Part shown: positions 1 through 41,763 of the stretch, in pieces | Layout of the letters: each line of letters starts with the position of its first letter | Position numbering within the stretch: the first letter of the stretch is position 1 | DNA from: Phycisphaerales bacterium | Lineage (GTDB): Bacteria > Planctomycetota > Phycisphaerae > Phycisphaerales > UBA1924 | DNA: 41,763 nt | NCBI GenBank assembly: GCA_029260475.1 | Contig: JAJDDE010000167.1 | Coordinates: forward strand, 1 to 41,763 | Reading direction: 5' to 3' | Notes under the pieces: generated by a model | Seen by the model: the letters and a program-made list of their open reading frames with translations, nothing else | The model's database searches: none | Told to the model about the DNA's origin: nothing | Translations under genes and position numbers: made by a program

Positions 1-2
1 CG

Positions 3-683
3 CAGGGCAAGCGCACCGGCGTGCAGACCGCGATGGACCTCCTGAAGATGTACGGCCCCTGGTACTTCCAGTGGAAGCTCCGCAACTACATCTGGCGCAA
101 GGTGATGGGCAAAGTCGTCAACGGACTCATGGGCTCCACACGCAAGTGCTACACCGTCGGCGCCGTCGCGAAGAAGTACGGCGTGCCCGTCCACGACATG
201 CCCGACGTGAACTCCGAGGAGTTCCTCCAGATGCTCCGCGACAACGGCGTGGAGTTCATCGTCTCAATCTCCGGCACCCAGCTCTACCGGCGCAAGCTCC
301 GCGACCAGACGCCCTTCGGCATCGTGAACTGCCACGGCGCCCTGCTCCCCAAGTATCGCGGCCTCATGCCCAGCTTCTGGACCCTCGCCAACGACGAAAA
401 ACGCGGCGGCGTCTCGGTCCACTATGTGGACAAGAAACTCGACAACGGCCCCATCGTCGTCCAGAAGGAGTACGCGATCCACAGCCACGACACCCTCGAA
501 GACGTCATGGCCCGCTCGAAAGACCTCGCGGCCGAGGCGATCATCGAATGCGTGCAGAAGGTCGAGGCGGGCCTGAAGCCGCAGGACATGATCCCGAACC
601 CGATCGAAGAGCAGAGCCATTTCTCGATGCCGACGAAGGACGACGTGAAGCGGTTTAAGGCCGCGGGGCATCGGTTCTTTTGA
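3..683 (+). CDS. Formyltransferase-family protein, 5' end outside window
   Basis: Partial gene: the frame is open to the window edge, so the true start lies upstream; a GTG at 21 is only the first possible start visible. The visible 220 residues (numbered from 21) carry the formyl_trans_N core of the Fmt/GART/ArnA superfamily: NCHGALLPKYRG at 103-114, where Asn103 and His105 correspond to the catalytic pair, and LDNGP with Asp141 as the third catalytic residue. Such enzymes move a formyl group from 10-formyl-tetrahydrofolate to an amine. It is too divergent, with a short C-terminus, to be the housekeeping methionyl-tRNA formyltransferase. The following deacetylase and glycosyltransferase suggest N-formylation of a sugar nucleotide or polysaccharide amine; that substrate is inference. 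Confidence 0.85.
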   Translation, partial: QGKRTGVQTAMDLLKMYGPWYFQWKLRNYIWRKVMGKVVNGLMGSTRKCYTVGAVAKKYGVPVHDMPDVNSEEFLQMLRDNGVEFIVSISGTQLYRRKLRDQTPFGIVNCHGALLPKYRGLMPSFWTLANDEKRGGVSVHYVDKKLDNGPIVVQKEYAIHSHDTLEDVMARSKDLAAEAIIECVQKVEAGLKPQDMIPNPIEEQSHFSMPTKDDVKRFKAAGHRFF

Positions 684-695
684 GATGGTGAGATG

Positions 696-724
696 GTGAG
701 ATGGTGAGGTGGTGAGATGGGGAG
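696..724 (+). repeat. Left arm of 29-nt inverted repeat
   Basis: Reads as GTGAG, then ATGGTGAGGTGGTGA, and onward. The first 20 positions match the reverse complement of 1142-1170 exactly; three of the last nine differ. It contains the ATG at 717 used by the four-helix-bundle gene. Confidence 0.8.
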
Positions 725-1127
725 TGGTCGCGAAGGTCAAAGCACCGGTACATTCGCGAAGTCGGTGCGCTCGTATCGTGATCTCGATGTCTGGAGCGGC
801 GGCGTGGAGCTCACGGTCGGCGTGTACCGGTTCTGCAAAACGCTCCTAGGCGATGAACGCTTCGGGCTCATCAGCCAGATGCAGCGAGCGGCGGTGAGCG
901 TCCCTTCGAACATCGCCGAGGGGTACGGCAGGGCGTCTCGACAGGAATTTATTCGGTTCCTCCGGATCGCTCAGGGATCGCTCAAAGAACTGGAGACACA
1001 GATCATCATCTGCAAGCGCGTCCACCCCGTGAACATCGAAACGAGCGATACGCTTCTGACGGATACCGACCGCCTCGGCAGGATGCTCCGCAACATGATC
1101 CGCTCACTCGAGGGTCGAACAACATGA
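717..1127 (+). CDS. Four helix bundle protein (S23/Avd-like)
   Basis: A 136-residue protein of the four-helix-bundle family first known from intervening sequences in 23S rRNA and related to the Avd accessory protein of diversity-generating retroelements. Hallmarks seen: SYRDLDVW near residue 18, the amphipathic core ISQMQRAAVSVPSNIAEGYGR (about 51-72), and EFIRFLRIAQGSLKELETQ (about 76-94). The ATG at 717 lies in the inverted repeat and adds 16 non-conserved residues; a GTG at 765, just before the conserved start, is an alternative. The stop codon overlaps the next start (ATGA), so translation is probably coupled. The family's biochemical role is not established; nucleic-acid binding has been proposed. 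No 23S rRNA or retroelement is present here. Confidence 0.85.
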   Translation: MGSGREGQSTGTFAKSVRSYRDLDVWSGGVELTVGVYRFCKTLLGDERFGLISQMQRAAVSVPSNIAEGYGRASRQEFIRFLRIAQGSLKELETQIIICKRVHPVNIETSDTLLTDTDRLGRMLRNMIRSLEGRTT

Positions 1128-2035
1128 CGACCATCGACCCGCTCACCACTTCACCACCTCACCATCTCACACACGCCTTGTCTTTCGACATCGAAGACTG
1201 GTTCCACATCGTCGAGGTCAAAGCCGTCGAGAACCCCGACGAGTGGCCGCAGCTCCACGCGCAGTCCACGCTCGTCGAGCGGTACACCGATCACATCTTG
1301 GAACTCTGCGCCGACGCCAACACCAAGGCGACGTTCTTCGTGCTCGGCTGGGTCGCCGAGCGCCACCCCGCCCTGGTGCAGCGCATCTGGGAGCAGGGGC
1401 ACGAGCTCGGGACGCATTCGTACTGGCACCGCAAGGTGTACGAACTGGACCCCGAGACGTTCCGCGAGGACATCGAGCGCTCGATCCGCGTGATCAAGGA
1501 CGCGGCACCCGATGCGGACGTCGTCGGGTTCCGTGCGCCGAGCTTCTCCATCACCGCGGGCACGGAGTGGGCCTTCGACGTGCTCCTCGAGTGCGGCCTC
1601 CGCTACGACGCCTCGCTCTTCCCGGGCAGCCGCGGGCACGGCGGGTACATGTGCCCGTCCGGTGGGCACAGCGTGACCACCCCCAAGGGCCTCACCATGC
1701 CCGAGCTGCCCATGTCGCTGGCGCCCGTGGGTGTCGGTCCGTTGAAGAAGCGCATGTGCTATTCCGGAGGCGGCTACCTGCGGCTGCTCCCGCACCGGTT
1801 CATCGAGCAGGGCATCGCCCACGAGGCGGGCGAGGGGCGCCCGACCGTGGTGTACCTGCACCCGCGTGACTTCGCGCCAGACTGCCCGAGTGTGCCCATG
1901 CCGCCCCACCGACGGTTCAAGTGCTACGTGGGCACCTCCACGACCACCGCGAAGCTGCGCAGGCTGCTGCGGGATCACCGCTGGGCGCCGTGCCGCGAGG
2001 TGCTGGGGATCGATGCTGGACCCGCGTCCGCGTGA
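1124..2035 (+). CDS. Polysaccharide deacetylase, PEP-CTERM-locus type (NodB fold)
   Basis: A 303-residue carbohydrate esterase family 4 enzyme. NodB motif 1 is DIEDWFH (22-28), metal-binding histidines lie in GTHSYWH (His98, His102), followed by TFFVLGW, FRAPSF and a late LHP motif. The DIEDWFH form and the C-terminal extension match the subfamily found in exosortase/PEP-CTERM exopolysaccharide loci. It should remove N-acetyl groups from a nascent or exported polysaccharide, and fits its formyltransferase and GT2 neighbours. Its first 17 residues (MTTIDPLTTSPPHHLTH) are encoded by the inverted repeat and do not belong to the family; homology begins at ALSFDIED. A TTG near 1178 is the only nearby native-looking start. 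Confidence 0.9.
   Translation: MTTIDPLTTSPPHHLTHALSFDIEDWFHIVEVKAVENPDEWPQLHAQSTLVERYTDHILELCADANTKATFFVLGWVAERHPALVQRIWEQGHELGTHSYWHRKVYELDPETFREDIERSIRVIKDAAPDADVVGFRAPSFSITAGTEWAFDVLLECGLRYDASLFPGSRGHGGYMCPSGGHSVTTPKGLTMPELPMSLAPVGVGPLKKRMCYSGGGYLRLLPHRFIEQGIAHEAGEGRPTVVYLHPRDFAPDCPSVPMPPHRRFKCYVGTSTTTAKLRRLLRDHRWAPCREVLGIDAGPASA
1142..1170 (-). repeat. Right arm of 29-nt inverted repeat
   Basis: Reads CTCACCACTTCACCACCTCA and onward; its reverse complement matches 696-724 at 26 of 29 positions. It lies wholly inside the deacetylase reading frame and encodes the Thr/Ser/Pro/His-rich N-terminus. Confidence 0.8.
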
Positions 2036-2122
2036 TGCCGATGGACTATCGTGGCCCCGCCTCCGCCGATACAGGCGGTCGAGACCCCTTCACTCCAGAC
2101 CCGAAGACCCTGAGGACAACAC

Positions 2123-3166
2123 GTGAGCGACATCGTGCCCATCAACGAGCGCACCGCAAGGCCTCTGCCGGAGGACCCCCGCGTCCAGGAGTGCGTAGAC
2201 GCCTACGACCCCTCGCGCCCCCCCTCCGAGGGCGGCGACTGGCCCGCGAAGGGCTCCGTACCCGTCACGCTCATCGTCCCGGTGCTCAACGAGCAGCGCA
2301 ACCTCCCGGGTTGCCTCAGGCGGACGCAGTGGGCCAAAGAGATCGTGGTTGTCGATTCGGACGCCTCGACGGACCTCACGGTCCCCATCACCCAGGCCTT
2401 CGGCGGCAAGGTCTACCGCTTCACCTACAACCGAGAGATCGGCTGGCCCAAGAAGCGCAACTGGTCGCTCGACAACATCCCGTGGGAGAACGATTGGGTG
2501 CTCATCCTCGACGCGGACGAGTACATGACCCCCGAGCTCGCCCGGGAGATCGAGGCGGCGGTGAACGGCACGTGGACGCCCGAGGGCAAGAAAGCGGAGG
2601 CCGGCTCGGGCGACGCCTACTGGCTCAACCGACGCTTCATGTTCATGGGGCGTTGGATCAGAGGCTGCGGCTACTACCCGAGCTGGAACATCCGGCTGTT
2701 CAAGCACTGGGTCGGCCGCTACGAGCGGCTGGGCCAACTCGGCGACACCGGCTCGGGGGACAACGAGGTCCACGAGCACATCGTCCTCAAGGGCGGCAAG
2801 GCCGGGTTCCTCCAGCACGACTTCCTGCACTTCGCCTACCCCGACCTCACGGTCTGGGTCGAGAAGCACAACCGGTACAGCACGTGGGAGGCGATGAGCG
2901 AGCTCGACGACGCGACGGGCGAGATCAAGCCCAAGCTCCTGGGCAAGCCCATCGAGCGCCGCCGCTGGTTCAAGAAGCACTCACGCAAGCTGCCGATGCG
3001 GCCGACGCTGAGGTTCCTCTACACCTACGTCCTGCAGCGTGGTTTCTTGGACGGGTACGCGGGCTTTATGATGTGCCGCCTGCTGGGTTGGTACGAACTG
3101 ATCTCCATCGCCAAGCGCGAGGACATCAAGATCAAGCGCAAGCTGGGCGACCAGATGCCGGACTGA
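2123..3166 (+). CDS. Glycosyltransferase family 2
   Basis: A 347-residue cytoplasmic GT-A fold glycosyltransferase. The nucleotide-sugar binding start is VTLIVPVLNEQRN (about 48-60), followed by VVVDSDAS and the metal-binding DADE at 130-133. The tail is basic. The overall plan resembles LPS-core (WaaE/KdtX-like) and exopolysaccharide GT2 enzymes, but with long insertions after the first strand. GTG start at 2123, 87 nt after the deacetylase stop; no strong ribosome binding site, so co-transcription with the deacetylase is likely. The sugar and acceptor cannot be read from sequence. A second, shorter GT2 of similar type occurs at 22837. Confidence 0.88.
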   Translation: MSDIVPINERTARPLPEDPRVQECVDAYDPSRPPSEGGDWPAKGSVPVTLIVPVLNEQRNLPGCLRRTQWAKEIVVVDSDASTDLTVPITQAFGGKVYRFTYNREIGWPKKRNWSLDNIPWENDWVLILDADEYMTPELAREIEAAVNGTWTPEGKKAEAGSGDAYWLNRRFMFMGRWIRGCGYYPSWNIRLFKHWVGRYERLGQLGDTGSGDNEVHEHIVLKGGKAGFLQHDFLHFAYPDLTVWVEKHNRYSTWEAMSELDDATGEIKPKLLGKPIERRRWFKKHSRKLPMRPTLRFLYTYVLQRGFLDGYAGFMMCRLLGWYELISIAKREDIKIKRKLGDQMPD

Positions 3167-3277
3167 GATCGTGCGCGTGCGCCCGATCGTGTCGGCAGCG
3201 TGAGCGGTGTCAGCCGCGCCGTCGTGACGTTGTTGTGTGTTTCTTCGCGCTCCGCCCGTATGCGAGCGGCGAGGGGC

Positions 3278-3583
3278 TCAGGCCGCGGTGGGGCGCCAGC
3301 CGCCGTCTTCGCCGCCGATGTGGGCGATGACGTCCTCGAAGTCTGTTTCCAGCTCGGTCAGCTGGTCCTGCATGCGATCGATGACGTGCTCGATCGCACT
3401 CAGGGTGTCCATCGAGTCCCAGTCTTCGCTCTTGGGCGCGGGGGCTTCCACCTCGATCGGCCCGAACACGCCGCCCACGGGGAACGGCAAGGCCTCGGCG
3501 TCCGACTCGAAACGTCCAGCCACCCGACCCTTGTTCGGCCCGGGCGTGTTTCCGTCAAAGCGGAACCTGGTGTCCTGAATCAT
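3278..3583 (-). CDS. Small hypothetical protein, acidic helical C-terminus
   Basis: A 101-residue product starting at the ATG at 3583, preceded by a good ribosome binding site (AAAGGTGGTGG about 5 nt upstream on the minus strand). The frame stays open further upstream, but that part has unusual Cys/Arg-rich composition and no ribosome binding site. The N-terminal half is Gly/Pro-rich; residues about 55-90 form an acidic amphipathic helix (IEHVIDRMQDQLTELETDFEDVI compressed) that may be a short coiled coil. No known family recognised. It stands alone between convergent GT2 and the plsY group. Confidence 0.6.
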   Translation of the reverse strand: MIQDTRFRFDGNTPGPNKGRVAGRFESDAEALPFPVGGVFGPIEVEAPAPKSEDWDSMDTLSAIEHVIDRMQDQLTELETDFEDVIAHIGGEDGGWRPTAA

Positions 3584-3874
3584 GCTCCACCACCTTTCAA
3601 ACGCGCACCACACGCGTCCCCAATGCGATCGACCGTCCGCACGGGGTCTGTTCACTTCGAGTCCCCCCCGAACAGCAAGTTTTCCACACCCACCCGCGTA
3701 TTTTCCCCCAACTCCCCACATCCGGTTTCCCCGGACGAGCGGGGCGATAACACACGGCGCAGAGACTGCGCGGCGTCGGATCGAGCCGGGCCCCGTGTGT
3801 ATTCGATCCGGACAGACACAACCCGCGCAGGCCGTGCAAGACGAATCCAGCCACACATGATTCCGATAAGCCGG
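3584..3874. other. Intergenic region, 291 nt, no gene seen
   Basis: Lies downstream of plsY (minus strand) and upstream of the small minus-strand gene. It is locally C-rich with short T runs (around 3679-3710). It presumably holds the plsY terminator and the promoter of the 3583 gene, but I see no convincing hairpin plus T-tract. Overlapping ORFs on both strands here look spurious. Confidence 0.4.
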
Positions 3875-4582
3875 CTACCCCTGATCGGTCTTGCGAGACG
3901 ACGCGCCGATCTTCGGCTCCTCGCCTCGTAGCACGCGCTTCAGGTTGCCGGTGTGGCGCACCACAACGAGCAGCGCGAGAAGCAGCATCACGCACACAAA
4001 GGGCCAGCCAGCGATCGCGTGATCCACGCGACTGGCGTCCGCCGGCAGTCCCCAGCCCACTAGGCGCAGGCCGACCACGCTCAGCGGCAGGCTGACCGCC
4101 GCGACGCAGGACGCGACCGAGACGTAGCGCGTGGACTTCACCGTCAGGATCCACAGGGCCAGCGCGATCAGCGGCGCGGGCGTGACCGCGGGCCACAGCG
4201 CCGCCAGCGAGCCGAGCCCCGTCGCGACCCCCTTGCCGCCCTTGAAGTTCAGGTACACAGGGAAGACGTGCCCGATCACCGTCGCGACCGAAACCCCCAG
4301 CCAGCCCCACGCGTCGGCGGTGCTCATCATGTGCGCACCGAGTGTGCCCATCACGCCACCCGCGACGAGCACGGGCACCGCGCCCTTGAAGACGTCGAGC
4401 AAGAACGCGACGTTCCCCGCGCCTCGCCCGAGCACACGGCGCACGTTCGTTGCGCCGATGTTCCCCGAGCCGTGCTCACGGATGTCGATGCCCTTGGCCC
4501 GCCCGACGAGGTAGCCGAACGGGATCGCGCCGACGAGGTACGCGCCAGCGATCAGAACCGGCCACCACAGAGCATCAGTCAC
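3875..4582 (-). CDS. plsY: Glycerol-3-phosphate acyltransferase PlsY
   Basis: A 235-residue integral membrane protein. PlsY transfers an acyl group from acyl-phosphate to sn-glycerol-3-phosphate, the first committed step of phospholipid synthesis, at the inner membrane. Family motifs are all visible: GAIPFGYLVGR near residues 18-28, HGSGNIGATNVRR (about 37-49), and GHVFPVYLNFKGGKGVATGLG (about 104-124). Several hydrophobic helices span the rest. The start is GTG at 4582, overlapping the stop of the upstream dehydrogenase gene by 8 nt (GTGACTGA), which implies translational coupling. Slightly longer than typical PlsY (about 200) because of a C-terminal tail. Confidence 0.95.
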   Translation of the reverse strand: MTDALWWPVLIAGAYLVGAIPFGYLVGRAKGIDIREHGSGNIGATNVRRVLGRGAGNVAFLLDVFKGAVPVLVAGGVMGTLGAHMMSTADAWGWLGVSVATVIGHVFPVYLNFKGGKGVATGLGSLAALWPAVTPAPLIALALWILTVKSTRYVSVASCVAAVSLPLSVVGLRLVGWGLPADASRVDHAIAGWPFVCVMLLLALLVVVRHTGNLKRVLRGEEPKIGASSRKTDQG

Positions 4583-5411
4583 GCGGCTCCCCCTTGCGCC
4601 CCTCGCGCGCGATCTTCTTCATGCCCATGTCGCCCAGCGTCGGGAACGCGTTGCCGATCGCGATGCCCAGGCGCACAAGGACCGCCCACGAGGGCCACAC
4701 CTCGCGACGGCCCGTCCTGAGCGCGCGCACGATGGACTTCGCGACGGTCTGGGCGGACTGCATCATCAGCTCCGGCGCGTGCGAATCCATGGCCTCCGAT
4801 CCGCCCGACAGTTCGGCGGCGGTATCGAAGAACTCCGTCTTCGTGCCCACCGGGTGGACGGTCGAGACGCGCACGTTGCGCGAACGCAGTTCGCACCGCA
4901 TCGATTGCCCGAGCAGCCACTGCGCGCCCTTCGTCGCGCAGTACGCGCCGAAGTAGGGCACACCCAGCTTGCCGATCGACGACGAACAAATGACCACGTG
5001 CCCCTGCCCCGCCTCCAGCAGGCGTGGCAGCGCCGGGCGCAGGGTGTTCATCGTGCCGAAGAGGTTCACCTCGAACATGTCCCGAAGCTCCTGCTCCGTG
5101 GTCAGGTGGACGGCCCGCTCCACGCCGTAGCCCGCGTTCGCGTAGACCGCGTAGATCGATCCGAACTCGCGCACGCAGGTCTCGACCAGGGCGTCGCAGT
5201 CGGCCTGCACGGTGACGTCCGCGCACACCGCGGCGGCGCGGCCGCCCAGCTTCTCGATCTCCGCAACGACCTCCGCGAGCAGCTCTTCCCGCCTCGCGCC
5301 GACAACGACGGGCATCCCCGCCTTTGCGCACGCGATCGCGGTGGCGCGCCCGATGCCCGAGGACGCGCCGGTGATCACGATCGGTTTGCCGACGAGATCA
5401 ACCCGCGCCAT
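4575..5411 (-). CDS. Short-chain dehydrogenase/reductase
   Basis: A 278-residue classical SDR with the Rossmann cofactor motif TGASSGIG (14-21), the NAG motif (92-94) and the catalytic Ser plus Tyr157/Lys161 (SSS, then YCATK). The Arg pair after the second strand (GARREE) favours NADP(H). A weakly hydrophobic C-terminal extension of about 40 residues might associate with membrane. Substrate unknown; coupling to plsY and similarity to the subfamily acting on acyl chains suggest a lipid role, which is inference. ATG at 5411 overlaps the upstream DinB-like gene by 14 nt. Confidence 0.9.
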   Translation of the reverse strand: MARVDLVGKPIVITGASSGIGRATAIACAKAGMPVVVGARREELLAEVVAEIEKLGGRAAAVCADVTVQADCDALVETCVREFGSIYAVYANAGYGVERAVHLTTEQELRDMFEVNLFGTMNTLRPALPRLLEAGQGHVVICSSSIGKLGVPYFGAYCATKGAQWLLGQSMRCELRSRNVRVSTVHPVGTKTEFFDTAAELSGGSEAMDSHAPELMMQSAQTVAKSIVRALRTGRREVWPSWAVLVRLGIAIGNAFPTLGDMGMKKIAREGRKGEPRD

Positions 5412-5967
5412 GCGTGCCGCCGCTCTGCCCGCTGGCGTCGTACCCGAGCGATGCGTTGTACGCCGCGGTGCCGCCCCTGGTCACCGACAGCGTCTCCCAG
5501 CCCTCGCCCACGAGGTGCTTGCAGAGGCTCACGATCTGTCCGGTGTGGTAGCCGTAGTGTTCGGTCTGGCGCATGATCGCGCGGGGCACGCTCAGCGGCT
5601 TCCCCCTGATCGTGATCGTCTTCTCCAGGTCCGCCGGCGTCAGGGCACCGAGCGTCCCGAGCACGCACGCCCAGCCCGTCTCCCACCGGCGCAGCACCTC
5701 GTCCTTCGAGGGGCGGTCTTCGACGAACTCGTCGTCACGGCACCGAGTCGGCTTCTCGCCGTCGCTCGTCAGGAAGTCCGTCCAGCGGCTGGTCATGTTG
5801 CCGTGCATGTGCTTGACGATGACGCTGATGGAGTTGCCGTCGTAGAGCGGGCAGGCGTGGAGGTCCTCGTCCGTGCTGATCTGCGCGAGCGCACCATCGC
5901 CCATCGACTTCGTGTACCCGAAGGTCTCGATGGCGGCGTCCAGCACGGTCTGTCCGAGAGTGGTCAT
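5398..5967 (-). CDS. DinB-like four-helix protein (DUF1572 type)
   Basis: A 189-residue protein of the DinB/YfiT putative metalloenzyme superfamily. The expected metal-ligand histidines are present: VKHMHGNM (about 51-58) and EHYGYHTGQIV (about 136-146). DinB-fold enzymes include mycothiol- and bacillithiol-dependent transferases, but the DUF1572 branch has no settled function. First gene of an overlapping three-gene set with the SDR and plsY. The start at 5967 is supported by TAGACT exactly 6 nt upstream and no Shine-Dalgarno, i.e. a probable leaderless transcript. The last residues (GQSGGTHGAG) look disordered and lie in the overlap. Confidence 0.8.
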   Translation of the reverse strand: MTTLGQTVLDAAIETFGYTKSMGDGALAQISTDEDLHACPLYDGNSISVIVKHMHGNMTSRWTDFLTSDGEKPTRCRDDEFVEDRPSKDEVLRRWETGWACVLGTLGALTPADLEKTITIRGKPLSVPRAIMRQTEHYGYHTGQIVSLCKHLVGEGWETLSVTRGGTAAYNASLGYDASGQSGGTHGAG

Positions 5968-5973
5968 GAAAAG

Positions 5974-5979
5974 AGTCTA
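5974..5979 (-). promoter_or_regulatory. -10 hexamer TAGACT, leaderless start of DinB-like gene
   Basis: On the minus strand TAGACT is followed by 6 nt (CTTTTC) and the ATG at 5967. No -35 consensus at 17 nt. It belongs to the window-wide set with the same spacing. Confidence 0.55.
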
Positions 5980-5985
5980 CTGGCG

Positions 5986-6071
5986 GGTGGCTGTAAGCCG
6001 CGCAGCGGATTGCGGACGAGCAGAACGGTGAGCGCAGCCTCCCGCAACCTGCTGCGCAGGTGACGGCCACC
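5986..6071. repeat. Imperfect palindrome after gpmI
   Basis: Arms 5986-6015 and 6042-6071 (30 nt each) are inverted copies with seven differences and a 26-nt loop. It begins 6 nt beyond the gpmI stop and ends just upstream of the DinB-like promoter, so it may act as a transcription barrier, though no T-tract follows on the minus strand. The left arm shares the 12-mer CCGCGCAGCGGA with the palindromes beside the transposase at 16.6-17.5 kb. Confidence 0.6.
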
Positions 6072-6076
6072 TAGGT

Positions 6077-7708
6077 CTATGCCAGCAAACTCTCGCCCGT
6101 CATCGACACTGGCTTGTCGATCCCCATCATGTCTAGCAGCGTCGGCGCGATGTCCGCGAGGCGGCCGCCTTCGCGGAGCGTGCGCCCCTCGGCGGGTGCG
6201 CCGACCACGTACAGGGGCACGGGGTAGGTCGTGTGCGCCGTGTGCGGCGCGTTGTGCTCCGGGGAGTACATCTGCTCGGCGTTGCCGTGATCGGCGGTCA
6301 CGATGAGCGAGCCTCCGAGCGCAAGCGTCTTCTCGACGATCCGGCCCACACAGGCGTCCACCGTCTCGCACGCCTTGACCGCCGCATCGAGGCTTCCGGT
6401 GTGCCCGACCATGTCCGGGTTGGCGAAGTTCACGACGATGAGGTCCTCGCAGTCCGCCGCATCGAGACGCGCGAGCACCGCGTCGCGCACGCCCGCGGCA
6501 CTCATCTCGGGTTGCTGGTCGTAGGTCGAGACCTTGGGCGACTGCACGATCGCGCGTCCTTCGCCGGGGAAGGGCTCGTCGCGGTAGTCGTTGAAGAAGA
6601 AGGTGACGTGCGGGAACTTCTCTGTTTCGGCGCAGCGGAACTGGCGGAGCCCCATGTCAGACAGGTACTCGCCCAGGATGTCCGTCATCTTCGGCGCCTT
6701 GGGGAAAGCGACCGGCGCGAGTTCCGCGAGGCGCTCGGAGTAGGCGGTCATGAGCACGAAGTTGAGGTCGAGCTTCTCGCTCCGATCGAAGCCGCGCACA
6801 CCGCTGTCGGGCGAAGGTTTGACTTCATCCGCTCCCTCGAACTCGGGCAGCAGGAACGCGCTGCAGATCTCGCGGGGCCGGTCGCCCCGGTAGTTGTAGA
6901 AGACCACGCTGTCGCCATCGCCGATGCGGGTCTCCTCCCAATCTTCGCCGATCGTCACCGGCTCGACGAACTCGTCGCCCTTCATCGTCTCGCCCGGCGA
7001 GTTGGCGTACGCGTGCTCGAAGGCGCCGTCCGCGGTCGTGGCGTGCGCAAACGACGCGAGCTCTGCGCGGCCGGTCAGGCAGGCGTACGCCCGGGCGACG
7101 CGTTCCCAGCGGTTGTCGCGGTCCATCGCCCAGTAGCGACCCATCACGCTCACGATGCGCCCGACCCCCAGCTCTTTGCACTTGGCCTCCACCCGCTGCG
7201 CGTACCCGCGCCCGGTGAAGGGCCCCGTGTCGCGACCGTCGGTGAAGAGGTGGATGTACACCCGCTCCTGCCCGAGCTGGCGGCACAGGTCCATGACCGC
7301 GAAGAGGTGCTCGAGCAGCGCGTGGACGCCCGCGTCCGAGTTCAGCCCCATCAGGTGGACGGCCTTGCCCGACTCGCGCGCCGACAGTATGGCGCCGGCG
7401 ATCGCGATGTTCTGCGCCAGCTCGCTCTCCCGGCACGCCTTGGTGATCCGCACCGACTCCTGGTTCACGATGCGCCCCGCACCAATGTTCTGGTGCCCCA
7501 CCTCGCTGTTGCCCATCGTGCCCTCGGGCAGGCCCACCTCGAACCCGTCGGTGCGGATCAGCGTGCGGGGCCACTTCGCGGTGAGCGTGTCGGCGACGGG
7601 CGTCTTGGCGATCTTCACCGCGTTGAAGGCGTCGTGATCGACGTTGGGGTTCTCACCCCAGCCGTCGCGGATGATGAGGACGGCGGGTGTGTTCTTCGGC
7701 GCGGTCAT
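6077..7708 (-). CDS. gpmI: 2,3-bisphosphoglycerate-independent phosphoglycerate mutase
   Basis: A 543-residue alkaline-phosphatase-superfamily enzyme that interconverts 3- and 2-phosphoglycerate in glycolysis and gluconeogenesis, using two metal ions and a phosphoserine. Seen: the first metal site DGWG (15-18), the catalytic Ser68 in GNSEVGHQNIGAGR, DGRDTGP in the substrate lid, YNYRGDRPRE, NFANPDMVGHTG, and the second metal-site block ADHGNAEQM. Length fits the family (about 510-550). ATG at 7708, 36 nt downstream of the peroxiredoxin stop with no terminator, so the two may be co-transcribed. A long palindrome follows its stop codon. Confidence 0.97.
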   Translation of the reverse strand: MTAPKNTPAVLIIRDGWGENPNVDHDAFNAVKIAKTPVADTLTAKWPRTLIRTDGFEVGLPEGTMGNSEVGHQNIGAGRIVNQESVRITKACRESELAQNIAIAGAILSARESGKAVHLMGLNSDAGVHALLEHLFAVMDLCRQLGQERVYIHLFTDGRDTGPFTGRGYAQRVEAKCKELGVGRIVSVMGRYWAMDRDNRWERVARAYACLTGRAELASFAHATTADGAFEHAYANSPGETMKGDEFVEPVTIGEDWEETRIGDGDSVVFYNYRGDRPREICSAFLLPEFEGADEVKPSPDSGVRGFDRSEKLDLNFVLMTAYSERLAELAPVAFPKAPKMTDILGEYLSDMGLRQFRCAETEKFPHVTFFFNDYRDEPFPGEGRAIVQSPKVSTYDQQPEMSAAGVRDAVLARLDAADCEDLIVVNFANPDMVGHTGSLDAAVKACETVDACVGRIVEKTLALGGSLIVTADHGNAEQMYSPEHNAPHTAHTTYPVPLYVVGAPAEGRTLREGGRLADIAPTLLDMMGIDKPVSMTGESLLA

Positions 7709-7744
7709 GTGGATGCCCTGTGGGTGAAGTGAGGGTGCGTCGGC

Positions 7745-8221
7745 TCAGAGAACGCCCAGGACCTCGTCTTTGTCGAATTCCTTGGAGAGCTCGCGCGCTT
7801 GCGACCACTTCACAACGCCATCGGAGCCGACGATGACGGTACCGCGGGCGGCGACGTTGAGGCCGGGGAAATAGAGGCCGTATGCCTTGCAGACCGCGCG
7901 GTGCATGTCAGCGAGCAGCGGTTGGCTGAGCCCGAGCTGCTCGGCGTACGCCTTGTGCGTGTAGAAGGAGTCGCAGGAGATTCCGATCACCCTCGCGCCC
8001 TTGGCCTGGAACCGCGCCATCTCGGCGGTCGCGCACTTCATCTCGGTGTCGCAGACGGGCGAGAAGTCCATGGGGTAGAAGCTCAGGACGAGGTCTTCTC
8101 CCTTGCCCAGGTGGTCGCTGAGGGTCCAGTCGCTCTTGGACTGGTCTTTCAGGGTGAAGTTCGGTGCGGTGTCGCCCGGCTGGATGATGCTGTCGCGCAC
8201 CAGTGGGGTGTCGGTGGTCAT
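7745..8221 (-). CDS. Peroxiredoxin (AhpC/TSA family, AhpE/BCP-like)
   Basis: A 158-residue thioredoxin-fold peroxidase that reduces H2O2 and organic hydroperoxides. The peroxidatic Cys57 sits in PMDFSPVCDTEM, a variant of the usual PxxxTxxC loop with Ser in place of Thr. Other Cys residues are at KCATAE and ISCDS; no clear resolving Cys, so a 1-Cys or thiol-dependent mechanism is possible. The ATG at 8221 is preferred over an in-frame start about 100 nt upstream: homology begins there, and GAGG lies about 7 nt before it. Divergent from the YggS-like gene. Confidence 0.9.
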   Translation of the reverse strand: MTTDTPLVRDSIIQPGDTAPNFTLKDQSKSDWTLSDHLGKGEDLVLSFYPMDFSPVCDTEMKCATAEMARFQAKGARVIGISCDSFYTHKAYAEQLGLSQPLLADMHRAVCKAYGLYFPGLNVAARGTVIVGSDGVVKWSQARELSKEFDKDEVLGVL

Positions 8222-8319
8222 GGTGATCCTCGTGATGGGTCTTCGTGCTGGCGTCGGTGGTCGTTTCCGGTACGATCCGCCCGGCGCAGGACGCGCCGCG
8301 AGTCTACCCCGGAGCACGC

Positions 8320-9120
8320 ATGACGGCTGTGATGACGCTAGAGGCCAGGTACAAGGATGTGCTCACCCGCGTAGACGGGGCCGCCCGCACGTCGGGCCGG
8401 ACCGGTGCCGACATCATGGTCGTCGCGGTCAGCAAGTACGCGGGGCTCGACGAGATCCGCGAGTTGCTGCGCCTCGGACACCAGGATTTCGGCGAGAGCC
8501 GTGCGCTCCAGCTCGAACAACGCGCGGCGCTCGTGGACGAGATGCTCAACCGCCGGCACGCGATGCCCGACGTCGCCGACCGCCAGGGACTGCCCATCGC
8601 CTTCCCCGACCACGTCCGGTGGCACATGATCGGGCACCTGCAGCGCAACAAGGTGAAGAAGGTCGCCCCCGTCTCGCGACTCATCCACACGGTGGACTCG
8701 CTCCGCCTCGTCGAAGAGCTCCAGAACTACGCGATGAAGCGCGACGAGGACATCGACGTGCTCGTGCAGGTCAACTGCTCGGGCGAGGAGCAGAAGCACG
8801 GCTGCCCCGTCGCCGCCGCCGGGGCGCTGTGCGAGCAGATCGACCTCACCGGCAACCTCCGAGTCCGCGGCATGATGACCATGGCCGCCGACACGCAGGA
8901 CGAGAACGAGGTCCGCTCCTGCTTCCGGCGCTGCGCCGAACTCTTCGAGGAGATCGGCAAGCTGGGCCTCTGCGACGGTCGCTTCAACATCCTCTCGATG
9001 GGCATGTCCGGGGACTTCGAGGCCGCCATCGAGTGCGGCGCCAACGTCGTCCGCGTGGGCAGCGCGATCTTCGGCGGGCACCTGCCCGAGGATCACACGG
9101 AGCAGCCGGACGACGATTGA
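8320..9120 (+). CDS. YggS/PROSC family pyridoxal phosphate homeostasis protein
   Basis: A 266-residue PLP-binding alanine-racemase-fold protein, cytosolic, involved in B6 and amino-acid homeostasis and normally lacking racemase activity. PLP lysine is Lys39 in VVAVSKY; FGESRALQL, HMIGHLQRNKVK and the phosphate-binding SMGMSGDFEAAIE / VRVGSAIFG blocks follow. It is longer than E. coli YggS (about 234) because of an insert near residues 65-90. ATG at 8320 has GGAG 6 nt upstream; frame extension to 8245 overlaps the divergent promoter region and is not conserved-looking. The stop lies 3 nt from that of the convergent HEAT-repeat gene. Confidence 0.93.
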   Translation: MTAVMTLEARYKDVLTRVDGAARTSGRTGADIMVVAVSKYAGLDEIRELLRLGHQDFGESRALQLEQRAALVDEMLNRRHAMPDVADRQGLPIAFPDHVRWHMIGHLQRNKVKKVAPVSRLIHTVDSLRLVEELQNYAMKRDEDIDVLVQVNCSGEEQKHGCPVAAAGALCEQIDLTGNLRVRGMMTMAADTQDENEVRSCFRRCAELFEEIGKLGLCDGRFNILSMGMSGDFEAAIECGANVVRVGSAIFGGHLPEDHTEQPDDD

Positions 9121-9123
9121 GGG

Positions 9124-10596
9124 TCAGTCCCGAAAGTCTTGGGCGTGCTCCGCAACGAATTTCAGAAGCAGCGCCTCGCGGTCGTCTCGGTCTTCGTAGA
9201 ACTCCGTTTCGAGCCCGCCAAAGAGGTTGTCGTCATCCTTGTCATTGACCAGCTTGGCGAGTTGCTCTGTCCGGACATCCCGATCGGTGCTGGGTCCATC
9301 TTGGCCGAAGAACGACGTAGCCTGTATGAGCAGCCGCAGCGTCTCATGGGCTCCGATCGCGTGGAGACCGTTGCTCGCGTGCTTCCACGTGTCGGCCGAG
9401 CTGTTCCAGAAATACTGGGAGAACCCTCCGTTGTTCACCTCGTCGATGAGGATGCGCACCGAGAGCACCCAGCGCTGCGTCGGTTCGAGACCCTCCCAGC
9501 CAACGGATTCTTCCCGTTCCCACGCGTAGCGGAAGGGTTCGTTCACTCCCTCGAGCGCTGCGAGCGCCTCGCCTGCGCCGCGTCGCACCTTGGCGTCGTG
9601 AGAGGCAAACCCGCGATGGATCACCTCGCGCGCTCGGCTGCTCCCAGACTGTGCGAGCAGCGGGAGGCATTCGCCCAAGATCTGTGCCCCCGGGTACCGC
9701 TCCTTCCGCGACTCGTACGTCTCGACGATGCCGAGCAACGCAACTTCATCAACAGTCGCGTTCGCCCGGCGGAGCGCTCTGAGCGTGTCTTTCAGACCGG
9801 GCGAGTCCGGTCGTAGGCGCACGGGATCGGACAGGAACGAGATTGCACGATCTCGATCCAGCTCGATCAGTACTTCGGGTGCCCCGTTTCGTGCTCCTGC
9901 ACCTTCCCACTCCACCAATGCGCAGATGGGTTCAAAGATCGCCGCGCGGAATTCGGGTGCTGCGCTGTTTGACCGGAGTGCATGCTGCACACCGGATAGC
10001 GCGTACGACCGCACGTAGTCTTCGTCATCAGCGAAACAGCGTGTGATCGCCGGGAGAGCGCTCTCGTCGCCCATCGACCCTAGCGCAAGAGCGGTCGCCT
10101 TGCGCACTCGTTCTGAATCATCCTCCACGAAACGCGAGAGCTTCTGGATCGCACGCCGAGCACCAATCTCGCCCAGGCATTCGATCACTGTCTCCACGGG
10201 TTCGACGCGCTCCGGATACTCGCCCGGCTTGTGCTCGATCTTCACTCGGAACCGTGGGTCTTCGAGTGCCTTCATGAGATCCGGCACAACGCGAGAGCCA
10301 GCAATTCGGATGGCTCGCTGTGCCGTCTTGTAAGTGCTTTCCTGGACAAGGTTATCGATGAGCCTCACGGTGGGTCCGTCGGCGAGCACCTGGATCATGC
10401 TCTGTTCGAGGCCCCTGTCGAACTCCATCATGTCGCGAGCAGACGGGTCCCGGACGATTTCGCGGAAACTGTATTGAGGCGGGAACTGCGCACCGCTCTG
10501 TGCCTGGGCCGTGGCTCTGTTCTCGCGCTGCTTGATAACCCAAGCCGCCACAAGAATCCCTAACGGAAAAAGGATGAGCAGTGCCGCAAGTTTCAT
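9124..10596 (-). CDS. Membrane-anchored HEAT-repeat protein with DMP19 domain
   Basis: A 490-residue protein: one N-terminal transmembrane helix (about 2-22), a Gln/Ala-rich linker, HEAT-like helical repeats from about 70 to 350 (for example RVRKATALALGSMGDESALP and KVRRGAGEALAALE), and a C-terminal DMP19/DUF4375 domain with EVNNGGFSQYFWNSS near 395-410. HEAT repeats are protein-interaction scaffolds; DMP19-type domains have been described as binding nucleic-acid-related or DNA-mimic partners, but no activity can be assigned. The gene is less GC-rich than its neighbours. ATG at 10596 is preceded by GGAGG about 5 nt upstream. Confidence 0.8.
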   Translation of the reverse strand: MKLAALLILFPLGILVAAWVIKQRENRATAQAQSGAQFPPQYSFREIVRDPSARDMMEFDRGLEQSMIQVLADGPTVRLIDNLVQESTYKTAQRAIRIAGSRVVPDLMKALEDPRFRVKIEHKPGEYPERVEPVETVIECLGEIGARRAIQKLSRFVEDDSERVRKATALALGSMGDESALPAITRCFADDEDYVRSYALSGVQHALRSNSAAPEFRAAIFEPICALVEWEGAGARNGAPEVLIELDRDRAISFLSDPVRLRPDSPGLKDTLRALRRANATVDEVALLGIVETYESRKERYPGAQILGECLPLLAQSGSSRAREVIHRGFASHDAKVRRGAGEALAALEGVNEPFRYAWEREESVGWEGLEPTQRWVLSVRILIDEVNNGGFSQYFWNSSADTWKHASNGLHAIGAHETLRLLIQATSFFGQDGPSTDRDVRTEQLAKLVNDKDDDNLFGGLETEFYEDRDDREALLLKFVAEHAQDFRD

Positions 10597-10687
10597 CTGT
10601 CCTCCGTCTGATGGTTGATTCCGTCGTACGAATACCGACCGCAGGCGGGGCGGTCAACACGTCCTGCCGGCGCAGTATCCTGCGCCC
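10597..10687. promoter_or_regulatory. Divergent promoter region HEAT/DMP19 - terC
   Basis: 91 nt between divergent starts. The plus side carries TATCCT 6 nt before the terC ATG; the minus side carries the GGAGG ribosome binding site of the HEAT protein. Confidence 0.5.
10676..10681 (+). promoter_or_regulatory. -10 hexamer TATCCT, leaderless start of terC-like gene
   Basis: TATCCT, then GCGCCC (6 nt), then ATG at 10688; no Shine-Dalgarno. Essentially the same as TACCCT-GCGCCC-ATG at 29757. Confidence 0.65.
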
Positions 10688-11494
10688 ATGGAACAGTTCT
10701 TTCACTTCGGAGCCCTCACCACCACCGAGGGCCTGGTCGCCCTGCTCACGCTCACGGTCATCGAGATCGTGCTGGGCATCGACAACGTCATCTTCATCGC
10801 CATCCTCTCGAACAAGCTCGAGGGCGAGAAGGCGCAGAAGAAGGCCCGCACCTACGGCCTCCTGCTCGCGATGGTCCAACGCATCGTTCTGTTGCTGACG
10901 ATCGGGTGGGTGCTGACGCTCGACAAGATCCACCTCTTCACGCTCCACGAGGCGACGCCCGAGGGCGAGGACGCGGTGTACTTCACGGTCAAGAGCGTCA
11001 TCCTGCTCCTGGGCGGGCTCTTCCTGATGGGCAAGGCCTCCTACGAGATCCACCACCAGATCGCACACGACCCGGCGGCGGAGCAGAAGGCCAAGCGCGT
11101 CTCCACCTTCGGCGCCGTGATGGTGCAGATCCTGATCATGGACATGGTCTTCTCGGTGGACTCCGTGCTCACCGCCATCGGGCTCACGCAGGCGGTGATC
11201 ATCATGGTCATCGCGGTGATGGTCTCCGTCGGCATCATGATCGTCTTCGCGGGCCCTATCGCGGACTTTGTGAACAAGAACCCGTCGATGAAGATGCTCG
11301 CCCTCGCGTTGCTCGTCGCGATCGGCCTGCTGCTCGTCGCCGAGAGTTTTCATCACGCGATCCCCAAGGGCTACCTCTACTTCGCGATGGCCTTCTCCTT
11401 CGGCGTCGAGATGCTCAACATCCGCGTGGACAAGCGGCGCCAGCGCAAGAAGATGCAGACGCCGACGCCCGACGCGAAGGGGGCGCACATCTGA
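10688..11494 (+). CDS. TerC family integral membrane protein
   Basis: A 268-residue polytopic membrane protein. The TerC signature is seen at about 20-37 (TVIEIVLGIDNVIFIAI) and its repeat-like partner at about 152-165 (MDMVFSVDSVLTAIG); the acidic residues in these two blocks are the conserved, probably metal-related sites. Seven or eight hydrophobic helices are evident. TerC proteins are linked to tellurite resistance and to Mn2+ export that protects secreted or membrane metalloenzymes; the ion used here is not shown by sequence. The stop overlaps the following short ORF (TGATG). Confidence 0.93.
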   Translation: MEQFFHFGALTTTEGLVALLTLTVIEIVLGIDNVIFIAILSNKLEGEKAQKKARTYGLLLAMVQRIVLLLTIGWVLTLDKIHLFTLHEATPEGEDAVYFTVKSVILLLGGLFLMGKASYEIHHQIAHDPAAEQKAKRVSTFGAVMVQILIMDMVFSVDSVLTAIGLTQAVIIMVIAVMVSVGIMIVFAGPIADFVNKNPSMKMLALALLVAIGLLLVAESFHHAIPKGYLYFAMAFSFGVEMLNIRVDKRRQRKKMQTPTPDAKGAHI

Positions 11495-11667
11495 TGGACG
11501 CGCAGGCGACCAAGGCGCTGCCGTACGAGGGCGGGCGGTACACACTGCTCGGCTGCACCGTCTCCCCCGGGTTTAATGTTGACGATTACGAGCACGGTGC
11601 ATATGACGAAAACGCAGAAATGTACCCTTCAGTGCGTAGCGAACTGAATCGTCTCACAGGAAGATGA
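11494..11667 (+). pseudogene. C-terminal remnant of a cupin_5 (DUF985) protein
   Basis: A 57-residue ORF coupled to terC through TGATG. From about residue 15 it reads like the last third of a cupin_5/DUF985 protein: YTLLGCTVSPGF, then DDYE, then a YP(x)nLNRLTG-type end. Intact members are about 150 residues, so the metal-binding cupin barrel is missing and the product is probably non-functional. Base composition changes abruptly inside the ORF near 11570: the first half is GC-rich like terC, the second half AT-richer like the GIY-YIG gene that follows, yet homology continues across the junction. This suggests recombination within the cupin gene. A small functional peptide cannot be excluded. 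Confidence 0.6.
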
Positions 11668-11691
11668 CACCACTCAAGATCGGAGTGCACG

Positions 11692-12414
11692 GTGCTCGAT
11701 GGATTTCCGACCGGCGTTGCGGAACAACTCAAATCGTACGTGTATCGCCTCATAGACCCTCGTAACGGCGAGACGTTCTACGTCGGAAAAGGTATTGGAA
11801 ACCGTATCTTCGCTCACGTTCGGGCGTCTATTGATGACGCTGAACCAGGCGATAAGCTGAGCCGAATCCATCAAATCCATGCGGCAGGCTTCGAGGTCGC
11901 CCACGTCATCCACAGGCACGGCATGAACGAGACGACTGCATATGAAGTCGAGTCCGCGCTCATTGATGCTTATCCTGGTCTCACAAATATCGCGAGCGGT
12001 GCGGGCAGTGAGTTCGGTGCCATGCATGCGCAGGAGATCGTCAACCGCTACCAGGCAACGCCCGCAGAGTTCGTTCATCGCCTACTGCTGATCAATGTGA
12101 ATCGTTCCGCGGAAGACGCGTCGCTTTATGACGCGACGCGTTACGCGTGGAAGATTTCGCCAGCGAAAGCGCGTAAAGCCGAGTTCGTATTGGCAGTGCG
12201 CCATGGCATGATTATCGACGCGTTCACCGCCACCGACTGGCTACCGGCCGAACGTAACCATTTCCCAGAATTTGAGCCAGTTTCTGGTCGGTACGCCTTC
12301 ATCGGCGAACGTGCTTCCGAGGAAATTCGCCGCCTCTATGTCAATAAGCGAGTGCCGGACGAGTATCGAAAGCGCGGGGCAGCGAACCCGATCCGCTACA
12401 TCAATATTCGATGA
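11692..12414 (+). CDS. LEM-3-like GIY-YIG domain protein
   Basis: A 240-residue protein. The N-terminal domain (about 14-110) has the GIY-YIG nuclease pattern in its LEM-3-like form: YVYRL at 16-20, FYVGKG at 29-34, Arg38 and His42. The C-terminal domain (about 130-240) has AWKISPAKARKAEFVLAVRHG and ends with NPIRYINI, a pairing seen in this family but of unknown function, perhaps DNA recognition. Codon use is clearly more AT-rich than the surroundings, a sign of lateral transfer. GTG at 11692 with GGAG 6 nt upstream. No methylase or other partner of a restriction or defence system is adjacent. Confidence 0.8.
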   Translation: MLDGFPTGVAEQLKSYVYRLIDPRNGETFYVGKGIGNRIFAHVRASIDDAEPGDKLSRIHQIHAAGFEVAHVIHRHGMNETTAYEVESALIDAYPGLTNIASGAGSEFGAMHAQEIVNRYQATPAEFVHRLLLINVNRSAEDASLYDATRYAWKISPAKARKAEFVLAVRHGMIIDAFTATDWLPAERNHFPEFEPVSGRYAFIGERASEEIRRLYVNKRVPDEYRKRGAANPIRYINIR

Positions 12415-12433
12415 TGGATGAACCCCGATACGC

Positions 12434-13096
12434 TCAGTTCAGCTCGCGCTGCTGGCTGATCCGCTCGCGCTCGGAGGTGTAGAAGAGCTTGGCGAGGCTC
12501 ATGCCGATGCGGTCGGCGAGGGCGTCCTCGACACGCCGCCGGTCGGCGTTGGATTCCAGCGTGCGGTCGGCGCGGACGGGCAGCTCGACGCGCGTCGTGA
12601 ACATGCCCTCGCCCTCGGGCCACTGGCGCTCGTTGGCGAGCGTATCAACGATCTTGACGCCGATCACCGCCATCGGCGAGACCTCGCCGGGGGTGCTCGT
12701 CATCGTCCACCCGAGGATCGAGACGTGGATGACCACCTCGGCGCGGACAGCCCGCCCCGCGTCCACGACGGAGGTGCGTGCCTCGTTGGTATCGCCCGAG
12801 ACGGCGCGCCGGATCGAGCTGGAGGAGACGAGCTGGCCGTCCTCGACCACTTTCTTGGAGAGGATCTCCGACTCCGCGGTCCGACCGATGCGGTCGCGCA
12901 GCGACGCCCTGGGCAGGATCGTGTTGAGGTCATCGATCAGCAGCACCGTCGGGCGCGTTTTGTCGAGCGATGTCGCAGCGGGCACCTTGGGCGGGCCTGA
13001 GATCAGCACGCCGGCAGCGCCGACAATGTTGCAGCTCGTCATGAGCGAGCCCGCGAGGGCGAGCACCAGCAGTGGGGCGACGGGGCGCAGGCGCAT
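12434..13096 (-). CDS. Hypothetical lipoprotein (paralogue of next gene)
   Basis: A 220-residue protein with a lipoprotein signal peptide: basic start (MRLR), hydrophobic core, and a lipobox-like LMTSC with the modified Cys at 22, followed by NIVG. The mature part alternates hydrophobic strands and helices (VLLIDDLNTIL, AEVVIHVSILGW, ADRIGMSLAKLFY). It aligns by eye along its length with the 13100-13798 product, including the CNI(V/I)G start and the final helix. Probable envelope protein; no known domain recognised. ATG at 13096 lies 3 nt after the upstream stop, with CAGGAG about 9 nt before it. Confidence 0.75.
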   Translation of the reverse strand: MRLRPVAPLLVLALAGSLMTSCNIVGAAGVLISGPPKVPAATSLDKTRPTVLLIDDLNTILPRASLRDRIGRTAESEILSKKVVEDGQLVSSSSIRRAVSGDTNEARTSVVDAGRAVRAEVVIHVSILGWTMTSTPGEVSPMAVIGVKIVDTLANERQWPEGEGMFTTRVELPVRADRTLESNADRRRVEDALADRIGMSLAKLFYTSERERISQQRELN

Positions 13097-13099
13097 GGT

Positions 13100-13798
13100 T
13101 CAGTACTCCTGCGTGTTGGGGAGGGTGTGCTCGTACATCAGCCAGCAGCAGCGATCGATCAGCCGCTGCTGCAGGTTCGCTTCCACCTGACGCCCGGGGA
13201 TCTCCTGACGGCTGAACCCGGTGCCGTCGGGGTACTTCACGCGGATTTCGCTGACGAAGGCGGGCTCGTTGCTCTCGTACTCGGACTCGTAGACCTCGAC
13301 ACGAACAACAGCGCGCCCGTCCCAGATCTGCGCGTTCCCCGCCTCGTGCGTGCGGTACTCCACGAGATCGATCACGATCAGGCGGTCCACCGTGAGCTCA
13401 TCCGCGAGGCGCAGCGGCTCCCAGGTGCTCCACCGGGGCGTCGAGAACTGGAACTCCAGCACCCGTGCACCGGGCACGTAGCCCGCGTGCAGCACGTTCG
13501 TCGCGAGCGTCCGCGTCGCGGCGTTCGTCAGCACCGAAACCAGGTTGGGCTGGTTCATCCGCAGCACCGTGTCGGCCTGCACGACGACGGCGAAGGTCTT
13601 GCCCGTCAGCCCGTCGTACTCGGCGGGGTAGGTCGTGCTGCCCGCCTCGTGGGCCGCGCGGCTGATCGGGCCCAGGATGCCGATGATGTTGCAGCCGCCG
13701 CTCACGAGCAAAGCCCCGGCGCAGACGCTCAGGGCGCTCAGCAGCCGGACTGTCTTCTGTACCGATCGTCGCACGCGGGTCCTCCGTGAGGGCATCAT
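13100..13798 (-). CDS. Hypothetical lipoprotein
   Basis: A 232-residue protein from the ATG at 13798 (a second ATG follows immediately at 13795). Arg-rich start, hydrophobic stretch and SGGC lipobox followed by NIIG. The mature domain shows strands such as TFAVVVQADTVL, DRLIVIDLVEYRT and AVVRVEVYESEYE and a final helix with LIDRCCWLMYEH. Paralogue of the downstream lipoprotein, with which it forms a two-gene unit. The frame is open to 13888, but the extra N-terminus would block the signal peptide. A TACGCT at 13845-13850 (minus strand) could be its -10. Confidence 0.72.
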   Translation of the reverse strand: MMPSRRTRVRRSVQKTVRLLSALSVCAGALLVSGGCNIIGILGPISRAAHEAGSTTYPAEYDGLTGKTFAVVVQADTVLRMNQPNLVSVLTNAATRTLATNVLHAGYVPGARVLEFQFSTPRWSTWEPLRLADELTVDRLIVIDLVEYRTHEAGNAQIWDGRAVVRVEVYESEYESNEPAFVSEIRVKYPDGTGFSRQEIPGRQVEANLQQRLIDRCCWLMYEHTLPNTQEY

Positions 13799-13903
13799 GA
13801 CCGAACGTCTGGAGACGCCCGGCCCGCCCTCGGGTTCACCAGCGTAGGCGGAATCACACGACGGGCGGGTCCGAGGACCTCCCGCCACCCTTTGCCTGAA
13901 CCC

Positions 13904-14314
13904 CTAGTGGGGCACTTCCTTCACCGCGTTGCGGTTCCACCCCGGCACACGCACCACGATCGGCTGGCCCGGCTTCCGCTCGATCTCGCACTGGCAGGAG
14001 AGGCGGCTGTTGATCTGGATGCCCGGGGCCTCCTCCACGCGGTCCTCTTCCTCCTCGGTCGCCTCCGAGAGGTCGTCCATGCCGGACTCGACGTAGATGT
14101 GGCAGGTGGAGCAGGCGCAGACGGCGCCGCAGGCGTGCTCGATGTTGATCCCGGCCTCCACCGCGACCTCCAGTAGGTGCTCGCCGACCGCCGCCTTGAC
14201 GTCCCATTCCGTCTGGTCCGTGCCCGTGAGCGGGTGCGGGTCCTCGAGGATGAACTTGACGGGCACCTCTTTGGGCCCGTGGTCGTGGTCGTGATCGGAG
14301 TGTCGAAGGTGCAT
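13904..14314 (-). CDS. 2Fe-2S ferredoxin, ISC type
   Basis: A 136-residue adrenodoxin/ISC-Fdx-like electron carrier. The cluster ligands are Cys62, Cys68, Cys71 (ACGAVCACSTC, C-x5-C-x2-C) and Cys107 in SRLSCQC. The acidic partner-binding helix (MDDLSEATEEEEDRVEEAPG) matches bacterial Fdx, which supplies electrons for Fe-S cluster assembly and P450 or related systems. The N-terminus has an unusual His/Asp-rich tag (HLRHSDHDHDHG) that could bind metal. ATG at 14314 has CAGGAG about 6 nt upstream. No isc genes are adjacent. Confidence 0.92.
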   Translation of the reverse strand: MHLRHSDHDHDHGPKEVPVKFILEDPHPLTGTDQTEWDVKAAVGEHLLEVAVEAGINIEHACGAVCACSTCHIYVESGMDDLSEATEEEEDRVEEAPGIQINSRLSCQCEIERKPGQPIVVRVPGWNRNAVKEVPH

Positions 14315-14372
14315 GGAGGCTCCTGTGAGCGGGGTGTGAGCCGGATGGGTCGGAATGGTAGGCCCTCATCGC

Positions 14373-14378
14373 TATCCT
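14373..14378 (+). promoter_or_regulatory. -10 hexamer TATCCT, leaderless start of GT2
   Basis: TATCCT, then CAGGCT (6 nt), then ATG at 14385; it decides between starts at 14355 and 14385. Confidence 0.6.
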
Positions 14379-14384
14379 CAGGCT

Positions 14385-15191
14385 ATGCCCGCGCCCGATG
14401 AGCACCAACCCGAACACGCGACCGATCGGTCGCCGGAACTCTCGGTGGTCGCGCCGGCGCACAACGAGCAGGACAACGTCCGCCCCCTCGTCGAGGAGAT
14501 CGCCAGCGCCCTCAGCGGTGCCGGGATCCGATTCGAGACCGTCATCGTGGACGACGGCAGCACCGACAACACCCGCGAGGCGCTCCGCGAACTCCAGAAG
14601 AGCCACCCCGAGCTCCGCGTCGTGGTGATGCAGGAGACGCCCCCCGGCAGCGGCAACGGGCAGTCCGCCGCCTTCCACGCCGGCTTCCGCGCCTGCGCTG
14701 CGCCCCTCATCGCAACGCTCGACGCCGACCTCCAGAACGACCCGGCGGACCTCCCCATGCTCTTCGCAAAGCTCAAAGAGACCGGCGCCGACATGGTCCA
14801 GGGCGACCGCTCCCACGCCCGCGCCGACAACTGGGCCCGCAAGCAGACCAGCAAGGTCGGGCGGCTCTTCCGCCAGATGATCCTCGCGGACTCCATCCGC
14901 GACACCGGCTGCTCGCTCCGCGTCATGCGGAAGGAGATCGCCCTGCGCCTGCCGCTGGAGTTCAAGGGCATGCACCGCTTCATCCCCGTGACGGCGCGGA
15001 ACCTCGGGTACACCGTCGTCGAGACACCCGTGAACCACCGCGAACGCACAGCGGGCGAGACCAAGTACGGCAGCATGGGCATCGCCAAACGAGCCATCCC
15101 CGGGCTCATCGACTGCTTCGCGGTCCGGTACATGCGTAAACGCCGGCGCCCCGTCACCGCCAGCGTGCTGGCGAATGAGACAGACCGATGA
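14385..15191 (+). CDS. Glycosyltransferase family 2, dolichol-phosphate mannosyltransferase-like
   Basis: A 268-residue GT-A enzyme of the DPM1/ArnC type: SVVAPAHNEQDN (20-31), VDDGST (55-60), the metal site DADLQNDP (113-120), then DTGCSLRVMRKE and the MHRFIPV motif. These enzymes transfer a sugar from a nucleotide donor to polyprenyl phosphate at the cytoplasmic face of the membrane. Unlike ArnC it has no C-terminal membrane helices; the coupled downstream LAB_N protein may supply the membrane part. The ATG at 14385 is chosen over 14355 because a TATCCT hexamer lies exactly 6 nt before it. The stop overlaps the next start (ATGA). Confidence 0.9.
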   Translation: MPAPDEHQPEHATDRSPELSVVAPAHNEQDNVRPLVEEIASALSGAGIRFETVIVDDGSTDNTREALRELQKSHPELRVVVMQETPPGSGNGQSAAFHAGFRACAAPLIATLDADLQNDPADLPMLFAKLKETGADMVQGDRSHARADNWARKQTSKVGRLFRQMILADSIRDTGCSLRVMRKEIALRLPLEFKGMHRFIPVTARNLGYTVVETPVNHRERTAGETKYGSMGIAKRAIPGLIDCFAVRYMRKRRRPVTASVLANETDR

Positions 15192-15841
15192 AGTGGGAGC
15201 CCGTCGTCGCGATGGTCCTCGTCTTCCTGCTGGGCGTCTGGCTCGCGACGGGCCCGGGCCAGCACGCGGGGCTCCCCGAATTCCGCGCCGGCGCCGAGAA
15301 GCACACCCTCCGCATGGGCCCCACCCGCGGCGTCGTCGAACTCGTCCGCACAGACCGAGACGACCCGAGCACCTTCACCTGGCGCCTCCTCTTCCGCAAC
15401 GGCGACGCCATCGGCCCGCTCACGCACGAAGAGTTCGGCGCCAAGGTCGGCGAGCAGGCGCGCGACGAGATCGTGATGACCGGCGTCAACCCCCTCTTCC
15501 AGCTCTTCAACATCACGAGCTGGGGCGGCCTCGCCTGGGTCGTGATCGGCCTCGGAGGCCAGATCGCCTTCTTCGGACGAATGGCGGTCCAGTGGCTCGT
15601 CAGCGAGAAGGAACAACGCAGCATCGTCCCCCCCATCTTCTGGCACCTCTCCCTCTTCGGCGGCGTCGCGCTCTTCACCTACTTCGCCTGGCGACAAGAC
15701 TTCGTGGGTGTGCTCGGGCAGTCCACCGGCGTGGTGATCTACGCGCGGAATATTCGGTTGCTGCACAAGCAGAAGCGCCGTGCGCTGCGGGATGCGGAGA
15801 AGGCGGAGCGCAAGGCGGCGAAGGCGATCGAAAACAACTGA
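15188..15841 (+). CDS. LAB_N domain membrane protein (LpxB N-terminal-like)
   Basis: A 217-residue protein with an N-terminal signal anchor (about 5-22), a periplasmic-type region (25-110), and a LAB_N domain (about 112-205): GGQIAFFGRMAVQWLVSEKE, then PPIFWHLSLFGG and GQSTGVVIYARNI, giving three membrane helices. LAB_N is found fused to lipid-A-disaccharide synthases and as a stand-alone partner of DPM-like glycosyltransferases in lipid or glycan modification. It overlaps the GT2 gene by 4 nt, so the two probably work together at the membrane. The tail is a basic Lys/Ala-rich helix. The glycolipid substrate is unknown. Confidence 0.85.
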   Translation: MKWEPVVAMVLVFLLGVWLATGPGQHAGLPEFRAGAEKHTLRMGPTRGVVELVRTDRDDPSTFTWRLLFRNGDAIGPLTHEEFGAKVGEQARDEIVMTGVNPLFQLFNITSWGGLAWVVIGLGGQIAFFGRMAVQWLVSEKEQRSIVPPIFWHLSLFGGVALFTYFAWRQDFVGVLGQSTGVVIYARNIRLLHKQKRRALRDAEKAERKAAKAIENN

Positions 15842-15877
15842 CCCGAGCACCCGTCTTGTCGATCACTTTTCTGAGTC

Positions 15878-16582
15878 ATGGAGCTTCAGTTGATTCGCTG
15901 TGATCTTGGTCTCAATGACTGGGGAGATCCTCGGGTCCGGATTACCGATTCGCAACTCGAAATTGTCGAGAGTCGCCTCCCGAGTGCTCGCACTCGGCAT
16001 GTGCGATATGTGGCATTGATCTCCGTTCTATTTGCATACGCGGCGGTCACGGCGTACTTCAAATTCGTACGGCCCCCGGTGAGCCCCTTTCAGAACGGGT
16101 CAGATTCGATTCGAATTGCCTTGATCGTCTTGGGTCCAATCGCGATGTACTTCCTGTCTCTTCCATTGCTTCCAAATGCCCCGACGAATCGAGTGTGGGT
16201 GTTTGGGAGAGACCATTTGGAGATCGAGTACTACTCCGGCGAGAGAGATCGCAATACCCGTTTCGCTGTTACCACCGTGTACGAGAAGATCGAGATTCTG
16301 AAATCGGTTTGTACAATCCAGGAAGGATCTGGAGAGCGACAAAGTCCGCAGGGGCGCGCAATCCACGGCTCTGATTCCTTCAGGATCTGCGCACCCGGAT
16401 ATCACGAATTGATCTTCATCATGAATGAGCACTGGAGCGAACAGACAACTGCACGCCTGGAGCAACTCGTGGATCAAACACGGTGGCGCTCGATGGGAAA
16501 GGAAGATTTGTTGCCCCTCTTAATGGCGAAGTCGCACTTTCTTGATGATGCAGAGGCGGAATCGGTGCCTGGCGATTTATAG
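15878..16582 (+). CDS. Hypothetical membrane protein, two helices
   Basis: A 234-residue protein with two adjacent transmembrane helices (about 43-64 and 82-100) separated by a short loop, a soluble N-terminal segment and a C-terminal domain of about 120 residues rich in beta strands (RVWVFGRDHLEIEYYSG, YHELIFIMNE). The layout resembles membrane proteins with a PH-like domain, but no family is recognised. Codon use is AT-richer than both neighbours, so it may be acquired. It lies directly upstream of the palindrome-transposase region. ATG at 15878; no obvious ribosome binding site. Confidence 0.65.
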   Translation: MELQLIRCDLGLNDWGDPRVRITDSQLEIVESRLPSARTRHVRYVALISVLFAYAAVTAYFKFVRPPVSPFQNGSDSIRIALIVLGPIAMYFLSLPLLPNAPTNRVWVFGRDHLEIEYYSGERDRNTRFAVTTVYEKIEILKSVCTIQEGSGERQSPQGRAIHGSDSFRICAPGYHELIFIMNEHWSEQTTARLEQLVDQTRWRSMGKEDLLPLLMAKSHFLDDAEAESVPGDL

Positions 16583-16595
16583 AGAAATAGTGGCG

Positions 16596-16711
16596 GGGTG
16601 CCCGGGTACCGCGCAGCGGAACCCGGCGCAAGAGTCGCACAATCGTGTCTATCGCGCATGCTGTTCGGACTTCGCCGGGTCCGGGTTCTGCTTCGCAGTA
16701 CCCGGGCACCC
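16596..16711. repeat. 116-nt palindromic REP/BIME-like element, copy 1
   Basis: Arms 16596-16626 and 16681-16711 (31 nt) are inverted copies with three mismatches; the outer 14 nt (GGGTGCCCGGGTAC) match perfectly. A 54-nt centre separates them. Copy 2 at 17354-17469 has the same length and differs at about four positions. The pair flanks the transposase gene. Confidence 0.85.
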
Positions 16712-16733
16712 AGGGTATATACAGGTGAGGGAG

Positions 16734-16757
16734 TGAGTACCGCGAAGCGGGACCCGG
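16734..16757 (+). repeat. Single REP-like half element
   Basis: GTACCGCGAAGCGGGACCCGG at about 16737-16757 matches the inner left-arm sequence (GTACCGCGCAGCGGAACCCGG) at 19 of 21 positions. It is a lone arm placed just upstream of the transposase start. Confidence 0.7.
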
Positions 16758-16774
16758 AACCAATACGATCGAAC

Positions 16775-16780
16775 TACGAT
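16775..16780 (+). promoter_or_regulatory. -10-like hexamer TACGAT before the transposase
   Basis: TACGAT lies 7 nt before the GTG at 16788, one nt more than in the nine other probable leaderless genes; a second TACGAT occurs at 16764. Confidence 0.45.
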
Positions 16781-16787
16781 CCTCAGC

Positions 16788-17309
16788 GTGAAACGCATCG
16801 AAGGACAACGTCACGCGAGGTTCCTGACGTTCTCGTGCTATCGGAGGATGTCCCTTCTCGGGACACCGACACTCAGAGACGAGTTCGCCGACGCACTCGA
16901 TCGTGCGCGCACGCATCACCGTTTCGCTCTTTTCGCGTGGGTCGCCATGCCAAACCATGTACACCTGTTCGTGATGCCCCGCGACACGGAGCAGACCGTC
17001 GCCACGATTTTGCGCGCCATCAAGCAGTCCCATTCGCAGCGAGTCATCCGTCGATGGCGAGCTCTGGACGCACCGATCCTCGCTGAGATCATGGACGCAA
17101 AAGGGGTCGCGCGCTTCTGGCAGGTCGGCGGCGGTTACGACCGCAACATCTTCTCCGAATCCGAGTTCCGAGAGAAGATCGACTACATCCACTACAACCC
17201 GGTCCGTGCCGGGCTCGTGATGACGCCTACAGCGTGGGCGTGGTCTTCAGCCCAATGGTGGGCAACACGAGACGAGAAGGCGATCCCGATGGACCCACTC
17301 CCGCTCTGA
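16788..17309 (+). CDS. REP-associated tyrosine transposase (RAYT, Y1/IS200-like)
   Basis: A 173-residue Y1 transposase-fold protein. The HUH metal-binding motif is MPNHVHLF (His57, His59). FWQVGGGYDRNIF (Tyr117) and YIHYNPVRAGLV (Tyr133, Tyr136) are the typical downstream RAYT blocks containing the candidate nucleophilic tyrosine. RAYTs are domesticated IS200-type enzymes that recognise and process REP palindromes. Here it lies between two 116-nt palindromic elements, with a half element just upstream, which is strong context support. Length is complete and no frameshift is seen. GTG start at 16788. Confidence 0.93.
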   Translation: MKRIEGQRHARFLTFSCYRRMSLLGTPTLRDEFADALDRARTHHRFALFAWVAMPNHVHLFVMPRDTEQTVATILRAIKQSHSQRVIRRWRALDAPILAEIMDAKGVARFWQVGGGYDRNIFSESEFREKIDYIHYNPVRAGLVMTPTAWAWSSAQWWATRDEKAIPMDPLPL

Positions 17310-17353
17310 ACCGCGTTCACCGGGACACTCAGAGGATCTCGTGAACGCACCGA

Positions 17354-17469
17354 GGGTGCCCGGGTACCGCGCATCGGAACCCGGCGCAAGAGTCGCACAA
17401 TCGTGTCTATCGCACACGCTATTCGGACTTCGCCGGGTCCGGGTTCTGCTTCGCAGTACCCGGGCACCC
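17354..17469. repeat. 116-nt palindromic REP/BIME-like element, copy 2
   Basis: Arms 17354-17384 and 17439-17469. Same orientation, length and centre as copy 1, with about four differences in 116 nt. It begins 44 nt after the transposase stop. Confidence 0.85.
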
Positions 17470-17485
17470 ATGACCCGGTCTGCTC

Positions 17486-17514
17486 CCGGGAGCTGCTGAA
17501 GCAGCAGTTCCCGG
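17486..17514. repeat. Strong 12-bp hairpin
   Basis: CCGGGAGCTGCT / GAAGC loop / AGCAGTTCCCGG, with one G-U pair in the stem. It lies just outside element copy 2. No T-tract follows, so it is not a classical terminator; it might be another REP type. Confidence 0.55.
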
Positions 17515-17592
17515 CCACCCCGCGGGCCCGTTTCTTCCCAGCAATCCCTGACCCGGTTCAGCCCGCCCCCTCAACCCGCCGATACGTCCCAT

Positions 17593-18183
17593 ATGGATGT
17601 CTACCTCGACGGCGAGCGCCTTGATGGCGCCGGGACCACGCTGACCGCGACCCTTGACGCCGCCCGCGAGCGGGTGGGGGAGGGGCGTCTGATCGTCGAG
17701 GCCTGGGCCGATGGGGAGATGATCCCGGAGAACGACCTGTCCCAGCCGCCCGCCAGCGATCCGTACGCCGCGGAGATCAAGCTGATCAGCGCGGAGACCA
17801 CGCGTCTGGTGCAGGGCCCGCTCCTGCAGGCGTCTGAGGCGGTCAACGCCCTCGACGGGCGCCACAGCGAGATCGCCCAGCAGATCCAGTCCGGCGAGAT
17901 CGCCCCCGCATTGGGCGAGTTGGGCGACGTCCTCGAGACGTGGACCAGCGCCAAAACCGTCCTCGAGCTCGCGGCCCAGCTCCTGGGCCCCGAAGTCGGG
18001 GGTGAGGCGTCGGTCGTGAACCCCGCGGTCGAGCGGCTCACCGGCGCGCTGAACACCCTGAAGAGCACCCTGCAGACGCAGGACTGGTCGGGCCTCGCCG
18101 ACACGCTGGAATTCGACCTCGACCCGCTCTGCGCGGAGTGGTCCGATATCCTCCGTCTCGCCGCCACCAACGCTGGCGGGTGA
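17593..18183 (+). CDS. Hypothetical protein, helical
   Basis: A 196-residue protein of unknown function. The first 40 residues form strands (MDVYLDGERLDG, RLIVEAWADGEMI); the rest is mostly amphipathic helix without Cys, signal peptide or membrane segment, so it is probably cytoplasmic. It precedes the 18230 gene by 46 nt and the heptosyltransferase further on, in the same direction. ATG at 17593; the sequence before it (GATACGTCCCAT) has a weak -10-like look but not the regular 6-nt spacing. Confidence 0.65.
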   Translation: MDVYLDGERLDGAGTTLTATLDAARERVGEGRLIVEAWADGEMIPENDLSQPPASDPYAAEIKLISAETTRLVQGPLLQASEAVNALDGRHSEIAQQIQSGEIAPALGELGDVLETWTSAKTVLELAAQLLGPEVGGEASVVNPAVERLTGALNTLKSTLQTQDWSGLADTLEFDLDPLCAEWSDILRLAATNAGG

Positions 18184-18229
18184 ACCCGAGCGTTCGATCA
18201 CCCGATCCGGTTGTGCAGTGACTATTTCC

Positions 18230-18991
18230 ATGAGCCCGAATCCCCAGAGCAGCGAGCAGAAGACGACCCGCGCCCGACTCAAGGGTGCCGGCTCTACCGC
18301 GCGCCGGGCGACGCCCACCGCCCCGGGCAAGAACGCCTCCATCGACGACATCATGGAGGCCGCCAGCCAGGCGCTGCTCGATATCCGCTACTGGGAGTGC
18401 GAGGCGATGTGCCTGCGCGCTCTCGAGAAGGCGTACACGCAGCAGGAGTACGAGCGCATGGCGCGCATCGTCATGCCGCTGCAGGAGGCCCGCCGTCAGA
18501 AGCGGCAGATGGCCGAGGAAGCGGGCGAAAAGGCCGGCGTCGTCGTGCTCGACGAGCGCCCCATCGGCAGCGGCGAGGCCCCGGGCCTCACCGAGCCGGG
18601 CTGCTATCTCCTGCGTCCGCCGCTGGTCGGTGCCGACGGCCGCGAGCTCCGCGACCGCGCCGATCGCGACGCCGTCCCTGTCTTCCTCATGGTCCGCGAG
18701 CCGACGACCCGAGCGGGGCGCTGCCCCGTTGTGATGATCGGCCCCGTCACCGTGCGCACGCAGGTGGATATGCCCGAAGACGAGGACGCGCCCACCTTCG
18801 AGTGGTTCGTCAACACCCACGAGGCCCTGGGCGACACCGCGATCGCGTCCGTGCCCCGAGACGCGAGCGAAGCGCAGCGCGTCACCCACTTCTACGAACG
18901 CCTCGCGACGATCACCGAGCACGAGAAGCTGCACCAGGCGCTCGAGCAGGCGTGCCTCGAGGCGGCCAAGAGCTCCGCGGCCTCCCGATAA
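18230..18991 (+). CDS. Hypothetical protein with helical repeat segment
   Basis: A 253-residue protein from the ATG at 18230 (a GTG at 18218 in frame is an alternative; neither has a clear ribosome binding site). The N-terminal 35 residues are basic and Thr/Ala/Pro-rich, probably disordered. Residues about 40-90 form a TPR-like helical pair (ALLDIRYWECEAMCLRALEKAY). A beta-rich domain (about 105-190) contains LTEPGCYLLRPPLVGADGREL and VPVFLMVREPTTRAG. The C-terminus is helical. No enzyme motif seen; cytoplasmic. Likely in one unit with the 17593 gene. Confidence 0.65.
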   Translation: MSPNPQSSEQKTTRARLKGAGSTARRATPTAPGKNASIDDIMEAASQALLDIRYWECEAMCLRALEKAYTQQEYERMARIVMPLQEARRQKRQMAEEAGEKAGVVVLDERPIGSGEAPGLTEPGCYLLRPPLVGADGRELRDRADRDAVPVFLMVREPTTRAGRCPVVMIGPVTVRTQVDMPEDEDAPTFEWFVNTHEALGDTAIASVPRDASEAQRVTHFYERLATITEHEKLHQALEQACLEAAKSSAASR

Positions 18992-19011
18992 AGCGGTCCT
19001 CCCCTGTTGCG

Positions 19012-19017
19012 TATGCT
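19012..19017 (+). promoter_or_regulatory. -10 hexamer TATGCT, leaderless start of heptosyltransferase
   Basis: TATGCT, then GGGCCC (6 nt), then GTG at 19024. The reading frame is open far upstream, so this motif decides the start. Confidence 0.6.
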
Positions 19018-19023
19018 GGGCCC

Positions 19024-20145
19024 GTGCCCGCGTCATCCAGACCAACCAAGCGCCAGCCCGCCCGCCTGCTGATCGTGCTCCCCTCCTGGGTGGGCGATGC
19101 GGTCATGGCGACGCCCACGCTCCGCGTCATCCGCGAGCTTATGCCGGGGGCCTTCATCGGCGGGCTCTGCAGGCCCGGCATCGACGAGGTGCTGGACGGC
19201 ACCGATCTGCTCGATGAGCTGCACGTCGGGCGTGCCGTGGGTGTCATGGGGCCCAAACGCGTGGCGCAGAAGCTCCGCCCGCGCCGGTACGACGCGGCCC
19301 TGCTGCTCACGAACTCCTTCTCCACCGCGCTCATCGCCCGCGTCGCGGGCGTGCGCGAGCGTTTCGGGTACGAACGCGACGGGCGTTCCTTCCTGCTGAC
19401 AGACGCCATCACGCCGCCACGCCGGCGCGACACGCCGCCCTACGACCGCTCGAAGACGGACCCGAGCGGCTGGGCCCCCGTCCCCGCGTGCGAGTACTAC
19501 TTCCGGCTCGCGACGCGCATGCTCCGCTCCTACGGGCTCGAGCCGGGCGAGCCCGGTCCCATGGAACTGCCCCTCACCCCCGAGCAGCGCGCGACGGCGC
19601 ACGCGCTACTGCAGCGCGCCGGCATCGATGGCAACGAGGCGTACGCGGTCCTCAACCCGGGCGGCAACAACCCCGCCAAGCAGTGGCCCCCCGATCGTTT
19701 CAGCGCCCTGGCGGACTACCTCCGCGAGCACCACAACCTCCGCGTGCTCGTCTCGGGCAGCCCCGCGGAGGCGGACCTGTGCGACGAGATCGTCGCGCGG
19801 TGTGCGCCCAAGACGGGTGCCGTGAGCCTCTGCCGCCTCGGCGTGACGCTGGGCGCGCTCAAGGGCGTGGTGTCGCGGGCGCGCCTGATGGTCACCAACG
19901 ACACGGGCCCGCGCCACATCGCCGCCGCCTTCACGGTCCCCGTGGTGAGCCTCTTCGGGCCCACGGACAAGAGATGGACGACGATCCACTTCGCCGACGA
20001 GATCGAGCTCTCCGCCGACCCGACGCTCCCCCAGGAGGAGGTCAGCAACGACCACCCCGAGCGGTGCGCGATCGGCAACATCGGGCTGGGTGACGTGGTG
20101 CAGGCGTGCAACACGCTGCTCAAGCGCTCGGTGCGTTCGGTGTGA
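19024..20145 (+). CDS. Glycosyltransferase family 9 (heptosyltransferase, WaaF-like)
   Basis: A 373-residue GT-B glycosyltransferase. The N-terminal domain starts RLLIVLPSWVGDAVMATP, the acceptor-side motif of ADP-heptose:LPS heptosyltransferases. The C-terminal donor domain has NPGGNNPAKQWPPDRF, VLVSGSPAEADLC and NDTGPRHIAAAF with VSLFGPTDKRWT. It should add heptose to an LPS inner core at the cytoplasmic face of the inner membrane. The LPS-type kinase and GT2 at 21.9-23.7 kb support an LPS-core role. The GTG at 19024 is chosen because homology begins about 14 residues later and TATGCT lies 6 nt upstream. Confidence 0.92.
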   Translation: MPASSRPTKRQPARLLIVLPSWVGDAVMATPTLRVIRELMPGAFIGGLCRPGIDEVLDGTDLLDELHVGRAVGVMGPKRVAQKLRPRRYDAALLLTNSFSTALIARVAGVRERFGYERDGRSFLLTDAITPPRRRDTPPYDRSKTDPSGWAPVPACEYYFRLATRMLRSYGLEPGEPGPMELPLTPEQRATAHALLQRAGIDGNEAYAVLNPGGNNPAKQWPPDRFSALADYLREHHNLRVLVSGSPAEADLCDEIVARCAPKTGAVSLCRLGVTLGALKGVVSRARLMVTNDTGPRHIAAAFTVPVVSLFGPTDKRWTTIHFADEIELSADPTLPQEEVSNDHPERCAIGNIGLGDVVQACNTLLKRSVRSV

Positions 20146-20156
20146 GCACGATGTGA

Positions 20157-21512
20157 TCAGTCGGTGCCCGCAGCGCTGGCGGGTTCGACGGTCAGCCGCA
20201 CCGGTCGCCCGAGCAGCCGCTCGAAGCTCCACGCCTGCCCGCCCATCGCTTCGGACCGCGCCCAGGCCTCATCGGGCGACACGCCCGCGTAGTCCACGAG
20301 GTACCCCATCCACAGCAGCCGGGCCCGACCGCCCGAAGCGCAGTGCACCAGCACGGGCCCTTCGCAGGCGTCGATCGTCTGCGCAAAGGCGCGGAGCTGC
20401 GCGGGGCTGTAGCCTTCGGTGCCGCCCATGGGGATGTGCCGGTACGTCATGCCGAGCTCCTCGAGCAGTTCCTCCTGATCGAAGTCCAGACGCCCCATCT
20501 CCCGCTCCGTACGGCAGGACACCACGGTGCGCACGCCGCGCTCCGCGAGTTCCTCGAAAGTCGCCTCGGTCGGTTGGCCCGCGATGAAGAAGTCCCCGTC
20601 GCGGAAGACCCGTGTTCGAGGCACGACGCGGTCACCGGTCTCGACGCGCGCACCGTCGCGCTGCGTGTACTCCGTCCAGGAGCCCTCGTACAGGCGCACG
20701 TTGGGATAGCCCAGCTCGCAGGAGAGCAGGATCATGAGCAGCGTCGCCTCGCGCCCCGTGCCGCAATAGACCACGATGTCGTCCCACTCTGAGACCTCCA
20801 GCGCGTCGAGCTTCTCGCGCATCGCGTCTTCGTCCAGCGGGCGGGATGGGTTGCCGGCGTGCGTCATGGTGGTCCAGGGCAAGCTGTGCGCACAGGGGAT
20901 GTGCCCGTTGCGCGACCAGAAGGGCACCTCGCCCCGATAGTGCCTAGTCGGGCGTGCATCGATGAACGTGTGCGCATCGGTCCCCAGCGTCTCGATGAAT
21001 CCGCCGAACTCGATCGCGCCCAGCGTGGGCTCTTCGATCACAAACACGGTCGGCGATACGTCCGGATACGAGCGAGTCACCGCGCGATTCGCGGCCCACG
21101 CCTCGAACCCGCCCTCGAGCACCGCGACGTCCGCGTGCCCGAGGCGCGCAAGCGCGTACGCGACGAGCGTCGCCGAGAGTGGGTCTTCGCGTGAGGCGTA
21201 GACGAGCACGGGGGATTCGCGATCGATGCCAACGCGCCCGAAGATCGCCGCGAGCAACTCGTTCTCATGCAGCGTCGCGGGCACCCCGGCGCTGCCCGCC
21301 CGCAGCGCGCTGTCGGGCACATGGACAGCGCCTTCGAGGTGAGCAGCGAGATACTCCGAGAGCCCGCGTGTGTCGATGACGTCCCCGACAGCGACGACCT
21401 CTTGGGCTTCTTTAACATCAACGAAACGCACCGGCGACGCCTCAGCGTGCGCGCACCACGAAACAGCAACGACCGCCGCGATCACGGCGGGTCGGATCTT
21501 CTCCAACCACAT
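20157..21512 (-). CDS. Exported tandem rhodanese - DUF442-like phosphatase fusion
   Basis: A 451-residue protein with an N-terminal signal peptide (about 1-26, ending AHAEA). Domain 1 (about 30-135) is rhodanese-like, but VLVYASRED shows no active-site Cys. Domain 2 (about 150-290) is a rhodanese with IVVYCGTGREAT, the Cys loop of a sulfurtransferase. Domain 3 (about 305-445) is a cysteine-phosphatase-like DUF442/BLH domain (FFIAGQPTEATFEEL, then VHCASGGRAR, C-x4-R). Tandem rhodaneses with one dead domain are usual; the fused phosphatase-like domain is not. ATG at 21512 has AAAGGA about 9 nt upstream; 24 extra in-frame upstream residues are rejected because the signal peptide begins here. Confidence 0.82.
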   Translation of the reverse strand: MWLEKIRPAVIAAVVAVSWCAHAEASPVRFVDVKEAQEVVAVGDVIDTRGLSEYLAAHLEGAVHVPDSALRAGSAGVPATLHENELLAAIFGRVGIDRESPVLVYASREDPLSATLVAYALARLGHADVAVLEGGFEAWAANRAVTRSYPDVSPTVFVIEEPTLGAIEFGGFIETLGTDAHTFIDARPTRHYRGEVPFWSRNGHIPCAHSLPWTTMTHAGNPSRPLDEDAMREKLDALEVSEWDDIVVYCGTGREATLLMILLSCELGYPNVRLYEGSWTEYTQRDGARVETGDRVVPRTRVFRDGDFFIAGQPTEATFEELAERGVRTVVSCRTEREMGRLDFDQEELLEELGMTYRHIPMGGTEGYSPAQLRAFAQTIDACEGPVLVHCASGGRARLLWMGYLVDYAGVSPDEAWARSEAMGGQAWSFERLLGRPVRLTVEPASAAGTD

Positions 21513-21600
21513 ATTCGGTTCCTTTCTCGCCCCGCGAGCCTCGTGCCCGTCGTGCGTCTCACGATCGAACCGACCGTGAGGCACCCGGTTGCACCGGCGG

Positions 21601-21861
21601 CTACCCCAGCCTGTTCACGATCCGCGCCAGACCGCCCAGGTCGCGATCGGCGAGCACCTTCTGCACCTCGGTGTTGTTCGCCGCGAGGTTCGCCAGGGCC
21701 TTCTCGGCCCGCGTCCACAGCGTCTGGGCCTTCTTGCCCTCCGCGAGGTAGAGCTCGCTTACGATCTCGCCCAGCTTCTGCGCCATGATCGAGTCGCGGT
21801 GCTCGTAGTAGCGGTCGATGATCTTCTTCTGGCCCCTGCTGTACTCGCGTCCGCCCGCCAT
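21601..21861 (-). CDS. Small conserved-looking hypothetical protein
   Basis: An 86-residue, mostly helical, basic cytoplasmic protein. Start ATG at 21861, chosen over TTG at 21867 because GAGGAG (21869-21874) is 7 nt from the ATG but would touch the TTG. It starts 2 nt past the stop of the kinase gene (TGA-GC-ATG), so the two are translationally coupled. Sequence features: EYSRGQKKIIDRYYEHRDSI at the N-terminus, and a helix with LWTRAEKALANLAAN. No known domain recognised; possibly a partner or regulator of the kinase. Confidence 0.7.
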   Translation of the reverse strand: MAGGREYSRGQKKIIDRYYEHRDSIMAQKLGEIVSELYLAEGKKAQTLWTRAEKALANLAANNTEVQKVLADRDLGGLARIVNRLG

Positions 21862-21863
21862 GC

Positions 21864-22730
21864 TCAATCTCCTCGCGATCTGTCCGGAAAGGGCGAATCC
21901 CTCGGCGTCGGATCTCCGTGTTCACGCACGATATCCGATGCGAGCGCCCACATCGTGCGCGCAAACCCGAAGGAACGACGCACAGTCCAGCCCGGTTTCT
22001 TCTTGCCCTTAGGCGCGGGCGCATCGCACACCCTGCAGACGAGCCGGTACGCCTCGCGCGTGGTCGGCGGGCAGCGGGCCCCCGTCGGCTCCAGCCACAG
22101 GCTCGCGAGCATGCGGCTCAGCTTGTGGTTCGATCCCGAAGCAAGGCCGCGCAGGCGTCGCACACCGACGGTGTCGACGACGACGGCGCGGAGGCCCTCC
22201 TCGGTACGCTCGATCATGAGGTTCGAGGGCTTGTGGTCGCGGTTGAAAGCGCGGAGCCACATCGCCTCGAGGTCGGTCGCGAGAGACTCGGTGAGGCTAC
22301 GGACCTCCGCGTCCGTGAGATCGCGATCGCGCAGGTGCTCGAGCAGGCTCTTGCCCTCGATGCGCGGCAGTACGAGCGTCTCGATGATCTCACCCCGCTC
22401 CCCGAAACCGCGGCACATCACCAGGGGCATCGCCGCCCGTACGCCCGCCTTCTCCAGCGTCCGGGCGCCGTTCCACTGGCGCATGTGGCGCGAGAGCCCC
22501 AGCCCGGATTTGAAGCGGTCGCCCAGCGTGCGCAGCGCCATGGTCTTGAGGACCACCGGCGTGCCCGCGAGTTCGGCTTCGATGACGGTCCCGTCGTCGG
22601 AATCTTTGAGGATGAGGGCGTCCGCCCGCCACTGGCCCGAGCCGAGCGCGTGCGCGAGGCCATCGCCCAGCGCGTCGCCCCCCTTGGGCGCGCGGACGAT
22701 CCGCAGCGATTCGGTGCCGGGCCAGAGCAT
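21864..22730 (-). CDS. LPS-core-type kinase (Kdo/WaaP-like)
   Basis: A 288-residue protein-kinase-fold enzyme. The ATP-binding lysine is probably Lys62 (VVLKTM). The catalytic loop is NRDHKPSNLM (Asp165, Lys167, Asn170), and the metal-binding Asp186 is in VVVDTVG. The RDxKxxN form and small size fit the Kdo kinase/WaaP/InaA group, which phosphorylates sugars of the LPS inner core at the cytoplasmic face. Divergent from the KdtX-like GT2, which supports an LPS role. TACGGT lies exactly 6 nt before the ATG with no ribosome binding site, a probable leaderless start. A BUD32-like or aminoglycoside-kinase-like role is less likely. Confidence 0.82.
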   Translation of the reverse strand: MLWPGTESLRIVRAPKGGDALGDGLAHALGSGQWRADALILKDSDDGTVIEAELAGTPVVLKTMALRTLGDRFKSGLGLSRHMRQWNGARTLEKAGVRAAMPLVMCRGFGERGEIIETLVLPRIEGKSLLEHLRDRDLTDAEVRSLTESLATDLEAMWLRAFNRDHKPSNLMIERTEEGLRAVVVDTVGVRRLRGLASGSNHKLSRMLASLWLEPTGARCPPTTREAYRLVCRVCDAPAPKGKKKPGWTVRRSFGFARTMWALASDIVREHGDPTPRDSPFPDRSRGD

Positions 22731-22736
22731 CAGATG

Positions 22737-22742
22737 ACCGTA
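22737..22742 (-). promoter_or_regulatory. -10 hexamer TACGGT, leaderless start of kinase
   Basis: On the minus strand TACGGT, then CATCTG (6 nt), then ATG at 22730. Confidence 0.6.
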
Positions 22743-22801
22743 GCACGCGCCACGAACCGTTGCACCCGTCGATGCCCCACGCCCGCGCTCGGCCCTCCGG
22801 T

Positions 22802-22830
22802 TTGACGCCCCGCCCCTTCAGGCCCACGAT
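22802..22830 (+). promoter_or_regulatory. Promoter TTGACG-17-CACGAT, leaderless GT2
   Basis: TTGACG at 22802-22807 and CACGAT at 22825-22830 are 17 nt apart, a good housekeeping promoter. Six nt (GACCCG) then separate the -10 from the GTG at 22837. This is the only one of the set with a clear -35 box. Confidence 0.6.
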
Positions 22831-22836
22831 GACCCG

Positions 22837-23658
22837 GTGCCCGACACACCGCCCAGCCCGTTGCCCCTCTCCGTCTCGGTGGTCTGCAAAGACAACCGGG
22901 CGACCATCGCGCGCACGCTCGACTCCGTGCGAGGGCTCGCCGCGGAGATCGTCGCCGTCGATTCAGGCTCTACCGACGGCACGCTCGATCTTCTTCGCGG
23001 CGCAGGGGCCCGCGTCATCGAGGAGCCCTGGCGCGGGTTCGTCAAGCAGAAGCAGTTCGCCCTCGAGCATTGCAAGCAGCCATGGGTGCTGCACCTGGAT
23101 TCCGATGAGTCCGTCACGCCCGACCTCGAGGCCGCGATCCGTACAGCCATCGCCAGCGCCGACCCCGGGATCGGCGGATTCGAGATCAACCGGCGCGTGT
23201 GGTGGGGTGAGAAGCCTCTGCGGCACGCCTGGCAACCCGAGTGGCGCCTTCGCTTGGTCCGCCGGGGTGGCGCGAAGTGGGGCGGCTACGACCCGCACGA
23301 CGCGATGGAACTCACCGACGCGGGCAGCCGCGCGCAGCGCCTCGATCGCGAGGCGGTCATGCGCCACGATTCCATCCTCACCATCACGGATTTCATGGAG
23401 AAGCAGGCCCGACACGCCCGCGTCGGGGCGATGAGCTACCACGCGATGGGCAAGCGGGGCTCCGTTCTGAAGATGGTCACGTCCCCGGTCGGGGCGTGGT
23501 GCAAGCAGGTGCTGCTGCGTCAGGCGTGGCGCGACGGGTGGCGGGGCATGTGTGCCGCGAGCATCACGTCCATGAGCGCGATGATGAAGCACGCCGCCCT
23601 CCTCGAGATCCAGAGGCGGGAAGACACGCAAGCCGATCCGGGCGATCCGCCTTCATAG
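22837..23658 (+). CDS. Glycosyltransferase family 2 (KdtX/WaaE-like)
   Basis: A 273-residue GT-A glycosyltransferase: LSVSVVCKDNRATIARTLDS (about 10-29), VAVDSGSTDGT and LDSDES for nucleotide and metal binding, then WRLRLVRRGGAKWGGYDPHD, typical of the LPS core beta-1,4-glucosyltransferase (KdtX/WaaE) group, which acts in the cytoplasm on the nascent core. A hydrophobic-basic C-terminal segment (KQVLLRQAWRDGWRGM) may contact membrane. The GTG start at 22837 is supported by a promoter placed 6 nt upstream. Divergent from the LPS-type kinase, with about 100 nt shared. Confidence 0.9.
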   Translation: MPDTPPSPLPLSVSVVCKDNRATIARTLDSVRGLAAEIVAVDSGSTDGTLDLLRGAGARVIEEPWRGFVKQKQFALEHCKQPWVLHLDSDESVTPDLEAAIRTAIASADPGIGGFEINRRVWWGEKPLRHAWQPEWRLRLVRRGGAKWGGYDPHDAMELTDAGSRAQRLDREAVMRHDSILTITDFMEKQARHARVGAMSYHAMGKRGSVLKMVTSPVGAWCKQVLLRQAWRDGWRGMCAASITSMSAMMKHAALLEIQRREDTQADPGDPPS

Positions 23659-23685
23659 ACGAACCCGATCGACCGATACCCCGAC

Positions 23686-24708
23686 ATGACCCGGGTTCTC
23701 GGACGCATGAGTTGGATGACCAAGCCGTGGGACCCCGCGGTGACGCGGTCGGTGATCATGCTGGCCTTCGTGCTGCTCTTGGGCACCGCGGGGTACGTGT
23801 GGATCGAGGGCTGGGGCCCGTGGCGGGCGCTCTTCTTCACACTCGTCACCGTCACCACCGTGGGGTACGGCGACTACGGGCTCTCCGCCGAGGGCGAGCG
23901 GTTCACCGCGATCGTCATGCTCGGCGGCATCGGCACCGTTTCCTTCGCCCTCAGCCAGGTCCTCAGCGGCGCCGTCGCACGCACACTCAGACCGGAGAGA
24001 CGCATGATCCAGCGCGCCAAGCAGCTCAAGGGCCACCACATCATCTGCGGCTACGGGCGCATGGGCCAGCGCATCGGCGACCGCCTGCGCGAGGCGGGCG
24101 TCCCCTTCGTCGTGATCGATCGTGACGCGGCGCGTGTTATGGAGGCCCGCGCCGAGCGATACATCGCGCTCGAGGGCGACGCGACCGAGGACGAGACGCT
24201 GCACCACGCCAACCTGCTCAACGCGAAGACCGTCGCCGCGATCACCTCTTCGGACGCGGTGAACGCGCTCATCTGCCTCACCGCCCACGACGTGGCGCCG
24301 AACCTCAATATCATCGCCCGCGCCGAGCAGGAGTCCTCCATCTGCAAGCTCCGGCGTGCCGGAGCGAACACGGTGCTGAGCCCGAGCGTCCACGGCGCCG
24401 ACCACGTCACCGAGCACCTCCTGCACCCCGAGGTCGCCCGCGTGCTCTTCCCCGAGGACGGCTGGCGCAACGAGCAGATGCGCTTCGCGCAGGTCGCGGT
24501 CACCGAGGACTCGCCCCTGCTCGGTCGCGACGTGCGCTCGGTGGGGCAGGACCACCCGAAGATCGTCTTCGTCGCCGCTCGGTCCCTATCGGGCGAGCTC
24601 AGCCTGCGCCCCGAGGCCGATCGGCGGCTCAAGAAGGGCGATGTCCTGGTCATCGCGGGCGACAGCGAAGAGATCGCCTCGCTCCACGCCTACAGCTTCG
24701 CCGCCTGA
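23686..24708 (+). CDS. Two-helix potassium channel with RCK (TrkA-N/TrkA-C) domain
   Basis: A 340-residue K+ channel subunit of the MthK/Kch type. TM1 about 22-40, pore loop with selectivity filter TTVGYGD (57-63), TM2 about 72-95. A Rossmann RCK_N domain (about 115-230) begins HHIICGYGRMGQRI and should bind a nucleotide or ion regulator; RCK_C (about 255-340) ends with DVLVIAGDSEEI. It gates K+ flux across the inner membrane, four subunits per pore. ATG at 23686; Met at residue 8 (23707) is an alternative. The stop is 3 nt from the convergent MoeB-like gene; the sequence between is a short palindrome (CCTGAGCCTCAGG). Confidence 0.93.
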   Translation: MTRVLGRMSWMTKPWDPAVTRSVIMLAFVLLLGTAGYVWIEGWGPWRALFFTLVTVTTVGYGDYGLSAEGERFTAIVMLGGIGTVSFALSQVLSGAVARTLRPERRMIQRAKQLKGHHIICGYGRMGQRIGDRLREAGVPFVVIDRDAARVMEARAERYIALEGDATEDETLHHANLLNAKTVAAITSSDAVNALICLTAHDVAPNLNIIARAEQESSICKLRRAGANTVLSPSVHGADHVTEHLLHPEVARVLFPEDGWRNEQMRFAQVAVTEDSPLLGRDVRSVGQDHPKIVFVAARSLSGELSLRPEADRRLKKGDVLVIAGDSEEIASLHAYSFAA

Positions 24709-24711
24709 GCC

Positions 24712-25740
24712 TCAGGAGCCGACGCAGCGGTCGTAGAGCGCACGGGCGTGGTCCTCGTCGTCGGCGCCGCGGATGATCGTGCGCCCGTCGGGGAAGACCG
24801 TCAGCTCGTACCCGTCGATGTCGGCGCGCACGCTGCCCCCGGCACGCTCGGTTTGCCCGAGCCTGCCCAGGCGCGTCTCGAGCTCATCGATCGTCCACGA
24901 AACGGCCCGCGAAGGGGTCACCTGCACCGCCCCGCGCCCGCACAGCGTGACCGCGCCCGAGAGCGCCGCGCCCTCCAGGTACTCGTACCGCCCGAGCGCG
25001 CAACACGGGCACGCCGCGTCGCGACCGAGCGCGTGTGGCAGCGAGCGCACGGTGTGCGATGAGGACCACGCGTCGAACGACCGAACGCCCTTCGAGACCG
25101 CTTCGATTTGGCCCGTCAGCACCTTGATCGCCTCGGTCGCCTGCCAGCACGCGACCATCCACACCAAGGGGCCCAGCACGCCCGCGGTGTCGCACGTCTC
25201 GGTCGCGCTCGGCGCGGGCGGCTCGGGGAGCAGGCAGCGCAGGCACCCCGTCACGCCCGGCAGGATCACCGCGCCGGTCCCCGAGCTCCCCACCGCCCCC
25301 GCGTAGATGTAGGGCACGCCCAGTTTCACGCACGCGTCGTTGAGCAGGAACCGTGTCTCGAAGTTGTCCGTGCCGTCGAGGACGACTCCCGCGCCCTCCA
25401 TCAACCCGACGATGTTCCGCGCATCGGCGTGCGCGCTGTGCGCTTCGATCGAGACGTCCCGGTTCGTGCGCACGAGACGGTCCCGGGCGGCCTCCGCCTT
25501 CGGGTACCCGACGTCGCTCTCGCAGTACAGCGATTGGCGTTGCAGGTTCGTCAGCTCCACGACATCGCGGTCCACCACGCGCAGCGTGCCCACGCCAGCG
25601 CGGCACAGCGCATCGGCGCTCACCGTCCCGAGAGCGCCGACGCCGACAACGAGCGCCGTCGAGGCGTGCAGGCGCGACTGGCCCTCGTCACCGATGACGG
25701 GGAGCAGACGCTGGCGGTGGTAGCGGTCGCGTTCGGGCAC
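24712..25740 (-). CDS. MoeB/ThiF family E1-like adenylyltransferase
   Basis: A 342-residue E1-like enzyme that adenylates the C-terminal Gly-Gly of a ubiquitin-like sulfur carrier (MoaD or ThiS). Seen: ATP-binding GVGALG (33-38), RQSLY, DGTDNFETRF (122-131), zinc CxxC pairs Cys166/Cys169 and Cys244/Cys247, and the putative catalytic Cys183 in TETCDTAGVLGP. The C-terminal 80 residues form an extra beta-rich domain, not a rhodanese. No moa or thi genes are adjacent, so MoeB or ThiF cannot be decided. The GTG at 25740 has AATGAT 5 nt upstream, close to the leaderless pattern. Confidence 0.88.
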   Translation of the reverse strand: MPERDRYHRQRLLPVIGDEGQSRLHASTALVVGVGALGTVSADALCRAGVGTLRVVDRDVVELTNLQRQSLYCESDVGYPKAEAARDRLVRTNRDVSIEAHSAHADARNIVGLMEGAGVVLDGTDNFETRFLLNDACVKLGVPYIYAGAVGSSGTGAVILPGVTGCLRCLLPEPPAPSATETCDTAGVLGPLVWMVACWQATEAIKVLTGQIEAVSKGVRSFDAWSSSHTVRSLPHALGRDAACPCCALGRYEYLEGAALSGAVTLCGRGAVQVTPSRAVSWTIDELETRLGRLGQTERAGGSVRADIDGYELTVFPDGRTIIRGADDEDHARALYDRCVGS

Positions 25741-25772
25741 GGGTCATCATTGGCCCGTGCTCGTCGCGACGC

Positions 25773-25814
25773 GCCCAAAAACAACGAGGCCCCGCGCGAG
25801 ATGGCGGGGCCTCG
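25773..25814 (-). terminator. Rho-independent terminator of ribB
   Basis: Perfect 11-bp stem (CGAGGCCCCGC at 25785-25795 with GCGGGGCCTCG at 25804-25814) and an 8-nt loop. Read on the minus strand, it is followed by TTGTTTTTGGG. It begins 70 nt after the ribB stop. Confidence 0.85.
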
Positions 25815-25884
25815 TGTCTGCGTTGACACACGCTGTCGCGCGAGGGAACTCGGAGCGGGCTCCGTCGCTCGCGTGTGTCACCTG

Positions 25885-27081
25885 TCAGTCTAGAGCAACC
25901 CGTTCACAAATCTCAAGTCCGAAGGCATCGAGCCCGGGCATCGCCCTGCTGTGATTCGTCAACAACCGGAGCTGTCTTAAGCCAAGGTCGCGCAGGATCT
26001 GTCCGCCGATGCCGAAGGCGCGCATGTGCATCGGCAACGCCGCGGCACCGATACCGCCCTCAGAGTGCAGATCGGGCGCATCCTCGTGCGCGCGCACGTT
26101 GCGCAGGCGCACGAGGCTGTCGGACAGGCTCTCACCCGATGAGGAGGGGCGCAGGTACACGATCGCACCGCGCCCTTCGCGTTGAATCGCCCGCATGGCG
26201 CCGTCCAGTTGGTGATCGCTAGGGTTGCCCCCCGGTTCAGAGGCGACGCCGAAGACATCACCGAGCAGGTCGCGACGGTGCATGCGCACGAGCGTCGGCG
26301 CATCGGACTCGATCACCGATCCGCCCGGACCCAATTCGCCGACGCCGCCATGCACCAGCGCGAGGTGCGGCAGGGGGTCCACCACGCTCTCGTAGGCGAT
26401 GAGCGTGAAATCGCCGTGCTTGGTGCTGACGGTGGTGCCACGGGCGGGCTCGATGCGCTTCACGAGGCGTTCTCGTTCGAGGCGGTAGGCGACGAGCTGC
26501 TCGATCGTACACATCTTCAGCCCGTGCTCTGCGCAGAAGCCCTCGAGCTGGGGCCGGCGTGCCATGGTGCCGTCGTGGTTACAGATCTCGATGCCGACCG
26601 CCGCCGGGGTGAGCCCCGCGAGACGCGCGAGGTCCACCATGCCCTCGGTGTGCCCGAAGCGCACGAGCACGCCCCCGTTGCGCGAGCGCAGCGGGTTGAT
26701 GTGCCCGGGCCTCACGAAATCGTCGGGTTTCGACGCGGGGTCCAGCGTCAGCAGGATCGTCCGCGCCCGCTCGTCCGCGGAGACGCCCGTCGTGAAGCCG
26801 TGCTTCGGGTGCCCGTCGATGGTGACCGTCAGCGGCGTCCCACGCGCCGACGTGTTCACCGTTGTTTGCCCGTGCAGGTCCAGGCGGTTGCACGTCTCTT
26901 CGGTGTGCGAGACGAAGAGATACCCGCCCGCCTGACGCACCATGAAGTTGATCGCTTGCGGCGTCACGAACTGGGCCGCCATGATGAGGTCGCCCTCGTT
27001 CTCGCGGTCCTCATCATCGACGAGCACGATCATCTTGCCGTTGCGCAGTTCGTCGAGGATCTCGGGGATGGGGCTGAACAT
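25885..27081 (-). CDS. ribB: 3,4-dihydroxy-2-butanone 4-phosphate synthase with degenerate GTP cyclohydrolase II domain
   Basis: A 398-residue RibBA-like protein. The N-terminal DHBP synthase domain (1-200) is intact: DDEDRENEGD (22-31), GFTTGVSADER, RPGHINPLRSRNGGVL and HTEGMVDLARLAG. It makes the four-carbon unit of riboflavin from ribulose-5-phosphate. The C-terminal domain keeps the GCH II fold pattern (MHRRDLLGDVFG, then REGRG, then QILRDLGLRQLRLLTN), but all three zinc-binding cysteines of the usual CLTGD / CDCG blocks are absent (Asp271 and a stretch VASEPGGNPS instead). It is thus probably a RibBX-type protein without cyclohydrolase activity. TACGAT lies exactly 6 nt before the ATG at 27081. 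Confidence 0.92.
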   Translation of the reverse strand: MFSPIPEILDELRNGKMIVLVDDEDRENEGDLIMAAQFVTPQAINFMVRQAGGYLFVSHTEETCNRLDLHGQTTVNTSARGTPLTVTIDGHPKHGFTTGVSADERARTILLTLDPASKPDDFVRPGHINPLRSRNGGVLVRFGHTEGMVDLARLAGLTPAAVGIEICNHDGTMARRPQLEGFCAEHGLKMCTIEQLVAYRLERERLVKRIEPARGTTVSTKHGDFTLIAYESVVDPLPHLALVHGGVGELGPGGSVIESDAPTLVRMHRRDLLGDVFGVASEPGGNPSDHQLDGAMRAIQREGRGAIVYLRPSSSGESLSDSLVRLRNVRAHEDAPDLHSEGGIGAAALPMHMRAFGIGGQILRDLGLRQLRLLTNHSRAMPGLDAFGLEICERVALD

Positions 27082-27087
27082 GGGCCC

Positions 27088-27093
27088 ATCGTA
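27088..27093 (-). promoter_or_regulatory. -10 hexamer TACGAT, leaderless start of ribB
   Basis: On the minus strand TACGAT, then GGGCCC (6 nt), then ATG at 27081. No room for an FMN riboswitch leader. Confidence 0.65.
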
Positions 27094-27113
27094 CGCACGC
27101 CCATCCGCGCCCG

Positions 27114-27119
27114 TAGGAT
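27114..27119 (+). promoter_or_regulatory. -10 hexamer TAGGAT, leaderless start of M42 peptidase
   Basis: TAGGAT, then CAGCAC (6 nt), then ATG at 27126. Together with the ribB hexamer it makes a divergent pair inside a 44-nt intergenic space. Confidence 0.65.
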
Positions 27120-27125
27120 CAGCAC

Positions 27126-28331
27126 ATGCAACCGCTCACCGACGCCGATCGCTCCATGCTGCTCGAACTGACGGCGTTGCCGACCGCCGCGGGGCGTGAG
27201 CAGCGCGTGATCTCCTTCGTTACCGGCTGGTGCGCCGAGCGCGACGACGTGGACTGCACGCCCGACGAGGCGGGCAACCTCGTGATCGAGCGGAGGGGCG
27301 CTCCGAGCCCGGGCCAGGTCACGCCGCTGTACATCACAGCCCACATGGACCACCCGGGCTTCGTCATCCGCGGGGTGCAGGACGACGGCGCGAAGCTCGA
27401 CCTCGAGTTCCGTGGCGGCGTGAAGGACCCCTACTTCAACAACGCCCCCATCATCGCCTATACGCGCGAGGACACCCCCGTCCGCGCCACGCTCACCAGC
27501 GCCGGCAAGGCCGACCCCTACCGCCCCTGCGGCGCTGTCGTCTCGGACGATGACCGCTCGAAGGCGACGGACCTCGTGCCGGGCGACATCGCGCGCTGGC
27601 GACTGCCCGACCCGGTGATCGTGAAAGCGCCCATCGCCGGTGAGGACGTCGGCGAGATCCTCTGGACCCACGCCTGCGACGACCTCGCGGCCCTCGGCGC
27701 CGCCCTCGCCGCCTTCGACCGCCTGCGCGAGGAGCCGGAGGCGGCCCACGTCCGCCTGCTGCTCACCCGCGCCGAGGAGGTCGGCTTCATCGGCGCGATC
27801 GCCGCCTGCAAGGGGGGCACCCTGCCGCACAACGCCCGGACCGTGCTCCTGGAGAACTCCCGCGCCTCCGCCTTCGCCCCCATCGGCGACGGGATCATCG
27901 TCCGCGTGGGCGACCGCATGAGCACCTTCGACCCCGTCCTCACCGGTGCCCTCGCGGCACTCGCCAAGGAACTCGAGTCCGAAGAGAAGGACAGCAGGGG
28001 CGAGAGCCCCGTCCGCTTCAAGTGGCAGCGCAAGCTCATGACCGGCGGCGCCTGCGAGGCCAGCTGCTACCAGGCCTACGGCTACGAGGCCTCCTGCCTC
28101 TGCCTCCCCCTGGGCAACTACCACAACATGAGCGAGCTCGACCGTGTGGACGACGAGGAGCCCGAAGCCCTCGAGCACGCCCGTTGCGGCCCCGAACACG
28201 TCGCCATCAGCGACTGGCTCGCGATGGTCGAACTCCTCACCGCCGCCGGCACCCGCCTCAGCGAGCCGACACCGATGCGCGACAAGCTGGAAAAACTGTA
28301 CGAAGAGCGGGGTTCGGTGCTGGCACCATAA
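27126..28331 (+). CDS. M42 family metallopeptidase
   Basis: A 401-residue di-zinc aminopeptidase-type protein of the M42 (glutamyl aminopeptidase/TET/FrvX) family, cytosolic, trimming peptides from the N-terminus. Seen: first metal block HMDHPGF (His73, Asp75), the bridging Asp in HACDDLAAL (about 178-186), the catalytic and metal-binding Glu pair in TRAEEVGFIGA (about 215), and a late PLGNYHNM with the last His ligand. It has about 50 residues more than typical members, mostly near the C-terminus. ATG at 27126 with TAGGAT 6 nt upstream. Confidence 0.88.
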   Translation: MQPLTDADRSMLLELTALPTAAGREQRVISFVTGWCAERDDVDCTPDEAGNLVIERRGAPSPGQVTPLYITAHMDHPGFVIRGVQDDGAKLDLEFRGGVKDPYFNNAPIIAYTREDTPVRATLTSAGKADPYRPCGAVVSDDDRSKATDLVPGDIARWRLPDPVIVKAPIAGEDVGEILWTHACDDLAALGAALAAFDRLREEPEAAHVRLLLTRAEEVGFIGAIAACKGGTLPHNARTVLLENSRASAFAPIGDGIIVRVGDRMSTFDPVLTGALAALAKELESEEKDSRGESPVRFKWQRKLMTGGACEASCYQAYGYEASCLCLPLGNYHNMSELDRVDDEEPEALEHARCGPEHVAISDWLAMVELLTAAGTRLSEPTPMRDKLEKLYEERGSVLAP

Positions 28332-28355
28332 TCTCGAGTGCCGCTCTCTCCCGTA

Positions 28356-28438
28356 GTGGGATGGCCTTCCAGGCCGTCCTTCGGGAGCGCCATTCTGGAG
28401 CGACATACGCATCAGGACGGGCTGGAAGCCCATCCCAC
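28356..28438. repeat. Palindromic REP-like element between M42 peptidase and polymerase
   Basis: Arms 28356-28379 (GTGGGATGGCCTTCCAGGCC, then GTCC) and 28415-28438 are inverted copies with two mismatches in 24 nt, separated by 35 nt. It is unrelated in sequence to the 116-nt elements at 16.6-17.5 kb, so it represents a second palindrome family. It fills most of the 164-nt gap between the two genes. Confidence 0.75.
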
Positions 28439-28495
28439 CCATTTACCAAACAATACCTACTAGACACCGAACAAATCGGTCAAAGAGTCACCTCT

Positions 28496-29755
28496 GTGAC
28501 CGATGCCCTCCCCCAACTCGAAGTCCTCTTCTGCGACATGGACGCCTTCTTCGCGTCCGTCGAGCAGATGGACAACCCCCATCTCCGGGGTCGTCCTGTG
28601 GGCGTGACGCCCACGCCGGGGCCGTCGGGGTGCTGCATCGCCACGTCGTACGAGGCCCGCGCGAAGGGGGTGAAGACGGGCTGCCGGGTGGGGGAGGCGC
28701 AGCGGCGATGCCCGGGGATCGCGATCGTGCGCGCGAGGCCCGACCGGTACATCCAGGTCCACCACGCGCTGCTCGCGTCGATCGAGAAGTGCGTGCCCGT
28801 TGCGTGCGTCGAGTCCGTGGACGAGTGCTGGGCCCTGCTCATGGAGAACGAGCGCCCGCGTGAGCGGGCCGAGACGATCGCGCTGGCGATCAAGGAGCAG
28901 ATCCGCCAGGACATCGGCCCCATCACCTGCTCGGTCGGCATCGCGCCGAACCGGCTGATCGCGAAGGTCGCGGGCGCGATGACCAAGCCCGATGGGCTCA
29001 CCGTCATCGAGCGGTCCTCACTCCCGGACGCGCTCTTACACCTCGAACTCACGGACCTGCCCGGGATCGCCAGCGGCGTGGGGCGTCGCCTCCGCGCTCA
29101 CCACATCCATACGATGGATGACCTCTACGCCCGCTCCGCCGCCCAGCTCCGCGAGGCGTGGGGCTCCGTGCTCGGCGTCTATTGGTGGCACTGGATCCGG
29201 GGGGAGCGCGTGGAGTCCCCCGACACGCGCCGGCGGACCGTCGGGCATCAGCACGTGCTGGCACCGAAGTTCCGCCAGCCGGAGCGCGCGCGGGCCGTCG
29301 CGGTGCGATTGCTCGCGAAGGCCGCCCAGCGTATGCGCAGCCTGGGGTACGCCGCGACCCGCATCTCTGTGCATGTGCGGTACACCGATCGCTCCGCGTG
29401 GAGCGACTGGTCGCCGGTCGATGAGACCGACGACACGATCCGGCTCACCGACGAACTCTTCCTGCTGTGGCGCAACGCCCCGAAGCGCGAGGTCATGAGC
29501 ATCGGCGTCACGCTCGAGGGCCTGTGCCCCGCCAACCGCCAGTTCCTGCTGCCCTTCGATAGCGCCGGGAGAGGCCCGGACGGGCAGCGCGCCGAGCTCA
29601 TGCGCGCCCTCGACAGGGTGAACCGGAAGCACGGGCACGATGCGCTCTACCTCGGCGCCATGCACCACGCCCGCAAGTCCGCCCCCCGGCGCATCCCCTT
29701 CGGTTTACCGCCGGATCTCTCGCTGCCGGACATCGAGGAGCGGGAGGCGGACTGA
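28496..29755 (+). CDS. Y-family DNA polymerase (DinB/Pol IV-like)
   Basis: A 419-residue translesion polymerase. Palm motif I is LFCDMDAFFASVEQ (Asp14, with Asp16 following), fingers residues YEARAKGVKTG (52-62), and palm motif SVDE (Asp109, Glu110). Little-finger region about 235-345. The ESVDECW form differs from the common SIDEAY. It copies damaged templates with low fidelity; the usual C-terminal beta-clamp motif is not obvious, though QFLLPF (about 347) is a good candidate. The frame is open far upstream through the palindrome, but homology starts right after the GTG at 28496. Downstream decarboxylase begins 13 nt later. Confidence 0.9.
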   Translation: MTDALPQLEVLFCDMDAFFASVEQMDNPHLRGRPVGVTPTPGPSGCCIATSYEARAKGVKTGCRVGEAQRRCPGIAIVRARPDRYIQVHHALLASIEKCVPVACVESVDECWALLMENERPRERAETIALAIKEQIRQDIGPITCSVGIAPNRLIAKVAGAMTKPDGLTVIERSSLPDALLHLELTDLPGIASGVGRRLRAHHIHTMDDLYARSAAQLREAWGSVLGVYWWHWIRGERVESPDTRRRTVGHQHVLAPKFRQPERARAVAVRLLAKAAQRMRSLGYAATRISVHVRYTDRSAWSDWSPVDETDDTIRLTDELFLLWRNAPKREVMSIGVTLEGLCPANRQFLLPFDSAGRGPDGQRAELMRALDRVNRKHGHDALYLGAMHHARKSAPRRIPFGLPPDLSLPDIEEREAD

Positions 29756-29756
29756 C

Positions 29757-29762
29757 TACCCT
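29757..29762 (+). promoter_or_regulatory. -10 hexamer TACCCT, leaderless start of decarboxylase
   Basis: TACCCT overlaps the polymerase stop region and is followed by GCGCCC (6 nt) and the ATG at 29769. Confidence 0.6.
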
Positions 29763-29768
29763 GCGCCC

Positions 29769-31220
29769 ATGCCCGAAACCGATGACAACTTCCTCGCCCA
29801 GCTCGACGACATCGCCCGCATCCTGATCCGCGAGCGTGCCGACGACGCCTCGCCCGTGATCCCGCCGACGAAGCCGGGGGACGTCGGCGCCCTCTTCGAA
29901 TCGCACGCGCCAGAAGAAGGCCAGGCGTGGGCGGACACGCTGGCGCAGATCGAGGAGCGCGTGCTGCCGCACACCACGCGCTGGGGGCACCCGGGCTTTT
30001 TCGGCTACTTCCCCGCCGGCACCTCCGAGCCCGCGATCCTCGGGGAACTCCTGGCGGCGGGCCTGGGGCAGCAGGGCATGCTGTGGCAGACCTCGCCCGT
30101 CTGCACCGAGCTCGAGACCCGCGTGATGGACTGGCTCGCCCGCGCGCTGGGCCTGCCCGAGCGCTTCTGCGCCGAACCGATCGGCGCCGCACCGGGCGTG
30201 CCCGTCGGTGGGGGGGTGATCCAGGGCACCGCTTCGGAAGCGGCGCTCTGCGTGATCGCCGCGGCCCGCGATCGGGCGCTCAACCGCCTTCCCGAGGGTG
30301 AGCGATGGCCCACGCGCTGCGTGGTGTACACCTCCGAACAGTCGCACTCGTCGATCGAGAAGGCGTGCCGGGTGCTGGGGCCGCAGATGGTCGCGCGAGC
30401 GGTGCCGACGGACGACACACTCGCGATGGACCCCGATGCGCTCGAGCGATCGATCGCGGCGGACGTGCGCACGCAGGGCGTCGTCCCGTGCTGCGTGGTC
30501 GCGACGCTGGGCACCACCGCGACGTGCGCCGTGGACCCGATCGAGGCCATCGGGCGCATCGCACGCGAGCACCATCTTTGGGCGCACGCCGACGCGGCCT
30601 ACATGGGCGCGCAGCTCATCCTGCCCGAGCAGCGCCACCACGCGAAGGGCGTCGAGCGATTCGACTCCTTCACGATGAACCCGCACAAGTGGCTGCTCGT
30701 GAACTTCGATTGCTCGGCCCTGTGGCTCAGCCCCGGAGCCCGGCGAGACCTCATCGGCACCATGAGCATCACCCCCGAGTACCTGCGCACGAGCGCCTCT
30801 GATTCGGGGAGCGTGATCGACTACCGCGACTGGCACGTGCCGCTGGGGAGGCGTTTCCGCGCCCTCAAGCTCTGGATGGTGCTCCGCCACTTCGGCCTCG
30901 TCGGCTTGCGCTCGTACATCCAGCGGCACCTCGACTGGGCTCAGGAACTCGTGGCGTGGCTCGAAGCCGACAAACGCTTCGAGGTCGCGTTCCCGGTCGA
31001 GAGCGGGCTCGTGTGCTGCGCGCTGCACGACGACGACGCGACGCGCACCCTCATGGAACGAGTCAACGCGACGGGTGAGGTCTTCCTGACCCACTGCGTG
31101 GTGCCGGTGCGGGGGCGATCCCGGTATTTGGTTCGCATCGCGTTCGGGAACTCGCAGACGCAACCGAGCCATGTACAGCGTCTGTTCGAACTCTTCGATA
31201 CCCACGCCCACACTCCGTAA
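29769..31220 (+). CDS. Group II PLP-dependent amino acid decarboxylase
   Basis: A 483-residue cytosolic PLP enzyme of the aromatic-L-amino-acid/tyrosine decarboxylase family. Substrate-side motif HPGFFGYFPAG (74-84), His193 (EQSHSSIEKAC) that stacks on PLP, Asp275 (HADAAYMG) that contacts the pyridine nitrogen, and Lys307 in NPHKW that forms the Schiff base. Length matches the family (about 470-490). It should release CO2 from an aromatic or related L-amino acid to give an amine; exact substrate undetermined. The start is supported by TACCCT 6 nt upstream, even though the polymerase ends only 13 nt before. Confidence 0.92.
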   Translation: MPETDDNFLAQLDDIARILIRERADDASPVIPPTKPGDVGALFESHAPEEGQAWADTLAQIEERVLPHTTRWGHPGFFGYFPAGTSEPAILGELLAAGLGQQGMLWQTSPVCTELETRVMDWLARALGLPERFCAEPIGAAPGVPVGGGVIQGTASEAALCVIAAARDRALNRLPEGERWPTRCVVYTSEQSHSSIEKACRVLGPQMVARAVPTDDTLAMDPDALERSIAADVRTQGVVPCCVVATLGTTATCAVDPIEAIGRIAREHHLWAHADAAYMGAQLILPEQRHHAKGVERFDSFTMNPHKWLLVNFDCSALWLSPGARRDLIGTMSITPEYLRTSASDSGSVIDYRDWHVPLGRRFRALKLWMVLRHFGLVGLRSYIQRHLDWAQELVAWLEADKRFEVAFPVESGLVCCALHDDDATRTLMERVNATGEVFLTHCVVPVRGRSRYLVRIAFGNSQTQPSHVQRLFELFDTHAHTP

Positions 31221-31283
31221 GGCCTGTTGACACAAGCACTTCCCGATCACACACTGAGGGTGCCCACACACAGGAGTACACCC

Positions 31284-32366
31284 ATGCGAACCGCACGCGC
31301 CATCACCGTCTTCGCCGCCGCCCTGACCATGCTGGGCTCGTCCGCGATCGCGCAACGGGTCGAGGTCACGACGAACCTCGCCCCGACCGAGAACGGCTAC
31401 ATGGGTTCGGAGGGCGACGCCGAGTTGCGCGTCCGTGGCGGGCGAACAGACTTCAAGGTCGAGATCGAGGACGTCCCCGACGGGGAGTACTGGGTGTACG
31501 TCGATGGCGTGGTGCGCAGCAACATCGTGGTGGTGCTCGGCGAAGGCGAGATCGAGTTCGCCGACCCGCCCAGGCGAGGCAAGCTGGCGCTCGACTTCGA
31601 TCCCGACGGCGCGCTGGTCGAGATCGTCGAGGGCGAGTCGCGCATCCTCGCGGGACTCGCGGACTTCGTCGCCGATGCCTACCCCGCCTCGATGTTCCCG
31701 AAGCAGAACGTCAACCAGACGATGACCGTCGCCGACCCCGCGCAATCGTCACGCGCGAAGTGCAAGGTGAAGTTCAAGTCCAACACCAAGAAGGCGGAGC
31801 TGCGCATCGACGGCAGCAAGCTGCTCGACGGCACCTACACCCTGATCGTCGGGGGTGAAACGGTGGGCACGCTCGAGACCCGGCGCGGCAAGATCAAGCA
31901 GCGTTTCTCCACCAAAGCCAAGGGCAACGACCTCCCGCTCACGTTCGACCCCACCGGGAAGACGATCGACCTCATGCGCGAGGGCGTCATGGCCTTCACC
32001 ACCGGCCTCGACGCGCAATCCCTCGGCGGCGGCATCCTCCCGCTGGGCGAGATCGAGCGCGACCTCGTGAACACCGGCGTCGATTTCGACGCGTCGGGCG
32101 ACGTCAGGCTCCGGACCCGCCCTGATGAAACCGACTTCGACGTCGAGATCGAGGACGTGCCCGTCGGCGTCTACGACCTGCTGATCGACGGTTTCAAGAC
32201 GGGCGAGATCACCGTCGTCGTCGTGCCCGGCGGCACCGAGGGCGAGATCGAGTTCTCGACGAATTCCGACGACGCGGACGAGCTGCCACTGACCTTCGAG
32301 CCGCTCGGACGCACCATCCAGGTGTCACGCGAGGGTGTCGTGTACCTGTCGCTGGTGTTCGAGTAA
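31284..32366 (+). CDS. Secreted protein with three internal beta-rich repeats
   Basis: A 360-residue exported protein with a signal peptide (about 1-23, ending SSAIA). The mature part has three homologous repeats of about 75 residues (near 45-115, 155-235 and 275-350). Each has a VEIEDVPDG / LRIDGSKLLDG / VEIEDVPVG core, a GE(I/V)-type strand, and an LxFDPxG(K/R)T end. The repeats look like all-beta adhesive or structural modules. No anchor is visible. ATG at 31284 has AGGAG 7 nt upstream (31272-31276); the in-frame extension to 31227 lacks one. Function unknown. Confidence 0.78.
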   Translation: MRTARAITVFAAALTMLGSSAIAQRVEVTTNLAPTENGYMGSEGDAELRVRGGRTDFKVEIEDVPDGEYWVYVDGVVRSNIVVVLGEGEIEFADPPRRGKLALDFDPDGALVEIVEGESRILAGLADFVADAYPASMFPKQNVNQTMTVADPAQSSRAKCKVKFKSNTKKAELRIDGSKLLDGTYTLIVGGETVGTLETRRGKIKQRFSTKAKGNDLPLTFDPTGKTIDLMREGVMAFTTGLDAQSLGGGILPLGEIERDLVNTGVDFDASGDVRLRTRPDETDFDVEIEDVPVGVYDLLIDGFKTGEITVVVVPGGTEGEIEFSTNSDDADELPLTFEPLGRTIQVSREGVVYLSLVFE

Positions 32367-32378
32367 GCCGCCGGCGGG

Positions 32379-33386
32379 TTACTCGCCCTCGAGGTTCGTC
32401 TTCATCGCGTCGAGCACCTGGTCCCACGCCTGGTCGAAGTAGTCGTACGTCTCGTCCCAGTCGTCGCCCTCGCCGAAGCCGGCGTGCGACAGGGTGACGT
32501 TCGTGCGCCCGTCTCCGAGCTCTTCGATCTGCACCGCGACCCACGTGCGCCGCTCGCGCGTCGCCTGACCGGGCGGCGCGTTCCAGGTGAAGCAGATCAG
32601 GCGACCCGGGATGTAGCACAGCGTCTGACACCCGTTGGAGCCGATCTCGCCGTCCCACAACCACTCGAAACGCCCGCCGATCGCCTGATCGACCAGCGCC
32701 GCGGTGGGTGTCCCTTCGCGCCCCATCGCCTTGAGAAAACCGTCGCCCGTCGCCCAGGCGTCGTACACCCTCTGGGCGGGCGCCTCGATCTCGCGCGTCT
32801 TGGTGAACGAGCGCACATCCGGCCCGCTGGCGTCGAAAAGCGATGGGTCGATCGGCTTCGTCACAGCATCATTCTTCATGGGCTCCACCCTCTTCCATTC
32901 GGCGTGCAACGCTTCGAGCCACGGGCCATCGCCCCGCTTCATCTCCACGACCCACAGCATCGTGTCGTCCTCGGTCAGCGAGAGTTCCTCGCGGATCGAT
33001 GCGCCGTCCGTGTCGAATCCCGACGTCCACACGTCGCGTCCGTCGCGCACATCGGGTGTCCACGGCGCATCGGCGGCCCCGCCGGTGTGCTGGCGGCTGA
33101 AGGTGCGGTAGGTCGATTCCGCCGCGTCGTGGTACACCGTCGAGGTGTACCGCACGTACTCCGGCCCACCGTTGTCCGAGACGGTCGTTTTGATCTCCAT
33201 GAAGTGCCCGTTGAGCCCGGCGGTGTGGACCGCCGTCGCCTCCAACGTCGCGCCCCACGACCACGTGCCCTCCACCTGCCAGGTGCCGAGCATCCCGTTG
33301 AAACGCTCCATCGGGCCCACGAGCTGCGCGTGCGTGACCGATGCCAGTGAGAGCAGGGCCGCGATGATTGGGAAGAGCGAGCGCAT
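32379..33386 (-). CDS. Exported DUF1579-like plus SRPBCC (AHSA1-type) protein
   Basis: A 335-residue protein with a signal peptide (about 1-20, ending VTHA). Residues about 25-170 resemble DUF1579 (MERFNGMLGTWQVEGTWSWG, then EIKTTVSDNGGPEYVR). Residues about 190-330 form an SRPBCC/AHSA1 fold: FTKTREIEAPAQRVYDAWAT, then GGRFEWLWDGEI, GRLICFTWNAPP, TNVTLSHAGFG and a final helix DQAWDQVLDAMK. SRPBCC domains bind hydrophobic ligands; the fusion and its export are unusual, as AHSA1 proteins are normally cytosolic. ATG at 33386 with GGAGGT about 5 nt upstream. Confidence 0.8.
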   Translation of the reverse strand: MRSLFPIIAALLSLASVTHAQLVGPMERFNGMLGTWQVEGTWSWGATLEATAVHTAGLNGHFMEIKTTVSDNGGPEYVRYTSTVYHDAAESTYRTFSRQHTGGAADAPWTPDVRDGRDVWTSGFDTDGASIREELSLTEDDTMLWVVEMKRGDGPWLEALHAEWKRVEPMKNDAVTKPIDPSLFDASGPDVRSFTKTREIEAPAQRVYDAWATGDGFLKAMGREGTPTAALVDQAIGGRFEWLWDGEIGSNGCQTLCYIPGRLICFTWNAPPGQATRERRTWVAVQIEELGDGRTNVTLSHAGFGEGDDWDETYDYFDQAWDQVLDAMKTNLEGE

Positions 33387-33431
33387 GAAACACCTCCGGT
33401 TCAGGAGGTCGTCAGGCTACCAGCGATGCGG

Positions 33432-33455
33432 AAAAACCCCAAGAGGCTTCCAGGG
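33432..33455 (-). terminator. Possible terminator after nuoB
   Basis: On the minus strand a 7-bp imperfect stem (33449-33455 with 33438-33444, loop of four) is followed by GTTTTT (33432-33437). It begins 7 nt past the nuoB stop. Confidence 0.45.
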
Positions 33456-33461
33456 CACCCC

Positions 33462-34031
33462 TCAGTTCGTGCCGAGCGCCACGGGCACCGGCGTCCGAGC
33501 GGGCGCGCCCTGCGGCAGCGAAATCCCCAGCGGCACCCGCTTCCCGTCAGGGCCCTTGGGGGGCATGCCGTCCTCGTCAACGATCCGCTGGATCGCCATC
33601 ACGCCCTCGATCAGCTGCTCGGGGCGGGGCGGGCAGCCGGGGACGTACACGTCCACCGGCAGGAACTGATCGCAGCCCTGCACTACGGCGTAGGTGTCGA
33701 AGACCCCGCCCGTGGAGGCGCAGGCGCCCATCGAGATCACCCACTTGGGCTCGGCCATCTGCGCGTAGATACGCTGGAGCACCGGCATCGATTTGATGGC
33801 GATGCGCCCCGCCACGATGAGCAGGTCGCTCTGGCGCGGGCTGAACCGCATGACCTCGGCTCCGAAGCGGGCGAGGTCGTACCTGCTCGAAGCGGTGGCC
33901 ATGAGCTCGATGCCGCAGCAGGCGGTGGCGAAGGGCATGGGCCAGAGGCTGTTGCGCCGGGACCAGTTGATGACCCGCTGGAGCTGGGTCGTCATGAACC
34001 CATCGGCGGAGATGGCGGCTTCGATGCCCAT
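33462..34031 (-). CDS. nuoB: NADH-quinone oxidoreductase subunit B
   Basis: A 189-residue complex I subunit that carries the N2 [4Fe-4S] cluster, the last electron carrier before quinone. All four ligands are present: Cys38 and Cys39 (ATACCGIE), Cys104 (MGACAS) and Cys133 (VPGCPPRPE). [19 protein letters not shown] and [19 protein letters not shown] are typical. A Pro-rich tail of about 35 residues extends beyond the usual end. The gene is monocistronic here, with no nuoA, nuoC or nuoD beside it. ATG at 34031 with AGGAGG about 7 nt upstream. Confidence 0.95.
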
Positions 34032-34115
34032 GGGGGCGTCCTCCTGGGGGGCGTGGATCGTGAGCGGGAGAGTCTAGTCTGGGTTGGCGGTGCCATCCGA
34101 ACCCGATGCAGCCGC

Positions 34116-34121
34116 TAGGAT
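34116..34121 (+). promoter_or_regulatory. Possible -10 (TAGGAT) of tRNA-Ser
   Basis: GCTAGGATCG lies 44 nt before the first tRNA-Ser. The same GCTAGGATCG occurs at 37825-37834, 32 nt before the decayed tRNA copy. No -35 box at proper spacing is evident. Confidence 0.4.
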
Positions 34122-34164
34122 CGTCCCCTCGCGCCCGCGTCCGTTTGTGCGGATGGGGCGCACC

Positions 34165-34251
34165 GGAGCCGTGGCCGAGCGGTTGAAGGCACACGATTTG
34201 AAATCGTGCGGCCCCGAAAGGGGCTCGTGGGTTCGAATCCCACCGGCTCCG
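34165..34251 (+). tRNA. tRNA-Ser(UGA), copy 1
   Basis: 87 nt. Acceptor GGAGCCG (34165-34171) pairs fully with CGGCTCC (34244-34250). The anticodon stem CACGA/TCGTG encloses TTTGAAA, giving anticodon TGA (reads UCA). The long variable arm (GGCCCCGAAAGGGGC) is the class II mark of serine tRNA; the T-loop is TTCGAAT. CCA is not encoded. Confidence 0.95.
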
Positions 34252-34283
34252 CTTCACTCAGAGAACGGGTTAGGAACCGACCC

Positions 34284-34574
34284 ATGTCCATCGACGATTG
34301 GGAGCCAGATCCCGACTACGTACCCAAATCGTTCGTGCCAGCTGAGCGGTGTCAGCTCACGCTCTTTGCACACGCTTCGGATGCTGAGTACGACTCGCGT
34401 CTCATCGAGATCTACGCCGATGAGTACGAGGTCATCCGGGTGACATGCGAGCGATCAGAGGACCATCGACTCGTTGCGGAACTGCTTGACAAGGAGAGCG
34501 GTCGTGTCCACACGCGAATCCCGCTCGATATTCTCATGGGCTTGCTGAAGAGGGCTGAAAACCGTCTCGAGTGA
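34284..34574 (+). CDS. Small hypothetical protein between two tRNA-Ser genes
   Basis: A 96-residue acidic protein from the ATG at 34284 (AGGAA about 7 nt upstream). N-terminus WEPDPDYVPKSF, then strands (QLTLFAHASD, EYEVIRVTCE) and a C-terminal helix (LDILMGLLKRAENRLE). No known domain recognised. Codon use is AT-richer than neighbours, like the genes at 11692 and 15878. The frame is open upstream into the tRNA, but that part is not coding. Its position between two near-identical tRNAs suggests that it arrived or was trapped with the tRNA duplication. Confidence 0.65.
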   Translation: MSIDDWEPDPDYVPKSFVPAERCQLTLFAHASDAEYDSRLIEIYADEYEVIRVTCERSEDHRLVAELLDKESGRVHTRIPLDILMGLLKRAENRLE

Positions 34575-34598
34575 ACAGCGTTGGCTGCGCACATTACG

Positions 34599-34685
34599 GG
34601 TGCCGTGGCCGAGCGGTTGAAGGCACACGATTTGAAATCGTGCGGCCCCGAAAGGGGCTCGTGGGTTCGAATCCCACCGGCTCCG
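34599..34685 (+). tRNA. tRNA-Ser(UGA), copy 2
   Basis: 87 nt, identical to copy 1 except position 3 of the acceptor (T instead of A). This turns the 3-70 pair into a T-T mismatch. Anticodon TGA, variable arm and T-arm unchanged. A run of seven T (about 34687-34693) follows, which may terminate transcription. Confidence 0.88.
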
Positions 34686-34717
34686 CTTTTTTTCTTGCGT
34701 GTGGAAGGTCATTCTCG

Positions 34718-35860
34718 TTACGCACCTGATGATCGGGTCATGGGCTGTGGCGACCTGCCGAGGCAACTCGTTGCCAGATCGCGCCACGCCGCCCGGGTGC
34801 TCAGGCCGCGATGGTGGTAGAAGACAGTCTGGGCGAGGGCGCGCACCGGTCCGAGGCGGAGCATCGCGTCGATGAGCGCGTTCGGGGGGCGTCGGTCGAT
34901 CGCCCATCGCATCGCGTGCTTGAGGCCGAAGGGTTCGATCTGTCGTTTCAATGCGTGCACCGGATCGGGTCCGCCGTCCAGCACGTGGTCGGCCAGCGCC
35001 ACCCCAGCCAGCCGCCCGTACTGGAGCGCCGTGTGGATCCCGCCCGCGGTCAACGGGCTGACCATGCCGGCGGCATCGCCCACGAGCATCACGCACTCAC
35101 CGGCCATCGGGCGCACCAGCCCGCCTACGGGGATGAGGCCGCGGCGCCGGGAGACCTCGGTGGCCGCCGAGAGATCGAAGCGTTGCGCGAGCTTCTTGAG
35201 GAACCCATCGAGATCGGGCGCTCTGTCCGCAATTCGAGCGAGACCGACCTGCGTCTCGTGCACGCCCGGCACGACCCACGCGATGTACCCGGGCGCTAAC
35301 TCCGAATCGATGAAGACGTGCAGCGCATCAGCATCGATGCCGCGCACACCCTTGAGCTCGGCCTCGACACCGACGAGGAACTTCTGATTGGCGCCGAGGT
35401 TTGTCATCCTCGCGACCGCGGAGCGCGCGCCGTCCGCACCCAGGACCCACTTCGACGACAGGCCGGCGGGATCGAGATGCCAGCGATCGTTCGTTCGGTG
35501 CATCGCGTGGATGCGGCTGCCGAACCGAACGTCCGCGCCTTGCGCATTCGCTCGCTGGGCCAGCCACCGGAGCACGCCGGGCGTGTCGGTCGCCAGGAAG
35601 TAGTACCCGGGCGAGTGCAGATCGAACGAGCGGCCGTTGGGCGTGTAGAGGCGAACGCCCGCGATCTTACGAGTCAGACGGCGCGGCACGTCCCAGGCGT
35701 CGGCGACTTCCTTCACGAGGATCCCGGTGGTGTGCGGCGCGGCGCCGGGCTCGGGCTTGCGATCAAGCACGACCGTCCGGAGGCCACGAACCGATGCGGC
35801 CGCGGCGCAGGCCATGCCCGCAAACCCACCACCAACGACGACCAGGTCGGCTTGTTCCAT
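34718..35860 (-). CDS. Geranylgeranyl reductase family FAD-dependent oxidoreductase
   Basis: A 380-residue flavoprotein. FAD-binding start ADLVVVGGGFAGMACA (4-19), a central GADGARS motif (about 142-148) and the second FAD motif VMLVGDAAGMVSPLTAGGI (about 258-276). Family members reduce isoprenoid double bonds of lipids, chlorophyll or quinones, or hydroxylate aromatic substrates. The DGARS/GDAAG pattern with TAGGI favours the GGR branch, but the substrate cannot be fixed. A partly basic C-terminal helical region may contact membrane. ATG at 35860; TACCCA occurs 4 nt upstream on the minus strand, no Shine-Dalgarno. Confidence 0.85.
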   Translation of the reverse strand: MEQADLVVVGGGFAGMACAAAASVRGLRTVVLDRKPEPGAAPHTTGILVKEVADAWDVPRRLTRKIAGVRLYTPNGRSFDLHSPGYYFLATDTPGVLRWLAQRANAQGADVRFGSRIHAMHRTNDRWHLDPAGLSSKWVLGADGARSAVARMTNLGANQKFLVGVEAELKGVRGIDADALHVFIDSELAPGYIAWVVPGVHETQVGLARIADRAPDLDGFLKKLAQRFDLSAATEVSRRRGLIPVGGLVRPMAGECVMLVGDAAGMVSPLTAGGIHTALQYGRLAGVALADHVLDGGPDPVHALKRQIEPFGLKHAMRWAIDRRPPNALIDAMLRLGPVRALAQTVFYHHRGLSTRAAWRDLATSCLGRSPQPMTRSSGA

Positions 35861-35931
35861 GCCGTGGGTACGGATGGTTGTGTTTGGAAGTTCGATCCCG
35901 CGTGGGGGCGGGCGTTGGGCGTGGTTCGTGC

Positions 35932-36630
35932 TCAGCGACGACGGCGCAGCGTCAGCGCGCCCGCCAGCAGCGCGATTGTGGCGCCGCCCGGTGTCGGGAT
36001 CGCGTTGGCCCGGATCGCCCAGTTGCCGGTGATGGGGAAGACCGCGGCGTTGTTCGTCTCGCTCACGAAGCCGATGTCGAACGACAGGTCGTCGGTGTTT
36101 GTATTCGGGTAGTAGAAGAGCCAGGAATTGTCGCCCGATGTGTCGGAGTCGAGCGCCGCCGCCGCTTCCATGCCGGGGGCGGCACTTCGAACGAGGGCGG
36201 CGACGAAGAACCCCCCGTCGACGTCGATCGTCCCGCCCAGGTCGATGACGGTCCGCTCGAACGGCACCGCGCTGGGTGTCGCTTGAATCGTCGTCTGGAA
36301 GAGAGGGGCGCCCGAGATGTCGGTGGGGTCGAAGTCGTTGTTCGCGTCGTTGTAGATCAGGATTTCCACGTCGCGCGGCACGGACGAGAAGGAGCCGAAG
36401 TCGATCTCCACCGAAGTGAGCAGCGTGTTGTCCGGGTCGGCCTCGAAGTAGTTGCCCCAGAGGAAGTCGGTGTTCGGGAATTGTGAGAAGGATGAGGGCG
36501 GGCCGACGTTGACGTTGGCCGTTCCGTCGTCGTATGCGTACTGGAGCTGCGCCGATGCACCGGACGCGCAGGCGAGCGTGGCAATCATGATGGAGCAGTA
36601 AGCGCCGGTGTGGACGAGGTGATGCTTCAT
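35932..36630 (-). CDS. PEP-CTERM-like exported protein
   Basis: A 232-residue secreted protein: signal peptide (about 1-27, ending GASAQ), an acidic beta-rich mature domain with aromatic and Asn/Asp-rich loops (SSFSQFPNTDFLWGNYFEAD), and a C-terminal sorting signal of IPTPGGA, a short hydrophobic helix and RRRR. This tripartite tail is the planctomycete form of PEP-CTERM, cut and anchored by an exosortase; none is encoded in the window. The deacetylase at 1124 belongs to the kind of polysaccharide locus that accompanies such proteins. ATG at 36630 is chosen because the signal peptide begins there; the frame is open to 36921. Confidence 0.82.
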   Translation of the reverse strand: MKHHLVHTGAYCSIMIATLACASGASAQLQYAYDDGTANVNVGPPSSFSQFPNTDFLWGNYFEADPDNTLLTSVEIDFGSFSSVPRDVEILIYNDANNDFDPTDISGAPLFQTTIQATPSAVPFERTVIDLGGTIDVDGGFFVAALVRSAAPGMEAAAALDSDTSGDNSWLFYYPNTNTDDLSFDIGFVSETNNAAVFPITGNWAIRANAIPTPGGATIALLAGALTLRRRR

Positions 36631-37001
36631 GGGTGGTTCTCTTTCGGGATCATGAAATGAGCGGCGTTTCGCGTGCCGCGTCGCGCACGGGTGTACTGGC
36701 CTCATTGCGAGGAGGTGGCCCAGGTCCTGGAAAGGATGCGCGACCATCGGGTCGTGGGCAAGGCTGTCGCAGGAATCTGTGCCGATCTCGGATGCCCTGT
36801 GCATCCACCTGTAGAGGTACCTTAGACAAGCCGCTGCCTGCGCACCAGATCTATCACCTACCAGCGCTACGCGGCGGCCGGGTTCGTGCGCGATGAAGCG
36901 GGACACATCCTGTTTCATCAACCCAAAGAATCCGCCTCGCGAGCAACTTCGCCGTCAGCGACGCCTTGCGTGATCTGCCCCTGCGCCGAGCCGCGCTCGC
37001 G
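36631..37001. other. Intergenic region, 371 nt, no convincing gene
   Basis: Lies between two minus-strand genes. It holds the upstream region of the PEP-CTERM-like gene and a small perfect hairpin (CGACC-ATCG-GGTCG) near 36750. A plus-strand ORF around 36860-37110 contains a protein-like stretch (YQRYAAAGFVRDEAGHILF) that might be a gene relic, but no start, family or partner supports it. Confidence 0.4.
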
Positions 37002-37685
37002 TTACTTCCCGAGCCGAGCGAAGTACGTCCGCGCCCTATCTACTCCGCCCTCGCCGAACATCTCCACGTTGTCCGCCACGCCGTCCGTCGAGCCCTGCGA
37101 GCTGCGATAGCGCAAGCCCTTGATCGCGCCGCTCTCGTCGCGGGCCCAGCCCAGGAAGATAGTGCTGTGCCCGCTGCCGCTGTGGCGCCAGAGCTGCACG
37201 AAGTCGCCCGGGATTGCCTGGTCGTGCGTGACAGGGCCGCCGATGCCCAGGGTGCTCATCGCGAGGGCCATCTGCGTCTCGGCGGATGCGGGTGTGGAGC
37301 CGTACCACATGGTTTGCATCCTGCGGACGTCCGCCGGCGTGGCCTGCTCGAGCAGGCCCAATTCGTCGCAGGCGCGCATCGCGACCATAAAGGTGTAGCC
37401 GCAGCAGTAGGTGGTGCCGTCGTCGGTGGCTCGCAGGATCGTCTCGCCCTTGTGCGTGATGGTCTCGGAGACGCCGGTGGATTCCCAGACATAGCCGCCC
37501 CCGTCCTCGATCGCAAAGGCGTGGGCGAGCACGACGTCGTTGGCGTGGTGGACCGAAGCGGGGATCGCGCCGGTGCCGTTGGTGCCGCGGGGCGATGAGG
37601 CACACCCCGTCATCGCGACCACACCGAGCGCGCAGGCGAGAGTCCGAACCGCCGCCAGAACGCTCATCAACCGCCGCTTGGTCAT
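37002..37685 (-). CDS. Lipoprotein with NlpC/P60-like Cys-His arrangement
   Basis: A 227-residue lipoprotein: lipobox AMTGC with Cys28, then a mature domain resembling papain-like cell-wall peptidases. Candidate catalytic residues are Cys94 or Cys95 (TYCCGYTFMVAM, starting a helix) and His173 (SGSGHSTIFLGW), preceded by PGDFVQLWR, which is typical of the NlpC/P60 and CHAP folds. If so it would act on peptidoglycan or other peptides in the periplasm; identity is too weak for certainty. ATG at 37685 with GGAGGAG about 7 nt upstream. Confidence 0.7.
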   Translation of the reverse strand: MTKRRLMSVLAAVRTLACALGVVAMTGCASSPRGTNGTGAIPASVHHANDVVLAHAFAIEDGGGYVWESTGVSETITHKGETILRATDDGTTYCCGYTFMVAMRACDELGLLEQATPADVRRMQTMWYGSTPASAETQMALAMSTLGIGGPVTHDQAIPGDFVQLWRHSGSGHSTIFLGWARDESGAIKGLRYRSSQGSTDGVADNVEMFGEGGVDRARTYFARLGK

Positions 37686-37863
37686 CGTTGTTCTCCTCCA
37701 TCACGCGACACCCGCCGGCGCGCTCGTTCGGCGTGGTATCACAAGGGTACATCGACTTGGGAAGTCTCCTCGACGACGAGGCGTTGACGTGAACGAACCT
37801 CCACGCACCCCGCCGCTCTCCGAAGCTAGGATCGCCCCAGCGAGCGATCAAGAAGGGCCCGCG

Positions 37864-37950
37864 GCTGCCAAGGCCGATCGGTTGAGGGCGCACGACTAGA
37901 ATGTGTGAAGGCCCGAAAGGGGCTCGTGGGTTCGCATCCCACCGGCTCCG
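37864..37950 (+). pseudogene. Decayed tRNA-Ser copy
   Basis: 87 nt aligned end to end with tRNA-Ser(UGA). The 3' half from CCCGAAAGGGGCTCGTGGG is almost unchanged, while the 5' half has many changes. Acceptor GCTGCCA against CGGCTCC has three mismatches. The anticodon stem is broken (loop CTAGAAT, formally AGA). The T-loop reads TTCGCAT, losing the near-universal A58. It is probably not functional. The upstream GCTAGGATCG motif is also shared with copy 1. Confidence 0.8.
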
Positions 37951-37980
37951 CATTGTGATGTCTCAGACCAAGGAGTGCTC

Positions 37981-38688
37981 GTGCAGGACAGACCCCCCAC
38001 GATCGTTGCGATGGGCGGCGGCGGGTTCAGCATGGACAGCACGCCCCTGATGGATGACTTCGTGCTCTCCCTCACCGGCAAGAGCACGCCGCGCGTCTGT
38101 TTCCTCGCGACCGCCAGCGGCGACTCGTCCCGGTATTACCAGTACTTCTACGACGCGCTGACGTACCCGCGCGCGATCCCCAGCCACCTGCAGCTCTTCG
38201 TGCGACCGAGAGCCGGCGATCCGCGCGAGCACCTGCTGCAGCAGGACGTGATCTACGTCGGGGGCGGCAACACCGCCAACGCGCTGGCGATCTGGCGGCT
38301 GCACGGCATCGACGTCGCGCTGCGCGAGGCGTGGCGGGCGGGTGTCGTGCTCTGTGGCGTCAGCGCCGGAATGATCTGCTGGTTCGAGTCCAGCATCACC
38401 GATTCCTTCGGCACGCTCCAGCCCCTCCACGACGGACTCGGCTTCCTCCCCGGCAGCGCGTGCCCGCACTTCGACGGCGAGGGCGACAGGCGACCCACCT
38501 ACCACCGCGCGCTCGCCGAAGGGCTCGCGAACGGCATCGCGGCCGATGATGGCGCCGCCGCGGTCTTCCGTGGTACTGAACTCGTAGACGCCGTCGCCTC
38601 GCGTCCGGGCGCGAAGGTGTACCGCGTTCGCAGCGAGGCGGGCTCAGTCACCGAAGAGGTCGTGCCGACGCGGTATCTGGGCGACTGA
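37981..38688 (+). CDS. Peptidase S51 family protein (PepE-like)
   Basis: A 235-residue serine peptidase-type protein with the S51 (dipeptidase E/cyanophycinase) fold. Nucleophile elbow GVSAGM (Ser128); YVGGGNT (92-98), which helps form the oxyanion region; VAMGGGGFSM at the start; and a later HFDGEGDRR. PepE removes N-terminal Asp from dipeptides in the cytosol; this branch is close to PepE by length, without a signal peptide. The GTG at 37981 is chosen over GTG 37975 because AAGGAG (37970-37975) sits 5 nt before it. It starts 31 nt after the decayed tRNA. Confidence 0.85.
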   Translation: MQDRPPTIVAMGGGGFSMDSTPLMDDFVLSLTGKSTPRVCFLATASGDSSRYYQYFYDALTYPRAIPSHLQLFVRPRAGDPREHLLQQDVIYVGGGNTANALAIWRLHGIDVALREAWRAGVVLCGVSAGMICWFESSITDSFGTLQPLHDGLGFLPGSACPHFDGEGDRRPTYHRALAEGLANGIAADDGAAAVFRGTELVDAVASRPGAKVYRVRSEAGSVTEEVVPTRYLGD

Positions 38689-39036
38689 CGAGCGACGCTG
38701 TGCGCGCTGGACTTCCGACGCCTCGGCATCGCATGATCGACACCGATCGCCCGGGACCGGGTAGGGGATGACCGCATCGAGCACGCCTCCGATGCCACGA
38801 TTTCGCGCGTGCGTACACAGAAGCCCGTCAGGGTTCAGGCGAATCCCGGATTCTCGATGAATCGAACAGCGCGCAGCGGATCGCTCCTCTAGACCATTGG
38901 TGCGGACCGGATGCGACGTGCGTACGGCAGACAACGCCGCCGCCGCGTGTGAAACGAGTCCGCGCGTCCGGTTCGCAACCGGGCGTGCTTCATCCCCGAC
39001 CGGTGCCACTGTGCGCCTCTACGAAAGGACATCTTT
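38689..39036. other. Intergenic region, 348 nt, upstream of csbD-like gene
   Basis: No coding potential recognised. A perfect small hairpin CCGGTT-CGC-AACCGG (38969-38983, extendable with G-U pairs) lies about 50 nt before the CsbD start and may be part of its leader. No recognisable riboswitch. Confidence 0.4.
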
Positions 39037-39237
39037 ATGAACCGCGATCAACTGCAGGGCAACTGGAAGCAAATCAAAGGCAAGGCCAAGGAGCAATGGG
39101 GCAAGCTCACCGATGACGACCTCGACCAGATCGAGGGACGCGCCGAACAGCTCGCCGGCAAGATCCAAGAGCGTTACGGCAAGAGCCGCGAAGAGGCCGA
39201 GAAGGAAATCGACTCCTTCTGCTCTGCCTGCCACTGA
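39037..39237 (+). CDS. CsbD family stress-response protein
   Basis: A 66-residue acidic helical protein matching the CsbD family: MNRDQLQGNWKQIKGKAKEQ at the start, WGKLTDDDLDQIEGRAEQL in the middle and YGKSREEAEKEI near the end. CsbD proteins are abundant under general stress (sigma-B regulon in Bacillus), with unknown mechanism. Unlike most members this one ends FCSACH, adding two Cys and a His. ATG at 39037 with AAAGGA about 8 nt upstream. Monocistronic: a strong terminator lies 31 nt past the stop. Confidence 0.92.
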   Translation: MNRDQLQGNWKQIKGKAKEQWGKLTDDDLDQIEGRAEQLAGKIQERYGKSREEAEKEIDSFCSACH

Positions 39238-39267
39238 CACGCACACGAACACGCGTGACAGCAACTC

Positions 39268-39303
39268 CGCCTCCGAGGCCCCGCGGCCTCGGAGGCGTTT
39301 TAT
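39268..39303 (+). terminator. Rho-independent terminator of csbD-like gene
   Basis: Perfect 13-bp stem CGCCTCCGAGGCC (39268-39280) / GGCCTCGGAGGCG (39285-39297), loop CCGC, then TTTTAT. Confidence 0.92.
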
Positions 39304-39421
39304 AGCGATGAAACCGTGTGCGGCACCCGCGGGCAAGGCCTTGGCGGACATTGGGGTCCACGCCGCGAAGCCGCCTCGAACATCGGGGGTACCACCAGTA
39401 CACCCAACGAGAGGCGGAACC

Positions 39422-40222
39422 ATGTCAACGGCAGTGAACGCTCTGAGAACCCGTCGAGAAGCCCTCATCGCGGGCGGCGCGCTCTTCGCGCTCCCCTCCG
39501 CCTGGGCTCGCGCCGAGCCGGCGGAGGACAGGGCGTTGCACAGCGCGTTCCCGCTCCAGGACCCCGCTCTCGTCGCGGAGACGGTCGGCAAGTCGCACTT
39601 CGACTTCGAGCGTGTGAAGGCGCTGGTGTCTCAGCGACCGGAGCTGGCCAAGGGAGCCATCGACTGGGGTTTCGGCGACTGGGAGAGCGCGATCGGAGCA
39701 GCGAGTCACGTGGGGCGGCACAACATCGTCGAGTTGCTCATCGACCACGGCGCGAGGCCCGACCTCTTCACCCACGCGATGATGGGGCACCTCGATGTCG
39801 TCGCCGCGGCGCTCGAAGCGCAGCCGTCGCTCGCCCTCGCGCGCGGTCCTCACGGTATCTCGCTGCTCTCGCACGCGAAGGCCGGGCGGGGGCGCGCCGA
39901 ACACGTGACGCGTTATCTCGAGGAACGGGGCGACGCGGACCCGAGCACCGTGGCGCTGTCGTTGACCGAATCGCAACGCGACCTCTACACCGGCGTGTAC
40001 GCCGCGGGAACGGTGCGCATGAGCGTGGATGTGAGGCGTGAAGCGCTGCACGTTTCGGTGGAGGGCGGTGCCGCCCGCCGGATTACACCGATCGAGCCGC
40101 GCACGTTCATGCCAGCCGGCGCCGAGCACGTTCGTCTCGTGTTCGAGTTCGATGGCGACACACCCGCGGCGATGGTCGTACACAACCCCGACCCCTCGGT
40201 CAGGCTGCTGCGCGAGGAGTGA
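39422..40222 (+). CDS. Tat-exported ankyrin-repeat protein
   Basis: A 266-residue protein with a twin-arginine-type signal (TRREALIAGGALFALPSAWARA, cut near residue 31). Ankyrin-like repeats occupy about 50-160: DFERVKALVSQRPELAKG, then HNIVELLIDHGARPDLFTHAM and HLDVVAAALEAQPSLA. A C-terminal beta-rich part (about 185-266) has the DLYTGVYAAGTVRMSVDVRR pattern seen at the end of similar proteins. Probably a periplasmic interaction protein; function unknown. ATG at 39422 with GAGAGGCGG upstream; frame extension to 39113 crosses the csbD gene and its terminator and is rejected. Confidence 0.8.
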   Translation: MSTAVNALRTRREALIAGGALFALPSAWARAEPAEDRALHSAFPLQDPALVAETVGKSHFDFERVKALVSQRPELAKGAIDWGFGDWESAIGAASHVGRHNIVELLIDHGARPDLFTHAMMGHLDVVAAALEAQPSLALARGPHGISLLSHAKAGRGRAEHVTRYLEERGDADPSTVALSLTESQRDLYTGVYAAGTVRMSVDVRREALHVSVEGGAARRITPIEPRTFMPAGAEHVRLVFEFDGDTPAAMVVHNPDPSVRLLREE

Positions 40223-40322
40223 TCGGACCGGGCCCTCGTTCGTGAGCGACGACGCAGAGACGCGCACACGTGCGCGCACGGGTGCGCCTTCCTTTACGCT
40301 GAATGCCAGCAAGGAGCGAACC

Positions 40323-40895
40323 ATGCGTCTGCCGGTCGCCATGAAAGAAGCACGAGCCTGCACGCTCTGCGAACCGGACCTCCCGCTCGGCGCGCGCCCG
40401 CTGCTGCAGGGGTCATCGCGCTCCAAAGTGCTCATCATCGGGCAGGCGCCGGGCAAGAAGACGCACGAGGCCGGGATCCCCTGGCGCGACGTCAGCGGCG
40501 ACCGGCTCCGCGAATGGCTCGGGCTCAGCGACGAGCATTTCTACGACCCGGCGCTCGTCGCGCTCATGCCGATGGGCTTCTGCTATCCCGGCTCCGGACG
40601 CTCGGGCGACAAACCGCCCCGCCCGGAGTGCGCCCCGGCCTGGCACCCGCGCCTCCTCCGCGCGTTCCGGTCTGTCGAGCTGACGATCTACATCGGGAAG
40701 TACGCGTTTGACCGCTATCTCGCGCACGAGTTCGCGTCGATGAGCGAGGCGGTGTCGGCGCACGAGGCGCTCCTTCCCGACCGCATGGCGCTCGCGCACC
40801 CCTCGCCACGCAACCGCCCGTGGATGTCAAAGAACCCGTGGTTCGCCGCCGAAGCGCTCCCCGCGCTCCGCCAGCGCGTTGCCGGAATGCTGTAG
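40323..40895 (+). CDS. Uracil-DNA glycosylase family protein
   Basis: A 190-residue protein of the UDG superfamily. Active-site block VLIIGQAPGKK (37-47) corresponds to motif A, and HPSPRNR near residue 157 to motif B. Four Cys (Cys13 and Cys16 in CTLC, then FCYPGSG and PEC about 15 residues apart) are arranged like the [4Fe-4S] ligands of family 4 enzymes. It may excise uracil or a related base from DNA, but this branch has not been shown to be active as far as I know. ATG at 40323 with AAGGAG 7 nt upstream; frame extension upstream is rejected. Convergent with the aspartate kinase. Confidence 0.85.
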   Translation: MRLPVAMKEARACTLCEPDLPLGARPLLQGSSRSKVLIIGQAPGKKTHEAGIPWRDVSGDRLREWLGLSDEHFYDPALVALMPMGFCYPGSGRSGDKPPRPECAPAWHPRLLRAFRSVELTIYIGKYAFDRYLAHEFASMSEAVSAHEALLPDRMALAHPSPRNRPWMSKNPWFAAEALPALRQRVAGML

Positions 40896-40898
40896 GGG

Positions 40899-41663
40899 TC
40901 ACAGCGCCGCCTGGGCCGGCGCGAGCTCCGTGCCTTTGACACCGATCCGCGTCGGCGACGCGCCGTCGATCGCGCCGAGTTCGAACGAGACGCGGTGCTC
41001 GCGCGCGAACCGCACCGCCTTGTGCTGCACGATCGAGCCGTCCGTCGCCAGCGCATCGTCGTACGTCGCGCCGAGGTACCGGGCGGGCGCCGGCCCCGCC
41101 TCGTGCGGGTCCCGCTCGTACAGCCCGTCCACGTCCTTTACGAGCCTCACCCGCCGGGCCCCGAGCCGGTCGGCGAGGAAGAGCGCGGTGAGGTCCGAGC
41201 CGCCCCTTCCCAGCGTGACGGTCCGCCCCGCCCCGTCGAGCGCCACGAAGCCGGGGAAGACCACGACGCCCTTGCGTTCGAGCACATCGCCGAACGCGCG
41301 CACGTCCAGCGCCGTCGGCGAGGCGTCGAGCGCCGTGCCCGTTGCCCGCAGGCCGACCCCGCCCGGCGTAAGGCTCGCGCTCGGGACGCCCTCCTCGTCC
41401 AATCGCAGCGAGAGCAGCGCCGCCGACTCGCGTTCACCCAGGGCCAGCACGCCGGCCCTTGTGTGCTCGTCTGGTACCAGTTTCGAGGAGGCACACCGCG
41501 CGGCAAGGGCATCGGTGCGCCCGCACAGCGCCGAGACGACCGCGACGACGTTCCACCCCTCATCCCGCCACCTCCTGATCTCCTCGGTCACGTCCGCGAA
41601 ACGCGATTCCTCGGTCAGCACGGAGCCGCCGAATTTCAGCACGACGATCGGGCGGCTCAGCAC
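40899..41663 (-). CDS. Aspartate kinase catalytic domain, ACT-less
   Basis: A 254-residue amino-acid-kinase-fold enzyme. ATP/aspartate-site motif VVLKFGGSVL (7-16), a central VVVFPGFVALD and GRGGSDLTALFLADRLGA, then DVDGLYERDP, as in aspartokinases, which make aspartyl-phosphate, the entry to Thr/Met/Lys synthesis. It stops after the catalytic domain: the two regulatory ACT domains of ordinary aspartokinases (about 400 residues or more) are missing, so allosteric feedback would need a separate protein. GTG at 41663 overlaps the upstream PLP enzyme by 7 nt (GTGCTGA), implying a methionine-branch operon. Confidence 0.85.
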   Translation of the reverse strand: MLSRPIVVLKFGGSVLTEESRFADVTEEIRRWRDEGWNVVAVVSALCGRTDALAARCASSKLVPDEHTRAGVLALGERESAALLSLRLDEEGVPSASLTPGGVGLRATGTALDASPTALDVRAFGDVLERKGVVVFPGFVALDGAGRTVTLGRGGSDLTALFLADRLGARRVRLVKDVDGLYERDPHEAGPAPARYLGATYDDALATDGSIVQHKAVRFAREHRVSFELGAIDGASPTRIGVKGTELAPAQAAL

Positions 41664-41763
41664 GACAGCACCGCCTCCCGCGCGGGGACCGCGGCACCGT
41701 CGAGCGTGCGCAGCAGGTCGGCGAGGATCTCCTCGGGCTCCTCGAGCCCGACCGACAGGCGGA
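41657..41763 (-). CDS. Cys/Met metabolism PLP enzyme, C-terminal end only
   Basis: Partial: 34 codons and a stop are visible and the gene runs out of the window. RLSVGLEEPEEILADLLRTL is the characteristic C-terminus of cystathionine gamma-synthase, beta/gamma-lyase and O-acetylhomoserine sulfhydrylase proteins. Which member it is cannot be told from this piece. Its overlap with the aspartate kinase supports a role in homocysteine/methionine synthesis. Confidence 0.8.
   Translation of the reverse strand, partial: RLSVGLEEPEEILADLLRTLDGAAVPAREAVLSC

Follow-up and report, generated by a model that had tools for sequence, protein, structure and literature searches.

S23 proteins share a four-helix-bundle fold and a pentameric assembly with the Avd accessory proteins of diversity-generating retroelements. 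In Coxiella, the 23S rRNA intervening sequence is 428 nt long, contains an S23 ORF and ends in a 28-bp terminal inverted repeat; tandem GACAGAT heptamers lie by the ORF, and their number varies among strains (PMC4990558). The S23 protein of X. campestris is a toroidal homopentamer, and a 1993 proposal by Ralph and McClelland holds that the intervening-sequence ORF serves mobility (both in PMC4990558). The function of S23 (also termed IVP) and the origin of the rRNA intervening sequences have been open questions since about 1990. Short tandem heptanucleotide repeats are also known from cyanobacteria, as STRR. Xanthomonas, Nostoc and Beggiatoaceae are among the bacteria in which heptamer arrays have been described (PMC4692102, PMC4679880), including the GGGAATC arrays of Xanthomonas with 70-75 inverted pairs (PMC4692102) and TAACTGA arrays (PMC4679880), and neither of these two papers mentions S23. 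Our search of the non-subscription literature found no work linking S23 elements with heptamer arrays, and an earlier description is possible.

We analyzed a 41,763-nt stretch of DNA (the window) from a Phycisphaerales bacterium whose genome assembly comprises 3.43 Mb in 210 contigs. Near its start, an S23 gene is located between two host genes and is bracketed by inverted repeats, with the following features:

3 to 683, + strand: formyltransferase gene (PF00551), flanking host gene, clipped by the window edge
681 to 728, + strand: upstream tandem array, 6.1 copies of the 8-nt unit TGAGATGG, starting within the formyltransferase stop codon
688 to 716, + strand: upstream arm of the inverted repeat, reaching 730 at 81%
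717 to 1127, + strand: S23 (four-helix-bundle) ORF, 136 aa from the ATG at 717, conserved domain at 777-1091
1124 to 2035, + strand: polysaccharide deacetylase gene, TIGR03006-like (XrtA type), 238 bits against a cut-off of 276
1142 to 1170, + strand: downstream arm of the inverted repeat, from 1128 at 81%, in-frame leader of the next gene

The S23 protein exceeds the curated cut-offs of both family models, PF05635 (4e-34, 117 bits versus 33.8) and TIGR02436 (8e-34, 116 bits versus 24), and thus belongs to the S23/23S_rRNA_IVP family; its gene is the only S23 gene of this genome. No second ORF fits inside the element, and no recognizable transposase is encoded there. A preliminary description of this DNA had reported an inverted repeat around the four-helix-bundle gene. 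The repeat is real and has the reported length of 29 nt per arm, with 27 rather than 26 of the 29 positions complementary (E = 9e-5 against the whole genome), and a longer version extends over 43 nt at 81% (688-730 and 1128-1170). The inverted-repeat score is 23 at the S23 locus, compared with 14 or less at 389 other positions of the window. The arms are also, as described, built from a short repeated unit: both are arrays of 8 nt, and the upstream arm is the TGAGATGG array. This is the sole short-period array in the window, and no further copy with up to three mismatches was found in the whole genome. As described, the stop codon (1125-1127) and the downstream arm are 14 nt apart. The placement of the start codon inside the upstream arm is doubtful, because orthologues begin immediately ahead of a conserved RSYRDL-like motif, which makes the GTG at 765, about 40 nt beyond the arm, the probable true start.

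At 1124-1180, the deacetylase reading frame takes in the downstream arm as its N-terminal leader, MTTIDPLTTSPPHHLTHALSFDIED, and an arm read as a deacetylase leader also occurs, with other units, in genomes G061 and G032. Elsewhere in the window, at 16827-17066, a Y1_Tnp (RAYT-like) gene is accompanied by a REP-like inverted repeat whose sequence bears no relation to that of the S23 arrays.

The layout of an S23 gene between terminal inverted repeats is that of the 23S rRNA intervening sequences of Coxiella and Leptospira, whereas the window element is located outside an rRNA gene, between the formyltransferase and deacetylase genes. More generally, the S23 elements analyzed here differ from the rRNA intervening sequences in that they occupy ordinary intergenic DNA between protein genes, that each of their two arms is an array of period 7 or 8, and that gene-less relatives and clean empty sites exist. 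Since these parts are all present in the Coxiella intervening sequence, the rRNA inserts seem to belong to one class with the S23 elements. The earlier statement that the window copy is in neither the rRNA nor the retroelement context understated the rRNA link. A search of 20 S23 loci with Rfam for an rRNA context returned one tRNA only, and S23 was not matched in phage records.

To establish whether such arms are a general property of S23 loci, we oriented 110 S23 genes from 40 related planctomycete genomes (S23 genes are present in 40 of 61) and recorded the top-scoring inverted repeat in the 200 nt flanking each gene on either side, as had been suggested for this family. Arms scoring at least 14 were found at 80 of the 110 loci, compared with one of 274 equal-sized control positions from the same loci; the remaining 30 genes lack arms. 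In almost every armed locus the arms are tandem 7- or 8-nt arrays. The expectation that other copies would carry the same GTGAGATGG repeat was not borne out: each locus has its own unit (for example GGCACGAA, AGTGACGG, GGATGGC or TTTCTAG), alike in both arms of that locus, and the layout alone is shared. A single fixed repeat common to all S23 loci was rejected, as units are alike solely between S23 proteins above about 60% identity. The arm-gene-arm layout also occurs in Bacteroidota, Clostridia, Patescibacteria and cyanobacterial plasmids. When the planctomycete loci were combined with 24 array-bearing loci from other phyla, 99 had a clear period, which was 7 in 68 and 8 in 26 of them, and the arms had a median of 4.6 units on both sides (interquartile range 4.0 to 5.1). 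Mapped on the S23 tree, the period changes 13 times, compared with 21.7 times when the labels are shuffled (500 shuffles, minimum 16); unit length thus follows the lineage of the protein. The most surprising feature, absent from the preliminary description, is that the array ends drift yet match each other, with a period tied to the protein.

Two observations on individual members may be added. An ENLxVY-type S23 clade (L031, L032, L056, L060 and L061) lacks arms in all five copies and is perhaps domesticated. In plasmid pANA02 of Anabaena sp. 90 (L282), a type I-D CRISPR operon has an S23 gene, flanked left and right by ACAGGTG arrays, between its cas6 and cas4 genes.

We also scanned for inverted arrays without regard to genes, in 1.19 Mb of six genomes. 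The scan yielded 18 inverted-array pairs, of which 11 have gene-free spacers of 0 to 114 nt; in the other seven the spacer measures 381 to 474 nt and encloses S23 in every case. Many of the scanned regions had been picked for holding S23, so the share of S23 is not a genome-wide rate; the informative part is the absence of any other cargo. An earlier scan of 400 kb with other thresholds additionally revealed one pair of period 10 with a 151-nt spacer. The units of the gene-less arrays resemble the S23 arms of the same genome much more closely than those of other genomes (mean score 13.1 versus 6.3 expected), with 10 of 15 matching at p 0.02 or less, where four of the 15 come from one module and are not independent. 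The S23 elements share with the bacterial heptanucleotide arrays an intergenic position, 7-nt arrays and lineage-varying units; they are set apart by long-spacer inverted arrays tied to S23, and the gene-less ones resemble non-autonomous partners.

The preliminary description had called for a comparison of loci with and without the unit. Clean empty sites were found, in near-identical flanks, for family members comprising both whole S23 elements and gene-less hairpins. In one planctomycete genus (g40; L199, L201-L218), each genome has many copies of a large gene module, which are about 90% identical to one another. Contig L199 holds an S23 element together with four gene-less hairpins built from that element's heptamer. 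The hairpins are missing from most copies of the module, in which three of the sites measure just 3, 9 or 19-24 nt. At site C, L215 and L199 carry hairpins with different units at the identical gene junction in different species, and one further hairpin site is filled in two copies with differing unit numbers. On a plasmid of T. variabilis, the filled site reads AAAAAGTAAT/element/GTAAT-TAAC, with GTAAT on both sides, and the corresponding sites of N. linckia and Fremyella, 97.5-100% identical, are empty (AAAAAGTAATTAAC). Plasmid pNsp_a of Nostoc ATCC 53789 reads GGTTCTA/element/TTCTA-GTTATG, and pNsp_c is empty at this position (GGTTCTAGGTTATG); one gene further on, pNsp_c holds a second, different S23 element (TAATG/element/TTATG), for which three copies, including pNsp_a, are empty. 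Gene-less hairpins behave likewise: one splits an S23 gene in a lichen Nostoc that has a near-identical intact copy elsewhere (L295 versus L292), and one in Brasilonema, built from the unit of the T. variabilis element, occupies the T. variabilis site. An indel scan of 50 kb in five plasmids recovered the known insertion site and no further one. Comparison of these filled and empty sequences shows that complete S23 elements, and likewise the gene-less hairpins that share their design, are insertions. Direct repeats are legible at three S23 elements only, as 5-bp repeats (GTAAT and TTCTA) and a 4/5 match (TAATG/TTATG); these three sites tentatively suggest staggered joining of about 5 bp, and TTCTA could belong to the array.

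These insertions bear on a reading in which the arms act as RNA: they would pair into a long stem that carries S23 in its loop and serves RNase III cleavage or control of the S23 message, with mobility incidental. In Coxiella, RNase III cuts the intervening sequence, which shares this layout (PMC4990558). In addition, the upstream arm, relative to the gene, is the richer in G at 70 of the 80 armed loci, a strong polarity that may stem from ribosome binding by the array or from the strand it acts on. However, the arm mismatches show no excess of G.U (46) over A.C (56), the pattern expected where DNA copying, rather than selection for an RNA stem, maintains complementarity, and the insertions and gene-less copies require mobility regardless. 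We consider the RNA reading unlikely.

At the window locus, S23 lies between the same two host genes in six genera; in four genera the same junction is a 31-53 nt spacer without S23, and in one genus it is 245 nt long, also without S23. The six syntenic S23 proteins form one clade (SH-aLRT 95, in a quick tree of a short protein), so a single old insertion with later losses is the simplest history: the window element would have entered before the six genera split and been inherited or lost since. The arm units have diverged at this site, being GGTGAGAT in the window, GGCGAGAT/GGCGAGTG in G061, GGCGAGT in G033 and G025 and GGCGAAT in G017. The copy in G032 has decayed, and elsewhere the left and right arms agree within each genome. 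Since the substitutions and one length change run through all units of both arms, the arrays have evolved in concert. The earlier suggestion of a small mobile unit without a transposase fits the family, given its clean empty sites and same-unit gene-less relatives. It does not extend to a recent arrival of the window copy, for which the comparison gives presence or absence at the level of genera, with six genera sharing the site, each with its own matched arms, and four empty.

Joint drift of the arms at one site would also be expected if replication errors built them, by slippage and quasi-palindrome template switching, with S23 a bystander in permissive spots. Copy number does differ by whole units between close copies (Scytonema versus Trichormus), as among the Coxiella strains (PMC4990558). 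Such errors leave unexplained why all seven long-spacer arrays enclose S23, why arms occur at 80 of 110 loci versus one of 274 controls, why the period follows the protein tree and why empty sites exist. As a full explanation this is improbable to us, and replication errors probably account for the homogenization step alone.

Enzymes other than S23 were considered as the mobilizing activity. A reverse transcriptase might move the element with S23 as an Avd-like accessory, and both the annotation history and the preliminary description tie the fold to accessory proteins of retroelements. RVT_1 (PF00078) is absent from the window genome, however, and from the S23-rich genomes G006, G009, G010, G028, G029, G044 and G052, and we give this possibility very little weight. 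The S23 elements differ from Avd systems in that a reverse transcriptase is neither needed nor nearby; assignment of the window element to the Avd accessories of diversity-generating retroelements was rejected on the RVT_1 result for its genome. A Y1 transposase of the IS200/REP type (RAYT) might likewise mobilize the elements as it does REP sequences, and Y1_Tnp genes were found in all 14 genomes tested. The Y1 loci of the same genomes are flanked by unrelated REP-like palindromes without 7-8 nt periodicity, and mobilization by RAYT appears highly improbable. The S23 elements resemble REPIN/RAYT and MITE/IS pairs in having one small gene-bearing copy, several gene-less hairpins and matching ends; they differ in lacking a transposase, in their fast-changing array ends, and in the other repeats carried by same-genome RAYT loci. 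Membership in the REPIN/RAYT class, defined by a Y1 transposase flanked by the same repeat, was tried and rejected.

The S23 protein itself is maintained. Cyanobacterial S23 pairs have a dN of 0.09-0.15 at a dS of 0.9-1.25 (dN/dS about 0.1-0.15), and because dN is far below dS, the protein is kept under purifying selection in these pairs. Its conserved residues are Q54, S61, N65, E68 and E91. S23 has no known catalytic fold, and these residues fit no nuclease motif known to us. Two solved relatives, PDB 2gsc (X. campestris XCC0516) and 2rld, have five chains each. A ring of five subunits and arms of about five units would be in keeping with one unit per subunit.

We propose that the toroidal S23 homopentamer recognizes the array in single-stranded or hairpin form, with about one unit per subunit, and brings the two arms together. 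The element, or a gene-less hairpin built from its unit, would thereby be marked for the replication and repair enzymes of the host, which would copy or join it at gene junctions and leave direct repeats of about 5 bp at some insertion sites. Arm-to-arm template switching in the hairpin would keep the arms alike while the unit drifts. Insertion, gene-less partners, the specificity of the arms to S23 loci, one unit per locus, concerted arms, an inherited period and purifying selection on the protein in cyanobacterial pairs are the parts of this model that sequence comparison shows. We favor, with some confidence, the model as a whole, in which S23 reads the arrays and host enzymes move the DNA, together with the assignment of 681-1170 as a resident copy of such a mobile element in minimal form, in which inverted 7-8 nt arrays enclose an S23 gene.

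A wider generalization is put forward tentatively, as possible but doubtful in its full breadth: S23 may be the recognition or mobilization factor of bacteria-wide minimal elements with self-matching array ends, in which unit length is set by the protein lineage, the sequence of the unit drifts and one pentamer serves each array. This would cover the rRNA intervening sequences, the cyanobacterial STRRs and the Xanthomonas heptamers. The empty sites, the matching gene-less partners and the inherited period make the 1993 mobility proposal directly testable, and the S23 elements are a candidate source for the abundant, unexplained heptamer arrays of bacteria. Should S23 move DNA despite having no known recombinase fold, this would be a new way to mobilize DNA.
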